Assembly (NCBI GenBank): GCA_026387915.1
Contig: JAPLKS010000014.1
Coordinates: 1-64,000, forward strand
Direction of reading: 5' to 3'
Length of the DNA stretch: 64,000 nt
DNA from: Gemmatimonadota bacterium
GTDB lineage: Bacteria > Gemmatimonadota > Gemmatimonadetes > Gemmatimonadales > Gemmatimonadaceae
Shown here: positions 1-64,000 of the stretch, piece after piece
How the letters are laid out: each line of letters begins with the position of its first letter
Position numbering within the stretch: the first letter of the stretch is position 1
Notes under the pieces: model-generated
What the model saw: the letters and a program-made list of their open reading frames with translations, nothing else
What the model was told of the DNA's origin: nothing
Databases searched by the model: none
Made by a program: the position numbers and the translations under genes

Positions 1-48
1 GCCAGCTTCCCAAGCTGGACGTCGCCGGTTCGAGCCCGGTCGCCCGCT
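1..48 (+). tRNA. tRNA-Gly(CCC), 3' part only
   Basis: The window opens inside a tRNA gene. Visible parts are the anticodon stem 2-6 with 14-18, loop TTCCCAA at 7-13 (anticodon CCC at 9-11), variable loop 19-23, T arm 24-40 with loop TTCGAGC, and the 3' acceptor strand CGCCCGC at 41-47 with discriminator T48. The acceptor strand would pair with GCGGGCG, the usual 5' end of bacterial tRNA-Gly. The 5' half lies outside the window. No CCA is encoded. Confidence 0.9.
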
Positions 49-101
49 CTGTGAGGAACAACGTTTTGGGTTTGGCGCCGAACGTCCAGTAAGGCGCTCG
101 A

Positions 102-142
102 AACGCTCCGGTGCGAGGTCGCGCCGGGGCGTTCTTCGTTTT
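102..142 (+). terminator. Rho-independent terminator of tRNA-Gly
   Basis: Ten-base arms AACGCTCCGG (102-111) and CCGGGGCGTT (124-133), one G-U pair, are followed by CTTCGTTTT. It lies about 55 bases after the tRNA end and before the next gene. Confidence 0.65.
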
Positions 143-270
143 GATAGGGGCGTCTGGGGCACACGCATCCCGCCCGCTCGTTACTGTGGTACACGTGCCA
201 GAATGAACCGTCGGCTCAGCACTCGCCGGTCGTACGACCGCCTTTCGATCCCTCCCGTGGAGTCGTCGCC

Positions 271-2310
271 ATGAATCCCTTTGGCATTCTGCTGGGCCTC
301 GGTGCCCTCGCGCTTTCGTTGCTGACTCCCGCGCGCTCCGAAGCGCAGGGCTCAGCGCATGGGGCCAACGTCCAGGCCGCGGTTTCGCGCGCGACTGGCG
401 CGCGCCTTGTTCCGTTCGCCGATGTCACCGACTCGCTGCGCCTCTACTATGTGGGGCGCCCAGTGGGGTGGGAGCGCTATACGTGGGCAACTCACGACGA
501 AGGGACGCGACTGGTTGCGGACTTTGACTACGTCGACCGCGGTCGCCGGAATCACATGGGCGCGACGCTCTCTCTTGGCGCCGATATGCAACCGCAGTCA
601 CTCGAGGTTGCGCGCGTGACCGACAGTGCGCGCACCGTGACGGTGCGGGTGGATGTGCAGGGCGATCGGGCCACGGTGCTCCATAACGGCGCGATCACGC
701 AGGCCACGTTGCCCGCTGTCTCGTTTGCGCTCGCGCCATATCAGCCCGTGTCGCAGCATCTGGCGCTCGTGCGGTATTGGCTGTCGCATGGCCGTCCCCT
801 GCGTCTGGCTGTGGTGCCTGGCGGTCCGCTGAACGCGGTCACGATCAAGCGCAGCGGCCTCGACACGCTGGCGAGCGCGGGCGCGCCCCTTGTGCTCACG
901 CGGTATTCCATCGATGGCGTGGTGTGGGGACTCGAGCATCTCTGGCTCGACGCCGATGGCCGATTGGCGATGTTCGCCTCCGCCGCTGGTGGACTGTCGT
1001 TCAAGGCGGTCCGTGCCGCGTTGGTACCGAGCGTGGAAGCGTTGATGGAAGTTGCGTCCCGTGCCGCCATGGTGGATCTCGTTGCCGTCTCGCACCGCAC
1101 GTCGCCCATCGCGCGCGGCGCCGTAGCGTTTGTAGGGGCCACGCTCGTCGATGGCACTGGGAGCGCCGCGGTACCGAACGCGACGGTGGTGGTGGTGCAG
1201 GGACGGATTGTGGCGGCGGGCCCGAGTGCGGGCATCACGGTACCTGTCAACGCTAGACGCATTGATGTGCGCGGCAAGACGATCATTCCCGGATTGTGGG
1301 ATAGTCACGCGCATTTGCATCAACTGGAATGGGTGCCCGTGTATCTCGCCGCAGGCGTGACGACCGTGCGGGATATGGGGAACGAACTGGCCTTTCTCAC
1401 CGCGTTGCGGCGCACCGTCACGTCGGGGCGTGCATACGGCCCGACCATCCTCGCGGCCGGACTCATCGACGGCCCGGGCCCGAACGCGTTTGGCGCGCTG
1501 AGTGCCGAGACGCCCGACGAAGGGCGTGCGATCGTGCGACGGTACCACACCCTCGGCTTCGAGCAGATGAAGCTCTACTCGTTGCTGTCTCCTGCCGTCG
1601 TGGGCGCGGTGTGTGATGAAGCCCACAAGCTCGGGATGACCGTCACCGGACACGTTCCGACATCGCTGACGCTCCTGGCCGCGGTGGATTCGGGGATGGA
1701 TCAGGTGGCCCATCAACCGATTCGCGGTGAGCTTGGGAGCGACTCCCTCCAGCGCACGATTGCGTATCTCGCGCGCAAAGGAACCGTGGTTGATCCGACG
1801 TCGTCGTGGGGCGAAATCGGAGGACATGCGCAGTCGGAGCCGTTGCAAAGTTTTCAGCCGGTCACTGCGTTGCTGCCCGTGACCTTTCTGCAATCGCGCG
1901 CTGCGGGATGGGGCGTTGCCGGATCCGATACCGCCGCCGCGCACAGTCGACTGGCCAGATCACTCGCCGTGACCAAGGCGCTGCACGATGCCGGTGTGCC
2001 CATCGTTGCGGGTACCGACGAGGGTGTTCCAGGGTTTAGCCTCTATCGCGAACTTGAACTCTATGTGAAAGCGGGATTCACTCCGATGGAAGCGTTGCGT
2101 GCTGCGACCGCGATACCGGCACGAGCCGCGCACATGGCGAGTGAGGTTGGCACGGTAGAGGTCGGTAAGCGCGCCGATTTGCTGGTGCTCGACGCCAATC
2201 CGCTCGACAACATTGCAAACATTCGCACTGTCCGTCTGGTGATGGCGCGCGGTGTGGTATTCGAGAGCGCGGCGCTGTTTCGCGCCATCGGGTTTATGGG
2301 GGCACGCTAA
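271..2310 (+). CDS. Secreted amidohydrolase family protein
   Basis: Metal-dependent hydrolase of the amidohydrolase superfamily, 679 aa, exported (hydrophobic signal over residues 5-20, ending near SEAQG). Residues about 30-285 match nothing I recognise and may be a family-specific N-terminal domain. The catalytic TIM barrel follows: the strand-1 metal motif is D344-S-H346-A-H348, then GHVP and VAHQ histidines, and a late GTDEG aspartate. The C-terminus has the KRADLLVLD pattern typical of the family's beta-sandwich. The imidazolonepropionase/prolidase-like branch is closest, but the substrate cannot be read from sequence. Convergent with the next amidohydrolase, 47 bases beyond its stop codon to the next start of coding sequence on the other strand. 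Confidence 0.85.
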   Translation: MNPFGILLGLGALALSLLTPARSEAQGSAHGANVQAAVSRATGARLVPFADVTDSLRLYYVGRPVGWERYTWATHDEGTRLVADFDYVDRGRRNHMGATLSLGADMQPQSLEVARVTDSARTVTVRVDVQGDRATVLHNGAITQATLPAVSFALAPYQPVSQHLALVRYWLSHGRPLRLAVVPGGPLNAVTIKRSGLDTLASAGAPLVLTRYSIDGVVWGLEHLWLDADGRLAMFASAAGGLSFKAVRAALVPSVEALMEVASRAAMVDLVAVSHRTSPIARGAVAFVGATLVDGTGSAAVPNATVVVVQGRIVAAGPSAGITVPVNARRIDVRGKTIIPGLWDSHAHLHQLEWVPVYLAAGVTTVRDMGNELAFLTALRRTVTSGRAYGPTILAAGLIDGPGPNAFGALSAETPDEGRAIVRRYHTLGFEQMKLYSLLSPAVVGAVCDEAHKLGMTVTGHVPTSLTLLAAVDSGMDQVAHQPIRGELGSDSLQRTIAYLARKGTVVDPTSSWGEIGGHAQSEPLQSFQPVTALLPVTFLQSRAAGWGVAGSDTAAAHSRLARSLAVTKALHDAGVPIVAGTDEGVPGFSLYRELELYVKAGFTPMEALRAATAIPARAAHMASEVGTVEVGKRADLLVLDANPLDNIANIRTVRLVMARGVVFESAALFRAIGFMGAR

Positions 2311-2379
2311 GTCCATTGGCACGAGTCCCGCTGGGCCGAGGACCACGCGGTGGTTCGCGTTGCGCGCGCTCGCTACGTC

Positions 2380-4158
2380 TTACCGCCGCACCGGCACCGG
2401 AAACACCCGCCCCTCAAACACCGTCCCCCACACGGGGATGTCTTTGAGCGTGATCGGATCCACCACAAATGGATCGCGATCGAGCACGGTGAAGTTCGCA
2501 ATCTTCCCCACGGCGATGCTCCCCAGATCAGCTTCCTTGCGCCACGAGTAGGCCGCTTCAATCGTGATGCCGCGCATCGCGTCCATCACCGAAATCCGCT
2601 GCTCCGGCGCCGCCACCCGCCCGCTCGCCGTGACGCGGTTCACTGCGCTCCAGGCGAGAAAGAGTGGATCGGAGGGAGCTATCGGTAAGTCAGAGTGAAA
2701 ACTCAGCGGGATGCCGGCGTCGAGCACCGACTTGGCGCGCGACATCACATCCGCGCGCGCACCGCCGAGACCCACCTTGGTGTATTCGTCGGCAAAGCCC
2801 ACGGGGTAGTACGGATTCGCGCTCACAATTGCGCCGACGGCTTTAATGCGCTTGACCTGCGCTTCGGTGCTGTTTGCAAAGTGCACGATCACCGTGCGGT
2901 GGTCGGTGCGCGGATGCTCGCGTTGCAGTTTTTCGAGCACGCCGAGCACGACGTCGAGGCCACCGTCGCCGGTGACGTGAATGTGCAGTTGATAGCCGGC
3001 ATTCCAGTACAGGCGTGCACGCTCCTCAAGTGCCGCCGGCGTCATCATCCACTCGCCGCTGTGGCCGTCGAGGTAGCCGTCCTTCATTTGCATCAACTGC
3101 GACACAATCGCACCGTCCGCAAACAGTTTGATGGTCTTGGGAAAAAAGCTCACTTTTCCCTCAGGCGCCATCGCCACTTGCCGTTCGGCGTCGGCAATGG
3201 CGCGCTCCACGGGAATTCCGTTGTCTACTTGTTGCCGCGCGTCGGGAAAGAAATACGAATAAAACGGCGTATCCTCGGCGCCGAGCATGAACTGATACAG
3301 CTTCCACATCTCCGGCGTGACAATAATCCCTGGTTCGTTGAAGGCCGTGACGCCGCGCGCGTGGAGCATTGCAATCATCTGCTTGAGGCCGGCGGTCACG
3401 CGGAAAGGCGCGGCGAGCACCTTGAGCGCGGGCGCCATAATAAGATTGGTGCCGCTCTCCCACCAATGGCCCTGCGCCCAGTCGTACATCTCGCTCGCGC
3501 GGCCGTGTCCGTGCATCGACGAATCGGTGAGCCCAAGCGCGTTGATGGCGGCGCTGTTGAGATAGAACTCGTGCACCGACCGCTGCCAGATCAAGATGGG
3601 GCGCGTGGTGCTAATGGAATCGAGAAAGGCGCGGCTGATTGGCCCATGCCAGAGCGCGTGATAGCCCCACGAGGTGAGCCAACGTGTGGTATCAGTAAAC
3701 GCCACATGCGCCGCGCGCAGTCTCTCGCGATACTCGGCGGGCGAACGTGCGGCTTTATACGTTCGGGTGGGCAGCACCCAGTCTTCCGGCGCGATGATCT
3801 CGGTGGTCATCGTGAGCGCACCGAGAATGGGATGCAGGTGCTGGTCGATGAATCCGGGGAAGACGGTTTTCTCGCGGAAGGTGGAGTCCACTCGGTACGC
3901 GCGCGCGCCGAGCGAGCGGCGTACGGCGGCGAGCGATCCTACGGCAACAATGCGCCTGCCTGCCACCGCGACAGCCTGCGCCGTGGGAGCGGCGCGTTCC
4001 ATGGTGTGAATCTGCTTCGCAATAAAGACGGTCACGGAGTCTGGCGCCGGAGCAACCGACTGCGCGAGTGTCGGTGATGAGGCCGCGAGGAAGTACGCCA
4101 GGCCGATGGTCAGGCGCGTGGTCGCCGTGTGCACACAGAAGTTTCCGAGAGTTGTCAT
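2380..4158 (-). CDS. Secreted amidohydrolase, family 3 (YtcJ-like)
   Basis: Predicted amidohydrolase of the YtcJ/amidohydrolase-3 group, about 592 aa from the ATG at 4158; a TTG at 4185 is an alternative start. A signal peptide ends near TLAQS, so the protein is exported. The strand-1 metal motif is FIDQHLHP, a later histidine-containing strand is HIHVTGDGG, and LSFHSD supplies the late aspartate. The end carries the IAVGKIANFTVLD pattern. These enzymes hydrolyse amide or cyclic C-N bonds; the substrate is unknown. It is divergent from the electron-transfer operon across a 207-base gap that should hold both promoters, and convergent with the other amidohydrolase. Confidence 0.85.
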   Translation of the reverse strand: MTTLGNFCVHTATTRLTIGLAYFLAASSPTLAQSVAPAPDSVTVFIAKQIHTMERAAPTAQAVAVAGRRIVAVGSLAAVRRSLGARAYRVDSTFREKTVFPGFIDQHLHPILGALTMTTEIIAPEDWVLPTRTYKAARSPAEYRERLRAAHVAFTDTTRWLTSWGYHALWHGPISRAFLDSISTTRPILIWQRSVHEFYLNSAAINALGLTDSSMHGHGRASEMYDWAQGHWWESGTNLIMAPALKVLAAPFRVTAGLKQMIAMLHARGVTAFNEPGIIVTPEMWKLYQFMLGAEDTPFYSYFFPDARQQVDNGIPVERAIADAERQVAMAPEGKVSFFPKTIKLFADGAIVSQLMQMKDGYLDGHSGEWMMTPAALEERARLYWNAGYQLHIHVTGDGGLDVVLGVLEKLQREHPRTDHRTVIVHFANSTEAQVKRIKAVGAIVSANPYYPVGFADEYTKVGLGGARADVMSRAKSVLDAGIPLSFHSDLPIAPSDPLFLAWSAVNRVTASGRVAAPEQRISVMDAMRGITIEAAYSWRKEADLGSIAVGKIANFTVLDRDPFVVDPITLKDIPVWGTVFEGRVFPVPVRR

Positions 4159-4365
4159 TCGTGGAATGTGGCGAAACTGCGTCAATATTTCGACGGCTGC
4201 TGTCGGCCGCGGTCGCGCCGCGGGACAATATGCCCTCGTTCAACCATTCCGGCGGGCCAGCTACCGAACAGATGATTCCCCAATGTAGGGGAACGACTGA
4301 TGGCAGGTGACTGCGGCGATGCGTACCCTGTGTGGGGTCGCCTTCCGCGCCCTCAACGCCGCGCC

Positions 4366-4665
4366 ATGACTGGAACATCGCCACTCAGTTCGCCACTCTC
4401 ACGCTGGCTTGGCTCGTCTGGCAGTGAGCTGCCGATGGATGCAGAGCGCGTGCGTCTGCTGGCGACTGGCCTCGTGGTGGCAGAGCCCGGCCGATGTGTG
4501 CAGTGCGGTATCTGCTCGCACAACTGTCCTTCTGGCATCGACGTGCGCGCCGTCGCCCGCGTTGCAGGAGCGGTCACCGACGCACGGTGCGTGCTCTGCG
4601 GGAGTTGTGTCGCGCGCTGCCCGCGCGGAACGCTGAGCTTTACCCTGTTGCGGCGTTGGACGTGA
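4366..4665 (+). CDS. Dicluster 4Fe-4S ferredoxin-like protein
   Basis: Small cytoplasmic iron-sulfur protein, 99 aa from the ATG at 4366 (an upstream in-frame start at 4300 adds no recognisable domain). Two CxxCxxCxxxCP motifs are seen, CVQCGICSHNCP and CVLCGSCVARCP, which predicts two 4Fe-4S clusters as in HdrC-like and bacterial dicluster ferredoxins. The stop overlaps the GTG of the next gene in a GTGA, so the two are translationally coupled. It most likely passes electrons between the flavoprotein encoded next and the membrane protein. First gene of the operon. Confidence 0.85.
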   Translation: MTGTSPLSSPLSRWLGSSGSELPMDAERVRLLATGLVVAEPGRCVQCGICSHNCPSGIDVRAVARVAGAVTDARCVLCGSCVARCPRGTLSFTLLRRWT

Positions 4666-5987
4666 CGCGCCGCCACGTGCTGGTGGGATCGGGCGTAGCG
4701 GCATTGGCGGCGGCTGAGTCAATTCGGCAGGCGGATAGTCGCGCGGTCATCACCATGGTGAGCGCCGAGGACGTGCCCTTTTATTCGCGTCCCGCGCTGG
4801 CGTATCTGCTGACGAACGAACTGCCCGAGTCGCAGCTCAGTATCCGGTCGGAGCGTGAGGTTGCGGCGTTGGGAATTGATCGCGTCACCGGGATTGCCGA
4901 AGGGCTGGATGCGGCCGCTCACGAACTCGCGCTTTCTGGCGGCCGTCGCATTTCGTACGATCGGTTGCTCATCGCCACCGGTGCGGCGTCGATTCAAGCG
5001 GACTTCCCGGGTGCTGAGCTCGATGGCGCGGTGCACGTAGACGGTTTGAGCGAGGCGCGGGATTTTGTGACGCGCGCACGGCGCGCGCGCGCGGCAGTGG
5101 TGGTTGGAGGCGGGAGTACGGCGATTGAGCTGGTGGAAGCCCTGCATGCCTGCGGTGTGGAAACGCATTACCTCATGCGCGGCTCGCGCTACTGGTCAAA
5201 AGTGTTCGACGCTGTGGAGTCGGCGATCATCGAGGCACAGCTGATCGAGCAAGGCGTGCAGTTGCATCGCGGCTGCACGGTGCGGGAGGCGGTGGGTGCG
5301 AAGGGTGTGCTCACCGGCGTCAATACCGTTGACGGCCGTCATATTCCCTGCGACCTCCTCGCCGTAGCGGTGGGCATTCGGCCGCGGCTTGAGCTCGCGC
5401 GCGCTGGAGGAGTCGCCACGGAGCGCGGCATTCTCACGAATGAATATCTCGAGACCAGTGCGGCCGATGTGTATGCCGCTGGTGACGTGGCGCAGATATA
5501 CGATCCCGTGACGCGCATGGCGCAGCTCGACACGCTCTGGGCGAGCGCGCTCGCACAGGGCACCACCGCCGGTCTCAATATGTCCGGCGTTCGCGTGGCG
5601 CATCGCAAACGGGCGCCTATGAACGTCACGCGCCTCGGCGGCATCACGGTGACGATTGTCGGTCAGGTTGGGGCATCCGACGATCCGGACCTGCTCACCC
5701 TCACGCGCGGGCAGAGTGAACGCTGGATGACCGACACCGACTCCTGGAGCGTAAGCGGAGCCCGAACCGGCGATCGCCTGCGGGTGATTGTGAGTGGACG
5801 CGTTATTGTTGGCGCCGTGGTGGTGGGTGACCAGCGCGTGTCGCGACCGCTCGCGCATCTCGTCGGCGAAGCGGTCGACATCTCGCAGTTGCGCCCTATG
5901 CTCGACGCCAATCCCAACGACGCAATGGATTTACTGCTCTCTTTCTGTGACGCCCATGTCAGCGACCGAACCGCGGACCACTACTGA
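4662..5987 (+). CDS. FAD/NAD(P)-dependent oxidoreductase
   Basis: Pyridine-nucleotide disulfide-type flavoprotein, 441 aa. The GTG at 4662 is chosen because it overlaps the ferredoxin stop and immediately precedes the FAD-binding strand (HVLVGSGVAALAAAESI). A second Rossmann motif, AVVVGGGSTAIELVEAL, binds NAD(P), and AAGDVAQ near residue 275 is the flavin-binding aspartate motif. It resembles ferredoxin or nitrite-reductase-type NADH oxidoreductases without the redox-active CxxxxC of true disulfide reductases. With its neighbours it probably links NAD(P)H to the iron-sulfur protein and the membrane cytochrome. Confidence 0.85.
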   Translation: MTRRHVLVGSGVAALAAAESIRQADSRAVITMVSAEDVPFYSRPALAYLLTNELPESQLSIRSEREVAALGIDRVTGIAEGLDAAAHELALSGGRRISYDRLLIATGAASIQADFPGAELDGAVHVDGLSEARDFVTRARRARAAVVVGGGSTAIELVEALHACGVETHYLMRGSRYWSKVFDAVESAIIEAQLIEQGVQLHRGCTVREAVGAKGVLTGVNTVDGRHIPCDLLAVAVGIRPRLELARAGGVATERGILTNEYLETSAADVYAAGDVAQIYDPVTRMAQLDTLWASALAQGTTAGLNMSGVRVAHRKRAPMNVTRLGGITVTIVGQVGASDDPDLLTLTRGQSERWMTDTDSWSVSGARTGDRLRVIVSGRVIVGAVVVGDQRVSRPLAHLVGEAVDISQLRPMLDANPNDAMDLLLSFCDAHVSDRTADHY

Positions 5988-6663
5988 GATGATCGGCGGC
6001 CTCGGGGCCGCCGTTGTCGCGACGCTGGCGTTCGTGCTCTGGCGCGAACGGGCCGTGCATTGGGCGAGTGGCTGGACTGGCCACGCGCTCGGAGTACTGG
6101 GCGTGGCGCTTATGCTCTGGGCGGGATTCGGCTACACGCTGCGCAAGCGACGGGTGGCCGCCGGCTCCTCGGCCATGCGGACGTCGATGTGGACCCATAT
6201 CATTGCCGGACTCGTTGGCCCCTATCTGGTGATCCTGCATTCGGGGTTCGCGTTTCGCGGACTGGCTGGCGTGCTCGTGCTGGTAATGGTGCTCGTGGTG
6301 GCCAGTGGCGTCGTGGGACGCGGCGTGTTTACCGCTGTGCCGCGCCAGGTCACGGCGGGCGACGCCGTGCGCGATGCGATGCTCGACGCCGAAATTGTGA
6401 AGCTCGAAACGCGAACCGCCGAACTCACGCGGAGCGGCGAGGATGATCCGGCCGTGCGAGCGCAGCTCCGAATTGAGATGGTCACACTGGAGCATGAACG
6501 CGAACATCTGCGCCGTGTGTGGCGGGCTCGCGGTGCGGCGGTGGTGTGGCGACGCCTGCTGAGTGTGTGGTGGCTGTTGCACGTGCCGCTGAGCATGGCG
6601 CTCTGGGTTCTCGCCGCCGCGCACATCGCGGGCACCTTGTATTACGCCACCCTCTCAAGGTAG
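5956..6663 (+). CDS. Membrane protein with diheme cytochrome b-like histidine pattern
   Basis: Integral membrane protein, 235 aa from the ATG at 5956 (31-base overlap with the flavoprotein); the ATG at 5989, one base after that stop, is equally possible. About four to five hydrophobic segments: near residues 12-30, 38-56, 70-90, 95-115 and 200-225. One segment has two histidines 14 residues apart (from THIIAG to ILHSGF) and the last another pair 14 apart (from LLHVPL to AAHIAG), the spacing with which cytochrome b helices hold two hemes. A charged, probably helical loop (about 125-185) separates them. I do not recognise the family; heme binding and quinone interaction are inference. Confidence 0.7.
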   Translation: MSATEPRTTTEMIGGLGAAVVATLAFVLWRERAVHWASGWTGHALGVLGVALMLWAGFGYTLRKRRVAAGSSAMRTSMWTHIIAGLVGPYLVILHSGFAFRGLAGVLVLVMVLVVASGVVGRGVFTAVPRQVTAGDAVRDAMLDAEIVKLETRTAELTRSGEDDPAVRAQLRIEMVTLEHEREHLRRVWRARGAAVVWRRLLSVWWLLHVPLSMALWVLAAAHIAGTLYYATLSR

Positions 6664-6671
6664 CGGCGAGC

Positions 6672-7514
6672 ATGCGCGGATCTCTTGTGTCGCGGTTGAG
6701 TCTGGTGGTCGCCATGATTGCGCTCGCCGGCGTGGTGGCGGCCTTCGCCTCCAATGGCGGCAGCATGTTCTCGCCAGGCGACCTACGCGGCGCCGACAGT
6801 ACACCAACCGTGCTCGGCGGGGTGACGTCGCATGCGGAACTCAGCGGGCGGTGTGGATCCTGTCACGCGCGGCCGTTGAGCGCGCGTCCGATGAATGCCC
6901 GATGCCTCAGTTGCCACAGTGATATCCGCACGGCGATCGCCGACAGCACCTCGTTGCACGGTAGCGTGACCGACGTGAACCGCTGCACGATCTGCCATAC
7001 CGAGCATGCGGGCGCGTCAGCGCCGAACGCCAGCCTCGAACGCTTCCGAGGTGTTCACGGACGGCTGGGCAGTGGCACGTTCCCGCTCGACGGGGCACAC
7101 GCCAAGACCAAGTGCAACGCGTGCCACCGCAAGGCGGGAGACCGCGCCGGTTTTGGCAACGCGCCCAAAAGCTGCATCGGGTGCCATCAAGAGAAGGACA
7201 AACATCGCGGCCAGTTCGGCGCGGATTGTGCCGCGTGCCACAACACCAGCACGTGGGGCGGCGCGAGTTTTGCTCACGAGGCATTCCCCGTGAACCACGG
7301 CACTCGCGGCACGAATGCGTGCAAAACCTGTCATGAGAATCCGAACAACTACAAACAGTACACCTGCTACAACTGTCATGCCCACTCACCCGCGCGCGTG
7401 AAGGCGCAACACAGGGAAGAAGTGGGGACCGAGAATCTCGATGACTGCGTACGCTGTCACCGCGGTGGCCGCGGCGAGGGACGAGAGCACGGCGAAGGTC
7501 GGGAGCGCCACTAG
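6672..7514 (+). CDS. Nonaheme c-type cytochrome
   Basis: Multiheme cytochrome c, 280 aa from the ATG at 6672, 8 bases after the membrane protein. The N-terminus has a hydrophobic signal or anchor (about residues 8-26), placing the rest in the periplasm. Nine CxxCH motifs are present: CGSCH, CLSCH, CTICH, CNACH, CIGCH, CAACH, CKTCH, CYNCH and CVRCH. Several extra histidines could be distal ligands. The layout resembles cytochrome c3/c7-like families. It is the last gene of the operon and probably takes electrons from the membrane protein for a periplasmic or extracellular acceptor. The C-terminus is Gly/Arg/His-rich. Confidence 0.9.
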   Translation: MRGSLVSRLSLVVAMIALAGVVAAFASNGGSMFSPGDLRGADSTPTVLGGVTSHAELSGRCGSCHARPLSARPMNARCLSCHSDIRTAIADSTSLHGSVTDVNRCTICHTEHAGASAPNASLERFRGVHGRLGSGTFPLDGAHAKTKCNACHRKAGDRAGFGNAPKSCIGCHQEKDKHRGQFGADCAACHNTSTWGGASFAHEAFPVNHGTRGTNACKTCHENPNNYKQYTCYNCHAHSPARVKAQHREEVGTENLDDCVRCHRGGRGEGREHGEGRERH

Positions 7515-7522
7515 CGGAGCAC

Positions 7523-8092
7523 TTATCGGTCGCGTGGCGGCCCCATCCGGCCTGACGCACTATCTCCACCCGGACCGCCCCCACCTCGCATCCCGCGCAT
7601 TCCGCCGCGGCGGTTGGCGCGCAGCGAGTCGGCCTTGGTCCGCTGTGCTGGCGTGAGCACGCCGTCGATCTCGGCGCGCGTAGAATCCATAGCGGCGCGC
7701 ATAATGTCTCCGGCGGATTTCATCACCGAGTCAACGCGCGCGCGACGTTTGGTAACGATCTCCTCAACTTTGGCGCGCTGCGCGTCAGACAGATCGAGAC
7801 TGCCATACACACCGCCCAGTCCACCGCGACCGCCTGGGCCACCAAGACCGCCAGCGCCGTCGGGGCCACCAGGGCCACGGTCCCCGCGGCGCATGAATCC
7901 GCCCATCCCACCACGCGCGCCGCCCATCATGCCGCCGGGGCCACGACCCATCGGGCCACGCAGTTCGCGCATGCGGCGAATCACCAAGCGCTCGGTTGCG
8001 CCTCCGGCCACCGCGCCAGCCAGGAAGGCCAGAATGAGCAACACGGCTGCCTGCGACTTGGCGCCGCCGAGTGCATTGAGCCCTACCTTCAT
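7523..8092 (-). CDS. Spy/CpxP-like periplasmic protein (heavy-metal-sensor type)
   Basis: Membrane-anchored periplasmic protein, 189 aa. One N-terminal transmembrane segment (about 14-33), a Gly/Met/Arg-rich linker (about 45-90), then a helical region with LSDAQRAKVEEIV and VLTPAQRTKAD, the paired LTxxQ-like repeats of Spy/CpxP and of the so-called periplasmic heavy metal sensors. The tail is again Gly/Arg-rich. Its ATG overlaps the stop of the gene before it by four bases, so it is the third gene of a sigma factor operon. A role in sensing envelope stress or metals is inferred from family and context. Confidence 0.7.
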   Translation of the reverse strand: MKVGLNALGGAKSQAAVLLILAFLAGAVAGGATERLVIRRMRELRGPMGRGPGGMMGGARGGMGGFMRRGDRGPGGPDGAGGLGGPGGRGGLGGVYGSLDLSDAQRAKVEEIVTKRRARVDSVMKSAGDIMRAAMDSTRAEIDGVLTPAQRTKADSLRANRRGGMRGMRGGGGPGGDSASGRMGPPRDR

Positions 8093-8448
8093 TGTGGCAC
8101 TCCTTCGCCGAGCAGCGCGTCGGCCGACGAGGTCGAAAGCAGCAACGTGCCCATCGTAGAACTTGTGCCTAAGGCGTCGGCCACTTCGTCGGACGCCAGT
8201 TCAATTTCGGCTGCACTGTCCACGCGTTCGCTCCGTAGCGCGGCCACCGATACGATCGTGATAAGCAGCAGCGCCGCGAGCAATGGCGCGCGCCACTGAA
8301 ACAGCTGCGTGAATGGCGTTGTCTTTCCCGCTCGGCGGCGCGCCATCACCGCCGTGGCGGCAAAGCGCACCTGCGCCACGCGTCGCTCAAATGCTTCAGC
8401 CGGGAGCGTGGGGTCAATGGAGCGGAAATCGATGGGGTCTTCAGTCAT
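8089..8448 (-). CDS. Small single-span membrane protein, possible anti-sigma factor
   Basis: 119 aa from the ATG at 8448, which overlaps the end of the sigma factor gene. A cytoplasmic-type N-terminus (about 1-50), one transmembrane helix (about 54-72, WRAPLLAALLLITIVSVAAL) and an acidic exterior tail. No zinc-type HxxxCxxC anti-sigma motif is present. The position directly after an ECF sigma gene and the single-span topology suggest an anti-sigma factor; sequence alone does not prove it. Confidence 0.55.
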   Translation of the reverse strand: MTEDPIDFRSIDPTLPAEAFERRVAQVRFAATAVMARRRAGKTTPFTQLFQWRAPLLAALLLITIVSVAALRSERVDSAAEIELASDEVADALGTSSTMGTLLLSTSSADALLGEGVPQ

Positions 8449-9019
8449 GGGTGTATTCCCGGAGTAACGGCGTGCCGAGCTCTTCTCGCAAGCGCTTGCG
8501 TGCCACAAACAGGTGCTGCCGCGATCGAACTTCTGTCATCTTGAGCGCCTCGGCGATCTGGCCGTGGGTCCAACCTTCGAGATCGTGCAGCAACACGACT
8601 TCGCGTTGCGTGGGATTCAATACCGCGAGTGCCACTTGGAGCCGGTCCCCGAGTTCCGCTGTGGTCGCATCGTTGAGTGGAGAGTCTGGCGCTTCGGCAA
8701 TCTCCGGCAACAGTTCCAACGTTTCGCGAACCTTGGAATAACTCCGATGGCTGAGGGCTCGATTGCGCACCACCGTCAACAGCCAGGGGGCCACGCGTCC
8801 GGAATCACGACAGTCCTCCAAACGGTCCAACACCTTCACAAAGGCATCCTGACAGACATCTTCGGCGTCCTGCCGATTCCCAACCACGCTCATCGCCACT
8901 GCAAATGCCGCTCGGTAATACCGCCGAACTAGCGCGTCGGCGGCATCGCTGTCGCCGCCGAGGGTACGCGCGACGAGGTCGGCGTCGGAGAGAATAGGTT
9001 CTGGATTCGACACTGACAT
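8441..9019 (-). CDS. RNA polymerase sigma factor, ECF (RpoE-like)
   Basis: Extracytoplasmic-function sigma factor, 192 aa from the ATG at 9019; a GTG at 9037 would add six residues. Region 2 is clear (DALVRRYYRAAFAVAMSVVG, then QDAEDVCQDAFVKV) and region 4 carries the helix-turn-helix (TQREVVLLHDLEGWTHGQIAEAL). It directs RNA polymerase to a stress regulon. The overlaps with the two downstream genes make a sigma / membrane protein / Spy-like unit. Confidence 0.9.
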   Translation of the reverse strand: MSVSNPEPILSDADLVARTLGGDSDAADALVRRYYRAAFAVAMSVVGNRQDAEDVCQDAFVKVLDRLEDCRDSGRVAPWLLTVVRNRALSHRSYSKVRETLELLPEIAEAPDSPLNDATTAELGDRLQVALAVLNPTQREVVLLHDLEGWTHGQIAEALKMTEVRSRQHLFVARKRLREELGTPLLREYTHD

Positions 9020-9196
9020 CCAATTGACGGGGTGCACGGGGGAAGTGTTAGAGCGCGGGGGGCGGGACGGTCCCCTGCGAACCTCCGGTGGGGTATTTGA
9101 GCCAGTGGCGCTTTGGGAGTAGCTTTCCAGACGAGAACGGTCTCTCTGAGCCGTTTTTCCGCCGGCCCCCCCCTGTTAAACAACGAATCCCCCTTC

Positions 9197-11749
9197 GTGC
9201 CCGGTACGAATACCCCCTCTCTCGGCCTCGATGCCGCCGAGCCCGCCACCTCGCGCTGGATAGCGCGCGGGGTGAGTCGCCACATTGCGACGCTGACGGT
9301 CTTGCTCACCGGCATCGGGCTTGTGGACGCGCTCGGCGCGCGCATCGACCGTCGCGCGTATGCCCTGATGGCGCTCTGGATGGCCGTGACGCTGGTCGTC
9401 GGGGGGTGGGCGGCCAAGCCACTCAGCGTCTCGACTCGATTGCGCCGGTATGCGTTCTCGCTCGTGCTCGACGTGTTGTTTCTTGGATGGTTGTACCTCG
9501 TACTGAACGCCGCGCAGTTCTTGGGTGCCCCGTTCTTTGTGTACAGTGCATTAGTCGCGATGGCCACATTGCCTCGCCGTGGCGCGATCGCGGTGGGAGT
9601 TCTGGTCGTGGCGGTATACTCGGCGGTCGTGCTCGCCGAGGTGTCTGGGCTGGCGACGGTGGCGTCGCCTCTGGGGCTACCGTCCCTGCGCGGGAACTAT
9701 GGCTTTGCGATGACGTCGATCATTGCTGCGTCTGGGGTGATCGTCATGCTGATGGTCCTGCAAGGGCGATTGATGGATACCATTCGCTCGGCGGAACTTC
9801 GTTTTCAAATGTTGGTGCGCGCCGCGCCCGATATGGTGATGACCTTTGACGTCAACGGGAAATTTGTTGATGTGAACGAAGCCACCCTGCGGCAGTCCGG
9901 CTACACCTGGGAAGAGATCAAGCGCCTCCCGAATACGAGTTTCTTCCCGCTCGAGGATTGGCCGAAGGTGCTGGACGCGCGCGCTCGCAACTTGCGTGGC
10001 GAAGTGGCCGCGATGGTGGTGCGCTATGTGCGAAAGGATGGCGAAGTGCGGTGGGTGGACCTCACTAGTTCGCCATTTCAGCATTCGGGGCATATCGACG
10101 CGGCGCTCGTGATTGCGCGCGACATCACCGAACAAAAACGGCAAACGGACGTCATGCGGGCGAACGACGAGCGATTCCGGCTGATTCTCAGTTCCGTGAA
10201 GCTCAGTTTCTATACGATTGACCTCGCGGGACGAGTGTCGGCGCTGTACGGGGAGTGGGCGCGCCGTCATCCAGAGCACGTGGAGCGCATGGTCGGGCAG
10301 CGCGCACCGGAGATTTTCCCGGATGAGACGGCGGCGCTGCACGAGGCAGCCTTCGACCGCGTGCTTGCCGGTGAGGACGTGACCCTCGAATTCACCATGA
10401 CGATGCCGGGGTCGACTGAGCCGCGATCATTCCGCACGACACTCGCGCCGCTACGTGATGCCGATGGCCGAGTGACGGGCGGAGCGGCGGTGTGGGCGGA
10501 CGTCACCGAGGCGGTAGAGGCAGAACGCGATCGTGAACAACTTCTCGCGCGGCTCGCCGAGGCCGAGCGGCTCGACTCACTCGGTCAGCTGGTGTCTGGT
10601 GTGGCGCACGAACTGAATAATCCGCTCGCGGCGATTCTCAGCTTCACCGAGGATTTGCTGGATGATGTACGCCCCAACGACGATCGGATGGCGCTGCAGG
10701 TGATTCAGTCGCAGGCGCTCCGGTCGCGCACGATCGTGCGCGACCTGTTGACCTTCGTGCGGCAGGGCGATCACCGTCCACGCAAACTTGATTCACCGGG
10801 TCATGTGCTCGAAACGCTGTTGCGCGCCGTGCAGCCGGGGATGAACACACAGGGCGTACGGTTCACGGCCACCGTAACAGACGGTGACACGCCGCTCGAT
10901 CTCGACCGCGCCGGATTTGAGCAGGTGGTCACCAACCTGCTGACGAATGCCGCGCACGCGGCTGGCGCTGGTGGAGCGGTGCGGTTGCACGCGTTACGAG
11001 AGGGCGATGCCTTTGTGGTGCGCGTGGAGGACACGGGCTCGGGGGTGGACGCCGAACATTTCGCGCGCATTTTCGATCCCTTCTTTACCACGAAGCCGAC
11101 CGGTCAAGGCGTGGGGCTGGGATTATCGGTTTCGATGGGCATTGTGCGGGCGCACGAGGGCTCGCTCGAAGTTGAGAATCTTGCCGCCGAGGCGGGCGGG
11201 GGTGCTCGCTTCACGATGCGTATTCCCGTGTCGTCGGATCCGGCGCCGATGATTCCGGCACGGTCGAGTCGCGGGATGCCGGTGGTGCGCGAGTTGACGC
11301 TCGAGTCCACGCCTGGGGCGTTACCGGTGCGCAAACCCAGTTTGTTGGTGATCGATGATGAAGCACCGATTCGCGCTGGCCTCCGGCGGTATTTTGAGCG
11401 GCGCGATTGGATCGTGGATGAAGCCGTGGACGGTGCGGAAGCGCTCGGCAAGTTGTCGCGACGAGACGCGGTGGTGCGGTTTGACGTGGTGTTGTGTGAT
11501 CTCAAGATGCCCGGTTTCTCTGGGCAGGAGTTGGTCGAACGGCTTCAATCAGAGTCGCCGGAGATGCTCCGGCGTATGATCATCTCAACGGGTGACGCGA
11601 TGGCCCGCGACGTGATTGATTTTCTTGCTGACGTGCAGGTGCCGGTGCTCGAGAAGCCGTTTGAGTTGGTGACGTTGGAGGAGCTGGCCAATAAGATTCT
11701 TGGCGCCGTAACATCGCCGGTCGCGAGCCCTGGGGCTCCTAGCCAGTGA
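9197..11749 (+). CDS. Membrane hybrid histidine kinase (PAS-PAS-HisKA-HATPase-REC)
   Basis: Two-component sensor, about 850 aa. The start is uncertain: GTG 9197 is used here, a TTG at 9113 is the longest option, and no strong ribosome-binding site is seen. An N-terminal block of about six transmembrane helices (residues 20-190) is followed by two PAS domains (about 205-445), a HisKA box with the phosphorylated histidine in SGVAHELNNPLAAI, an HATPase with VEDTGSG and GVGLGLSVSMG, and a C-terminal receiver with the aspartate in VVLCDLKMPG and the lysine in VLEKPFE. It stands alone, divergent from the sigma factor gene. A run of eight C at about 9168-9175 precedes the likely start. Confidence 0.85.
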   Translation: MPGTNTPSLGLDAAEPATSRWIARGVSRHIATLTVLLTGIGLVDALGARIDRRAYALMALWMAVTLVVGGWAAKPLSVSTRLRRYAFSLVLDVLFLGWLYLVLNAAQFLGAPFFVYSALVAMATLPRRGAIAVGVLVVAVYSAVVLAEVSGLATVASPLGLPSLRGNYGFAMTSIIAASGVIVMLMVLQGRLMDTIRSAELRFQMLVRAAPDMVMTFDVNGKFVDVNEATLRQSGYTWEEIKRLPNTSFFPLEDWPKVLDARARNLRGEVAAMVVRYVRKDGEVRWVDLTSSPFQHSGHIDAALVIARDITEQKRQTDVMRANDERFRLILSSVKLSFYTIDLAGRVSALYGEWARRHPEHVERMVGQRAPEIFPDETAALHEAAFDRVLAGEDVTLEFTMTMPGSTEPRSFRTTLAPLRDADGRVTGGAAVWADVTEAVEAERDREQLLARLAEAERLDSLGQLVSGVAHELNNPLAAILSFTEDLLDDVRPNDDRMALQVIQSQALRSRTIVRDLLTFVRQGDHRPRKLDSPGHVLETLLRAVQPGMNTQGVRFTATVTDGDTPLDLDRAGFEQVVTNLLTNAAHAAGAGGAVRLHALREGDAFVVRVEDTGSGVDAEHFARIFDPFFTTKPTGQGVGLGLSVSMGIVRAHEGSLEVENLAAEAGGGARFTMRIPVSSDPAPMIPARSSRGMPVVRELTLESTPGALPVRKPSLLVIDDEAPIRAGLRRYFERRDWIVDEAVDGAEALGKLSRRDAVVRFDVVLCDLKMPGFSGQELVERLQSESPEMLRRMIISTGDAMARDVIDFLADVQVPVLEKPFELVTLEELANKILGAVTSPVASPGAPSQ

Positions 11750-11761
11750 CCGTGGCAGGTA

Positions 11762-11782
11762 GCCCGACTGTAACGGTCGGGC
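11762..11782 (+). terminator. Hairpin after the hybrid kinase
   Basis: Seven-base perfect arms GCCCGAC and GTCGGGC with a seven-base loop, 12 bases after the kinase stop. It has no U-tract, so it may be a weak terminator or a stabilising 3' hairpin. Confidence 0.35.
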
Positions 11783-11893
11783 CCCATGGGCTGGCAACGA
11801 TGTTAAAGGATGGTGCGTATTCCCTCCACGGCGAGTAATTTCCCCGCTTCACTCGTAGCATGGTGGCGGCCGGCCTCTCAGGTGTGAAATCGA

Positions 11894-13420
11894 ATGGCAT
11901 TCCGAAGCTCCACAACCGTTAGACTGGTTATGGCCGAGTTGGCGTGTGCGGCAACGCTTGCGGCCGGTATTGTTGCGTGCGCCCCTCCATCGACGGTGGG
12001 CGGCGTGCCGGCGACGGCGGTGTCACCCTCTAGCGTGTGGAAGGCGCCGGCCGACGCAGGGCGAGCACCGGCGGCAGTCGCTGCGGCCGCGACTGCGGCG
12101 CAAACACCAGCGGTACCGGGCGTGCCACTTTCGCAGTTGACACCCAACTCGGCGCCGCTCGGTTTGGCCGATGTCGTCTCGCTTTCCCTCGCCAACAACC
12201 CGCAGACCCGCGCCTCGTGGGCGACGGCGCGTGCCGCCGCTGCCACGTATGCGTCGGCGAGTGGTCGTTGGTTGCCCACGGCTTCGATTGATGTGGTCGG
12301 TGGGCCGGCCAAGGCGATTTCGTCGAACCCTGCTCGCGTTCCTACCGATCGTACCACGACGACGGCCGCTCTCTCGGTGCAGTACCTGCTCTGGGATTTC
12401 GGCGCCCGCGGTGGCGCGCAGGCCGCGGCACACGAGGCACTGTTTGCCGCCGACTTTACGCATAACGCGACGGTGCAGGCCGTGGTCCTCGCGGCCGAAG
12501 GGAGCTACTTCAACTATCAAGCGAGCCGCGGGTTGTACGACGCCTCGCAGCAGACGGTGCGCACGGCGCAGACGAATCTCGCGGCGGCGGAACGGCGCCA
12601 CGATGTTGGTCTCGCGACGATTGCCGATGTGTTGCAGGCGCGTACTGCACTCGCGCAGTCACAACTCGCCGCGCAGACGGCCGATGGCAATCAACAGGCG
12701 GCGCGCGCGCAGCTCGCGCTCGCGGCGGGGTTGCGTGCCAATGTGTCCTTCGATGTGGTGGCTGACACCGGCGCGGCGCCGGTGGTGGCGCTCGCCGAGA
12801 ATGTGGATTCGTTGATTGATCGCGCGATGCGCGATCGTCCGGATGTGTCGGCGGCGCGTGCGCTCGCGCGGCAGAGCGAAGCGCAGGTTCGCACGGCGCG
12901 CTCGAACACGTTGCCCACGGTTTCACTCGGTGGCAGCACTGGGCAGGCGTATTCGAACAATCCCGCGCTCGAGGGGAAAACCTTCGCGCTCACATTCGGC
13001 ATGTCGGTGCCGCTGTTTACCGGCACATCGCGTGACTACGACCTCGCCGCGGCCAAGGAAAATGCCACGGCGGCAATTGCGAGAGCGTCGCAGGCGCAGC
13101 TGTTGGCGGCGGCGCAGGTGTACACGTCGTACCATGCGTTGCGCACCGCGACGTTGCGCGTGTCGACTGCTGGCGAACTGCTCACCAGCGCCACGCGCTC
13201 AGAAGAAGTGGCGCGTGGGCGGTATGCCGAAGGTGTTGGCAGTATTCTCGATTTGTTGAGCGCGCAAAATGCGCTTGCCGACGCGCGCGCACAGTCCGTG
13301 CAATCGCGTTGGACCTGGTACCTCGCGCTCAGCCAACTGGCGCGCGACGTGGGCGTGTTGAGCCCGCGTGGTGATGCGAATCTGACCCTGCGCCCCGATA
13401 CCACGGGGAGAAACCGATGA
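11894..13420 (+). CDS. TolC/NodT-family outer-membrane efflux lipoprotein
   Basis: Outer-membrane channel of a tripartite efflux pump, 508 aa. The N-terminus has a signal with a lipobox-like cysteine (GIVAC, about residue 32), so it is probably lipidated as in the OprM/NodT group. An Ala/Pro/Thr-rich linker precedes two OEP-type coiled-coil repeats, visible as QTRASWATARAAAATY in the first half and VSAARALARQSEAQVRTA in the second, with LPTVSLGGSTGQAY between. First gene of an efflux operon; the stop overlaps the adaptor start by ATGA. Confidence 0.88.
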   Translation: MAFRSSTTVRLVMAELACAATLAAGIVACAPPSTVGGVPATAVSPSSVWKAPADAGRAPAAVAAAATAAQTPAVPGVPLSQLTPNSAPLGLADVVSLSLANNPQTRASWATARAAAATYASASGRWLPTASIDVVGGPAKAISSNPARVPTDRTTTTAALSVQYLLWDFGARGGAQAAAHEALFAADFTHNATVQAVVLAAEGSYFNYQASRGLYDASQQTVRTAQTNLAAAERRHDVGLATIADVLQARTALAQSQLAAQTADGNQQAARAQLALAAGLRANVSFDVVADTGAAPVVALAENVDSLIDRAMRDRPDVSAARALARQSEAQVRTARSNTLPTVSLGGSTGQAYSNNPALEGKTFALTFGMSVPLFTGTSRDYDLAAAKENATAAIARASQAQLLAAAQVYTSYHALRTATLRVSTAGELLTSATRSEEVARGRYAEGVGSILDLLSAQNALADARAQSVQSRWTWYLALSQLARDVGVLSPRGDANLTLRPDTTGRNR

Positions 13421-14664
13421 ATGTGATGAAGCAGTCCGTGCCGCGCGCGCTGGCGGTGGTCGTGTTGGCGCTCGTAAGCAGCGCGGCCGCGTGTAGCAAA
13501 CCGCCCGCTCCTACGAAGCCGCCGGTGCCGGTGACGGTGGCCACGGCCGAACGAGGCGCCGCGCCATATCGCGTGAATGCGAACGGCATTGTTGAGCCGC
13601 TGCAGGCGGTGTCGGTGCAGTCGCAGGTGGGCGGCGTGCTCAAGAGCGTGCTGTTCCGCGAAGGGGACGAAGTCAAGGTGGGGCAGGTGTTGTTTGAGAT
13701 TGACCCCATTCCGTATCGCGCGGCATTGCAGCAAGTGCAGGCGGTGCTCGAACGCGATCGCGCGCAGTACGAGAATGCCAAGCGTGACGCCGATCGCTAC
13801 GCTGCGCTTGCGCAGCGCGACTTTGTGACGCGGTCGCAGGCCGACCAGGCGCTCTCGAATGCTGCGGCGCTCAAAGCGGTGCTCTCGGCGGACGAAGCGA
13901 ATGTCGCCACGGCGCAGTTCAATCTCGACAACGCCACGGTGCGCGCGCCGGTCGCCGGCAAGACCGGCAGTCTGCTCGTGCGACTCGGGAATCTTGTGCG
14001 GCCCGGTGCCTCCACGCCGCTCGTAGTGATCAATCAGATTCACCCGATTCTCGTACGCTTCTCGGTGCCGGAGCGTGAGCTCGCGCTGGTGCAACAGTAT
14101 TCGCGTAGCGGGGCACTCAAAGCCTTTGCGTTGGTCGGCGTTGGCAGTGCGACCACGGCGATTGAGGGCGCGCTGAGTTTTGTCGATAACGGGGTGGATA
14201 CCACCACCGGCTCCGTGACGCTCAAAGCCAAGTTCCAGAATGACGAGAACCTGCTCTGGCCTGGGCAGTTCGTGCCGGCGCAGTTGGAGTTGTTTGTCCA
14301 GAACAGTGCGGTGCTTGTACCGAGCGCCGCCATTCAAACGGGGCAGGATGGCCTCTTTGTCTTTGTGCTCGACAAGGACGGCAAGGCGCAAATGCAGCCT
14401 GTGACCGCCGGACGCGCCGTGGGCGATCGTACGGTGATCGATACCGGACTGAATGGTGGCGAGCAGGTGGTGGTGGACGGTCAGTCGCGGCTCTCGGTGG
14501 GCGCGAAGGTCGAGGTAAAAACTGGCGCCGCCAAGACTGAGGGGAAGGCGGACGCCAAGTCCGACGCCAAGTCCGACGCCAAGCCCGACGCCAAGCCCGA
14601 CGCCAAGCCCGACGCCAAGCCCGACGCCAAGCCCGACGCCAAGCCGAAGGGCGGCGCGAAGTGA
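13417..14664 (+). CDS. RND efflux periplasmic adaptor with Asp/Lys-rich tail
   Basis: Membrane fusion protein of an RND pump, 415 aa. A lipoprotein-type signal ends at AAACSK (about residue 26). The lipoyl halves (VQSQVGGVLKSVLFREGDEV and ATVRAPVAGKTGSLLVRLGN) flank an alpha-helical hairpin, and a beta-barrel domain follows. The last 40 residues are an unusual low-complexity tail of DAKS/DAKP units ending KPKGGAK, encoded by eight 12-base repeats. Coupled by overlaps to the channel gene before and the pump gene after. The tail is not part of the usual family and is probably disordered. Confidence 0.9.
   Translation: MNVMKQSVPRALAVVVLALVSSAAACSKPPAPTKPPVPVTVATAERGAAPYRVNANGIVEPLQAVSVQSQVGGVLKSVLFREGDEVKVGQVLFEIDPIPYRAALQQVQAVLERDRAQYENAKRDADRYAALAQRDFVTRSQADQALSNAAALKAVLSADEANVATAQFNLDNATVRAPVAGKTGSLLVRLGNLVRPGASTPLVVINQIHPILVRFSVPERELALVQQYSRSGALKAFALVGVGSATTAIEGALSFVDNGVDTTTGSVTLKAKFQNDENLLWPGQFVPAQLELFVQNSAVLVPSAAIQTGQDGLFVFVLDKDGKAQMQPVTAGRAVGDRTVIDTGLNGGEQVVVDGQSRLSVGAKVEVKTGAAKTEGKADAKSDAKSDAKPDAKPDAKPDAKPDAKPDAKPKGGAK
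14551..14646 (+). repeat. Eight tandem 12-bp repeats inside the adaptor gene
   Basis: Unit GACGCCAAGYCC, eight near-identical copies in frame. The first two end in TCC (Ser), the next five in CCC (Pro), the last in CCG (Pro). Being a multiple of three, copy-number changes would alter tail length without a frameshift. Confidence 0.95.
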
Positions 14665-17600
14665 ACTTCACCGCGCTGTTCATTCGCCGGCCGGTGATGA
14701 CCACGCTCCTCAGCGTGGCGGCACTCGTGTTTGGCGCGCTGGCGTATACCAAGCTGTCGGTGAGCGATCTGCCGACGGTGGATTTTCCAACGGTCACGGT
14801 GAGTGCGTCGCTCCCAGGGGCGAGCCCCGAGACGATGGCCTCGGCCGTGGCGACGCCGCTCGAAAAGCAGTTCACGACGATCGCCGGGCTCGACAACATG
14901 ACGAGCACCAGCGCCCTCGGCTCCACGTCAATCACGCTGCAGTTTACGCTCGACCGAAACATTGACGCCGCCGCGCAGGACGTGCAGTCGGCCATCAGTA
15001 AGACGCTGCGTGAGTTGCCGCCTGGCATCATTCCGCCGTCGCTGAGTAAGCAGAACCCGGCCGATCAGCCGATTCTGTACATGAACTTTCGTTCCAAGAC
15101 GCTGCCGCTCTCGCAGCTCGACGAACTGATTCAAAATCAAGTCTCGCAGCGCCTCTCCACCGTGAGCGGCGTGGCGCAGGTCTCGATTCTCGGCACGCAA
15201 AAGTATGCGGCGCGCGTACAGGTGGATCCGCGCAAGCTCGCGGCGCGCGGTATCGGCATTGACGAGGTGGCGTCCGCTGTTTCGAGTCAGAATGTGAATC
15301 TCCCCACGGGCGTGCTCTGGGGGCCGACCAAGGCGTACACGCTCAACGCCAACGGTCAGCTAGTGAACGCGGCGCAGTTTCAGGAAGTGATTGTCGCCTA
15401 TCGCAATGGCGCGCCGGTGCGGCTCAAGGATGTTGGCCGCGTCGTGGACGATGTGCAGAACAGCCGTCTCGCCGGCTGGTTCAAAGACACGCGCGCCATT
15501 TCGGTTGGTGTGCAGAAACAACCGGGCACGAACACCGTGGAAGTGGCCGACGCCATCAAGGCCATGCTCCCCAAGATTCGTGCGCAGTTGCCGCCGGCGG
15601 TGGAGTTTGAAATTTTCTACGACCGGTCGCAGGGCATTCGCGAGTCGGTGCACGACGTGAAGTTCACGCTAGGCCTCACGGTGGTGCTCGTGGTGCTCGT
15701 GATTTTCATGTTCCTGCGCAATGTGTCGGCGACGGTCATTCCCAGTTTGGCGCTGCCGATGTCGCTCGTGGGCACGTTCTCGGTGATGTACGCGCTCGAT
15801 TACAGTCTCGACAACTTGAGTCTGATGGCGCTCACCCTCGCGGTGGGGTTTGTAGTGGACGACGCCATTGTGATGCTCGAGAATATTGTGCGCCACATGG
15901 AAATGGGAAAGAAGCCCATGCAAGCCGCGCTCGACGGCGCGGCGGAAATCGGGTTCACGATTTTGTCCATGACGGTGTCGCTCGTGGCGGTGTTTATTCC
16001 GCTGCTGTTCATGAGTGGTATTGTGGGGCGCTTGTTCCGCGAGTTTGCGGTGACCATTGCGGTGGCGATTCTCGTGTCGGGTGTGGTGTCACTCACGCTC
16101 ACGCCCATGCTGGCGTCGCGCTTTCTCACAGAAGAGCGCCTGCACGGCAAGAAGAACTGGTTGCTGGATGCCTTTGAAGCGCTTTATCAAGCGGCATTCC
16201 GCGCGTACCGCCGGTCGCTCACTTGGGTGATGCAGCATCGGCCGATTGCGCTGGTGGCGTCGGCGGCAGCGCTCGTGATGACGGCGGTCGCGTTCCAAAT
16301 GGTGTCGAAGGGATTTTTCCCCTCGGAAGATCAGGGCCGTCTCACGGCGAGCACCGAAACAGCGCAGGGCACGTCGTACGAAGAGACGGTGCGCCACCAG
16401 AAGGAGGTCGTGCGGCTCGTGCTGCAGGACACCGAGAATGTGGACGCGCTTATCTCGAACGTCGGCACAGGGCAGGGTGGCACGTCCGGCACCGCCAACC
16501 AGGGCCGTTTCACGGTCCGGTTGAAGCCGCGGGCCCAGCGCAGATTCTCGGCTGACGAGTTGATCCCGATGTTGTCGAAGCGCACGCGCGGCGTGCCGGG
16601 CATGGCCGTGTATTGGCGCAATGAGCCGGTGATTCCGATTGGCGGCCGTACCTCCAAGGGGTTGTATCAGTACACGTTGACGGGCGCGGACCTTTCGGCG
16701 CTCTACAAGGCGGGGCAGGACGTTGAGCAAAAGCTCAAAACGGTGCGCGGCGTGACCGACGTGACCACCGATTTGCAGATTGCCAACCCGCAGGCCAGTG
16801 TGGAACTCGACCGCGACCGCGCGGCGCTCTACGGCGTAACGCCGGAGCAGATTGAGCAGGCGCTGTACAATGCGTACGGATCGCGGCAGGTGTCGACGAT
16901 CTACACGGCGAACAATGAATATTGGGTGATTCTCGAGTTGCTCCCCGATTTTCAGAAGGATCTGAGCGCGCTCGACTTACTGTACGTGCGCGCGCGCAAC
17001 GGTCGGCTCGTGCCCCTCTCGAGCGTGACGCACGTCGAACGCAAGCTTGGCCCGATGCTTCTGAATCACACGCTGCAGCAGCCGAGCGTGACGCTGAGTT
17101 TCAATCTCGCGGCAGGCACGGCGCTGGGCGATGCGGAAGATGCGATTGTTGTGGCCATGCGCGGGGTGATTCCCGATGGCATATCGGCTGGCTTCTACGG
17201 CGCGGCGCAGGTGTTTCAGGAGACGCAGAAGGGACTGCTCGTGCTGTTCGTGATTGCGATCTTCGTGATTTACATTGTGCTCGGCGTGTTGTACGAGAGC
17301 TTTATTCACCCGCTGACGATTTTGAGCGGCATTCCCTTTGCGGCATTTGGTGCGTTGCTCACGTTGTTGCTGACCCGCACGGAGCTGACCGTGTATGCGT
17401 GGGTCGGCATCATTATGCTCGTGGGGCTCGTGAAGAAGAACGCCATTATGATGGTGGACTTTGCCACGGACGCCGAGCGGAAGGGGAAGGGTGCGTTTGA
17501 CGCGATCTTTGAGGCGTGCATGGTGCGGTTCCGGCCGATCACGATGACGACGATGGCCGCGCTGGTGGGGACGTTACCCATTGCGCTGGGCAATGGCGCG

Positions 17601-17801
17601 GGGGCGGAGAGTCGTCGTCCGCTCGGCATTGCGGTGGTGGGCGGACTCGCGTTCTCGCAGCTGATTACGCTGTATGTGACGCCAGTGGTGTATACGTATT
17701 TTGATGATTGGGTCACGCGAAAGGCGCGGAAGGCCGCGCGTGATGGTGTCGTGGTCGCGCATGGCGCGCCAGGCGCGGATACGTCGGCAGTGATCTCGTA
17801 G
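14661..17801 (+). CDS. RND efflux transporter, HAE1 type (AcrB/MdtB-like)
   Basis: Inner-membrane drug/proton antiporter, 1046 aa, the usual length for HAE1 pumps. GTG start overlapping the adaptor stop (GTGA). The first helix is FIRRPVMTTLLSVAALVFG, followed by a large periplasmic loop. The TM4 proton-relay pair is GFVVDDAIVMLENIV and a conserved C-terminal helix is GIIMLVGLVKKNAIMMVD. Together with the channel and adaptor it forms a complete tripartite pump for hydrophobic or amphiphilic compounds. No dedicated TetR or MarR regulator is seen next to it. Confidence 0.95.
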   Translation: MNFTALFIRRPVMTTLLSVAALVFGALAYTKLSVSDLPTVDFPTVTVSASLPGASPETMASAVATPLEKQFTTIAGLDNMTSTSALGSTSITLQFTLDRNIDAAAQDVQSAISKTLRELPPGIIPPSLSKQNPADQPILYMNFRSKTLPLSQLDELIQNQVSQRLSTVSGVAQVSILGTQKYAARVQVDPRKLAARGIGIDEVASAVSSQNVNLPTGVLWGPTKAYTLNANGQLVNAAQFQEVIVAYRNGAPVRLKDVGRVVDDVQNSRLAGWFKDTRAISVGVQKQPGTNTVEVADAIKAMLPKIRAQLPPAVEFEIFYDRSQGIRESVHDVKFTLGLTVVLVVLVIFMFLRNVSATVIPSLALPMSLVGTFSVMYALDYSLDNLSLMALTLAVGFVVDDAIVMLENIVRHMEMGKKPMQAALDGAAEIGFTILSMTVSLVAVFIPLLFMSGIVGRLFREFAVTIAVAILVSGVVSLTLTPMLASRFLTEERLHGKKNWLLDAFEALYQAAFRAYRRSLTWVMQHRPIALVASAAALVMTAVAFQMVSKGFFPSEDQGRLTASTETAQGTSYEETVRHQKEVVRLVLQDTENVDALISNVGTGQGGTSGTANQGRFTVRLKPRAQRRFSADELIPMLSKRTRGVPGMAVYWRNEPVIPIGGRTSKGLYQYTLTGADLSALYKAGQDVEQKLKTVRGVTDVTTDLQIANPQASVELDRDRAALYGVTPEQIEQALYNAYGSRQVSTIYTANNEYWVILELLPDFQKDLSALDLLYVRARNGRLVPLSSVTHVERKLGPMLLNHTLQQPSVTLSFNLAAGTALGDAEDAIVVAMRGVIPDGISAGFYGAAQVFQETQKGLLVLFVIAIFVIYIVLGVLYESFIHPLTILSGIPFAAFGALLTLLLTRTELTVYAWVGIIMLVGLVKKNAIMMVDFATDAERKGKGAFDAIFEACMVRFRPITMTTMAALVGTLPIALGNGAGAESRRPLGIAVVGGLAFSQLITLYVTPVVYTYFDDWVTRKARKAARDGVVVAHGAPGADTSAVIS

Positions 17802-17832
17802 GCGAAGGATTTCCCCCTCACGGAGTTGATGG

Positions 17833-18396
17833 ATGATTGCGTATGGTGCGAAGGAACTCGCGGCGTCTTTTCGGACGGTGCGGAAGAACACGGTGCAGGC
17901 CGCTGAGGAAATTCCTGAAGAGCATTACGACTTTGTAGCGGCGCCGGGCGGTATGTCGGTGCGCGCGATGCTTTCGCATATGGTGTGGGGGCCGCAGCTG
18001 CATCTCGACTTTCACCGCACGCGCCGCATCACGACGCTGCAGGGCTATGACTTTGGCGCGCTGATGGCGCAGGCGCAGGCCTTTATGAAGGAGCCGCGGA
18101 GCAAGGCGCAGATCATTGAGTTGCTCAAGACGGACGGCGAGGCCTTTGCGCAGTGGATGGAAGGTTTGAGCTCGGAGTTCCTGAACGAGACGTATACCGA
18201 CCCGATGGGTGCGAACCCGAAGTCGCGGTTTGAGAGTCTGCTGGGCGCCAAGGAGCATGAGATGCACCATCGCGCGCAGGTGATGATGATGTCGCGGATG
18301 GTGGGTGTGGTGCCGCATCTGACGCGCGTGGGGCAGGAGCGGGCGGCGGCTCGGGCGGCGGCGGCCGCCGCCGCGGCGGCAAAGCCGACCCCCTAG
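17833..18396 (+). CDS. DinB-family protein
   Basis: Four-helix-bundle DinB/YfiT-like protein, 187 aa. The metal-ligand histidines expected in this fold are visible in MLSHMVWGPQ (about residue 50) and KEHEMHHRAQVM (about 140-148). Family members include thiol-dependent transferases, but most have no known function. The C-terminus is an Ala-rich run (about 175-184). Start at ATG 17833 with GGAG about eight bases before it. It follows the pump gene by 31 bases, possibly as an operon tail. Confidence 0.8.
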   Translation: MIAYGAKELAASFRTVRKNTVQAAEEIPEEHYDFVAAPGGMSVRAMLSHMVWGPQLHLDFHRTRRITTLQGYDFGALMAQAQAFMKEPRSKAQIIELLKTDGEAFAQWMEGLSSEFLNETYTDPMGANPKSRFESLLGAKEHEMHHRAQVMMMSRMVGVVPHLTRVGQERAAARAAAAAAAAAKPTP

Positions 18397-18452
18397 TTGA
18401 AGGGGGGCGTGCAGGGTACTAGGTTTATCAGACTGTCCGTGAAAGCGGCGGA

Positions 18453-18526
18453 CGGGACGTAGCGCAGTCCGGTAGCGCACCTGAATGGGGTTCAGGGGGT
18501 CGCGGGTTCGAATCCCGCCGTCCCGA
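18453..18526 (+). tRNA. tRNA-Pro(GGG)
   Basis: Complete 74-base cloverleaf. Acceptor CGGGACG (18453-18459) pairs with CGTCCCG (18519-18525), discriminator A18526. D arm GCGC/GCGC, anticodon stem CCTGA/TCAGG with loop ATGGGGT (anticodon GGG at 18487-18489), T arm GCGGG-TTCGAAT-CCCGC. No encoded CCA. The gene is the probable integration target of the downstream hipBA island. Confidence 0.95.
18485..18511 (+). repeat. att-like direct repeat, left copy (inside tRNA-Pro)
   Basis: 27 bases from the anticodon loop to the T loop of tRNA-Pro, matching 25 of 27 bases of the copy at 20611-20637. The first 15 bases are identical. Read as the attL site of a small island, since anticodon-loop to T-loop segments are common tyrosine-integrase targets. 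Confidence 0.65.
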
Positions 18527-18553
18527 TTTCTGTAAGTGATTGTGGGACTTAGA

Positions 18554-18584
18554 GAACGGCACTCCTCATGCAGGAGTGCCGTTC
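18554..18584 (+). terminator. Terminator after tRNA-Pro
   Basis: Perfect 13-base arms GAACGGCACTCCT and AGGAGTGCCGTTC around a five-base loop CATGC, followed by GTTGTTCTTCC. It ends the tRNA-Pro transcript and may also stop hipBA transcripts from the other strand. Confidence 0.8.
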
Positions 18585-18660
18585 GTTGTTCTTCCTGCTG
18601 TGCCCGTTTTCGCACCCGTTTCTACGCTCTGCACACGGGGCTCCGATCCCGTCCGAGTGC

Positions 18661-19920
18661 CTACAGTCCAAGGCGCTTGGCGAGATCGGCAGACGTCCGC
18701 TGAACGGAGTCGTCGCATCTCTCAAGCATCTTCTGATCTCCGCCGTCCTCGCGAACGGAGGAGAGTACCTCTGCAAGTGCCTCTCGGACGTTTCTTACGA
18801 CGCCGGACGCGAGCTCGACTGCCCGATCACGGGGCAGGCGAAACTCCCTCGCTGCCGCTGCCAAGCTTGCTTTCGTGAGAGCTTGCGGCAGAGTAGTGCC
18901 GCCGAACGAGAGTGCGAACGTCTTGTCGAGGTGTTCGTAGTTGGCCGTCACGACCACATCATACGCGGGAGAGAGCCGCACCTGATCGGGCGCTGCGTAG
19001 ACGACGCTCAGGTTCTTTGCGTGACCGTCGTAGTTTCCCATCGCGGCGTTCGCGACTGCCCATCGGTAGAGGTTCTCGCGATCCTCTAGCGGATTGGCGC
19101 TCCAGCGTTCCAAGACCGCAACGAGATCTTGATACGTTGGCGCTCCCATCCCCGCGTACTTCGCTCGTGACGCGCGCCCGGTGACTTGACAGCCATCCTC
19201 TGCGTGCAAACGATGGACTTGCCCGTCGTCGCGAACCTCTCGGTCGAAGCGAGCAGACTCATGGCAGTCACCTGCTATCGCGCAGCGCGAACTGCTCGCT
19301 GTCGGGACGCCGGCAGCCTGCATGAGTCGCATTCCTACAAGTTCCGCCTCCAGCACGCCAGGGAAGTTGTTGTCGGCGCGTTTGACCACAACCGTCGTGG
19401 GCGCACCGTTCTTCGGCAGCTTGTACTCAGGGGCGACTCCTCCCACCGGGGGCATTCTCCACAGTGCGAGTTTCGGTTGCGCGCCTGAGAGTGACGCACG
19501 ATCGACTGCTTGTCGAAGTTGACCGGCCGCGCCGGTGAACGCGGTGTGCAACGTCTCTGCGACACACGGTTCGTATGAGGCCTTCTCAGGACGCTCCATC
19601 CCTTCAGGCCACAGGTGTAGCGCGCCGGCGCAGTCCCCGGCGACGACTCCGAGAAGCCCAACCGTGTCGCTCACGTCGTGTTTGGTGGCTTGCCCGAGCG
19701 TTCGTCTGAGGTTCCCCTCAGGCAGCAGGTTCTCGAATACCGCTTCAGCATCCGGGCCGACGTACGGGCGCTTGCGCACTGGACATCTCACGCCCACCGC
19801 ATACCGGCGATCTCCATCGGCGACGACGTCGGCATCATACATAAACCGTACGTCACCGTTCAGGGCGGTATCGAGCACACCCACGCGACGGTCGTCGCGC
19901 CAGACCACTAGCTTCGTCAT
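18661..19920 (-). CDS. hipA: HipA-family serine/threonine kinase toxin
   Basis: Type II toxin of a HipBA system, 419 aa; HipA kinases phosphorylate translation factors such as glutamyl-tRNA synthetase and cause growth arrest. The N-subdomain-1 region (1-100) includes FENLLPEG. SGAQPKL (145-151) is the ATP-loop region that in E. coli HipA carries the autophosphorylated serine. ARFDRE (223-228), HAEDGCQVTG (239-248), catalytic NYDGHAKN (296-303, D298) and Mg-binding AYD (D321) follow. All key residues are present, so the kinase looks active. The start codon overlaps the hipB stop by one base. Confidence 0.9.
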   Translation of the reverse strand: MTKLVVWRDDRRVGVLDTALNGDVRFMYDADVVADGDRRYAVGVRCPVRKRPYVGPDAEAVFENLLPEGNLRRTLGQATKHDVSDTVGLLGVVAGDCAGALHLWPEGMERPEKASYEPCVAETLHTAFTGAAGQLRQAVDRASLSGAQPKLALWRMPPVGGVAPEYKLPKNGAPTTVVVKRADNNFPGVLEAELVGMRLMQAAGVPTASSSRCAIAGDCHESARFDREVRDDGQVHRLHAEDGCQVTGRASRAKYAGMGAPTYQDLVAVLERWSANPLEDRENLYRWAVANAAMGNYDGHAKNLSVVYAAPDQVRLSPAYDVVVTANYEHLDKTFALSFGGTTLPQALTKASLAAAAREFRLPRDRAVELASGVVRNVREALAEVLSSVREDGGDQKMLERCDDSVQRTSADLAKRLGL

Positions 19921-20240
19921 TAGTTGGTGCTCCCGAGGTACTCCTGTAGCGAACGCTTGGGATCACGCGGGACGAGCACGACGTCGAATCCAAGATCCGC
20001 CAGCACGCCGAGGGTCAGATTCAGTTGGGATCCGCCGGTGCCTCTCTCGAGGTCCCCCAACATGGTGAGGCTGACTCCGAGGCGTCGTGCCGCAGCATCT
20101 TGGCGTCCGAGGTGTTGTGCGCGGGCTAGTCGCACAACGTCTCCGACGTCTATTGGGCTGACGACGCAGAGGCCGCGGCGCGCTGTGTCTGGCGACGGGA
20201 GGCGCATTCGGTCGAGCACTGGTGCTTTCCGTCGTCCCAT
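19920..20240 (-). CDS. hipB: HipB-like XRE-family antitoxin
   Basis: 106-aa DNA-binding antitoxin. A helix-turn-helix covers about residues 30-90: GDVVRLARAQHLGRQDAAARRLGVSLTMLGDLERG. It should bind and neutralise HipA and repress its own promoter. A strong ribosome-binding site, GAGGA, lies seven bases before the ATG at 20240. The first 30 residues are basic and unlike short E. coli HipB. It is the first gene of the two-gene operon, transcribed from the AT-rich region at 20241-20410. Confidence 0.85.
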   Translation of the reverse strand: MGRRKAPVLDRMRLPSPDTARRGLCVVSPIDVGDVVRLARAQHLGRQDAAARRLGVSLTMLGDLERGTGGSQLNLTLGVLADLGFDVVLVPRDPKRSLQEYLGSTN

Positions 20241-20410
20241 TGAGAAATCCTCTTTATATGTGCTAAAAGTAATATATATCGCTTAGTCTAAGTATATATC
20301 TTATAGGGGATATACGGAACTGTCAACAGTAATAGTTGCTAAAGAACAAATATAATAGACTAAGGCATTATAGCTGTTATAGCATATATAAATCATCAAA
20401 CCAGAAGAGA
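20241..20410. promoter_or_regulatory. AT-rich hipBA promoter/operator region
   Basis: About 170 bases rich in A and T in an otherwise GC-rich window. It contains CTTAGTCTAAG (20282-20292), a near-perfect inverted repeat flanked by ATATAT on both sides, and a further GACTAAG at about 20359. Such repeats fit a HipB operator. Promoter boxes are likely but I cannot single one out. Confidence 0.55.
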
Positions 20411-20717
20411 CCTCCGCGAGGTTGCGGCAAGACAGCGAAAGCGGCGGAGCCTAGCAAGGGGAAGGTGTTCCACGCGCGGGAACGTCTTGTCGGTTGGGAC
20501 CGTGCCGTCCATCGGATCTCGCAAGTGTTGCTTGTCGAATCGCAGTAGGCCAGGCGTTGCAGCGCAACGACTTAGCGAATCTCGAAAGTTCGTGCTTTCG
20601 ATTCGCTCCCATGGGGTTCAGGGGGCCGCGGGGTCGAGTTGGGGGGCAGTCATGCATGGGGCAAAATGTTCTGCCCCGACAACGACAAGGACTACCCCAA
20701 CGCAACCACCGACCCTG
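20411..20717. other. Non-coding stretch with hairpin, right edge of the island
   Basis: No convincing gene. It holds a hairpin at 20573-20608 (AGCGAATC..GAAAG with CTTTCGATTCGCT, two-base bulge) and the right att-like copy at 20611-20637. Open reading frames here have no recognisable domain. It could be the decayed end of a mobile element. Confidence 0.5.
20611..20637 (+). repeat. att-like direct repeat, right copy
   Basis: Matches tRNA-Pro bases 18485-18511 at 25 of 27 positions (differences at the 16th and 23rd). The similarity stops abruptly after TCGA, as expected at an attachment-site junction rather than in a second tRNA gene. Confidence 0.65.
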
Positions 20718-21233
20718 ATGCAGCGGAACAGTCCACTGGAGTTCACCTTCACCCTCAAATATCAGATCAGCGGCGATGACGCCGACGCAGACGCGTTGGT
20801 GGAGCGGCTTGCTGCGGCGGGCTGCGAAGATGCGGTGGTCGGCATTGGGCAACCTGGGCGGCTCGCGTTGGAGTTCACGCGAGAGGCGCGTTCCGCCGAG
20901 TCAGCAATTCGAAGCGCGCTAAAAGATGTTCGTCGCGCGATTCCCGCCGCACGCCTCATTGAGGCGGCGCCAGATCTTGTGGGATTGACGGATGTGGCCG
21001 AACTCGTTGGGGTCAGCCGCCAGAATATGCGGAAGCTCATGCTGACACACGCGGGCGCCTTCCCGCTGCCGGTGCATGAAGGAAGCGCTGCCATCTGGCA
21101 CTTGGTTGACCTACTCTCTTGGCTCCAGTCGAAGGCCGACTACCCAACCGACCGAGCGGTTCTGGATGTGGCAGGCGCTACGATGCGAGTGAACATTGCC
21201 AGGGATGTTCAGCGGCTCGGTGGCACGACCTGA
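20718..21233 (+). CDS. Helix-turn-helix DNA-binding protein
   Basis: 171 aa from the ATG at 20718; an in-frame GTG or ATG further upstream would cross the att-like repeat and is not favoured. The N-terminal half (1-85) is an alpha/beta domain with FTFTLKYQ and LVERLAAAGCEDAVVG. A MerR/excisionase-like helix-turn-helix follows, VGLTDVAELVGVSRQNMRKLML (about 95-116), then a short tail with IWHLVDLLSWL. This is a widespread family of small DNA-binding proteins with no assigned target. It lies just outside the right end of the hipBA island. Confidence 0.7.
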   Translation: MQRNSPLEFTFTLKYQISGDDADADALVERLAAAGCEDAVVGIGQPGRLALEFTREARSAESAIRSALKDVRRAIPAARLIEAAPDLVGLTDVAELVGVSRQNMRKLMLTHAGAFPLPVHEGSAAIWHLVDLLSWLQSKADYPTDRAVLDVAGATMRVNIARDVQRLGGTT

Positions 21234-21357
21234 AGCGTTGCGCCATACTACCTCGTGCGCAGTGGGCGGTCCTGAAGTGTGCTGACCGTCCCCGCTCACG
21301 AGGCAGAAGTCCCCGCTTGACGTTCGCCCACCAGCCGGATGGCTCCGGAGTGTCATC

Positions 21358-22914
21358 ATGAGCGAAGCACCGCGCGATGGACTCAGTCGGCGCGCGTTCG
21401 GACAACTGCTCGGCGCGGCGGCGTTGGCCGGCGCATTGCCGGGAATCGCGGCCGGCGCGCCGAGCCCCATTCCTTTACCCACCGATAAATCCATGCACCC
21501 GAATACTGTTGCGGGCGACGAGCTGTGCGACCTCACCGCCGTCGAGCTCGCATCTCGCATTCGCCACAAACAGCTATCCGCACGCGACGTGATGGCCGCG
21601 CACCTCGCGCGCATCGAACGGGTGAATCCGAAGATCAACGCCATCGTGACGCTCGTCGCCGACCGGGCGATGGCCGACGCGGCGAAGGCCGACGAACTCC
21701 AGGCGCGCGGCGGTACCCTCGGCGCGCTGCACGGTCTGCCGGTGGCGCACAAAGATCTCGTGAATACCGCCGGCATTCGCACGACGTTCGGATCGCCGAT
21801 GTTTCGCGACAACGTGCCCACGGTCGACGCGCTCTTCGTCACGCGCACGCGTGCCGCCGGCGCCATCATGGTGGGCAAGACGAACACGCCGGAGTTTGGC
21901 GCGGGGTCGAACACGTTCAATCCCGTATTCGGCGCGACATACAACCCGTACAACCTTTCTAAAACGGTCGGCGGCAGTAGCGGTGGCGCGGCTGCCGCAC
22001 TGCGTTGCGGGATGGTGCCGATTGCCGGCGGAAGCGATACCGGCGGGTCGCTGCGCAATCCGGCCGCGTTTACCAATGTGGTGGGGTTTCGCCCAACACC
22101 GGGCCGCGTGCCGGATGACGATGGATCGTGGTCTCCGCTCTCCACCAATGGACCGATGGCGCGGACCGTGGCCGATGTGGCGCTCTTCTTGAGTGCGCTG
22201 GTGGGGCCGCACGGCCCCGATCCGCTCTGTATAGATGAGGATGGCGCTCAGTTCCGTGCGCCGCTGGCTCGCAGCTTCAAGGGCACTCGCGTCGCCTGGT
22301 TCAAGAATCTGGGTGGTGTGCCGTTCGACTCCGAAATCACGCGTGTGGTGAATGCGAACCGTCTGGTGTTTACCGACCTCGGGTGCGTCGTGGAAGAAGC
22401 CGAGCCGGACTTCAGTGGGGTGGATGAGGCATTCCCCATTCTTCGGCACCTGTCGTATCACTCGAGTTACGCGAAGATGGCGCGGGAGAATCCCACGCTG
22501 TTCAAAGCGACGGTGAAGTATGAGATTGCCGAAGCAGAGCGGAACACGGGCGCCGATGTGGCACGCGCCATGGCGCGACAGGCCAAGATGTCGCTCGATG
22601 TGGCGCGCTTCTTTGAGCGGTACGACTATTTCGTGCTGCCGGTCACTCAGGTGGAGCCCTTTGACCTGACCACGGAGTACCCGATGACGGTGGCCGGCGA
22701 GTCGATGCCGACCTACATCGACTGGATGCGTTCGTGCTGGTACGTGTCGTTCATGGCCTGTCCGTGCATTTCCGTGCCGGCGGGGTTCAGTGCGAGTGGA
22801 CTGCCGGTGGGACTGCAGATTGTGGCCAAGCGGCGTGCGGAGTGGGCGGTGCTGCAAATGGCGCATGCGTTTGAGCAGGCGACGCTGCATGGGGCGAAGC
22901 GTCCGGTGCTGTGA
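21358..22914 (+). CDS. Amidase, amidase-signature family, Tat-exported
   Basis: 518-aa serine amidase. The N-terminus has a twin-arginine-type signal (LSRRAFGQLLGAAALAGAL), so the folded enzyme is probably exported. The Ser-cisSer-Lys triad is visible: Lys in AHKDLVNT, the glycine/serine-rich signature GGSSGGAAAAL, and nucleophile Ser in GSDTGGSLRNPA. The family hydrolyses amides to acids and ammonia; the substrate is unknown. GGAG lies seven bases before the ATG. Convergent with the dehydrogenase operon next door. Confidence 0.88.
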   Translation: MSEAPRDGLSRRAFGQLLGAAALAGALPGIAAGAPSPIPLPTDKSMHPNTVAGDELCDLTAVELASRIRHKQLSARDVMAAHLARIERVNPKINAIVTLVADRAMADAAKADELQARGGTLGALHGLPVAHKDLVNTAGIRTTFGSPMFRDNVPTVDALFVTRTRAAGAIMVGKTNTPEFGAGSNTFNPVFGATYNPYNLSKTVGGSSGGAAAALRCGMVPIAGGSDTGGSLRNPAAFTNVVGFRPTPGRVPDDDGSWSPLSTNGPMARTVADVALFLSALVGPHGPDPLCIDEDGAQFRAPLARSFKGTRVAWFKNLGGVPFDSEITRVVNANRLVFTDLGCVVEEAEPDFSGVDEAFPILRHLSYHSSYAKMARENPTLFKATVKYEIAEAERNTGADVARAMARQAKMSLDVARFFERYDYFVLPVTQVEPFDLTTEYPMTVAGESMPTYIDWMRSCWYVSFMACPCISVPAGFSASGLPVGLQIVAKRRAEWAVLQMAHAFEQATLHGAKRPVL

Positions 22915-22969
22915 CGTTTATTCCCTCAGCACCGGCATCGGATACACCGCCGCATCCGCAACTGGGTCG

Positions 22970-24043
22970 TTAGGACAACGCGTCGGCGACAGCCGCCGCA
23001 ACATCGGTCGTGGTCGCGGTTCCGCCGAGGTCGGGCGTGCGCGGACCGCCTTCATGAACCACGCGCTCGATGGCGCGAACAATGCGGTCGTGCGCGCTCG
23101 TCATGCCGAGATGGTCGAGCATCATCGCGCCGGCCCAGATGGCTCCGATGGGATTGGCGATGCCACGCCCCGCGATGTCTGGCGCCGAGCCATGAATCGG
23201 TTCGAACATGGAGGGATGCTGACGCTCGGGGTTGATGTTGGCCCCAGGCGCAACACCAAGACTGCCTGAGATCGCCGCGCCGAGATCGGTGAGAATGTCG
23301 CCGAACAAGTTGGACGCTACGATCACGTCGAGCGTGTGCGGATGCGTGACCATGCGGGCGGCCAGCGCATCGACGTGATACTTGCGCCATTCCACCGTGG
23401 GATAATCGGCCGCGACCGCTTCCACGCTCTCATCCCAGAGCACCATACTGTGCTGCAGCGCGTTCGATTTTGTAGCGCTGGCTAGCAACCGTCGCGGACG
23501 ACGCGCGGCAAGTTCGAACGCGTAGCGCGCAATGCGATCCACGCCGCGTCGCGTGAACACGCCGGTCTGCTCGGCGACTTCATTCGACGTTCCCGCGTGC
23601 AACCGTCCGCCAAAGCCGGCGTACTCGCCCTCGGAATTTTCGCGGACACATACCATATCAATGTCAGCCGGCAAACGACCAGCCAATGGACCTGGCACGC
23701 CAGCCAAGAGGCGCATCGGACGAAGATTGACGTACTGGTCGAACCGCTGACGAATGGGGAGGATGAGTTCCCACACCGAGACGTGATCGGGAACGCCAAC
23801 GGCTCCGATGGCGCCGAGGTAGATCGCGTCGAAATCCTTCAGCCGATCCAGCGCGTCCGCGCTCATCATGGTGCCGGTGCGCTGATAGAACTCGCAGCCC
23901 CAAGGGAACAGCTCGAACTCCAAGGTGCGCGACTCCGCGCGCACGGCCTGACGCAGCACGTCGATGCCGGCCGGAATCACTTCTTGGCCAATGCCATCAC
24001 CAGCAATGACCGCTATACGGTAGCGCTTCGATTGAGTAGTCAT
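22970..24043 (-). CDS. Tartrate/D-malate dehydrogenase-like (isopropylmalate dehydrogenase family)
   Basis: NAD-dependent beta-decarboxylating dehydrogenase, 357 aa. Family features are AGDGIGQEV at the start, the substrate loop with R in VNLRPMR, VRENSEGEYAGFGG (the form seen in tartrate/D-malate enzymes), the lysine in ATKSNAL, the metal aspartates in SNLFGDILTDLGAA and EPIHGSAPDIAG near the end. Likely oxidises a 2-hydroxy-dicarboxylate. Last gene of a three-gene operon, nine bases after the SDR gene. Confidence 0.82.
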   Translation of the reverse strand: MTTQSKRYRIAVIAGDGIGQEVIPAGIDVLRQAVRAESRTLEFELFPWGCEFYQRTGTMMSADALDRLKDFDAIYLGAIGAVGVPDHVSVWELILPIRQRFDQYVNLRPMRLLAGVPGPLAGRLPADIDMVCVRENSEGEYAGFGGRLHAGTSNEVAEQTGVFTRRGVDRIARYAFELAARRPRRLLASATKSNALQHSMVLWDESVEAVAADYPTVEWRKYHVDALAARMVTHPHTLDVIVASNLFGDILTDLGAAISGSLGVAPGANINPERQHPSMFEPIHGSAPDIAGRGIANPIGAIWAGAMMLDHLGMTSAHDRIVRAIERVVHEGGPRTPDLGGTATTTDVAAAVADALS

Positions 24044-24052
24044 AGGGAGTGC

Positions 24053-24838
24053 TTACATGCCTGGCGGTGTAAATCTTCCGTCCTGTGCCAACCATCCGCC
24101 ATCGGCGTAGAGGATAGTACCGTTCACGTAGCTCGCCGCATCGGACGCGAGGAACAGGGTTGGGCCCACCATTTCTTCCGGCTGCGCCCAGCGGTTCAAC
24201 GTGGTCTTGGCAGCATAGGCGTCGTACCACTCCGGCTGGTTCTTGATCTGTGCCGTAAGCGGCGTCTCCGTGACGCCCGGGCCAACGCAGTTGACGCGCA
24301 CGCCAAACGGACCGAACTCACAGGCCGCGCCACGCGCGAGCTGCAGGATGCCGGCCTTGGTGGCCGCGTAGACAGACTGTCCGGGTTCGACGACCAACGA
24401 ACGAATCGACGAGAAGAGCACGATGCTGCCGCTGCGTTGGGCCACCATAATGCGACCCGCCGCGCGAAGCACATTGAAGTTGCCGGTGATGTTCACGTTC
24501 AGCACGCGGTTGAGTTCCTCGTTGGTGTAGTCGAGGATCTTCTTGCGCACGTTGATCGCGGGCGTGCAGATCAGGATGTCGAGCTTGCCGTGCGCGGCCA
24601 CGATTCCGTCCAGCGCCGCGTCCACCGAGGCTTGATCGGTGATGTCGATGACGCCGCTGTGTACGCCGTTGCCGATTTCCGCGGCGGTCGCCGCCGCTGC
24701 CTCTGCCTTGACGTCGAGGCAATAGACGATGGCGCCCATATCGGCGGCGCCTTTGACGACGGCAGCGCCAATGCCGGACGCACCACCAATGACGGCGGCG
24801 ACTTTTCCGGAGATGCTAAAAATTCCGTTGCTGGACAT
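24053..24838 (-). CDS. Short-chain dehydrogenase/reductase
   Basis: Classical SDR, 261 aa. Cofactor motif GGASGIGAA (about 18-26) with an acidic residue at the end of strand 2 (CLDV), suggesting NAD rather than NADP. The catalytic residues are Ser in LFSSIRS and Tyr-Lys in YAATK. A C-terminal VNGTILYADGGW loop is typical. Sits between the symporter gene (10-base gap) and the dehydrogenase gene (9-base gap), so it probably acts in the same catabolic route. Substrate not identifiable. Confidence 0.9.
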   Translation of the reverse strand: MSSNGIFSISGKVAAVIGGASGIGAAVVKGAADMGAIVYCLDVKAEAAAATAAEIGNGVHSGVIDITDQASVDAALDGIVAAHGKLDILICTPAINVRKKILDYTNEELNRVLNVNITGNFNVLRAAGRIMVAQRSGSIVLFSSIRSLVVEPGQSVYAATKAGILQLARGAACEFGPFGVRVNCVGPGVTETPLTAQIKNQPEWYDAYAAKTTLNRWAQPEEMVGPTLFLASDAASYVNGTILYADGGWLAQDGRFTPPGM

Positions 24839-24848
24839 GGTACGTGCG

Positions 24849-26282
24849 TTACCGTGATGAAGATGGCGATCCGGCTTTGCCCGACGCGCTCGGGCTGCCT
24901 AGGATGCGCCTGATGGCATACGTAATGAGGAACGCCGAGATTGCCGCCGCCAAACCGCCCATCGCGGGTGTTACGCCTGCGAGCGGCTTGCCGCCGTGCA
25001 ACAGTTGGAAGGCACCGACGACGAGCGTGCCGCTCACGATTGATGCCAATGCTTCGGTCGACGTCGGGCGATCGCTGAGCAGGCCCGTCACAATCGGCAC
25101 GAAGAGTGTTACGCCCATAATCGTGTAGAAAATACTGAGCGCACTCACCACGCCGGCTGCCACCAGCGCAATCCCAATGCCCATGGCGCCGGCGAGCATT
25201 GCGGTGATGCGCGTGACCCGCAACATCTGCTGATCGCTCGCGCCGGGGTTGAGAAAACGCTTGTAGAAGTCCTGCGCGAGCGATGTGGTGAGCGTGAACA
25301 GCACCGCATCGGCGGCGCTCAGCTCCGCCGAGAACACGGCGGCCAGCCCCAACGCGCCGACCGCAACCGGGACGCCTGACACCAGCAAGATGGGCAGGGC
25401 GAGTTCTGGTTGCGGCAGATCGGGAAAGCGCACGCGGGCAATCATGCCGAGCAACACCGGCACAAAAGAATACGCGCACAGCGCGAGTGCGTTGAGCCCC
25501 ACGCCGATTCGAACGGATCGGTCATCGCGCGCGCCGTAGATTTTTTGCAAGAGGCCTGGTGCGACAATGAACGCAGGGCCCAGCATCGCGAGATACACCA
25601 ACCCTGATGAGCCGCTATGCCACGGATTCCAGTAGTCGGCGGTGGGCTGCAGCGCACGCACGGCACCCCAACCTCCCGCCGCGGCCAGCGCGACAGGAAT
25701 GGCAATGGCAAAACCAACCACCTTCACGGTTAGCTGCACCACGTTCACGTACGCCGAGGCGAGCAATCCACCAGCGGCGAAGTAGATGGTGATCAGCACA
25801 CCGGCCAGAATGCAGCCCCACGTCTTGGGCACGCCGGCGATGACGTACAAGATCCACGAGATGGCAATGAGCTGTCCAGCCAGAATGAACACCGATCCAA
25901 TCCAGAGCAGCGCCGCAATCACACTGCGCACGGTTACGCCGTAGCGGAACTCGAGGTATTCGCCCACGGTGTGCAGCCCGCGCGCCGCTGCGACGCGGCG
26001 AATGGCTGGGCCGATCCAGAAGGCGAGCACGAGTGAGCCGAGGCCCGCCGAGAGCACCCACCAGATTGCTGCCAGCCCGTTCTGGTAACCCAACCCCGTG
26101 GCGCCAACGGTGGATCCCGCACCGATGTTGGCGGCCAGCATGGTGCTAAAAATCAGTCCTGGGCCGAGTGAACGGCCGGCCACGAAAAAATCTCCGGAGC
26201 TCCGTACCCGTCGTGAGATCCACGCTCCAAGGCCCAGCTGCGCAGCGGAATAGACGAGAATGAGGACGAGATAAGAGTGCAT
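24849..26282 (-). CDS. Sodium:solute symporter family transporter
   Basis: Inner-membrane SSS-family carrier, 477 aa from the ATG at 26282, with about 13 hydrophobic segments. Family features include the ISRRVRSSGDFFVAGRSLGP segment near the start, MLAANIGAGSTVGATGLGYQNG in helix 2-3 and AVFSAELSAADAVLFTLTTS near the sodium site. It couples sodium entry to uptake of an organic solute. First gene of the operon with the SDR and dehydrogenase, which suggests it imports their substrate. Divergent from the M20 gene across a 72-base gap. Confidence 0.88.
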   Translation of the reverse strand: MHSYLVLILVYSAAQLGLGAWISRRVRSSGDFFVAGRSLGPGLIFSTMLAANIGAGSTVGATGLGYQNGLAAIWWVLSAGLGSLVLAFWIGPAIRRVAAARGLHTVGEYLEFRYGVTVRSVIAALLWIGSVFILAGQLIAISWILYVIAGVPKTWGCILAGVLITIYFAAGGLLASAYVNVVQLTVKVVGFAIAIPVALAAAGGWGAVRALQPTADYWNPWHSGSSGLVYLAMLGPAFIVAPGLLQKIYGARDDRSVRIGVGLNALALCAYSFVPVLLGMIARVRFPDLPQPELALPILLVSGVPVAVGALGLAAVFSAELSAADAVLFTLTTSLAQDFYKRFLNPGASDQQMLRVTRITAMLAGAMGIGIALVAAGVVSALSIFYTIMGVTLFVPIVTGLLSDRPTSTEALASIVSGTLVVGAFQLLHGGKPLAGVTPAMGGLAAAISAFLITYAIRRILGSPSASGKAGSPSSSR

Positions 26283-26354
26283 GATGGGCGTCGGAGAGAG
26301 GGTCGCCCATCGTGCAGGAGCGAGCCAACAACGAGTTATCTTGATGCAACGTAT

Positions 26355-27686
26355 ATGAACAAACAACTCCTTGACAAGCAAAATGCAAAGCTGGACATTC
26401 GGCCCATGAAATTGGCTGCTCGTGACCTTGATCGTGTACTTGCTGCAATCGATGAAGCAACCGAAGAGATGGTCGACTTCACGGTTGCGATGCTGCGCGT
26501 ACCCACCGTAAACCCGCCAGGCGATGCGTACGAAGAGTGTGCGCGGCTCATCGGAGCCCGCTTAGGCGAGTGCGATTTTGCCGTGGATTATCCGGTGGCT
26601 GACACGCGTCCTGAGCACACGGCGACGCACCCACGCATGAACGTCGTTGGCTTGCGGCGCGGCCGCACCGACCGGCCATTGGTGCATCTCAATGGCCACT
26701 TTGACGTCGTCCCCGCTGGGGCAGGTTGGACGATGGATCCGTTTGGCGGCGTGGTGAAGGACGGCCGCATTTACGGACGCGGGTCCAGCGACATGAAGGC
26801 CGGCATCACTGCGGCCGTCTACGCTGCAGAAGCAATTCGCCGCGCCGGAATTCCGCTCGTGGGCTCTGTTGAGATCAGCGGCACGGTCGATGAAGAGAGT
26901 GGCGGCTTTGCGGGCATGGCGTATCTGGCACAGCAAGGCCGCGTCAGCGCCAGTCGAACCGACGCCGTCATCATCACAGAACCCACCGACACCGATCGCG
27001 TGTACATCGGGCACCGTGGCGTGTACTGGTTTGAAGTCACCACACGCGGGCGCATTGCCCACGGGTCCATGCCGTTCCTCGGCGTGAACGCCATTGAACA
27101 CATGGGTGTCATTCTCGACCGAATGCGTCGCGAACTGATGCCGGTGCTTGGGGCTCGGACGACTGCGATTCCCGTGCAGCCGCTGGGCGCGCGGCATGCC
27201 ACACTCAACATCAACGGCATTGGGGGCGGGCAATCTGTGGATGGCATTCAGACGCCCTGTGTTGCCGATGTGTGCCGAGCCATTTTCGACCGCCGTTTTC
27301 TGGTGGAGGAAGGCTTCGACGCGACGCGCGCCGAGATTGTAGAGTTGCTTGAGCGCGCGGCTCGCGAAACGCCCGATCTGTTCTATGAGTTGCGAGATCT
27401 GATGATCGTGCACCCGGTGCAAACACCGGACGGCGCATCCGTGGTGTCAGCGCTCGATCTCGGGGCGCAGCATGTGCTTGGTCGCCAGTTGCTCAAGGCG
27501 GCCAGTCCTGGAACGTACGACCACAAGCACGTGGACCGGATTGCCGGTGTGCCCAACTGTGTAGCGTATGGCCCTGGGATTCTCGATCTCGCGCATCAGC
27601 CAGACGAATATTGCACCGTGGCCGACTTGGTGCAGTCCACGAAAGTACTGGCGCTTGCTGTGCTCGAACTGACCGGCACGCTGTAA
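26355..27686 (+). CDS. M20-family deacylase/peptidase (ArgE/DapE type)
   Basis: Zinc-dependent amidohydrolase, 443 aa from the ATG at 26355 (ATG 26406 is an alternative). Metal ligands are His in LNGHFDVVP, Asp in GRGSSDMKAG, the catalytic glutamate pair in VDEESGG, Glu-like acids in ITEPTD and the C-terminal His in TYDHKH. The dimerisation lid domain (HRGVYWFEVTTRGRIAHGS) is present. It removes acyl groups from N-acyl amino acids or similar; no signal peptide, so cytoplasmic. Divergent from the symporter operon and probably co-regulated with it. Confidence 0.85.
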   Translation: MNKQLLDKQNAKLDIRPMKLAARDLDRVLAAIDEATEEMVDFTVAMLRVPTVNPPGDAYEECARLIGARLGECDFAVDYPVADTRPEHTATHPRMNVVGLRRGRTDRPLVHLNGHFDVVPAGAGWTMDPFGGVVKDGRIYGRGSSDMKAGITAAVYAAEAIRRAGIPLVGSVEISGTVDEESGGFAGMAYLAQQGRVSASRTDAVIITEPTDTDRVYIGHRGVYWFEVTTRGRIAHGSMPFLGVNAIEHMGVILDRMRRELMPVLGARTTAIPVQPLGARHATLNINGIGGGQSVDGIQTPCVADVCRAIFDRRFLVEEGFDATRAEIVELLERAARETPDLFYELRDLMIVHPVQTPDGASVVSALDLGAQHVLGRQLLKAASPGTYDHKHVDRIAGVPNCVAYGPGILDLAHQPDEYCTVADLVQSTKVLALAVLELTGTL

Positions 27687-27836
27687 AACGTAGTCGACTC
27701 GAATATTTGCTACGGGTTCGTGACGTTGGCATTCCTCAAATGCCACGTGCCGACGCCGTATGCTACAACGGATTTCCCCCCGGGTAATGCTGTTTCAAAC
27801 GAACGCTTCTCGGCACGTACCCTCAACGAGGTTTCC

Positions 27837-30776
27837 ATGCAACGACGTTCTCGATGGCCGCTTGTATTTCTCACCGTGTTGGCCGCGCTGTGGCCGGCGA
27901 CGCCAGCACTGGCGCAATCCGGCGGAATCGTTGTCGGTAAGGTGACGGACGATCGCTCCGGCGTACCGCTGGCTGGCGCGCAGATCATCACGGTGATTGA
28001 CGCAAAAGACCGCGTCGCTCGGTCCGACCAGGAAGGTCGCTATCGTATGGTGGACGTGCCGGCGGGGAGCCGGACCATCACGGTGCGTATGATCGGCTAT
28101 GCCGTGAAGACGACCACCGTCACGGTCGCCGCGGGGCAGACCGCGACGGTGAACGTGGCGCTTGCCGTACGGCCGCTCGACCTCGACGCGGTGGTCGTGA
28201 CTGGCCAGGGCGGTGAAATTTCCAAGCGACGTATTGCCACCACGGTGGACGTGGTGAGCCGAGAAACGATTGAAGCCTCGCCGGCCAAGCGGTTGGATGA
28301 GCTGCTTCAGACCACGCTGCCCGGCGCGCAGGTGCGCATGACGTCTGGCCAGGTGGGCACGACGTCCATTATGCGTACGCGTGGCGTGACGTCGGTGAGC
28401 AACAACTCCACGCCGGTCATCTATGTGGACGGCGTGCGTATGGACAACCTCAACACCATCGCGACGCTCGGCATGAACGTCTCGGGTGTGCGTGCGCAGG
28501 GTGCGGCCACCAGCGCGATTGCCGACCTGCCGATGGACAACATCGACCGTGTGGAGTTCATCCCCGGCGGTGCGGCCACGACGCTGTATGGGTCGGACGC
28601 CGCGAACGGCGTGCTGCAGATCTTCACCAAGCGTGGTACCGCTGGCGCCCCGAAGATGTATTTCGAGGTGCGCGATGGGTACGACACGCCGCAGACGCAG
28701 TTCGATTTCTTCAAGGCCACGAAGGACCTCATGTACCGTAATGGCCTCTCGCAGCAGTACTCAGCGGGGATCGAGGGCGGCACCAACGGATTTACTTACA
28801 GCCTGTCCGGGAATGCGCGGGCGAGCGAGACGCAGCGCGTGTACGGCGACAACTCGGCCTTCGGTTTCCGCAGTGCGGTCGGCGCCAACGTCGGCGCGAA
28901 GGGGAAGTACCAAGGCTCCTTCTCGTACAATGAGACGGACACGCCGCGTTTCCGCAACGGCAACGCGGGTGGCTACACCTCGCTCTGGGTGCTGGAGTCG
29001 GGCCGCTCCTCGGCCTTCGGTTTCAACAACAACATCGACAGCCTGAACGCCACCGACGCGGCCGCGCTCAAGAAGTTTGTCAACGACGCCGAGCGGCTGC
29101 AGAACAACCGCGTGTTCACGCGCTCGTTCCAAACGTCGCAGCGGCTCGACTTTGACCCGATGCCCACGGTCAAAACCCACATCACGTTCGGGCTCAACAA
29201 CCGCTTCAGTAAAGAGCGGGCGATTGTCACCAATGAGTTCCTGATCGCCACGAAGTCGTTCCCCGCTGGGACGACCGACCGCGGATCGATCTCGAATTTT
29301 GAACGGTCCTACAACGGGTTCACGCTCGAAGCGGGCGCGCAACACAGTGCCTCGTTCGGCAGCGATCTCTCGGTGATTTCGTCTGTCGGCGCGCAGCTGT
29401 TCCGCAACGACGACGTGCAGGTGCAGTACACCGCCACGAACGTGCGCGACGGGCAGGAGACGCTGGCCGGTGCCGGCGTGTCCCAGTCCACGGATTTGGC
29501 GTACCGCGTAGCGAACTACGGCATCTATGGGCAGAGCAACATCAGTTGGCGTGAGAAGTACACCGTTGAAGTCGGGCTTCGCGTCGACAAGAACACGGCG
29601 TTTGGTGCGAACACCGGCGCGCAGACCTACCCGAAGATCGGATTGGTCTGGGCCCTGGGGAACGAGGAATGGCTGCGGAAACTGATCGCCGACAAGTACC
29701 TGTCGGATGTTCGCTTGCGCGCGGCCTACGGTGTGGCGGGACAGTTCCCGCAGCCGTTTGCCAACGACCGCACGGTTGCGATCAACTCGTTCAACGGCCA
29801 GCAGGCGGCGACGTTCGGTCAGCCGGGCAACCGCAACCTGAAGCCGGAACGTACGGGCACCACGGAAGTCGGTGCCGATCTGTCGTTCTTGCACGAGGCC
29901 ATTACGATGGGCCTCGGCTGGTACTCCTCGCGCACGGTGGACGCCCTGCTCAACGCGCCGCCGTCGCCCTCGACTGGTGAAGTCAGCCAGATCACGAACG
30001 TCGGCGAGATCGCGAACAACGGTCTTGAGCTGCGGGCCACGGCCACGCCGCTGAACACGCCGATGTACCGTTTGTCGATCAACGGCTCGTTCAACACGCT
30101 CCATAACAAAGTGATGAAGCTTGGTGGTACGCCGCCGTTCGCCATCAGTGGCTACGGCGCCAGCACGGTGCAGGGCATGGTGCAGGAAGGGTACCCCGTT
30201 GGATTCTTGCGCGGTGCGAACGCCATCTTTGATGCCACCGGCAAGATCACCGAGATCAAGCAGCTCGCATATCTCGGCAAGCCGATGCCCGACAAGTTCG
30301 GCAGCTTCGGCGCGCAGCTCGGTATTGGTTCGCGCTTCACCTTGAGCGTGAATGCCGACTACCAGTTCGGCGGACAGACGCAGTCGTTTGACCGCGCCTT
30401 CCGCTACCTCTACGGCGTGTCCGGCACCGACGGCTATGTGCCGGCGGCAGCGCTCGCGCAGGCGCCGTTCAACGGAAGCCGGGCAGCGATCTGGCAGCAG
30501 GTGATGAACAAGTGGGTGGAAAACTCGGACTACGTGTCGTTCCGCACGATCACGGCGGACTACCGCGTGCCAGAAAAGTTCCTCCCCCGCGGAGCCAAGG
30601 ATATGCGGATGTCGTTCTCCGTCACCAACCCGTGGCGCTGGGCGGCCTCGAGCTTCGATCCTGAGACCGACTTGTCGTCGGCACTCACGCAGGGTGGTGC
30701 GGCGGTGGGCGGATACAACTACGCCACCGAAAGCAGCCCGCGCAGCTTTCTTCTCACACTTCGCTTCGGATTCTGA
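27837..30776 (+). CDS. SusC/RagA-family TonB-dependent outer-membrane transporter
   Basis: 979 aa from the ATG at 27837. Signal peptide ending at ALAQS, a CarboxypepD_reg-like beta-sandwich (about 28-110, VGKVTDDRSGVPLAGAQI), then the plug domain with PVIYVDGVRMDN and the EFIPGGAATTLYGSDAANG motif, and a 22-strand barrel ending in phenylalanine (LTLRFGF). It transports a large solute across the outer membrane with TonB energy, with SusD as lid. The SusD gene starts two bases after its stop. The STN domain is absent, so no direct anti-sigma signalling is expected. Confidence 0.93.
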   Translation: MQRRSRWPLVFLTVLAALWPATPALAQSGGIVVGKVTDDRSGVPLAGAQIITVIDAKDRVARSDQEGRYRMVDVPAGSRTITVRMIGYAVKTTTVTVAAGQTATVNVALAVRPLDLDAVVVTGQGGEISKRRIATTVDVVSRETIEASPAKRLDELLQTTLPGAQVRMTSGQVGTTSIMRTRGVTSVSNNSTPVIYVDGVRMDNLNTIATLGMNVSGVRAQGAATSAIADLPMDNIDRVEFIPGGAATTLYGSDAANGVLQIFTKRGTAGAPKMYFEVRDGYDTPQTQFDFFKATKDLMYRNGLSQQYSAGIEGGTNGFTYSLSGNARASETQRVYGDNSAFGFRSAVGANVGAKGKYQGSFSYNETDTPRFRNGNAGGYTSLWVLESGRSSAFGFNNNIDSLNATDAAALKKFVNDAERLQNNRVFTRSFQTSQRLDFDPMPTVKTHITFGLNNRFSKERAIVTNEFLIATKSFPAGTTDRGSISNFERSYNGFTLEAGAQHSASFGSDLSVISSVGAQLFRNDDVQVQYTATNVRDGQETLAGAGVSQSTDLAYRVANYGIYGQSNISWREKYTVEVGLRVDKNTAFGANTGAQTYPKIGLVWALGNEEWLRKLIADKYLSDVRLRAAYGVAGQFPQPFANDRTVAINSFNGQQAATFGQPGNRNLKPERTGTTEVGADLSFLHEAITMGLGWYSSRTVDALLNAPPSPSTGEVSQITNVGEIANNGLELRATATPLNTPMYRLSINGSFNTLHNKVMKLGGTPPFAISGYGASTVQGMVQEGYPVGFLRGANAIFDATGKITEIKQLAYLGKPMPDKFGSFGAQLGIGSRFTLSVNADYQFGGQTQSFDRAFRYLYGVSGTDGYVPAAALAQAPFNGSRAAIWQQVMNKWVENSDYVSFRTITADYRVPEKFLPRGAKDMRMSFSVTNPWRWAASSFDPETDLSSALTQGGAAVGGYNYATESSPRSFLLTLRFGF

Positions 30777-30778
30777 TC

Positions 30779-32230
30779 ATGCGCCGACATAACTTGCCGC
30801 AGGCCATGCGCCTGCTTGCGCCGACGCTGGCCGTCATCCTTGCCGGTGCGTGTAGCGCGTTTCACCCCACCGATGTTAAGAACCCCAACCTCACCGACCA
30901 GCAGTTCCTCGGCACGCCTGCCGCAGGCGCCGCGTGGTTGCGCGGGACGCAGCGTCAGTATCTGACCACGCTCAACAGCGTGGTGCAGAACAGCGAGCTC
31001 GTCTCGGACAATTATTTCAACAACTACACCACGAACAACCAGCAGTTCGACGCGCCGAACGTGCTGTACATCGACCCGGAAGTCACCTCGATTCAGAACT
31101 CCATTGCCCGCTTGCGCTACATGGCAACGTTCGGACTCGACAGCGTATTTCCGCGTGATCCCCTGGTGACGGCCAACGACAAGGCCGAAATCACCTACTA
31201 TCGCGGTGTGGCCTCGCTGTGGGCGGGTGAGATGTATGTTGGACTGCCTGCGGTCGCCAATGGCGAAGTGGTGGATTGGAAGACCCACCTCAACAGCGCC
31301 ATCGCCGATTTCCAACAGGCCCGCACCTTGTCGACGGACGCCGTCGCGAAGAACAGCTACACGCTGGCTCTCGCGCGCGCGTACCATCGCCTTGGGAGCA
31401 AGGCCTTGGCGGTGCAGGAAGCCACGGCATTGCTGGCGGCGAACGCCACCTTTATTCGCAATGCGACGTTCGATCCGATCAATGGGCCGAACAATGGCAT
31501 GCAGGGTGTGCTGACCAGTTCGGTGAACAACTTCCAGCCGTTGCCGCGTTTGGACTTCCTCGATCCCAAGTATCCGAACCGCGGTACGACGGTGCAGAGC
31601 CCGATTGCATTCGCCAAGGCTGAGGAAGCGCATCTCATTATTGCCGAAGGGTTGCTGTCCGATAACAGCCTGCCGGCAGCGAAAGACCGTCTGAAGCTGC
31701 TGCTGACGTTGGTCAAGTCGCGCACCGTCGAGATCGTGGACAGTCGTCTGCAGCTTCGTGGGCGCGCCGGTGGCAAGGTGGTGTACCCCAACACGGCCGA
31801 CACCAAGGTGTCGTTCGCGCCTGGGCAGCCGCTGGTTGATGGCTTTGTGCTCGCTCGGACTGCTACCACGTCGGTGCCGACGATCTCGGGGACGTCGGTG
31901 ACGGCCGCGCAGATCGACGCTGCCTCCACGGTTGACGACGGGTACTATCTCCTGTATCTCATGCGTCAGGAAATCTTCCTGGCCGAAGGCCGGCGCATGG
32001 CTGACCTCGGCATTCGCATGCCGGTAGCGCAGACGGAAATCATTGCCAACAAAAAGACGGCCGATGGCCAGCCGTACACGTTTGCTGTGATCCCGTCGTT
32101 CATTCCGACGGCGTTTGGCATGGACGGCTTTACCTATGATGCCACGGCCAAGACCGCGATCATGAAATACGACATGAACCGGGTGCTCGTGCAGAATAAG
32201 ACGGCGACCCAAATCTTCCCCTTCAAATGA
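30779..32230 (+). CDS. SusD/RagB-family lipoprotein
   Basis: Surface ligand-binding partner of the SusC protein, 483 aa. Signal with cysteine at LAGACSAF (about residue 25), so lipid-anchored. Helical TPR-like SusD fold: early QNSELVSDNYFNNYTTNN, mid LAEGLLSDNSLPAAKDRL and late LYLMRQEIFLAEGRRMADLGIR. Placed directly after SusC and overlapping the P1 peptidase start (ATGA), so one operon. The substrate is not a carbohydrate by any visible evidence; the peptidase downstream suggests a peptide-like one. Confidence 0.9.
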   Translation: MRRHNLPQAMRLLAPTLAVILAGACSAFHPTDVKNPNLTDQQFLGTPAAGAAWLRGTQRQYLTTLNSVVQNSELVSDNYFNNYTTNNQQFDAPNVLYIDPEVTSIQNSIARLRYMATFGLDSVFPRDPLVTANDKAEITYYRGVASLWAGEMYVGLPAVANGEVVDWKTHLNSAIADFQQARTLSTDAVAKNSYTLALARAYHRLGSKALAVQEATALLAANATFIRNATFDPINGPNNGMQGVLTSSVNNFQPLPRLDFLDPKYPNRGTTVQSPIAFAKAEEAHLIIAEGLLSDNSLPAAKDRLKLLLTLVKSRTVEIVDSRLQLRGRAGGKVVYPNTADTKVSFAPGQPLVDGFVLARTATTSVPTISGTSVTAAQIDAASTVDDGYYLLYLMRQEIFLAEGRRMADLGIRMPVAQTEIIANKKTADGQPYTFAVIPSFIPTAFGMDGFTYDATAKTAIMKYDMNRVLVQNKTATQIFPFK

Positions 32231-33447
32231 GCCACGGCCTCTTCATGACGTCTTTGACGCAGAAGGCCACCACCCGCCCCGTGACGGGGCGGTGTGGTGG
32301 TCTGCGGGCGATGGTGATGCTTGTTCCAGTCGTGGCCTTCACGGCCGCCTTGCACGCGCAGCAGACGCAGCCGCCGGCCGCTGCGCGTCCGGCTGGACAG
32401 GCGCCCGCACGCATCACACAGGTTGGCCCTGGGCCGACCAACTCGATTACCGATGTGCCGGGTCTTCTCGTTGGGCAGTACTCCAAGTTTGGCGACGGGT
32501 ACCGGTCGGGCACGACGGTCATCCGCACCGAGAAAGGTGCCACGGCCGGCTACAGTCAGATGGGCGGCGCGCCTGGCACCAAGGAAACCGATCTCCTCAA
32601 GCCGGGCGGACAAGTTCGTGCTGTGCAAGCCATCATGCTGAGCGGCGGGAGCGCGTTCGGTTTGGACGCTGCGACTGGCGTGATGAAATGGATGGAAGAG
32701 CACGGCTTTGGAGTGCCCGTGGGAGCTGGCGTAGTGCCCATCGTACCAGCGGCGATCCTGATGGATCTCGGACGCGGTGGCGACTTTAAAAAGCGCCCTG
32801 ATGCCGATTTTGGTTATAAGGCAACCGAGCTCGCTTCACGGGATGCGGTGGTGAGCGGACGCTTTGGTGCCGGCACCGGCGCCGGGTGGGGCATGGGCAC
32901 GGCCAGCATCAAGTTGTCCAACGGCTACACCGTGGCCGCGTTGGTTGCACTTAATCCGGCTGGCTCGCCGGTGGACCCGCGCACCTGCTTGCCCTACGGG
33001 TTGTACCTCGAGCAGGCCAACGAGTTCAATCTCGTGCAGCCGACGGCGGCTGAATGCACGGCCACGTCTGGGGGCCGCGGTGCGCCACGGGACGGTTCCG
33101 TGGATGCGCCGTTCAATACGACCATCGCGATCGTGGTGACCGATGCTCCGCTCGAAGATCTTGAGGCAGAGCGGATGGCGGTGATTGCGAACGATGGACT
33201 GGCTCGCGCGATTGTGCCGATTCACGGCATTGGCGATGGCGACACGGTGTTCGGGATGGCCACGACGCCACCGAGCCACAACCTCACCAACCAGGAACTC
33301 GGCGCCATTTTCAATGCGGCCGCCGATGCGTTGGGACGGGCGGTGATTCACGCCGTGGTCGAATCGAAGCAGCTGGGCAATAGTCGCGTTGGCTACTGCC
33401 AGCAGTACCCGAGCGCGTGCGTCAAGCGTGTCGGCTCCGGCAAGTAG
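32227..33447 (+). CDS. P1-family (DmpA/S58) aminopeptidase, exported
   Basis: N-terminal-nucleophile hydrolase of the DmpA/beta-aminopeptidase family, 406 aa. A hydrophobic signal (about 27-45, MVMLVPVVAFTAALHAQQ) places it outside the cytoplasm. Family features: NSITDVPGLLVGQYS, AIMLSGGSAFGLDAATGVM, GAGTGAGWGMG and the self-cleavage site FNTTIAIVVTDAPL, where Thr at about residue 298 would be the nucleophile after autocleavage. Members remove D-, beta- or ordinary N-terminal residues. Its overlap with SusD suggests that it cuts what SusCD imports. Confidence 0.88.
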   Translation: MSHGLFMTSLTQKATTRPVTGRCGGLRAMVMLVPVVAFTAALHAQQTQPPAAARPAGQAPARITQVGPGPTNSITDVPGLLVGQYSKFGDGYRSGTTVIRTEKGATAGYSQMGGAPGTKETDLLKPGGQVRAVQAIMLSGGSAFGLDAATGVMKWMEEHGFGVPVGAGVVPIVPAAILMDLGRGGDFKKRPDADFGYKATELASRDAVVSGRFGAGTGAGWGMGTASIKLSNGYTVAALVALNPAGSPVDPRTCLPYGLYLEQANEFNLVQPTAAECTATSGGRGAPRDGSVDAPFNTTIAIVVTDAPLEDLEAERMAVIANDGLARAIVPIHGIGDGDTVFGMATTPPSHNLTNQELGAIFNAAADALGRAVIHAVVESKQLGNSRVGYCQQYPSACVKRVGSGK

Positions 33448-33483
33448 CTGGTGCCGTAACTCTACTTATTAAAGGAATACATC

Positions 33484-34548
33484 GTGATCCGTCTTACTCG
33501 TGGGATTCTGGCCACCATCCTGCTGACGGGCGCGACGCTTTCGGCTCAGAGTGCGCCTCGCCCCCTCGTCATCTACTTTGTAGATGTCGAGGGCGGCCAG
33601 GCGACGCTGATTAAGACACCAGCTGGCGAAGCGTTTCTCATTGACGCCGGTTTTCCAGGGGGCAGTGGCACCTTTCAGTCGAAGCCTGGTGCCCCCGAGG
33701 CGGCGCGCGACGCACAAAGGATTTTGGCCGCCGCGCGTGACGCTGGCCTCACGCAGATCGATCACCTGATGCTCACGCACTATCATGCCGATCATTTTGG
33801 CGGCGTGTTTGAGCTCGCGCAGTTGCTGCCCATTCGGCACTTCATCGATCACTCGGCGCCCAGTGCGGAGGCCGAGGTGGTAGTGCCGGGGACGCAGGCG
33901 CTGTACGACGCGTATCTCGCGTTGCGCGCCACTGGTACACACACCGAGCCCAAGCCCGGCGACCATCTCGCGATTAAGGGGCTCGACGTCGTCGTGGTGT
34001 CATCGGTCGGCGAGGTGCTCGCGGCGCCGCTCGACGGCGCAGGAGCGGAAAACCCAGCGTGTGTAAGTGGAGGCGTGCCCGCGCAGGAGAAGACGGAAAA
34101 CCCGCGCTCCACGGGAATCCGGCTGCAGTATGGAAAATTTCGGTTCTTAGACATCGGGGACCTCAGCGGCCCGCCACAGTATGCGCTGACTTGTCCGCGC
34201 AATCTGATTGGCGAGGCCGATGTGTACCTGATTGCGCACCACGGCGGCGCTGACGGCGCTGATCCAGCGTTCTTCGCCGCTGTGAAGCCGCGGGTCGCCG
34301 TGTTCGATAACGGGCCTCGCAAGGGCGCTCAGGCGCCAACGTTTGCCACAATTGCGAAGATGCCAGAGGTTGACGGTTGGCAGCTGCACCACTCGCTCAA
34401 TCGGGACGTGATCAATCTCCCCGAGGAGCGCATTGCCAATCTCGACGAGTCCACCAGCGCGTGGATTAAGGTCACCGCGCAGGCAGACGGGTCGTTTTCG
34501 GTGACGAACGGCCGTACGGGGCAGACCAAGGCCTATCCGCGCCGATAG
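33484..34548 (+). CDS. Exported metallo-beta-lactamase-fold hydrolase (ComEC-C-like)
   Basis: 354 aa; GTG start with AAAGGA seven bases upstream. Signal peptide ending near LSAQS. The metal motif is LTHYHADHFGG (about residues 98-108), with FLIDAGF before and LIAHHGGADG after, as in ComEC C-terminal and related lactamase-fold proteins. It lies 36 bases after the P1 peptidase and is probably the last gene of the SusCD operon. The role (nuclease, lactonase or other) cannot be decided from the sequence. Confidence 0.82.
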   Translation: MIRLTRGILATILLTGATLSAQSAPRPLVIYFVDVEGGQATLIKTPAGEAFLIDAGFPGGSGTFQSKPGAPEAARDAQRILAAARDAGLTQIDHLMLTHYHADHFGGVFELAQLLPIRHFIDHSAPSAEAEVVVPGTQALYDAYLALRATGTHTEPKPGDHLAIKGLDVVVVSSVGEVLAAPLDGAGAENPACVSGGVPAQEKTENPRSTGIRLQYGKFRFLDIGDLSGPPQYALTCPRNLIGEADVYLIAHHGGADGADPAFFAAVKPRVAVFDNGPRKGAQAPTFATIAKMPEVDGWQLHHSLNRDVINLPEERIANLDESTSAWIKVTAQADGSFSVTNGRTGQTKAYPRR

Positions 34549-34560
34549 CGTTGATCTGGA

Positions 34561-36018
34561 CTATTTGATCGTCGGACGAATAATCGCCATGCGCGACACG
34601 GTGAATTCCTCGGCGGCAAAACGCGGACCTTCGCGGCCAATGCCAGAATCTTTCACGCCACCGTAGGGCATGGAATCGGAACGGAACCCTGGGACTTCGT
34701 TCACGACCACGCCGCCTACTTCCAGCGTGTTCAATGCGGCAAAGGTATTGGCCAGCGAGGCCGTAAAGATGCTCGCGTGGAGGCCATACCGAGAATCGTT
34801 GACCAGGGCGAAGGCCGCGTCAATGTCTTTGACTCTGCGTACGCACATGACCGGTCCAAAGATTTCCTCGCTCCACACGAGGGCTCCCGAGGGCGGTTCG
34901 ATAATGACCGTGGGCTCAAAAGCCCCGCCGCTGAGCGTGCCGCCGTGGGCAATCACCGCGCCGGCGGTGACCGCTTGTGCAATCCAGTCGGCGACGCGCG
35001 CTGTACTTGCTTCATTGATGAGCGCCGAAATATGCGTGGCGGCATTGCGTGGATCGCCAACCACCACAGCGGCCAGATGTTTCTTGAGTGATGCAATGAA
35101 GGCATCGGCCACGCTTTCGAGGACGATGACGCGTTGCACCGAGATGCAGGCTTGGCCGGAGGCGTAAACGCTGCCGCGCACGGCGGCGCCGGCGGCGGCT
35201 TCAATGTCGGCACTCGCGTCCACGATGAGCGCCGAGTTTGACCCCAGCTCCAGGAGCGTTTTACGCGGCGCGGCCAATTTAGAAATTGCATGACCGACAC
35301 CGGCCGAGCCGGTAAAGGACACGGCGCCGACGCGAGGATCGGAGACCAGTGTGGCGCCAACGACCGCATCGCCGGTGACGAGTTGGACAATTCCTTGAGG
35401 AATGTCCAGCGTCGCTGCGATTTCGCGCATCATGTGAATCATCCACAACGTCGCGAGCGGTGTTTGTGGCGCGGGCTTAATGATGACAGGGCAGCCGGCC
35501 GCGATTGCCGGAGCAATCTTGTGAGAGGCCAACAGCAGTGGATAGTTGAATCCCGTGATACCAATGATGACGCCGATGGGTTTTCTGACCCAAAACCCGA
35601 CCATGCCTTCACCGCTTGGCAGGAGATCCAGCGGGACCGTTTCCCCGTGCAGTCGTGACACTTCACCCGCTGCTGTCTCGAGCGTCAGAATCGTGCGAGC
35701 GACTTCTACCACGCAATCTCGATGCGGTTTACCGGTTTCCAAGACGATCAGGTTCTCAAATTCCGCACGGTGCGCGGTGAGCGCCGCACAGGTGCGCGCC
35801 AGCAACTCCTTCCGCGCATAACTCGAGAGTGCTCCGACTTTCAGGCGAATGGCTAACGCATGATCGAGCGCTGCATTGGCATCGTCTTTATCGCCGACGG
35901 GACCATCACAGATGCGCGATCCGTCGAATGGAAAAATGACCGGCGCGGTGGTTTTCGTAGCCTGCCAAACATCTCCAATGGGAAGCCCAGTTGGAAAGGA
36001 TGGAGTAAAAAGCGACAT
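34561..36018 (-). CDS. Aldehyde dehydrogenase family protein
   Basis: NAD(P)-dependent ALDH, 485 aa, close to the family length. Catalytic cysteine in SGQACISVQR, general-base glutamate in LLELGSNSAL, the Asn in GITGFNYPL and the C-terminal SMPYGGVKDSGIGREG. It oxidises an aldehyde to an acid; closest by pattern to succinate-semialdehyde/lactaldehyde-like enzymes. Convergent with the SusCD operon, 12 bases from its end. No obvious partner gene. Confidence 0.9.
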   Translation of the reverse strand: MSLFTPSFPTGLPIGDVWQATKTTAPVIFPFDGSRICDGPVGDKDDANAALDHALAIRLKVGALSSYARKELLARTCAALTAHRAEFENLIVLETGKPHRDCVVEVARTILTLETAAGEVSRLHGETVPLDLLPSGEGMVGFWVRKPIGVIIGITGFNYPLLLASHKIAPAIAAGCPVIIKPAPQTPLATLWMIHMMREIAATLDIPQGIVQLVTGDAVVGATLVSDPRVGAVSFTGSAGVGHAISKLAAPRKTLLELGSNSALIVDASADIEAAAGAAVRGSVYASGQACISVQRVIVLESVADAFIASLKKHLAAVVVGDPRNAATHISALINEASTARVADWIAQAVTAGAVIAHGGTLSGGAFEPTVIIEPPSGALVWSEEIFGPVMCVRRVKDIDAAFALVNDSRYGLHASIFTASLANTFAALNTLEVGGVVVNEVPGFRSDSMPYGGVKDSGIGREGPRFAAEEFTVSRMAIIRPTIK

Positions 36019-36245
36019 GGAGATTCCTGTAATATTGAAATGAATCGTCCGGAGTTTTCCGGAGATAATGACGGATAAGTGCCCCCACCTCCGCTGTGGT
36101 GGTCTGGGCTGTTGTATAGTGCGCGTTGCACGCCACGCGCGGCAAGTAGCGCGGTGGTCACCGCAGGCGGTTGTGCTGGGTCACTATTTCGGCTTTGCGT
36201 GCGCGAACGCGATTGTCTTCGTCAGCAGCACTAACCGGTGTGCTC

Positions 36246-37205
36246 TTAGTTCCACCGCAATCCGCGAAGTTGATCCAAATTTAAATTCCCGCCCGACAAC
36301 ACGGCCACCACCTTCGCTCCCTTCGGCAACTTCACCAGCCCTCGCATCAACGCCGCGACAGGCGCAGCGGCCGCACCTTCCACGACGAGTTTGCAACGCT
36401 CCATCACCCAGATCATGGACTCAAAGATCTCGGCGTCCGGGAGTGTGACAATCTCATCCACAAAGCGCTGCGCCACGGAGAAGTTCAGGTCGCCCACGCG
36501 GCGCACGCGCAGGCCGTCGATCACGGTATTGCACTCGATCGTCGTGACCGCCCCGGCCTTGAGCGAGGCCTGCATGGCCGGTCCGTCTGACGATTCCACA
36601 CCAATGACGCGAATGGCGGGGTTGAAGCTCTTCACGGCCATCGACACGCCCGAAATCAGTCCGCCGCCGCCAATGGGCACCACCACGGCGTCCACCTCCG
36701 CCCAGTCCTGCACAATCTCGAGCCCCACGGTGCCTTGACCGGCAATGAGTTGTTCGTCGTCAAACGGGTGCACGTAGGTGAGCCCTTCGTCACGCACGAG
36801 CTCCTTGGCCTTCTCGTTCGCTTCGTCCCAGATGGTGCCGTGGAGCACCACTTCGGCGCCATAGTCGCGCGTGGCGGCGATTTTCGATGGCGTGGCGTTG
36901 GCGGCCATGCAGACCACGGCACGAATGCCGTGAATGCGCGCGGCGAGTGCCACGCCCTGCGCATGATTGCCGGCAGATGAGCAGACGACTCCGCGTCGTT
37001 TCTGCTCCTCAGGCATGAGCGCAAACTTGTTGAGGGGGCCGCGAATCTTGTACGAGCCTACCCGCTGGAAGAGCTCGGCTTTGAGGCGTGCGTCGAAGCC
37101 GGTTGCCTCGCTCAGCTGCCGCGAGGTGAGCAGCGGCGTGTGCTTGATGTGCGGAGCAATGCGGGCGCGCGTTTCTTCAAAGTCGCGCAGGGTGAGCGAG
37201 AACAT
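36246..37205 (-). CDS. Threonine/serine dehydratase-like PLP enzyme
   Basis: Fold-type II PLP enzyme, 319 aa from the ATG at 37205, chosen because GAGG lies eight bases before it; upstream starts only add an uncharacterised proline-rich stretch. Schiff-base Lys53 in VGSYKIRG, SSAGNHAQGVA, the phosphate-binding GGGGLISG and C-terminal VVAVLSGGN. Without an ACT domain, so it resembles catabolic dehydratases (TdcB) and serine racemases more than biosynthetic IlvA. It would turn threonine or serine into a 2-oxo acid and ammonia. Confidence 0.85.
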   Translation of the reverse strand: MFSLTLRDFEETRARIAPHIKHTPLLTSRQLSEATGFDARLKAELFQRVGSYKIRGPLNKFALMPEEQKRRGVVCSSAGNHAQGVALAARIHGIRAVVCMAANATPSKIAATRDYGAEVVLHGTIWDEANEKAKELVRDEGLTYVHPFDDEQLIAGQGTVGLEIVQDWAEVDAVVVPIGGGGLISGVSMAVKSFNPAIRVIGVESSDGPAMQASLKAGAVTTIECNTVIDGLRVRRVGDLNFSVAQRFVDEIVTLPDAEIFESMIWVMERCKLVVEGAAAAPVAALMRGLVKLPKGAKVVAVLSGGNLNLDQLRGLRWN

Positions 37206-37417
37206 CGGCGGGCCTCGTGGTGGGGCGGGGGCGAATGGTGTTGCGGAGCCGTCCGCTGGCATTACGCAGCAGAGTGGCTGTTGATCGGACGGTGGGTGCC
37301 CCAAGATGCGGTGTTCTCTCAAGAGGCACTAGTAGAGACGCGCCACCCGATGCTGCCGTTGAGCGTGGCCGTGCTTAGGCGGCGGCTCGCACGTCCGTCC
37401 GGCTGGCCCGGGGTCGA

Positions 37418-37630
37418 CTATGCCGAGCGCAGGTCGATGGGAATGGTTCGCCGGTGCAGCATTTCCGGATCCACGAATCGGCTGGCGTGATCGATGTCGA
37501 GTCCCACGATTTCGCCGGCGGCGTCCACGTCAGCGACCACACCGGGTGCCACCTCAACGACGTCCGCGCCGGGACGGTCGATGAACAACACATACAGGGA
37601 GTCGGTGGTGCTGTCGTAGCTCAGCTTCAT
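37418..37630 (-). CDS. DUF2283-family protein
   Basis: 70-aa protein of the DUF2283 family, recognised from YDSTTDSLYVLFI at the start and DVDAAGEIVGLDIDHAS in the middle. Function unknown. In other genomes DUF2283 genes often sit beside a DUF4258-type partner, which is missing here. Confidence 0.8.
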   Translation of the reverse strand: MKLSYDSTTDSLYVLFIDRPGADVVEVAPGVVADVDAAGEIVGLDIDHASRFVDPEMLHRRTIPIDLRSA

Positions 37631-37738
37631 CGATCTGGTCTCCTGAAACGGCAGTCCGGAAAAGCGTTATGGATCGTCTTGCCGTGCGCGCGACCAGAAT
37701 CTTGCGTCGCGGTGACTTCTCGCGGAGCCACTCTGTAC

Positions 37739-40168
37739 CTATCTCGCCGCCCCCGCCCGCATCACGGCCGTCAAATCCCGCAACTCAAACGGCTTCCGCA
37801 AGAACCCGGTTGCCCCGTCGGCCAGCAAATCTCGCGCCGTCTCCGAAATCTCGTATCCGCTACAGAGCAGAATCCTGAGGCGCCCCTCGCGCAATGAGCG
37901 GAGTATGGGGAACGCTTCGGCGCCGCCCATTACGGGCATGCCGAGATCGAGCACGACGGTGGTGATGTTGTCGGGGTGGTGCGTGGCAATGTCGATCGCC
38001 TCGCGGCCGTCGCGCGCGGTGATCACGTGATAGCCGAGTGACTCGAGCATACGGGTGCCCGTGCTGAGGACCCATGGTTCGTCGTCTACAAGCAGCACCG
38101 TTTCGACGTTCGCTCGGCGCCGCACCGCGTCGGCAACACCCTGCGCGTCGGACGCGGGAAAGGTGATCACAAAGCGCGACCCCTCGCCGGGGACGCTCGT
38201 GACGTCTATCTGCCCGCCGTGGTTTTTCACGATCCCGTACGTGGCGGCCATTCCGAGCCCGCGGCCTAAGAATTTTGTCGTGAAGAAGGGCTCAAAGACA
38301 TGCGCCAACGTTTCGGGCGTCATACCGCATCCGTTGTCTTGGACGATCAGTCGCACACAGGCGCCATTCGGCATCGCAGTGTCGGAGCACCACTCTGTCG
38401 CAATGCGCACGATGCCGACGTCGTCTACCGCCTCAACCGCGTTGATGAGGAGGTTCATGACGACCATGCTGAGTTGCGTGGCGTCCGCGCGGATGGTGAC
38501 GGGCGTTTTCGAGAGCGTCGCTTCCAGTTGCACTCGCTTGGGGGCTGTGCGCTGCTGCACGCGCAGCACGTCGCGCACCACGGCGTTGAGGTCGAGGTTG
38601 GTGGGATTCACCTTGCCGCCACGCGCGAACGCCACCATTTGGTGGGCGAGCTCACCGGCGCGGCGCGCGGCGGCGGCAATCTCCTCCAGCATTTCATGCG
38701 TCTCGTCGTTGCGCGCGTGCTTGAGTAGCAGCACGTCGGCATTGCCGAGGATGGGCACCATCAAATTGTTGAAGTCGTGCGCGATGCCGCCGGCCATCGT
38801 GCCAATGGCTTCCATCCGCTGCGATTGATGGAAGCTTGCCTCGAGTTTTTTGTAATCGGTGACATCGCGGGCAATGCCAAAGAGGCCGCGTACCCGTCCC
38901 GTTTGGTCGCGGAGGGGGCCCTTGGTGGTCAGGAAGGTCCGCCGTTCGCCCGTTTTGAGCGTGAGAGACTCCTCAATCGTGGCCACGTCTCCGGATTCCA
39001 ATATCTCACGGTCGCTTGTCAGCATCGCTTGGGCATCTTCCGCGGGAACCAACTCGGCGTCGCTTCGGCCGAGAATCTCCTCCACCGGGCGACCCAACGC
39101 CCGAGAGCCGGCGCCGTTCATGACCAGATATCGGCCCTCGCGGTCCTTGACGAAGACGATATCGGTGGTGCCCTCGATCACCGTGGCCAGGAGGGCGTTG
39201 GCGCGCTGCGCTTCGGCATCCGCCAGTTTGCGCACTTCGACTTCGCGCGCGAGTGCGGCGTGCGCCTCGGAAAGGTCGCGCGTGCGCTCCTCGACGCGCC
39301 GCTCCAGTTGCTCTTGGCGGCGCTTGCGATCGGTAACGTCCTGAAAGATGGCCATCGCGCCGGCGTACTTGCCGCTGATGTCTATGATGCGCCCGCCGCG
39401 CACCTGCACGTCGAACTGGCGTCCGCGTGGACGGACGACCTCCTCCTGGCCGACCAGCGATGTGCCGTCTTTGAGGCACGCCTCGAGCGGACAGTTGGCG
39501 GAGTCGGTGCACTCCAAGAGTTCGTGGCACCGTCGCCCGACCGCAGCACCTGCGTCGACTCCCACCAGCTCTTCGAGGGCATGGTTTGCCTCGATGATCC
39601 GCATGTCGCGATCGGTGACAAACGCCGGATCGGGCATCGACTCAAACGCCAGTTGGTATTTGTTCTTGGCGTTGGTGAGGAGCCGGTTCTCCTCCTGCAA
39701 CTCACCGAGGAGTTCAGACTCCGTGTGGCTGAGCCACTCCGAGGAGAATCCGAGTTCGAACTTATCAAAGAACCGATAAACAATTTCGAGCGCGCGCCGA
39801 CGGTCGTCGTCGGGCATCGGCGTGTCGTAGGCGAGATCGGTGAAGCATTGGCGCACGAGTTTGGAGAGCCCAAGGAACATGGCAAAGCCAACGCCACGTG
39901 CGCGGTGGGCTTTTGCTTCGTGCACGCCAAAGGAGGCGGAGGGGTTCTCTGAAAACCTCTCATCGACGTGCAACGATTCTGGCAGATCGTGTGCCTGGCA
40001 GTAGGCAATCAGCGAGTGCCGCGGCCCGTTGACAGTCATCCGCCAGTCTTCCTCGCGCGTGCTCGTGTAGCGCGTGTACTCGGCGGCGGTGGAGTATTGC
40101 ATCAGGCGCGCGAGAATCCAGTCCTCGCTGCTGCCGAGGGCGTCGACGTAAGCCGTCAAGCGCGTCAT
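37739..40168 (-). CDS. Soluble hybrid histidine kinase with Cys-rich PAS
   Basis: 809 aa from the ATG at 40168 (GGAGG nine bases before); the longer frame upstream lacks any domain. Residues 1-165 are a helical region I do not recognise. PAS 1 follows (about 170-285) with C214, C220, C226 and C231 in CHELLECTDSANCPLEACL. A coiled coil, PAS 2 (330-450), HisKA with H in GGIAHDFNNLM, HATPase with QDNGCG and GRGLGMAATYG, and a receiver (about 700-805) with the aspartate in VVLDLGMPV. No transmembrane segment, so it senses a cytoplasmic cue. Divergent from the NtrC-like regulator gene. Confidence 0.85.
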   Translation of the reverse strand: MTRLTAYVDALGSSEDWILARLMQYSTAAEYTRYTSTREEDWRMTVNGPRHSLIAYCQAHDLPESLHVDERFSENPSASFGVHEAKAHRARGVGFAMFLGLSKLVRQCFTDLAYDTPMPDDDRRRALEIVYRFFDKFELGFSSEWLSHTESELLGELQEENRLLTNAKNKYQLAFESMPDPAFVTDRDMRIIEANHALEELVGVDAGAAVGRRCHELLECTDSANCPLEACLKDGTSLVGQEEVVRPRGRQFDVQVRGGRIIDISGKYAGAMAIFQDVTDRKRRQEQLERRVEERTRDLSEAHAALAREVEVRKLADAEAQRANALLATVIEGTTDIVFVKDREGRYLVMNGAGSRALGRPVEEILGRSDAELVPAEDAQAMLTSDREILESGDVATIEESLTLKTGERRTFLTTKGPLRDQTGRVRGLFGIARDVTDYKKLEASFHQSQRMEAIGTMAGGIAHDFNNLMVPILGNADVLLLKHARNDETHEMLEEIAAAARRAGELAHQMVAFARGGKVNPTNLDLNAVVRDVLRVQQRTAPKRVQLEATLSKTPVTIRADATQLSMVVMNLLINAVEAVDDVGIVRIATEWCSDTAMPNGACVRLIVQDNGCGMTPETLAHVFEPFFTTKFLGRGLGMAATYGIVKNHGGQIDVTSVPGEGSRFVITFPASDAQGVADAVRRRANVETVLLVDDEPWVLSTGTRMLESLGYHVITARDGREAIDIATHHPDNITTVVLDLGMPVMGGAEAFPILRSLREGRLRILLCSGYEISETARDLLADGATGFLRKPFELRDLTAVMRAGAAR

Positions 40169-40482
40169 CGTGCGGTACCTCCGGGGGGATGGTATCCTTG
40201 CACTAAAGGTACGGTTGGTTCGCTGAGTTTGCTGGATAAACGTTGTCGGGCAACGATGGCACGGGATTGCCAGCGCTGGCATAACTTCGAGAAGGGTTAT
40301 CAATTGAGAGGGGGAGCGCCGTGCCCCTGTGTCTGCCTCGCGTAGCGGCGGCGGGAAGCTTTGCCTTCTCAGTTGGGACAGCGGCGGGCGTTGCGCTCGC
40401 GTAGAATTCGGTATCAAGCGGATGCTACCGAGGCACGATCCCACCGCGGTCACCGCTTCCCCCCACGCTCTCGGAGTGCGCA
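40169..40482. other. 314-base divergent intergenic region
   Basis: Between the divergent hybrid kinase and regulator genes; must hold both promoters. I see no coding content with a recognisable domain. A TGGCAC..TTGC element at 40257-40270 has spacing one base short of a sigma-54 promoter. Confidence 0.5.
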
Positions 40483-41811
40483 GTGACAGCTGACGCCGGC
40501 CGCCTGCTGATTGTCGACGACGAGGAGAGTTTTGGCCGCGCCCTCGCTCGGCAGTTTGAGGCGCAGGGGTTTGCCGTGTGGGTGAAGACCGACGGCGCCG
40601 ACACGCTCCTCGAATACGAGACCATCGCCCCTGACGTCGTGATTGTCGACCTCGCCATGCCAGGGTTGGATGGGCTGCAGGTGCTGGCTGGTATCCGGCG
40701 GCAGGACACCGCGGCGAGCGTCATCATCCTGAGTGGGGCGGTGGATGTCCGCACCACGGTACGCGCGCTCCGTGCCGGAGCTGAGGATGTGCAAACCAAA
40801 CCGCCGGAGTTTTCGGTGCTGCACGCGGCGGCAATTCGCGCGGTGCAGCGATCGCGATCGCTCCGGACGCACCGTGCTGCGAATACGCAGATCAGCGATC
40901 CCTACGGGTTCTTTGACGACTCGCCCGCGATGCGACGCGTGGTGCGACTGGTGGAGCACCACGCGCAGAGCACGCCGCCGGTGCTCATCGTTGGTGAAGC
41001 GGGGACGGGGAAGCAGGTGGTCGCCGAGATGTTGCATCAGCTTTCGACGCGGGCGGGGCGCCCGTTTGTGCGCGTGCCGTGCGGGCGGCTCGACGAGCGG
41101 GGTCTTGAGGCCGTGCTCGTCGGGAGCACGGCCAAAGCGGGTGGGCGTTCGCTGTTGGAGCAGGCGGCGGGTGGCACGTTGTTTTTTGACGGCGTGACGG
41201 TCATGACCGCCGCGTGTCAGTCGTTGCTGCACGATGTGTTCGCGGGCCGCACGGGCGGGGCAGAGGGGATGCCGCGCGACATGCGATTAGTGTGCTCGAC
41301 CAGTCGCGATCTCTCCGGAGATGTGGAGTCCGGGACCCTGCGCGCGGATCTGTTTCAACGCATGTCAGTCCTGACGATTGCGATTCCCGCGTTACGGAGT
41401 CGGAGCGAAGATGACTTTGCTCGCCTTGCGGCTCGCATGATGCAGGCGCAGCGCTTTGCCCTTGGCCGTGGGCCGCTGCGTCTGGATGAGGCGGCGCTGG
41501 AGCTCCTCCGTCAGGCTGACTGGCCGGGGAATGTCCGCCAGTTGCATCATGTGCTCGAGGAGGCCTGTGTGGCGGCACTCGACTGCGAGGTGCTGGAGCC
41601 GATGCATCTGCGCGGCGTGCTGGCTCGCGAGGGATTGGAAGACGTTGGTGTGTCCACCGATTCGCCCGACTATTCGCTCGAGGCGATGGAGCGCCTGCAC
41701 ATTGCGCGCGTGCTCGCCGCGAGTCGGGGACGTCGGACCACCGCGGCCAAACTGCTTGGGATTACGCGCTCGACGCTTTACAAGAAGTTGGCAGAGTACG
41801 GCCTGGACTAG
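40483..41811 (+). CDS. NtrC-like response regulator without GAFTGA motif
   Basis: 442 aa; GTG start preceded by CGGAG. Receiver domain (1-120) has the DDEE acidic pair, the phosphorylated Asp in VIVDLAMPG and the lysine in QTKPPE. An AAA region (about 140-370) has a Walker A, GEAGTGKQ, but the family's GAFTGA loop is absent (the segment reads VLVGSTAKAGGRSLLEQA) and Walker B is FFDGV instead of FLDEI. A Fis-type helix-turn-helix closes the protein (TTAAKLLGITRSTLYKKLAEYG). It therefore may bind DNA without driving sigma-54. Its last four bases overlap the end of the next gene. Confidence 0.85.
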   Translation: MTADAGRLLIVDDEESFGRALARQFEAQGFAVWVKTDGADTLLEYETIAPDVVIVDLAMPGLDGLQVLAGIRRQDTAASVIILSGAVDVRTTVRALRAGAEDVQTKPPEFSVLHAAAIRAVQRSRSLRTHRAANTQISDPYGFFDDSPAMRRVVRLVEHHAQSTPPVLIVGEAGTGKQVVAEMLHQLSTRAGRPFVRVPCGRLDERGLEAVLVGSTAKAGGRSLLEQAAGGTLFFDGVTVMTAACQSLLHDVFAGRTGGAEGMPRDMRLVCSTSRDLSGDVESGTLRADLFQRMSVLTIAIPALRSRSEDDFARLAARMMQAQRFALGRGPLRLDEAALELLRQADWPGNVRQLHHVLEEACVAALDCEVLEPMHLRGVLAREGLEDVGVSTDSPDYSLEAMERLHIARVLAASRGRRTTAAKLLGITRSTLYKKLAEYGLD

Positions 41812-44156
41812 CTAAAGAGCTCGGGTTGCTCGGTGCCGTCGAGGAGCGCGCGGATTCTGCCGGCGAGGGCCTCAATAGAAAACGGCTTGCGGATGATGTT
41901 CGCTGGCGCCTGTCGTACGCCGTGACTGGCGAGCACATCGGCCGAATAGCCACTCATGAAGAGGCACTGCGCATTCGGAAAGAGTGGTGCGAGCGTCGTG
42001 GCGAGTTCGAGGCCGTTGAGTTTGGGCATAATCACATCGGTCAAGATCAGGTGAATATCCCCGCTATGCTCTCGTGCCAACCGGAGCGCCTCGGCGGGAC
42101 CGGCGGCGCGGAGCACACTATAGCCTAATCCTTCGAGCGCGCGGGCCACGAGTTTGAGCACGGCGGGTTCGTCTTCGACAACGAGAATGGTTTCTTTGCC
42201 TTGGCGCGCGGGGGCGCCGAGTCCGGGCACCACGGTTCCTGGTCTTTCCTTGAGTGAACGGGGGAGGAAGATGTCGAATCGGCTCCCGACGCCAGCTGTG
42301 CTGGAGACCGTGATGCAGCCGCCGTTCTGCGCAACGGCCCCGTAGACAGTCGCTAATCCAAGCCCGGTGCCTTCACCGACGGCCTTGGTGGTGAAGAATG
42401 GTTCAAAAATACGGGCCATCACGTCGGCGCTCATCCCACAGCCGCTATCGCTCACGGAGAGGCGCACGAACGGACCCGGCGCGGAGAGCGCATGCGCCGC
42501 ACAGAAGGCCGCGTCCAGGTCGACGTTCGCGGTGGTGATGGTCAGCGATCCGACGTCCGCAATGGCGTCGCGCGCGTTGACGCACAAGTTGGCCAATATT
42601 TGATCGAGCTGCGATGGATCCATGAACACTTGCCCCAGCCCAAACTGGGGTTTCCACGTGAGCTGAATGTCTTCGCCGATCAGGCGCTGGAGCAAGCGCA
42701 GGCCGTTGGTGATGATCTCGTTGACATCGATCACCTGAGGAAGAACGGTCTGTTTCCGTGCGAAGGCGAGCAGATGCCGCGTGAGGTCGGCGGACCGTTT
42801 GGCGGCCTTGTGAATCTCGAGGAGATCGCCGTGCAGCTGCTGCGACGGGTCGAGTTGCGCCAACGCCAGTTCGGTGTGTCCGAAAATCACGCCGAGCATG
42901 TTATTGAAATCGTGTGCGACGCCGCCGGCGAGCCGGCCCACCGATTCCATTTTGAGCGACTGTCGGAGCTGTTCCTCCAGCAAACGCCGCGCCGTGATGT
43001 CCTGTTTGATCGCTATGAAGTGCGTGACCGTGCCGTCTGAGCCGCGGAGCGGCGTAATCGTGCACTCGACATTGTACTGCGTGCCGTTCTTGCGCTGGTT
43101 CAGCAACTCGCCTGTCCAGGTGGATCCGGAGAGGATAGTGTCCCACATCTGGCGATAGAACTCTTGGCTTTGTGCGCCGGAGCGCAGGAGGCTACCGGGC
43201 GTTCGTCCAACCGCTTCTTCGGCGGTGTAGCCGGTTAACACGGTAAACGCGTCGTTGACGCGCAGGGTGATCCCGTCGCGGTCGGTGATGAGGATGGCAT
43301 TCGCTGCTGCCTCAAGGGCGGCGCTCTCGAGGCGCCTCGTTGCCTCGGCTTGTACGCGCTCGGTAATATCGCGGCAAACCACGTACGCACCCGTGTACTG
43401 ACCCGCTGCGTCGTATTGGAAACGCGCCTCGTCCTCACGCCAGATGTAGCTCCCCAGCTTGGTGCGTACCCGGTACGAGTAGCGGAGTTCGTTCTCTTTG
43501 CGCGCGATGGCGGCGAAGATGCTCGCGAAGACGCCGTGATCCTCTGAGTGCACGCTTTCGCGGACGTCCGCCGCCGAGCGGGCGAGTTGCTCATCCAGCG
43601 TGTAGCCGAGCTGACGGAGGTAGGCAGGGGACGCGTAGGTGATGCGCTGTTCCGCATCGAACACAATGATGCCGTCGGATGTCCGGTCGGCGATGAGGCG
43701 ATACGCCTCTTCGCTCGCCCGGAGGGCTTCTTCCACCGTTTTGCGGTCAGAAATATCGTGGTTGGTGCCAATCAGACGGAGCGGCGCGCCCGACGCGGCT
43801 CGTGAGGCCACCACACCACGGCTCAACACCCAGAGCCACTCACCGTTCTTGCAGCGCATCCGGCACTCGGTGGTGAATAGCGACATGCCCGGGTCCTGAA
43901 CGGCGCGCACTGCGGCGAGGGCGCGCTCGAGGTCGTCCGGGTGTATGCGGCTGAGCCACTCGTCGCGCTCGCCCCCAACCTCATGCTCAGCGTAGCCGAG
44001 CATGCTTTTCCAGCCCGCGCTAAAGAAGATCTTGCCGGTGTCGAGGTTGGCATCCCAGAGCCCGTCGCCGGAGCCCTCGATAGCAAAACGCCAACGAAAT
44101 TCGCGGTCGCGAAGTTCGTTGAGTTCCTGCTCGGCGGTGCTGTGGGAAGTCATCAA
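41808..44156 (-). CDS. Soluble hybrid histidine kinase with three PAS domains
   Basis: 782 aa. PAS 1 (about 20-140, with an IHPDD PAC motif), PAS 2 (150-265), PAS 3 (275-395), HisKA with the His in [12 protein letters not shown], HATPase with VSDSGCG and [11 protein letters not shown], and a C-terminal receiver with the Asp in [13 protein letters not shown]. No membrane segment. It is convergent with the NtrC-like gene and overlaps it by four bases at the stop codons, so the regulator lies between two hybrid kinases. ATG at 44156; one codon later an alternative ATG. Confidence 0.87.
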
Positions 44157-44378
44157 GTATGGGGGCTTCCTTCATATAGTAGGGCGAAGGGCAGGCACCA
44201 ACAAGGGTTTGGGCGGCGCAGATGCGCGTGCGAGCGCGAAGCGCAAAAAGTGTCCGATAATCAGACACAATTTCAGTGAACGTGAAGCGCCGGAGTGGAC
44301 CGCCGATACCCAAAACATTCCGTGTCCGACGTCGCATCACGCGACGGCCGCCCTTTACGTTGGTTGGAGGATGTTGCC

Positions 44379-46502
44379 ATGCAGTGGTTCTTGGATCTCA
44401 AGATTTCGAAAAAACTGTTGATCGGGTTCGGGTTGAGCGTGGTGATGGCGCTCGTCGTGGGTGGCCTGGGCATCTCGGGCATCAAATCGGTGAGCGCAGC
44501 GGATGATTTGGTGGACTCCCGCGTGACCGTGCCGCTGGCCGACCTCGCGGAAATCTCGCAGCTGCAGCAACGCCTTCGCATCAATGTGCGCGACATCATT
44601 ATCGCGACAACAGCGGAGCAGTCAAAGACATATCACGACCGCTTCACGGCGATCGAGCATCAGGTGGATAGTCTCTCCGCCGTGTTCAAGGCGACGATTC
44701 TGACCGCCGGGATGAAGGAGATTTACGCAGAGTACGAAAAAGCTACCGAGGCGAATACCGTGTCGCAGAAAGAAATTCTGGCGCTCGCCGACGCTGGCAA
44801 GAAAGCGGAAGCGATTGCGGAAATGCGCGGCCAAGGATTCAAGACGGCCAAGGACCTTGAGGTCGTTACCGACAAACTGCGCGAAGGCAAGTTGGCCCTT
44901 GGCAAGGGGTTCTCCGCCGACGGCGAAAAGGCCGCCTCGCGTTCCGAGATGCTGATGGGCGGAGCGTTGCTCGTCGCGCTCATCGTCTCGATTCTCCTCG
45001 GCATGTACATCTCCAAGTTGATTGCAGGCGGCATTGAGCGCGTAGCGGTGCGGAGCGAGGACATGCGGACGCGCCTCATTGCCGGGCTGGCACGCGTGGG
45101 CGACGGACTTGCTCGCGGTGACCTCTCCGCGAGGGTCGATGAAAAAGTGTTGCCGCTCCCCGTGAACTCCAAGGACGAGATGGGGCAGCTCGCCACCACG
45201 GTGAACGCGATCATCGAAGATGCGCAGCATCTGGCGGTGTCGTTCTCTGCGGCGACCACCAAGCTGACCGCGGTGATTACGGAGATGAACGAACTGATTC
45301 GTCACGCCAACGACGGCAAGCTCGATGTGCGCGGCGACGCCCGGAAGCACGAGGGTGTGTACCGTGAGCTGCTCGAAGGCGCCAACTCTATGCTCGACAC
45401 GCTGGCCCGCCCATTGCGCGACACGTCTGCGGTGCTGTCGGCCGTCGCCGCGCGCGATCTGACGGCGCTGATGGAAGGCGACTATAAAAACGATCTCGCC
45501 GAGCTGAAGGCAGCGGTGAATGAAGCGGTGAGCAACCTCGATCGCACGATGACCGAAGTGGCGTCGGGTGCGGAGCAGGTGGCGGCGGCGTCGTCGCAGG
45601 TGGCCACGGGGAGTCAGGCGTTGGCACAGGGCACCTCACGACAGGCGAGCGCGCTCGAAGAAGTGAGCTCGAGCCTCGCGGAAGTGAGTTCAATGAGCAA
45701 GGCGAATGCGGCGAGTGCCCGCGAAGCAAAGGTGATTGCCGACGGCGGGCGCGCCAGCGCGCACAAGGGTGTGGAAAGCATGCAGCGCCTGAGTGAAGCC
45801 ATGCAACGCATCAAGGGGAGCTCGGACGCCACGGCGAAGATCGTCAAGACAATCGACGAGATCGCGTTCCAAACCAATCTGCTTGCCCTCAACGCGGCCG
45901 TGGAAGCGGCGCGTGCCGGCGACGCGGGGAAGGGCTTTGCGGTGGTCGCTGAGGAAGTGCGCAGCTTGGCCATGCGCTCCGCAGAGGCGGCCAAGAGCAC
46001 GTCGGCGCTTATTGAAGAGGCCGTGCAAAATACGGCGACAGGCGTAGGGCTGAACGCGGAAGTGCTCGCCGCGCTGGCCGACATTGACCGCCAGGTGAAC
46101 AAACTCGGCGAGATGATGGAAGAAGTCAGTGCCGCGAGTGCGCAGCAGACCGATGGGGTGGATCACATCAGTCGCGCGGTGAACGATATCAGTCAGATCA
46201 CGCAGGAAGCCGCAGCGAACTCCGAGGAATCGGCGGCCGCATCGGAAGAGATGAGCGCACAGGCCGCGCAGTTGCAGGGGTTGGTGGGCGAGTTCACGCT
46301 GGCGTCTTCGGCGAAGGTGCAGCGTTCCGCGATTCGCTCGCCTGCGGCGGCGCGTAGCGCCTCACCCACACGGCGTGCCGCGCCGAGCTACGCCAAGAGC
46401 AACGGCAATGGCAACGGCAATGGACACACCCCAAACCGAGTGTCCGCTGCATTCGCCTCCGCGGTAAACCCCGCTGACGTGCTTCCGTTGGACGAGTTCT
46501 AA
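44379..46502 (+). CDS. Methyl-accepting chemotaxis protein
   Basis: 707 aa from the ATG at 44379, with TTGGAGG eight bases upstream; the longer frame starting at 44295 lacks one. TM1 (about 14-36), a four-helix-bundle-type periplasmic sensor (40-185), TM2 (about 190-212), HAMP-like segments (215-340), then a cytoplasmic signalling hairpin with the conserved tip [21 protein letters not shown]. The tail is Asn/Gly-rich (NGNGNGNGH). It sends signals to CheW/CheA; CheW is encoded next, CheA is not in the window. Confidence 0.9.
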
Positions 46503-46514
46503 CTGCCTTCAAGC

Positions 46515-46551
46515 GTGACGGGGATTGGCACGATCCGCCAGTCCCCGTCAC
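46515..46551 (+). terminator. Hairpin between the chemoreceptor and cheW
   Basis: Fifteen-base arms, GTGACGGGGATTGGC and GCCAGTCCCCGTCAC, with a single G-U pair and a seven-base loop. There is no U-tract after it, so it may be a partial terminator or a stability element between the two genes. Confidence 0.5.
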
Positions 46552-46579
46552 CCCTGACTTCTCTTACCGGGTTTCTCCA

Positions 46580-47089
46580 GTGTCTGCTACAGCAACGCTT
46601 CCCACGCCGGCCGCCGCGCGCTGCGCTGGCAAGTTCCTGACCTTCAAGTTGGATGCCGAGGAATACGGCATTGAGATTCTCAAGGTGCAGGAAATTATTG
46701 GCTCGATGGCCATCACCACGGTTCCAGGCACGCCGGCGTTTATCTGCGGTATTGCCAACCTTCGTGGCAAAGTGATTCCGATTATCAACCTGCGTCGCAA
46801 ATTTGGGATGGAAGACATCGATGCGACGACCGAGTCGTGCATCATCGTCGTGCAGGTGCGTGGCGTGTCCACGGGCCTCGTGGTAGACCGCGTGTCCGAA
46901 GTGGTGAACATCGCCGGCACGGACGTCGAAGAAGTGCCCGAGTTCGGCGCGGATGTGGATACCACCTTTCTGATTGGCGTTGCCAAGCATGCGGGGCGCG
47001 TCAACCTGCTGCTCGATATTGACCGTGTGCTCTCGTCCGCCGATGTGGCTGATGTGGCCGCGATCACGAGTGCGGCGGCCGAGGGATAG
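46580..47089 (+). CDS. cheW: Chemotaxis coupling protein CheW
   Basis: 169 aa; GTG start. The two SH3-like beta-barrels are clear from FLTFKLDAEEYGIEILKVQEI, PAFICGIANLRGKVIPIINL, and the second half VDRVSEVVNIAG with LLLDIDRVL. It links chemoreceptors to the CheA kinase. It lies 77 bases after the chemoreceptor gene, separated by a hairpin. No CheA, CheR, CheB or CheY gene is seen nearby, so the rest of the pathway must lie elsewhere. Confidence 0.95.
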   Translation: MSATATLPTPAAARCAGKFLTFKLDAEEYGIEILKVQEIIGSMAITTVPGTPAFICGIANLRGKVIPIINLRRKFGMEDIDATTESCIIVVQVRGVSTGLVVDRVSEVVNIAGTDVEEVPEFGADVDTTFLIGVAKHAGRVNLLLDIDRVLSSADVADVAAITSAAAEG

Positions 47090-47174
47090 CCATCGCGTGT
47101 TGGGCAGTGCGCTTGCGAACGGAACGGCGGTGTGGCCATCGTAGAGGATGCCTCTCTCCCTCTGCCATCGGCAC

Positions 47175-47957
47175 ATGCGCCGTTCCGTCGTTGTGTTTGC
47201 CTGTGCTGTTCTCCTGCTCGGTGCGGTGGCAGGGTGTGCAACGGCCCCGGCCAGTGCCCCGGCTCCAGCGGCAGCGCCCGCGCGAACGCGCGCTCAACAG
47301 GCGCGTGACTCGGCGGCCGCCGAACGAACGCGCAATGACTGGGCTGGGCTCAGGCGCTATGCCACGGAGAATGCCGCGCTCGGCGCGCCTGCGCCTGGCG
47401 CCCCGCGCGTGGTCTTCTACGGCAACTCAATCACTGAAGCGTGGGCGCCGTCCTTTGCCGCACAGTTCCCAGGCAAGCCGTACATCGGGCGCGGCATCAG
47501 TGGACAGACGACGCCACAGCTCCTCGTGCGCTTTCACCAAGATGTGGTGGCGCTGCACCCTGCGGTTGTGGTGATTCTCGCTGGGACAAACGACATTGCC
47601 GGCAATACGGGGCCGTCCACGATTGAGATGATCGAGAATAACCTGGCCGCGATGTTGGAGATCGCGAAGCAGCATCAGATTCGCGTGGTGCTGTCGTCGG
47701 TGTTGCCGGTGTTTGACTATCCCTGGAAACCCGGTCTCGAGCCGGCGCCCAAGATTATGGCGCTCAACGCGTGGATGCAGCGGTATGCGGCCGATATGGG
47801 CGAGACCTATCTCGATTACCATAGCGCGATGGCCGACGCGCGGGGCGGGCTACCGCTGACCACATCCACAGACGGCGTACACCCGAATGCGGCGGGCTAC
47901 GCGATGATGGCGCCGTTGGTCGAGGCGGCCATCGCCAAGGCGCTCAGCGGGCGCTAG
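47175..47957 (+). CDS. SGNH/GDSL-family lipoprotein hydrolase
   Basis: 260 aa from the ATG at 47175. A lipoprotein signal ends at GAVAGC (about residue 21), followed by an Ala/Pro-rich linker. Catalytic blocks: YGNSITE (block I), GISGQT (II), GTNDIAG (III) and DGVHPN (V, with Asp and His). These are esterases or lipases acting on acyl esters, often on cell-surface polysaccharide. Its 3' end overlaps the convergent hydroxyacid oxidase gene by 14 bases. Confidence 0.88.
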   Translation: MRRSVVVFACAVLLLGAVAGCATAPASAPAPAAAPARTRAQQARDSAAAERTRNDWAGLRRYATENAALGAPAPGAPRVVFYGNSITEAWAPSFAAQFPGKPYIGRGISGQTTPQLLVRFHQDVVALHPAVVVILAGTNDIAGNTGPSTIEMIENNLAAMLEIAKQHQIRVVLSSVLPVFDYPWKPGLEPAPKIMALNAWMQRYAADMGETYLDYHSAMADARGGLPLTTSTDGVHPNAAGYAMMAPLVEAAIAKALSGR

Positions 47958-47969
47958 GGGCCGCTGAGC
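47942..47969. terminator. Hairpin across overlapping gene ends
   Basis: Nine-base perfect arms GCTCAGCGG and CCGCTGAGC with a ten-base loop that contains the 14-base overlap of the convergent genes. Probably acts in both directions, but it has no U-tract. Confidence 0.4.
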
Positions 47970-49110
47970 CTCTCGGAGGAAGCAGGATGCTCTGATCCAC
48001 CTGCGCGATCTGCGTACGACCGCAGAACGCCATGGTGAGGTCGAGCTCCTGATGGATGATCTCGAGCGCCTTGGTGACGCCCGCTTGACCCATGGCGCCC
48101 AGTCCAAAGTTGAAGGCGCGCCCGATATACGTACCGCGCGCTCCGAGGGCGAGGGCCTTGAGCACGTCTTGCCCCGAGCGGATGCCGCCGTCCATATGCA
48201 CTTCAATGGACGAGCCCACGGCGTCGACAATGGCCGGCACCGCGCGAATGCTCGATTCTGCGCCGTCGAGCTGGCGACCGCCGTGGTTGCTCACAATAAG
48301 CGCGTCGGCGCCGGAGTCTGCGGCGCGTCGGGCGTCTTCAACGTCCTGAATGCCCTTGAGGATGAGCTTGCCTCCCCAGAGTTTCTTCACCCACTCGACG
48401 TCGGCCCAGTTGAGCGTGGGGTCGAGTTGCTGCGCCGACCAGGTGGCGAGCGACGTCATGTTGTCTATGCCTTTGACGTGGCCGATGATGTTGCCGAACT
48501 GACGCCGCTTTGTGCCGAGCATCCCCATGCACCAGCGGGGCTTGGACATCATGTTGAGCACGTTGCGCAGTCCGAGATGCGGCGGCACCGAGAGGCCGTT
48601 GCGCGCGTCTTTGTGGCGCTGGCCGAGGATCTGCAGATCCATCGTGAGCATCAGCGCGCTGCAGCGTGCGGCTTTGGCGCGGTTGATGAGGCGCTCAATA
48701 AAGTCGCGGTCGCGCATGACGTATAGCTGAAACCAGAAGGGCGCGGTGGTATTGGCCGCGACGTCTTCGATGGAGCAGATGCTCATCGTACTGAGCGTAA
48801 ATGGAACGCCGAAGGCTTCTGCGGCTTTTGCGGCCAAGATCTCGCCGTCGGCGTGCTGCATGCCGGTGAGCCCCGTGGGAGCAATGGCCACCGGCATCGC
48901 GACGCGCGTGCCAACCATCGTGGTGACGGTGCTGCGGTGCTCCAAGTTGACCGCCACGCGTTGGCGGAGCTTGATGTCCTGAAAATCGGTGATGTTGGCG
49001 CGAAAGGTGCTCTCGGTCCAACTCCCGGCATCGCAATAGTCGTAGAACATGCGCGGAACACGCTGTTCGGCGAGGCGGCGAAGGTCTTCGATGGTGGCAA
49101 TGGCGGTCAT
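47944..49110 (-). CDS. FMN-dependent alpha-hydroxyacid oxidase/dehydrogenase (LldD-like)
   Basis: 388 aa, the family length. FMN/active-site features: FYDYCDAG near the start, the FMN contact block PVAIAPTGLTG, LTMDLQILGQRHKDARNG, the catalytic His in SNHGGRQLDGA and the phosphate-binding HMDGGIRSGQDVLKALALGA. It oxidises L-lactate or a similar 2-hydroxyacid, giving electrons to oxygen or the respiratory chain. Overlaps the SGNH gene end to end by 14 bases. Divergent from the DinB-like gene. Confidence 0.9.
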   Translation of the reverse strand: MTAIATIEDLRRLAEQRVPRMFYDYCDAGSWTESTFRANITDFQDIKLRQRVAVNLEHRSTVTTMVGTRVAMPVAIAPTGLTGMQHADGEILAAKAAEAFGVPFTLSTMSICSIEDVAANTTAPFWFQLYVMRDRDFIERLINRAKAARCSALMLTMDLQILGQRHKDARNGLSVPPHLGLRNVLNMMSKPRWCMGMLGTKRRQFGNIIGHVKGIDNMTSLATWSAQQLDPTLNWADVEWVKKLWGGKLILKGIQDVEDARRAADSGADALIVSNHGGRQLDGAESSIRAVPAIVDAVGSSIEVHMDGGIRSGQDVLKALALGARGTYIGRAFNFGLGAMGQAGVTKALEIIHQELDLTMAFCGRTQIAQVDQSILLPPRGSAAPSAR

Positions 49111-49238
49111 GGCGGAGCCCAGGCAAGTCGCGATGAAGATGAGGGGGCACCCGCAGTTTCCTGCACGGAAGGGTGATTGTCAATCGGTGGCTACCGGATG
49201 ACTGGTCAGTCCGTGGCAAATCGCCCATCTTTTGACGC

Positions 49239-49781
49239 ATGACATTTGACCTTGCCAGCCGATTTCTCGACCGCTCGCGCCATTACTTGTGCGTGGAGTA
49301 CCCCGCCAAGATCCGTGCAGCGTTACTGACGATTCCCGCCGACAGGCTCTGGGAACGTGCCAATGCCACGTCCAACAGTGCCGGGAACCTCGTCCTGCAC
49401 TTGAGTGGCAATGTGCGCCAGTGGATTGTGAGCGGTGTGGGTGGTGCCGCTGATGTGCGCCAGCGCGACGCCGAGTTTGCGGCGGTGGAGGGTGGCGACC
49501 ACGCGGCGTTGCTGGCGACGCTCGATGCGGCGTGCGCTGAGGTGGGAGCGGTGTTGTCGCGGCTCGATGCGCAATCGCTCGGCGAATCGCGGGCGATTCA
49601 GGGGCGGGAGACGACGATCTTCGCGGCGATCTACCATGTGGTCGAGCATTTCTCGGGGCACACGGGGCAGATCATCTTGCTGGCCAAATCGTACACGCCG
49701 TCGTCTGTCAAGTTTTACGATGACACCGGCGGATTGGCTCGGCCGCTGTTTTTACCGGACGGTGGCAAGGACGTGGATTAA
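49239..49781 (+). CDS. DinB-like (DUF1572-type) protein
   Basis: 180-aa four-helix protein. The three histidines expected for a metal site are in NLVLHLSGN (about 48-56) and YHVVEHFSGHTGQI (about 130-143). No catalytic function is established for most members. The gene is followed after two bases by the thioesterase gene, so the two probably form an operon. Confidence 0.78.
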   Translation: MTFDLASRFLDRSRHYLCVEYPAKIRAALLTIPADRLWERANATSNSAGNLVLHLSGNVRQWIVSGVGGAADVRQRDAEFAAVEGGDHAALLATLDAACAEVGAVLSRLDAQSLGESRAIQGRETTIFAAIYHVVEHFSGHTGQIILLAKSYTPSSVKFYDDTGGLARPLFLPDGGKDVD

Positions 49782-49783
49782 CG

Positions 49784-50185
49784 ATGCGTACCAACTGGGA
49801 TCATCTCGTTGGCATGGACGGCCGCGCCACGGTGGTGGTGACGCCGGAGTTGACGGTGCGGCATCATGTGCCGCAAATGCCGGCCGTCTACAGCACCGTG
49901 TATATGATTTTGCTTATGGAGATTGCCGCCGGCGAGGCCATTCAGGCAGGCTTGCCGACCGGTTGGGTGTCGGTGGGGGTGGATGTGCAGGTGCGTCACC
50001 TGGCGGCCACTCCGGTGGGGCGTTCGGTGACCGGCTACGCGAAGGTCACCGAGGTGTCGGACAAACTGGTGACGTTCGAAGTGGAAGTGCGCGACGGCGA
50101 TCGTGTGGTGGGGGCGGGGATGCATACGCGCGCGCCGATTGAAGTGGCACGCTTTGAGCGTTCACTCAGTCGCCTGAACGACTGA
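49784..50185 (+). CDS. Hotdog-fold thioesterase (FlK-like)
   Basis: 133-aa hotdog-fold protein of the thioesterase family that includes fluoroacetyl-CoA thioesterase. Visible features are VTPELTVRHHVPQMPAVYST, the helix MILLMEIAAGEAI with a conserved Glu, and the strands VGVDVQVRHLAATPVG and VTGYAKVTEVSDK. It would hydrolyse an acyl-CoA. Two bases after the DinB-like gene; its stop codon lies inside a terminator hairpin. Confidence 0.82.
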   Translation: MRTNWDHLVGMDGRATVVVTPELTVRHHVPQMPAVYSTVYMILLMEIAAGEAIQAGLPTGWVSVGVDVQVRHLAATPVGRSVTGYAKVTEVSDKLVTFEVEVRDGDRVVGAGMHTRAPIEVARFERSLSRLND

Positions 50186-50193
50186 GTGAACGC
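50158..50193. terminator. Bidirectional terminator over a stop codon
   Basis: A perfect 15-base stem, GCGTTCACTCAGTCG with CGACTGAGTGAACGC, loop CCTGAA. The thioesterase stop (50183-50185) is inside the right arm and the convergent barrel gene ends at 50203. It should serve both genes. Confidence 0.7.
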
Positions 50194-50202
50194 TGGGCGC
50201 GG

Positions 50203-51609
50203 CTAGAAGGTGAACGCGGTGCTGATAAACGCGAACCGTTCTTGAGCCGAGACTCCCGTTTGCCGCAGAAATGCGCTGGGAAGCACGAATGCCACGCCGC
50301 CCTGCACGGTGAGATACTTGCTGGCCGGCCACACGACGGTGAGATCGCCTTCGTCCGCGACCGCGAGTGCGGTGGAGCCACCAGCCGCGCGCAAGAGCGT
50401 GTTGGTCTTGGTGTAGACACCGTCCTCGAGCCGCACGCGCGAGAAGCGCCGGAGCGTGGTTTGCACCTGCACGGTGGCGATTGGCTCAAAGCCAACACCC
50501 ACGCGGCGCTCGAGGAGATTGCCGCGCCCAAAGACGTCGGCAATGCCGGTAAAGCCGTGCGCCGTGGCATACGGCGGCTGAAAGTTGTCCGCGTGATGCA
50601 ACGTGTCGGATCCAGTGCCGCTGCCGATGTCCACGCCGACCAGCAGGCTCGGCGCCCAGCGCACGGTGCGCCATGCGGTGGTCGCTTCGAGTACGCCAAA
50701 CCAGGCGTCCACCGAGCGAGTCGCGATGTGGCCCCGCTGCGAGGCGCCTTCGGCTTCGAGGCTCAGCAGCGCTTTGCCGTACGGTGCGCGCCAGAGCGCC
50801 CGTGCGCCAACGGTGGTGCGGTCGTCGAGGTTGTTGCGCGTTTGCAGTTGGATTAGGTATGCCTGCCAGAGCGCAGGGCGCGCCGAATAGGAGGCTGGAC
50901 GATCGCGCACTGTGGAGAGTGAGACGAGGCGGAGATGTGTGGTGGAGTCTGGGCGATCGGGCGCGTCCGAGCGGATGGCGACGACGCGGCCATCGAAGAG
51001 ATCGAGTCGAACGTCGCTCGCGGTTGTCGCGCGCCAGCCTTCAAAGGAACGGCGCGAGTTGGCCCAGTCGGCAACACCAATGAGTCGTTCGCGACCGACG
51101 GCCAGTTCCTGACGGCCGTAGCGAACAAAGGAATTGCCGCGCCCAACTTCGGCGAGGAGGTTTTGCCAGTCGGCACGATCGGCTTCGTTGGTGCGCACGC
51201 CGCCCGGCAGGGTGCGATCAAACCCTTGGGCATCGCGCCCTTCGGCAAAGAGGCGGGCGTAGGTTCCGCCCGATGGGCCGACGCGCAGATCTGCGCTCAG
51301 GAGCGTGCGAAGCTCCGAGTAGTCGTCCTGCATGGACGCGCGGTCGGTGAGCTGAAAGTTGCGATACTGTATTCCGCGATACCGTGACGCGCCCGCGATG
51401 GTCAGCCACGCGGCGCCGTCTGGTAGCAACGCGATGTGTTTGAGCGCGCGCAAGTTCGGCGCGGTGCGTGCGGCCGCGGGCCAGAGCTCTTCGTAGCGGC
51501 TGACGCGGAAGGATGGATCGGCGCTCGCGCTGGCGGCCGTCCCACTGCCTTGTGCGCGAAGGATGCTAGCGGACAGCGCGACGAGCGAGACCAATCTGTA
51601 CGTATTCAC
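50203..51609 (-). CDS. Outer-membrane beta-barrel protein (alginate-export-like)
   Basis: 468 aa from a GTG at 51609, selected because AGGAG lies five bases before it and a signal peptide ([16 protein letters not shown]) follows at once. The remainder alternates beta strands, with [13 protein letters not shown] and [18 protein letters not shown] similar to alginate-export (AlgE-like) barrels, ending in aromatic strand ISTAFTF for outer-membrane insertion. Substrate unknown. Convergent with the thioesterase and divergent from the chemoreceptor. Confidence 0.75.
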
Positions 51610-51815
51610 GAACGCTCCTGGGTTGGCGACCACACGGGTGTCTTCCGGAGTGTCGGACGTTTGTGGTGCACTTTGATGGGTGCCGTAACCGGTGGAGCGG
51701 CGCTTCTTCGCGCGGACACTCCTCAAGTTTTCTAAAGGTGCATCCGACATACCACTTTATCGGCCACAACGTGCGGCCTTTGCTGATTTCCATAATCCCA
51801 ACGGTGGGAGTATCC

Positions 51816-54128
51816 GTGCTTGCTCAGATGCGCATTGGGCCGAAGCTGCTGCTGGTGCAAGCGATTCCGACACTCGCACTCATATTCTGTGCGGGCACAC
51901 TCGCCCTGGCCCGCTACGGCGAGATGCAAAACGGCCATGCGGTGGATGCGGGCATCTCGTTGGCGAGCGCGGGTGCCGATCTTGTGCATGAACTCCAGAA
52001 GGAGCGCGGGCTCACCAGCGGATTTCTCGCGAGCGCCACGAGTGCAAGCACGGCCGTCCAGAAGCAGCGCGGGACGTCCGATGCGCGCCGCGCCCTGTTT
52101 GGCGCCAGCGGCGAGCAAGCGATGCGCGCTTCGTCTGCCGCACGGGTGGTGCCGGCCTGGCATTCCGCCACCGCCGCACTCGACTCGCTCGGTACGCTCC
52201 GTGGTGCCGTCGACCTGCGTTCTATTGATGGACCCACCGCCACCGCGGCGTACACGCGGCTGATTCAGTCGGTGCTCGCACTCGACGGCGCCACCGCGTT
52301 GCTCGGTGCCGATGCGGCGACCGCGCAGAGTTTGCAGGCGCTGCTGGCCTTGAGTGAGTTCAAAGAGCGCGCCGGTCGCGAACGCGCCATGATCAATGGC
52401 GCGCTCGTCGCTGGTCGCATGACCGCACCGCTTCGGCGCCGCTTGGTGACCAATCTCGCGGAAGCGACGCTCTTTGAAGCGCGCGCCATGGCGATGTTGG
52501 GGGAGGAGGAGCGCGCCGCGCTTCGCACCGTGATTGGTGGGCCCGAAAGTGAACAGGTGGGCGCGCAGCGTGAGCGTGTGCTCAGTGCCGGCGACAGTGC
52601 GGCGCTCAGTGGAGATGGCCCCGCGTGGTTTGCGGTGGCCACCGCGCGCATTGACCTGCTCCGCGCGAGAGAAAGCGCGGTGGCGGCCGAATCCGCGCAG
52701 CGTGCCCAGGAGTGGTCGCGTCAGGCGAAGCGGGCGTTGATTCTTACGGCGATTGGATCGTTGTTCGTGATTGTCGTCGCTGGGCTGCTGGGCCGGCTGC
52801 TGGCGGTGCGCATCTCGCAGGGCGTGCGCACAGCGGCGGAACGCGTAGCGGAGCTGCGGGCGGGCACCATCACCTCGCTCGGGTTGGGCATGCACGCACT
52901 GGCGGCTGGCGATCTGAGCGTGACCGTCGAAGCGCGCGAGCGGCCGGTACACGTGGTGGGCGGCGACGAGTTGTCGGAGTTGGCGCACGATATGAATCTC
53001 ATTGTGGCTGAAGTCGGAAGCACCGCCTCGGCGTACGCGCAGTCGGCGGAAGCGCTTCGTCGGCTGACCACCGAAGTTGAGCGGCTGATTGCGGCCGCGA
53101 ATGCGGGCAAACTCACCGTGCGCGGCGACGCGTCCACATCGGCCGGCTGCTACCGCGCCATTGTGACGGGACTCAATCAAACCTTGGACGCCGTGGCGCG
53201 CCCCATCGACGATGTGTGCAAGGTGATGACACGCCTTGCCGCTCGCGATCTGACGCACCAGATCACGAATCCCGCCTCGGGCGACTTTGCGTTGCTGAAG
53301 GATGCGGTGAATCAGACGAGCGATCTGCTCGGCACCGCGATGCAGCAAGTGAACGCGGCCGCGCAGGAAGTGGCGGCCGCGAGTTCCGAAATTCAAAATG
53401 GGAGCAACTCGCTGGCGATCGCGGCCACGAAGCAGGCGGCCTCGTTGCAAACCATTGACCACGGGCTCTCGGAGATTCGCCGCACCGCCAAAGACGCGAC
53501 GGCGCTCGGTGGTCGCGCGCAGGATCTCGCGGCGGCGGCTCGCGCCAACGTGAGCGACGGCGTGGCGAAGATGGACGAGCTTCGCGCGGTGATGGAAGGG
53601 ATTCGCGCCTCGTCGGAGCAAACGGCGCGCATCGTCAAGACGATTGACGAGATTGCCTTTCAGACGAATCTGTTGGCGTTGAATGCCGCGGTCGAAGCGG
53701 CGCGCGCCGGTGATTCAGGACGCGGGTTTGCCGTGGTTGCCGACGAGGTGCGAGCGCTCGCCCTTCGGGCGGCGGATGCCGCGCATAGTACCGCGGCGCT
53801 GATTGACGAAGGGGTCACCCACGCGAAACGCGGCGTGGCGGTGAACCTCGAGGTGACCGCCGCCTTTGTGCGCATTCGGCAGGACGCCAATGATGTGACC
53901 GAAGTGACAACGGAACTCGCGGGCGTGTCGAAGCGGGAAGAGGAGGGGCTGGTGCGCCTCGCGTCCGCGCTCGATGACTTGAATCAGGGCGTGCAGACCA
54001 CGGCGGCAGCATCTGAGGAGTCGGCGGCTGCGGCGCTCGAACTCACGTCACAGGCGCAGTCACTGCATCAGCTGACCTCGGTGTGGACGGTGCGGAGTCA
54101 GCCGATGCTGGTGCGGCGGGCGGGGTGA
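51816..54128 (+). CDS. Chemoreceptor with nitrate/nitrite-sensor (NIT)-like domain
   Basis: 770 aa from the GTG at 51816, preceded by GGGAG at five bases. TM1 is about 11-33. A long helical periplasmic region (40-325) contains [14 protein letters not shown] and [16 protein letters not shown], the pattern of NIT sensor domains known to bind nitrate or nitrite. TM2 (about 340-365) precedes HAMP-like segments and the signalling domain with tip [21 protein letters not shown]. Ligand choice is inference from the domain family. Not next to other chemotaxis genes, but 4.7 kb from cheW. Confidence 0.85.
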
Positions 54129-54226
54129 TGCGGGGATAGACCGGGTCACACGTATTGAGTCGCTCGTTGCGCACTGGTATTCTTCTGGTTCGTGATGCGC
54201 TCCCTCCGCCCCGTTCCACTGTCCCG

Positions 54227-55000
54227 GTGAAGACACGACATCTTGGTGACTTCTCGGCGTCTGTGCTCCTCGTTCTGAGCGTGGTCGTCGTGTCGCAGGC
54301 CCACGCCCAGAGCGCCAGCCAAGTCGGCGCGTGGGACGGCTTAATGCTCACGCCAGTTGGCGCGCTCGCACCGGTGGCGTCTGACCCTGGCGGCCTTCGC
54401 GCCGGCGACACCGCGTGGTCGTTGCGCTACGGGCGCTGGCGCTACGATGCCGACGATGTCGTGCACGATACCGGCGGTGTGACGTGGACTCGCGGATTCG
54501 CCTTCGCGCATACGCTACTGTCGCTGACGGGGGCGTATGGCTTGATCGAGTGCCCCACGTGTTACACGTGGATCATGGGCGGGATTGATCTCCAGTCCTC
54601 CCTGTGGAGCCACGCGGTCGCGGATTCCGCCGGCCGCCAGTCACGCGTCACTGCGGTCCTCGCTCGACTGAGTGCTGGAGGCGGGAGGTACCGGGGGCCG
54701 AACCCGGTCAACACCCTGTCGTTTGCCGCAACGCTGCCCATCGAACTGTCCGTTCCACTCCGGTCGCAATCCGCCCTGCGCGTGTCCGTGTTGCCAGGAG
54801 TCGGATTCGGGCATGTGGCGAGTCTGGCCTACACGGAGGGCGGCCTGCTTCCGATGATCGGCGGAGCGCTGGCGTGGTCGGTGACTCGTTCATTCGACGT
54901 GAACGTCGGCGTGCAGCGCGTGCTGATTTCTGGCGGCGTCTACCAGGTGGGGATGGCGTTGACTTGGTCGCGTGGTAATCAGCGCGAGGGTCATCCGTGA
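54227..55000 (+). CDS. Secreted or outer-membrane protein of unknown function
   Basis: 257 aa from the GTG at 54227, which starts a signal peptide (FSASVLLVLSVVVVSQAHAQS). The mature part is rich in short beta-like stretches (RYGRWRYD, SLTGAYGLIE, LSFAATLPIELSVPL) and ends with VYQVGMALTWSRG, so a small barrel is plausible. One CPTC motif (about residue 108). I do not recognise the family. Its stop overlaps the next gene by GTGA, so it heads an operon of envelope proteins. Confidence 0.6.
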   Translation: MKTRHLGDFSASVLLVLSVVVVSQAHAQSASQVGAWDGLMLTPVGALAPVASDPGGLRAGDTAWSLRYGRWRYDADDVVHDTGGVTWTRGFAFAHTLLSLTGAYGLIECPTCYTWIMGGIDLQSSLWSHAVADSAGRQSRVTAVLARLSAGGGRYRGPNPVNTLSFAATLPIELSVPLRSQSALRVSVLPGVGFGHVASLAYTEGGLLPMIGGALAWSVTRSFDVNVGVQRVLISGGVYQVGMALTWSRGNQREGHP

Positions 55001-55956
55001 TGGCGTGGCGCTTCGGCAGCCGCGCGGCAACGCTGGCGATGCTCTGTCTTGCCGCCTGCTCGCTGGACGGCATCACCTCCACGGCCGAGAGCTTTAATTG
55101 GAAGGCCGGCACGGCGTCGCACGCCCTCACGGTGGGGCCACGCACTCGCTCGTATTTGGTGCACGTGCCACCGAAGCGTCCGACGAGCGGTGGTGTGGCC
55201 ACCTCGTGGCCGCTCGTCATCGTGCTACATGGGAGTTCCGGGAACGGCAAATCGGTTGAAGACATGTCCGCGATGGACGCGCTAGCGGACTCCGCGCTCT
55301 TTCTGGTGGCATACCCAGACGGCACCGGTGGGGATTTCGGGTTGTTCCCAACAGATTGGAATGCCGGCAGCTGTTGCGGCGGTGCGAATCGCGACAACGT
55401 GGACGATTTGGCCTTTGTGTCGGAACTCATCAGGCAGACGGCCACACATGTCTCGGTGAATTCCAAAAAAATATACGTGGCGGGATTTTCGGCCGGCGCA
55501 CGGATGGCGTATCATGTGGGCTGTCAGTTGAGCGCAACGGTCGCCGCCGTTGCCGTGGTGTCCGGAAGCTTAGTTGATGGCGGGTGTACGCCCGCGCTTC
55601 CGATGCCGCTGATTGCTATGCATGGGACCGACGACCCTGAAGTCGCGTACGATGAAGACGCCCCTCCACTGCACGGGGTAGCGCCGGCCACGGCGTCAGC
55701 CTTGCCGCCGTCCGTACGCTACTGGACCGCGCTCTATACATGCACGGGCGGCACCCGCACGCCCACGACGCAACACGTGACGCAAACGCGCTTTACCAAG
55801 TGTACGACCGGCACCGACATCGATTTCTATTCTATTGATGGCGGCACGCACGGTTGGCCTGGCGGGCCGGTGGATCCAGGATCCGCGCCTCCCATGAGCG
55901 AGATTCGCGCGTCGTTCCTGATTTGGCAGTTCTTCGCGAGGCATACGCATAAATGA
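54997..55956 (+). CDS. PHB-depolymerase/LpqC-type esterase, lipoprotein
   Basis: 319-aa alpha/beta hydrolase; GTG 54997 or ATG 55000 can start it. Lipoprotein signal with LCLAAC (about residue 22). The oxyanion region is LVIVLHGSSGNG, nucleophile Ser in VAGFSAGARMAYH, catalytic Asp near MHGTDDPEV and His in GGTHGWPG. Esterase family 1 members split polyhydroxybutyrate or feruloyl esters. Overlaps its neighbours on both sides (ATGA with the next). Confidence 0.85.
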   Translation: MMAWRFGSRAATLAMLCLAACSLDGITSTAESFNWKAGTASHALTVGPRTRSYLVHVPPKRPTSGGVATSWPLVIVLHGSSGNGKSVEDMSAMDALADSALFLVAYPDGTGGDFGLFPTDWNAGSCCGGANRDNVDDLAFVSELIRQTATHVSVNSKKIYVAGFSAGARMAYHVGCQLSATVAAVAVVSGSLVDGGCTPALPMPLIAMHGTDDPEVAYDEDAPPLHGVAPATASALPPSVRYWTALYTCTGGTRTPTTQHVTQTRFTKCTTGTDIDFYSIDGGTHGWPGGPVDPGSAPPMSEIRASFLIWQFFARHTHK

Positions 55957-56774
55957 TCACGCATCGCACGTGCCGAGCCGGTACGTCGTGGCTTCGGCGG
56001 GGGACCGTTGGAGCACGCTGGGGTGCTTCGCTGATGCTGTTCGCGCTGGCGGGATGCTTTCGTCCCGAACCCGCGCCGTACACCGCGCGCAATCCGGCGC
56101 TCGCTGGCTTTCCGCTCTTCTTCTATCCCTCCGCTGTTCCGAACACTCCGGCAAAAGCCTTCATCTTTTTTGTTGGCAACGACATCGGGTTTTGGGGCGC
56201 GCACCAGGAACTTGCCAAGCGACTCGCGGGTGCCGGCTATCACGTGGTGGGGTTCGACACGAAGAAGTTCTTTGATCACCTGCCAGACGCCGACACGCTC
56301 CGCACCTCACTCTACCGCGACAGTGTATCGCTGATGCTCGACTTGGCGCGCCGCGAGCTCGGTGCGGATTCGATTCCCGTAGTGCTGGCCGGACATTCAT
56401 TGGGCGCTGAGGTGGCGAGCTGGATCGCCGTGCACGCGCCGCCGCCGCGCCTCTCGGGCGTGCTACTCATCAGCTCGCGGAGTCGTGGCCACCTGCGTGC
56501 GACGATAACCGATATTGCCAATCGCTCGGCGCCGAGTGAGCCCGGTAGTTTTGCCGTGGCAGAGCAGATTGCCGCGCTTCCACCAGCGGTGCGCGTGGCC
56601 ATCGTGCGCGGCACCGACGACCGCTTTCGCACGGCGGATGACACGTTGCGCGCCGCCGGTGGCACCCGCGTCGACAAATGGGCGGTGCCATGGGGTGGGC
56701 ATTCGATGTCGAATATCCTGCTAGCGGGGCCGTTCGTGGAGCGGGCGCTGGCGTGGACGCTCGCGCCGCGTTGA
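55953..56774 (+). CDS. VirJ/AcvB-like alpha/beta hydrolase, lipoprotein
   Basis: 273 aa. Lipoprotein signal with FALAGC (about residue 35). The alpha/beta-hydrolase body resembles the VirJ domain: FIFFVGNDIGFWGAHQELA, then VVGFDTKKFFDHLP and nucleophile Ser in VLAGHSLGAEV, with His near WGGHSMS at the end. In rhizobia and Agrobacterium the homologues AtvA/AcvB hydrolyse lysyl-phosphatidylglycerol. Here the gene ends three bases from the end of an mprF-like gene, which supports the same role by context. Confidence 0.78.
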   Translation: MITHRTCRAGTSWLRRGTVGARWGASLMLFALAGCFRPEPAPYTARNPALAGFPLFFYPSAVPNTPAKAFIFFVGNDIGFWGAHQELAKRLAGAGYHVVGFDTKKFFDHLPDADTLRTSLYRDSVSLMLDLARRELGADSIPVVLAGHSLGAEVASWIAVHAPPPRLSGVLLISSRSRGHLRATITDIANRSAPSEPGSFAVAEQIAALPPAVRVAIVRGTDDRFRTADDTLRAAGGTRVDKWAVPWGGHSMSNILLAGPFVERALAWTLAPR

Positions 56775-56777
56775 CGG

Positions 56778-59375
56778 CTACTTCGTAATGACGCCGCGCA
56801 GTCCGCGCGACACGAGCGCGGAGACGTTGGTCAGGATGCGGGGCAGTGCGATGCCGCCGCGCGACGCAAGGTAACGCGGCTCCCAAATGGGATCGAACTT
56901 TTGCTTGAAGCCGCGCAGCCCCTGAAAGTTGTAGAAGTTTTCGGTGTGCTTGAACAGCAACGCGCCCACGCGATTCCAAATCGGCGCGAGCTGTCTGTTT
57001 TCGAGCCCCGAGAGCGGGGCCATACCGAGGTTGAAGTGATCGAACCCGGCGTCGCGCCCCCACTGCATCATCTGCACGAACAAATACTCCATCGCGGCTT
57101 CGGGCGCCTGTGCGGTGTAGCGCATCAAGTCCACCGTCAGCTCTTCGTGATGCGCGCCCTCCCAGAGGTTGGCAAAGGCCACAATCTGACCGTCGCGTCG
57201 AATGACGGCAATCGTGGTGCTGCTCAGATACCGTTCATTCCAAAATCCGAGCGAGAATCCTTTCTCTCGCGTGCCACGGCTCTCCAGCCATTCGTCCGAC
57301 ACGCGCTTGAGGTCGGGGAGGAGTGGGAGAATGCCGGCTCCCTGATGTACCTCAAAGCTCGCGCCCTCGGCCTCAGCGAGGCGCACGCTACGACGGAGCC
57401 GCCGCCGCGATCCGCCGTCGAGGTTGAAGTCGCGGAGTGGCACGCGTCCTTCTTCACCCAACTTGAGCAGCGTCAAACCCATGTCGAGGTAGAGCGGAAG
57501 ATTGTGCATCCGTACCTGATAAAACGCCGTGGCGGCGCCATGGCGATCCGCGAGTGCGCGGAACTCCCACGCGAGTTCTTTGCGATGGCGCGGCGAGCCC
57601 ACCGGGTCACCCATGGCGACAAAACTTCCGCCCTCGGCGCCATACATGACGAACGCAGACTTGTCCTCCGAGAAGAGCAGCGATTTGTCGCCTAGGAGGG
57701 CCAGATACGACAACGTGTCGGGCGACTCGCGCACGATCGTCTCGACGTGGTCGAGTGTCGAAGCGTCAGGCGCGATGGTCTTGGTGGTGACCGGGCGGAG
57801 CAACCGGTAGAGCGCGACGAGCGCGACGCCGACGCTGACGCCCACGAACGAGCGGAGAAAGCGCGGCGCGTCGCTTCGCAGGGCAAACTGCCACCAGAGA
57901 TCGTGCGAGTACGCGACGTTTTTGTACGCAAAGAACCCGAGCCACCCGCTCGCAATCAGCACCGTGGCCGTCATGATGAGCCACTGCGGTGAAAGGAACT
58001 CGGCGAGGAGCGAGGCGCGCCGGTAGAAATGGCGACGCGCGGGGATCAGTGTGAGGAGAATGATGCCAAGCGCGGCCGCTTCCTCGTAGTCCCAGCCCTT
58101 GAGCAAAGACGTGAGAATGCCGATGGGAAGTCCGATGACCGTGAGGTAGTACGCCGCATCGAGCCGACGCGCGAGTCCATACGCGAGAATCAGGAGCGCC
58201 GCGCCCGTGAGACTCGCGACGAAGTGGGATGATTCGATGACGGCGAGCGGCACGAGGTCGCCAATGACCCGCATCCGGATCCGGACCTCCGGCGTGGCGC
58301 CGGAGAAGAGGAGAATCACGCCGCCAATGAAAGTGGTGAGCGAGAACAGCGCTGGAGCTGCCACCGGCACCCACCCGCCCGCGACGCGCGCCACTCGTGC
58401 CACGCGGGATTTGCCGCGCGACATTTCGCTGGCGGCGAGTAGCACCAGCGCGATGCCGAGCGGAAACAGATAGTAGATGATGCGAAAGACAATGACCGCG
58501 CTGAGTAGCCCCGTGGGCGCGGCAAAGCGGCTCAGGAGCGCGATCAGCGTCACTTCAAATACGCCGAGTCCGCCCGGCACGTGACTCACGAGCGCCGCAA
58601 CCTGCGCGAGGGTGAAGGCGCCGAGGACGAGGCCGAACGTGAGCGTGGCCGGCGGAAGCGGGATGGCCGACCAGAGCACCGCTGCGACAAGCGCCCAGTC
58701 CACGATTGCGATGACCAACTGAATGACGGCGATCTGCCACGTGGGTGGCACGAACTCCCAGTCACGCAAACGAATCGGCCGCCGGTAGAACTCGCAGGCC
58801 ATCACATAGCCGAACACGACCAGCAGTAGCAATGCGCCGACCGGCCGGAGCGCAATGAGCGGAACGCCGAGCACGCTGCCCGCTTCGGCGGGAATGAACA
58901 GCAGGGAACCGCCCGCGACGGCGAGCACGCCGATCCAGAACGTGACGGTGTTGAACGCGATTGTCAGCGCAATTTCTGCACTCGACAGACCGGCGGCGTT
59001 GTACAAACGGTATCGGAGGCCTCCACCGAGCAACACCGGAAAGCCGAGTGCATTGGAAAACGAAAATGCGATGAACGAGATGAAGGCCACGCGCGGCGCG
59101 GGAAGTTGGTGCTTGATGTATCGCAGCGCGAGAATGTCGTACGTCACCAGCACCGCATAGGCGGCAATGGCATAGAGTGTGGCGCGCACGATGAAGGGCG
59201 TGTCGAGATCGCGCATGGCGTTGCGTATCTCGCGCACGTTGTATGTGGCGAACTGTTCGCGCAGCGCGAATAACGCGAGGGCGAATATTCCCATGCCCAG
59301 TGCCACACCGATCCAGCGCCCCCATTTCTGCACGGGAGGCTCGAGCGGGAGGGCTTCACTCGCCTGCAGGCTCAT
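56778..59375 (-). CDS. mprF: MprF-type aminoacyl-phosphatidylglycerol synthase/flippase
   Basis: 865 aa, full length for bifunctional MprF. About 13-14 hydrophobic segments form the flippase half (residues 20-520, including FSNALGFPVLLGGGLRYRLYNAAGLS) and a soluble C-terminal GNAT-like synthase domain follows (540-865) with AEGGSFVAMGDPVGSPRH, FYQVRMHNLPLYLDMG and HFNLGMAPLSGLE. It transfers an amino acid, usually lysine or alanine, from tRNA to phosphatidylglycerol, making the envelope less negatively charged. Convergent with the VirJ-like hydrolase. Confidence 0.9.
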   Translation of the reverse strand: MSLQASEALPLEPPVQKWGRWIGVALGMGIFALALFALREQFATYNVREIRNAMRDLDTPFIVRATLYAIAAYAVLVTYDILALRYIKHQLPAPRVAFISFIAFSFSNALGFPVLLGGGLRYRLYNAAGLSSAEIALTIAFNTVTFWIGVLAVAGGSLLFIPAEAGSVLGVPLIALRPVGALLLLVVFGYVMACEFYRRPIRLRDWEFVPPTWQIAVIQLVIAIVDWALVAAVLWSAIPLPPATLTFGLVLGAFTLAQVAALVSHVPGGLGVFEVTLIALLSRFAAPTGLLSAVIVFRIIYYLFPLGIALVLLAASEMSRGKSRVARVARVAGGWVPVAAPALFSLTTFIGGVILLFSGATPEVRIRMRVIGDLVPLAVIESSHFVASLTGAALLILAYGLARRLDAAYYLTVIGLPIGILTSLLKGWDYEEAAALGIILLTLIPARRHFYRRASLLAEFLSPQWLIMTATVLIASGWLGFFAYKNVAYSHDLWWQFALRSDAPRFLRSFVGVSVGVALVALYRLLRPVTTKTIAPDASTLDHVETIVRESPDTLSYLALLGDKSLLFSEDKSAFVMYGAEGGSFVAMGDPVGSPRHRKELAWEFRALADRHGAATAFYQVRMHNLPLYLDMGLTLLKLGEEGRVPLRDFNLDGGSRRRLRRSVRLAEAEGASFEVHQGAGILPLLPDLKRVSDEWLESRGTREKGFSLGFWNERYLSSTTIAVIRRDGQIVAFANLWEGAHHEELTVDLMRYTAQAPEAAMEYLFVQMMQWGRDAGFDHFNLGMAPLSGLENRQLAPIWNRVGALLFKHTENFYNFQGLRGFKQKFDPIWEPRYLASRGGIALPRILTNVSALVSRGLRGVITK

Positions 59376-59688
59376 CGCGTTGGGGTCACGTGGGGAGACT
59401 CCGTCATGCCGGGGGCTGGTCGTGCGACGGCACGCTCGGAAAGATGGCCTCAGAACGGTTCCAACGCCAAGAGGACGTGGCCAGTTCCCGTTGTTTATCG
59501 CTTGGGCGTGGCGTCCGCGATGATTGGCCGCCCGCGGGCGCCCAACGGCGGCGGTTCGGCGTGGCGCAACGTGGGGGGGACCCAGCGCACGGATGCGGCC
59601 GATACTCTAAATTGCAGGTTACACCATCCCGCACGGCTCTGTGGCGCGGGAACTCCCGACAGACCTAACTTTGTCCTTGTCACGGTTC
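59376..59688. other. 313-base divergent intergenic region
   Basis: Lies between mprF and the cytochrome gene and should hold both promoters. No coding content with recognisable domains; a GC palindrome is seen near 59530. Confidence 0.5.
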
Positions 59689-60030
59689 ATGACGCGTATC
59701 GTACTGCTTGTTGCCATTTTGAGTTTCTCCGCTATTCGCACCCCTGCGCTCGCTCAACAGTTCATGGACGGCAAACCGATCTACGAAGAGAACTGCCGCG
59801 AGTGCCACGGCCCACGCGGCGTGCCGCCCCAAACGATGCTGGTGAAGTACGAACGCATTGCGACGTTCAACGCGCTGTTCATCAAAAAGCGCTCGGTTGA
59901 CTCGCTCGTGAAGATTCTCACGAAGGGAAAAGGGAAAGACATGAAGTCCTTCAAGGACAAGATGTCGAAGGACGAGATGACCGCCGTGGCCGCATACGTG
60001 CGCGAGTTGGCGGAGAAGTCGAAGTCATAG
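59689..60030 (+). CDS. Monoheme cytochrome c
   Basis: 113 aa from the ATG at 59689 (a frame starting at 59641 places the signal too far in). Signal peptide ending at ALAQQF, one heme motif CRECH (about residue 38) and a distal Met candidate in KDMKSFKDKMSKDE. A small soluble periplasmic electron carrier of class I. The sequence after the heme is lysine-rich. The DUF2867 gene starts 40 bases downstream. Confidence 0.85.
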   Translation: MTRIVLLVAILSFSAIRTPALAQQFMDGKPIYEENCRECHGPRGVPPQTMLVKYERIATFNALFIKKRSVDSLVKILTKGKGKDMKSFKDKMSKDEMTAVAAYVRELAEKSKS

Positions 60031-60070
60031 CTGGCGGGGACTTTCATTCAGGGAAGGAGCACCCTTCGCG

Positions 60071-61573
60071 GTGGCCGATCTCCCGATGCACGTTTCATCC
60101 GCAGTGGACCGCGCTCCGGCGTTGCGGGCGCGATCGACACATGTGTTGGTCACCGGCGCCACGGGCTACATCGGCGGCCGATTGGTGCCGCGCCTGCTCG
60201 CCAAAGGCTACGCCGTGCGCTGCGTGGCGCGCGACCCGAGCCGCCTCGAGGGACGGTCGTGGTCCGGCGTCGAGATCGTCGCAGGAGACCTCAGCGACGC
60301 GGAGGCCACGCGGCACGCACTCGCCGGAATCGACACCGCCTACTACCTCGTCCACTCGATGGCGGCGGGGGAAGCGTTCCGCGAACGCGATCAGGCGATG
60401 GCGCTGGCGTTTGGGCAGGCGGCCGCCGCGGCCGGTGTGCGCCGCATCATCTACCTCGGTGGACTGGGTGATCCCAAAGAGGTGCACAGCAAACACCTGA
60501 TCTCGCGTCAGGAAGTGGGCCGAAGCCTTGCCGCCGCTGGCGTGCCGGTCACGGAATTCCGCGCGGCGGTCATTGTAGGATCGGGGAGTGCGAGCTTTGA
60601 GATCATTCGCCATCTCATTGAGCGGCTCCCCCTGATGATTGCGCCCATCTGGGTGCGCACGCGCTGCCAACCGATTGGGGTGCGCTCGGTGATCGAGTAC
60701 CTCATGGAAGCGCTCGATCATCCCACCGCCAACGGAATTTATGAAATCGGGGGCGAGGATATTCTCACCTACCGCGAAATGATGATGCGGTACGCGCGCA
60801 TTCGTGGATTGCGTCGCTTCATCGTGTCGTTCCCGGTGCCACGTCCAGAGTTCAGCGGGCGATGGGTGGATGTGTTCACGCCCATTCCCTTCAGCATTGC
60901 GCAACCGCTCGTCGAAAGCTTGCAGACGGAGGTGGTGGTGCGTGACAATCGCGCGCGCACCACCTTCCACGTGCGTCCCACGGGCTACGATGATGCCGTT
61001 CGCCTGGCCCTCACGCGACTCGCGCAAGACAGCGTCGAAACCACCTGGGCGTCGAGCTTGTCGAGTATGTCGCGCGATTTCGACGAGGCAGACGTGCTCG
61101 GCTCCCACGAGGGCATGCTGCTCGATCGGCACCGCCGTCGCGTGAAGGCGTCGCCGGAGCGCGTGTTCGAGGCGATTTGTAGCTTGGGCGGTGAGGAAGG
61201 ATGGCCGGCGGGCAACGCGCTCTGGCAGTTGCGCGGCCTCATGGACCGTGTGGTGGGTGGGGTGGGGATGCGGCGTGGGCGTCGGCATCCTCGCGAACTG
61301 CGCGTGGGCGATCCGCTCGATTTTTGGCGCGTCGAGGCCCTCGATGTTCCACATCTCCTGCGGCTCCGCGCCGAGATGAAGTTGCCGGGGCGCGCCTGGT
61401 TGCAGTTTGAGGTGGTGGCCGACCGCGCAGGGTCGTGGGTGGAGCAAACGGCTTTCTTTGATCCCGATGGAATCCTCGGATACCTCTACTGGTACTCAGT
61501 ACTACCCTTCCATCGGTTCGTCTTTCCGGGGCTCATCGGCTCGCTCAAACAACAGGCGGAGTCCGAAGACTAG
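60071..61573 (+). CDS. NAD(P)-binding SDR-like protein fused to DUF2867
   Basis: 500 aa; GTG start with AAGGAG ten to twelve bases before. The N-terminal half (residues 20-330) is an atypical SDR/NmrA-like Rossmann fold: VLVTGATGYIGGRL, AGDLSD, YLVHSM and a YEIGGED strand. The C-terminal part (about 350-500) is DUF2867: DRHRRRVKASPERVF, WQLRGLMDRVVGGVG and GYLYWYSVLPFHRFVFPGL. Fusions of this type are common and have no proven substrate. Confidence 0.87.
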   Translation: MADLPMHVSSAVDRAPALRARSTHVLVTGATGYIGGRLVPRLLAKGYAVRCVARDPSRLEGRSWSGVEIVAGDLSDAEATRHALAGIDTAYYLVHSMAAGEAFRERDQAMALAFGQAAAAAGVRRIIYLGGLGDPKEVHSKHLISRQEVGRSLAAAGVPVTEFRAAVIVGSGSASFEIIRHLIERLPLMIAPIWVRTRCQPIGVRSVIEYLMEALDHPTANGIYEIGGEDILTYREMMMRYARIRGLRRFIVSFPVPRPEFSGRWVDVFTPIPFSIAQPLVESLQTEVVVRDNRARTTFHVRPTGYDDAVRLALTRLAQDSVETTWASSLSSMSRDFDEADVLGSHEGMLLDRHRRRVKASPERVFEAICSLGGEEGWPAGNALWQLRGLMDRVVGGVGMRRGRRHPRELRVGDPLDFWRVEALDVPHLLRLRAEMKLPGRAWLQFEVVADRAGSWVEQTAFFDPDGILGYLYWYSVLPFHRFVFPGLIGSLKQQAESED

Positions 61574-61720
61574 GCGTGGTGCAGGGTGCGCGGTTGCTTG
61601 CGGTTCCGCCGCGTTGGCTCAATGTGGTATCACCTCAAGCGGATGACGCGTTGCCCGCGTCATGACTCGTGGACATACTTCGGTCTGAGTTGCGCTGCTG
61701 CCCACCGAACCCTGTCCATT

Positions 61721-63163
61721 ATGACCGCCGAGTCTCCGTTCCCCGCGTCCGACGACGCCTCGCTCGAATACTCCCGTGCGCAAATGCTTGCCATGGGGCA
61801 GGCGGTGCTGGAACGCTCAGTGGATCACGTGGCAGCGATCGGCAGTCAGCCGAGTCGCGGCAATGTGGACGCCGCTGAGTTGTGCCGCTCGCTTCGAGAG
61901 CCGATCCCCGAAGCTGGCACGGAACTCGAGCCGCTGCTCGCGCTCCTCTTTGATGACCTCATTCCGCGATCCTTCACAACTCCCTCACCCGGCTACCTCG
62001 GCTACATCCCGGGGGGCGGTGTGTACCCTGCCGCGCTCGCGGACTTTATTGCCGACACCACCAATCGGTACACCGGCGTATGGCAGGCCGCGCCCGCACT
62101 CGTGCAGCTCGAAAGCAATGTGCTGGAGTGGATGTGCGAATGGATGGGTTTTCCTGCCGGCGCCAGCGGACTGCTCACCACCGGCGGATCAGGGGCGACG
62201 TTCAATGCGGTGCTCTGCGCACGGGAGCGCCTCCTCGGTCCGGACATTCGGCGCGGCACCATCTATACCTCGAGCCAAGCGCATCTCTGCATTGTGAAGG
62301 CGGCGAAGCTCGCGGGCATTCACGCCGATCGCGTGCGCTTGATTCCAGTGGACAGTCATTTCCGTATGCGAATGGACGCGCTCAAGGCCGCGATTGCCGA
62401 AGATCGCGCCGCGGGGTTCGTGCCCTTTCTCGTCGGCTCGTCCGCGGGAACGACCAACACCGGTGCGGTTGACGCGCTCGATGAGATTGCCGACCTCTGT
62501 GCCGCGGAGAAACTCTGGCATCACGTAGACGGGGCGTACGGCGCGTTCTTTCACGCCTGCCCGGAACTGCGACCGCTGCTCCGCGGGCTCTCGCGTGCCG
62601 ATTCGCTGACGCTCGATCCGCACAAGGGCATGTTTTTGCCCTACGGCACCGGTGCGCTGCTCGTCCGCGACGCCAGCGCATTGCGCGATGTCCATGCGGC
62701 CACGGCCGGCTATCTCCCCGAAAGTCCGGAGGAGTTCTACGATCCGCATCAGTACGGGCCTGAACTCTCTCGCGGATTTCCCGGGCTTCGCGTCTGGATG
62801 GCGGTGAAGATGTACGGGGCGGCTCGCTACCGGGCGGCCATCGCCGAAAAACGAGCACTCGCCGTGTGGGCGGCAGAGCGCGTGGCGCGCATTCCGGGCA
62901 TTGTGATGGATGCGGAGCCGCAGCTCTCGCTCTTTGCGTTCCACCTCGAAGGGCCCACGCTCGCGACGCAAGCCGCACGCAATGCGGCGACCGCCGCACT
63001 CGTTGAACAGGTCACTCGGCGCGGCAAGGTGCTCCTCTCGGGCTGCACCCTGGACGGGCGCTATCTCGCACGCGTCTGCGTGCTGAGTTTTCGGACGCGC
63101 ATGGAGCAGATGGAAACTTGTGTGACGCAACTCGCCGAGGAAGCCGCGAAGCTGCTCGCGTAA
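61721..63163 (+). CDS. Group II PLP-dependent decarboxylase (aromatic-amino-acid type)
   Basis: 480 aa from the ATG at 61721. PLP features: VGSSAGTTNTG, the phosphate/ring-binding DGAYGAFFHAC and the Schiff-base lysine in TLDPHKGMFLPYGTGALL. The substrate-entry motif PGYLGYIPGGGVYP is typical of aromatic L-amino-acid and related decarboxylases. It removes CO2 from an amino acid to give an amine. It is followed by a strong terminator. Confidence 0.88.
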   Translation: MTAESPFPASDDASLEYSRAQMLAMGQAVLERSVDHVAAIGSQPSRGNVDAAELCRSLREPIPEAGTELEPLLALLFDDLIPRSFTTPSPGYLGYIPGGGVYPAALADFIADTTNRYTGVWQAAPALVQLESNVLEWMCEWMGFPAGASGLLTTGGSGATFNAVLCARERLLGPDIRRGTIYTSSQAHLCIVKAAKLAGIHADRVRLIPVDSHFRMRMDALKAAIAEDRAAGFVPFLVGSSAGTTNTGAVDALDEIADLCAAEKLWHHVDGAYGAFFHACPELRPLLRGLSRADSLTLDPHKGMFLPYGTGALLVRDASALRDVHAATAGYLPESPEEFYDPHQYGPELSRGFPGLRVWMAVKMYGAARYRAAIAEKRALAVWAAERVARIPGIVMDAEPQLSLFAFHLEGPTLATQAARNAATAALVEQVTRRGKVLLSGCTLDGRYLARVCVLSFRTRMEQMETCVTQLAEEAAKLLA

Positions 63164-63180
63164 AGACGCCTGCGTAAACA

Positions 63181-63212
63181 TCGTGCGCGCCGCGAGTCAG
63201 CGGCGCGCACGA
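63181..63212. terminator. Bidirectional terminator between convergent genes
   Basis: Perfect 13-base arms TCGTGCGCGCCGC and GCGGCGCGCACGA around GAGTCA, followed by TTCGTTTAA. It separates the decarboxylase gene from the convergent barrel gene. Confidence 0.8.
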
Positions 63213-63229
63213 TTCGTTTAACGGGCGGT

Positions 63230-64000
63230 TCAGAAGGTGAAGGTCAACGACAGACTCATCCAACTGCCGCTCACGCCGCTCGCGATGCTCGTGGTTCGCG
63301 AACCGCCGGGGCCCAGCGGCCGGCCAGGGCGACGGACGCCCGCGACGCCGAGCGAGACGTCCGAACTTCCCGCGACTGTCCCAATCTCCGGCACCAACTC
63401 GATGCCTTTGGCAATGGGAATCGACCCATTGAGCGCGACGCTCGTGGCCCAACTCGACGATGATGCGGACGCGAGCGCCCGTTGCGCCGAGGAACTGGCG
63501 CCGGAATAGCTGGCCGATGCGCCAACGCTCCCCTCACCAATCGGAACGGTGAGCGCGCCCGTAAACCAATACATCGGCCCCACAGGGACGAGGCGGTTCG
63601 GTTGATCGGTGCGGCTCGCGCTGATGGGGATGTACAGGTTGGCAGACCAGCGGGTGTCCCAGTCTTCGCCCCCGGCGACGGCGGGGTTATCGAGCGGCGC
63701 GTGCAGGTTGAACTGTGCGGTGAAATCCCCGCCGCCCGGGTACAAGTTCCTGCCGCCGAGTGAATCGGCCGTGCTGGTGGAGTAATCCACCACGCCACTC
63801 CAGTCGCCCTTCGCTGTTTTGCCTGTGAGCGTGGCGCCGCCGAGCATGGTGGTGCCGCGCCAGTAGGCTCTGGTCAATGCCGATGGCCGTGGTTCGATTT
63901 CGATGCCGCCGCGCAGGTTGAGGACTACGTCGCCCATCGGGAACGTCAACGTTCCGTGCGCGCCGGTCATGGCCTGTGTGCCAAAGTTGATCGATTGCAT
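63230..64000 (-). CDS. Outer-membrane barrel-like protein, truncated by window edge
   Basis: At least 256 aa; the reading frame continues to the last base, so the true start and any signal peptide may lie beyond. The visible part is Gly/Ser-rich with amphipathic beta stretches (LTFPMGDVVLNLRGGIEI, LYIPISASRTDQ, VPVGPMYWFTGAL) and ends in LSLTFTF, the aromatic end expected of outer-membrane barrels. I do not recognise the family. Confidence 0.6.
   Translation of the reverse strand: MQSINFGTQAMTGAHGTLTFPMGDVVLNLRGGIEIEPRPSALTRAYWRGTTMLGGATLTGKTAKGDWSGVVDYSTSTADSLGGRNLYPGGGDFTAQFNLHAPLDNPAVAGGEDWDTRWSANLYIPISASRTDQPNRLVPVGPMYWFTGALTVPIGEGSVGASASYSGASSSAQRALASASSSSWATSVALNGSIPIAKGIELVPEIGTVAGSSDVSLGVAGVRRPGRPLGPGGSRTTSIASGVSGSWMSLSLTFTF

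Follow-up and report, generated by a model that had tools for sequence, protein, structure and literature searches.

The window analysed here, a 64,000-nucleotide stretch of a Gemmatimonadota genome, carries a cluster of genes whose predicted products could link NAD(P)H in the cytoplasm to the periplasm. This raises the question of whether these products form a single electron-transfer chain and, if so, what feeds it and in which direction it runs. A sequence-only reading had placed four coupled genes at 4366-7514, and these were found on the plus strand as overlapping or near-contiguous frames (Table 1). The motif counts made in that reading proved exact, with two CxxCxxCxxxC motifs in a dicluster ferredoxin, two histidine pairs 14 residues apart in a membrane protein (H81/H95 and H209/H223) and nine CxxCH motifs in a cytochrome, and the proposed FAD/NAD(P) oxidoreductase was present as a Pyr_redox_2 flavoprotein.

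Table 1. Features of the four-gene operon (positions in the window)
Feature	Position	Strand	Description
ferredoxin	4366..4665	+	99 aa, two CxxCxxCxxxC, predicted 2x[4Fe-4S]; Pfam Fer4_10 3.6e-9
FAD/NAD(P)H oxidoreductase	4662..5987	+	GTG start, 441 aa, AorC/PadH-like Pyr_redox_2 (1.5e-48)
predicted diheme b-type membrane protein	5956..6663	+	5 TM, 235 aa; alternative ATG start 5989
His pair 1	6196..6240	+	H81 (6196-6198), H95 (6238-6240), TM3; 53/53 invariant
His pair 2	6580..6624	+	H209 (6580-6582), H223 (6622-6624), TM5; 53/53 invariant
TM4-TM5 loop	6328..6567	+	predicted helical hairpin, Arg/Lys-rich, predicted cytoplasmic
nonaheme c-type cytochrome	6672..7514	+	280 aa, N-terminal signal/anchor, predicted periplasmic; nine CxxCH

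The 5' end of the flavoprotein gene overlaps the ferredoxin gene by 4 nt, and the membrane-protein gene, when read from 5956, overlaps the flavoprotein gene in turn; the 5989 start gives a shorter form, and residue numbering of the membrane protein is counted from 5956. The ferredoxin start was placed at 4366 in preference to 4300, as it is from MTGTS onwards that similarity increases to the locus of a genome of the same genus (L040). In the whole 64 kb window the ferredoxin is the only ORF with two CxxCxxCxxxC motifs and the operon cytochrome the only ORF with three or more CxxCH motifs, which indicates that their occurrence here is not due to chance. Comparison with L040 gave dN/dS values of approximately 0.06 for the ferredoxin, 0.07 for the flavoprotein, 0.12 for the membrane protein and 0.14 for the cytochrome, indicating purifying selection on all four genes.

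Distribution of the four genes

Loci were retrieved via the flavoprotein or the membrane protein, and presence of the remaining genes was not built into the retrieval. Co-occurrence of the genes had been proposed as a check on the sequence-only reading, and the complete set was recovered in the same order, ferredoxin-flavoprotein-membrane protein-cytochrome, at 28 loci from two phyla, five in Gemmatimonadota (the window, L040, L039, L041 and L060) and 23 in Chloroflexota. A flavoprotein orthologue (E <= 1e-60) was present in 5 of 395 Gemmatimonadota genomes, and each of these five carries the complete module. The membrane-protein profile matched 60 of 400 Chloroflexota genomes; 24 loci with strong profile matches were fetched, and 22 of these have the canonical order, as does the Chloroflexi locus L049 identified by a scan of genome contigs. 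Among the 22, the cytochrome runs off the contig in L090 and the flavoprotein is split over two frames in L097. The two remaining fetched loci are L100, with all four genes in a different order, and L096, in which the flavoprotein frame is broken and a ferredoxin ORF is lacking. No further gene recurred with the module across lineages when neighbours were clustered. The four genes are a conserved module across two phyla, and the explanation that they are chance neighbours with no joint function is scarcely credible, being refuted by the constant order at 28 loci in two phyla, the overlapping frames and the purifying selection.

In a flavoprotein tree the five Gemmatimonadota sequences form one clade (support 100/99) among Chloroflexota rows, with weak support (80/80) for the branching between Gemmatimonadota and Chloroflexota and a root placed for drawing only. 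On this tree the module may have spread by one transfer or descend from a deep common ancestor, both histories being compatible with it. In eight large-genome Chloroflexota the flavoprotein, ferredoxin and membrane-protein genes occur but a multiheme c is lacking, so the core does not require the cytochrome.

Homologues of the membrane protein outside the module show a related arrangement. A cytochrome of at least five hemes is encoded on the same strand within 3 kb at 61 of the 72 b-protein loci with enough flanking sequence. The window genome itself has a second such locus (L038), at which a distant b paralogue is accompanied by a thioredoxin-reductase-like flavoprotein with 2x[4Fe-4S] and by very large multiheme cytochromes. 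At L146, from the same phylum as L051 (Bradymonadales), 2x[4Fe-4S], flavoprotein and b domain form one chain beside a multiheme c, a fusion indicating that Fe-S, flavoprotein and b parts work together, and at L149, also from that phylum, the b domain is fused to a polyferredoxin, again beside a multiheme c.

Histidine pairs, topology and fold of the membrane protein

The membrane protein of the window had no direct match in PDB sequences, Pfam or NCBIfam, and a profile search of PDB sequences returned weak matches only (best E 0.024). Its relatives approach known families: PF01292 (Ni_hydr_CYTB / cytochrome b561) was matched by 21 of 47 at E<=0.01 and PF01794 (Ferric_reduct) by 2 of 47 at the same threshold (best 0.0011). 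Membership of PF01292 was rejected, since the gathering cut-off was not reached (L101 scored 23.3 bits, below 30.1) and the window protein gave no match. Conservation of the histidine pairs had been singled out beforehand as the test of the sequence-only reading, and all four histidines were retained in 53/53 homologues with 17-96% identity to the window protein, as well as in 47/47 of a second, partly overlapping homologue set. The only residues invariant over the 53 sequences were G42, Y60, H81, H95, G118, H209 and H223, while H43 was variable (present in 34/53). Mean loop charges over these sequences were 5.5 K+R against 0.1 D+E for the TM2-3 loop, and mean K+R was 14.9 for the TM4-5 loop against 0.7 for the TM3-4 loop. 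This positive-inside pattern suggests that the TM2-3 and TM4-5 loops are cytoplasmic, which would place H81/H209 towards the cytoplasmic side and H95/H223 towards the periplasmic side of the membrane.

The AlphaFold2 model of the window protein (mean pLDDT 86) has hairpin helices at residues 136-160 and 165-190, and a fold search with this protein mainly retrieved coiled coils resembling the TM4-5 hairpin. As these matches swamped the search, a 184-aa Chloroflexota homologue was modelled instead (pLDDT 90.7), the TM4-TM5 loop being missing from short homologues of this length such as L041 and L101. Foldseek returned no match with E < 0.001 for the short-homologue model. A second structural aligner placed it with E. 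coli superoxide oxidase (5oc0, Z 10.4, 3.1 A over 130) and, among the other top rows, with STEAP4, cytochrome b561 (Z 9.5), b6f, SpNOX (Z 9.2) and HyaC (Z 8.2), all heme-bearing b-type bundles; these values are supportive only, as Z below 13, the convincing level for helical bundles, is common among such folds, and designed diheme bundles stand next to the natural b-type bundles in the top rows. The conserved histidines are stronger evidence for the diheme b assignment than the fold match. Structure prediction had also been suggested as a means of placing the hemes; the predicted structure and the charge distribution both favour a membrane-spanning diheme b-type bundle, the long loop of which would be cytoplasmic.

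Electron input and output

Both cluster motifs were kept in 29/29 ferredoxin orthologues. The best NCBIfam match of the flavoprotein was PadH (NF045765, 4.4e-47), with a score of 160.9 bits against an equivalog cut-off of 475, ruling out identity with the PadH enzyme although the two belong to the same superfamily. Its closest solved relative is AorC (8c0z_E, 3.2e-47). In the AorABC complex the FAD of AorC and a cluster of the ferredoxin-like AorA are 9.5 A apart (PMC10413684), and this closeness is, by analogy, a precedent for the pairing of flavoprotein and ferredoxin seen here. Arg173 of the flavoprotein was present in 36/36 orthologues and residue 172 was Leu, Ile, Met or Val in all 36, never acidic, while NADH-using AorC has Glu-Met at the equivalent positions. 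Selection of NADPH by E. coli glutathione reductase depends on Val197-Arg198, with Glu at the first of these positions selecting NADH. Because Arg173 is invariant and not preceded by an acidic residue, the glutathione reductase analogy predicts NADPH as a more likely donor than NADH. Because a conserved redox-active Cys pair is missing from the flavoprotein, it should hand electrons straight to the ferredoxin.

On the output side, matches to the Pfam families Cytochrom_c3_2 (2e-11, 44.6 bits, cut-off 25) and Cytochrome_C7 (2.8e-10, 40.3 bits, cut-off 24.8) identify the operon cytochrome as a predicted c3/c7-type multiheme protein. Its nine CxxCH motifs and ten other histidines were invariant among four orthologues, the latter being enough for predicted bis-His ligation of nine hemes, and cytochrome c maturation genes are encoded in the window genome. 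The cytochrome beside the b gene has 9 to 30 CxxCH motifs in intact loci, and L105 encodes a second cytochrome with up to 47 hemes. An SPG motif immediately following the N-terminal anchor recurs in many partner cytochromes, among them those that accompany distant b paralogues (a strict pattern, in a set that includes shadow-frame ORFs, finds it in 46 of 76), and may, as a guess, be a docking site.

The fold and the heme counts together bear on a defensive or detoxifying role like that of NOX or ferric reductases, in which NADPH electrons would pass to O2, peroxide, superoxide or metal ions outside and the cytochrome would act as the reductase. NOX, ferric reductase, STEAP and superoxide oxidase (CybB) likewise move cytoplasmic reductant to the outer face through a b-heme bundle of similar predicted fold; superoxide oxidase, STEAP4, b561 and SpNOX are among the best structural neighbours of the b protein, and the existence of a core without c would also suit such a role. 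NOX, however, reduces O2 through an FNR-type dehydrogenase fused to its b domain, whereas the window flavoprotein is of the Pyr_redox_2 type and separately encoded; superoxide oxidase feeds quinone, none of these systems has a dedicated multiheme c, and a partner of 9 to 30 hemes, or up to 47 in the second cytochrome, suits conduction better than a small-molecule active site. We regard this role as highly improbable.

A possible route to the cell surface is present in the window genome, that of a diderm, at L158, where an MtrB porin gene adjoins genes for a ten-heme cytochrome, a c cytochrome, a cytochrome b/b6 and a Rieske-like protein, and electrons could possibly reach the surface via the porin and the decaheme cytochrome. 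Association of the module with MtrB across the phylum was unconvincing: the porin is common without the module, and its presence in 2/4 module-bearing against 27/294 other Gemmatimonadota genomes (Fisher p 0.049) is not an independent comparison, G000 and G007 being sister genomes. The module is therefore not bound to an extracellular end point.

An MtrAB-like conduit beside a bc complex, as at L158, is also compatible with iron oxidation, and the module might then run inward from a periplasmic or extracellular donor of the Fe(II) type to NADP+ or ferredoxin for biosynthesis. Electrons moving inward oppose the inside-negative membrane potential, and transfer from typical donors to NADP+ is uphill. 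Inward flow is contrary to both of these established features of bioenergetics, and the operon encodes no subunit that would spend proton-motive force; it is considered improbable even though electron transfer by AorC runs towards NAD+ (PMC10413684). Flow out of the cell is favoured, since the potential of NADPH as a donor is low and the inside-negative membrane potential would drive electrons outward. The operon encodes no pump.

Predicted mechanism and relation to known systems

The reading we favour, and consider somewhat probable, is that the products of the operon form a membrane complex for electron export, oxidizing NADPH independently of quinone and delivering electrons via b hemes to the nonaheme cytochrome. 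Occupancy by hemes, order of carriers, NADPH as donor and the outward direction are what we infer from the parts and their topology. NADPH (less likely NADH) would give hydride, two electrons, to the FAD of the AorC-like flavoprotein in the cytoplasm, from which single electrons would pass to the 2x[4Fe-4S] ferredoxin. The ferredoxin would dock on the membrane protein from the cytoplasmic side, and electrons would cross via two bis-His b hemes, from H81/H209 near the cytoplasm to H95/H223 near the periplasm, before reaching the nine-heme cytochrome, which would be anchored to the inner membrane on its outer face. This cytochrome would in turn reduce a periplasmic acceptor, or an extracellular one via the MtrB porin and decaheme cytochrome, the complex venting excess reductant independently of quinone rather than conserving energy. 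The chain from NAD(P)H to the periplasm suggested by the sequence-only reading thus gains support from the 28-locus co-occurrence and the invariant histidines, with the refinement that NADPH is the likelier donor.

That reading had also been unable to name a complex with this composition, and no described match to the four-gene set was found in NCBIfam, Pfam, PDB sequences or the open-access literature. The b and c half alone resembles an already known kind, the split 'Cbc-like' pairs (PMC6085454). CbcL, MtoC, MtrH and the 'Cbc-like' pairs of Geobacter and Carboxydocella likewise combine a diheme b membrane part with a multiheme c at the inner membrane; heme number in their c part also varies widely, CbcL being described with nine c hemes (PMC6295460). 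A predicted diheme bis-His b protein beside a multiheme c was found here at the level of sequence, in the four invariant predicted ligand histidines, but not the single-chain c-b layout of CbcL, MtoC and MtrH. In CbcL a single chain carries c at its N-terminus and usually has six TM, whereas every complete locus of the module encodes b and c separately and the membrane protein has five predicted TM. Unlike CbcL, the operon adds a flavoprotein and a ferredoxin; the new part is the dedicated NADPH/ferredoxin input to the b and c pair.

For the most similar b/c pairs on record, quinol is the presumed donor (PMC6085454, PMC6295460), and CbcL is taken as quinol-linked where the present complex is read as NADPH-fed. 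The operon might accordingly encode a Cbc-type conduit in which the b protein oxidizes menaquinol and feeds the multiheme c, with flavoprotein and ferredoxin as a second input, or, as a variant, NAD(P)H might reduce quinone through the same b hemes. This is consistent with the description of split diheme-b/multiheme-c pairs of Carboxydocella as CbcL-like quinol oxidases (PMC6085454), with the HydC/FdnI-like nature of CbcL-type b domains (PMC6295460) and with the many homologues that have b and c without an adjacent two-gene flavoprotein/ferredoxin input. A pure quinol oxidase needs neither flavoprotein nor ferredoxin, however, and both always lie beside the b gene in the 28 canonical loci and stay with it in the eight loci that lack c; in addition, no recognizable quinone-site residue was found in the membrane protein. 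The two quinone-linked versions are together judged unlikely.

AorABC, a tungsten aldehyde oxidoreductase, and Pad, a phenylglyoxylate dehydrogenase, share with the NADPH-fed complex proposed here a Pyr_redox_2-branch FAD/NAD(P) subunit that trades electrons with a [4Fe-4S] ferredoxin-like subunit (PMC10413684). Unlike the window operon, both are soluble and catabolic, have a substrate-oxidizing subunit and an NADH-type fingerprint, and lack any membrane or heme part. Rnf-MmcA of Methanosarcina acetivorans links a cytoplasmic low-potential donor to an outside multiheme c without the quinol pool, as proposed here, but Rnf is an unrelated ion-pumping complex of flavins and Fe-S clusters with no diheme b.

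CymA, CbcL and ImcH, the described bacterial entry points to electron export through multiheme cytochromes, draw on the quinol pool, and for Chloroflexi the same survey lists a single homologue of ImcH and none of CymA or CbcL (PMC6295460). The present module is found in many of the searched Chloroflexota genomes, contrasting with that survey. For Ardenticatena maritima, an electroactive Chloroflexi isolate, a surface cytochrome of no more than seven hemes is reported, and the same paper makes no mention of a matching operon (PMC5808234). We tentatively propose an undescribed quinone-independent NADPH:multiheme-cytochrome oxidoreductase in at least two phyla, with homologous b-type modules on other flavin/Fe-S inputs in other lineages. 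If this is true, cytoplasmic reductant would be pushed directly into periplasmic or extracellular heme wires, and direct entry from NADPH would allow reductant to be dumped without quinones or proton pumping, giving uncultured Chloroflexota and Gemmatimonadota a testable route by which to load large multiheme cytochromes.

Genes flanking the operon

The three ORFs downstream of the operon, which face it, look like a separate envelope-stress unit, and the upstream amidohydrolase genes form a convergent pair apparently unrelated to the operon.

Positions of flanking genes and of features at compared loci (L038, L158: contigs C17 and C9 of the window's own genome, G000)
Locus	Position	Strand	Feature
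Window	271-2310	+	Amidohydrolase
Window	2380-4185	-	Amidohydrolase
Window	within 7523-9037	-	Small LTXXQ-like secreted protein
Window	within 7523-9037	-	Short ORF, one predicted TM
Window	within 7523-9037	-	ECF sigma factor
L105	8971-12438		Second cytochrome, 47 CxxCH
L107	8132-11260		Second cytochrome, 41 CxxCH
L146	5103-7391		2x[4Fe-4S] flavoprotein-diheme b fusion
L149	3634-5853		Polyferredoxin-diheme b fusion
L038	within 1454-9398		Distant b protein
L038	within 1454-9398		Membrane-anchored thioredoxin-reductase-like flavoprotein + 2x[4Fe-4S]
L038	within 1454-9398		23-heme cytochrome
L038	within 1454-9398		Very large cytochrome, two ORFs (30 + 16 CxxCH)
L158	within 2028-7822		MtrB/PioB porin (match 5.1e-75)
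L158	within 2028-7822		Cytochrome, ten CxxCH
L158	within 2028-7822		Small cytochrome c
L158	within 2028-7822		Cytochrome b/b6 with c domain
L158	within 2028-7822		Rieske-like gene

Module composition at other loci

In large-genome Chloroflexota (L110-L115, L117 and L118) the flavoprotein, ferredoxin and b protein were present as a trio, with which no multiheme cytochrome was found at these loci. The second cytochromes of Chloroflexota L105 and L107 lie directly downstream of the module. Both fusions (L146, L149) are single chains, and a multiheme cytochrome adjoins each fusion gene.

Related genes in the same genome

The L038 system is paralogous to the window module, and systems of this type are widespread across the phylum Gemmatimonadota. 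Its 16-CxxCH ORF probably contains a frameshift. In this member of the Gemmatimonadota, the genes of L158 form a row that possibly represents an Mtr/Mto-type outer-membrane conduit with a bc complex next to it.
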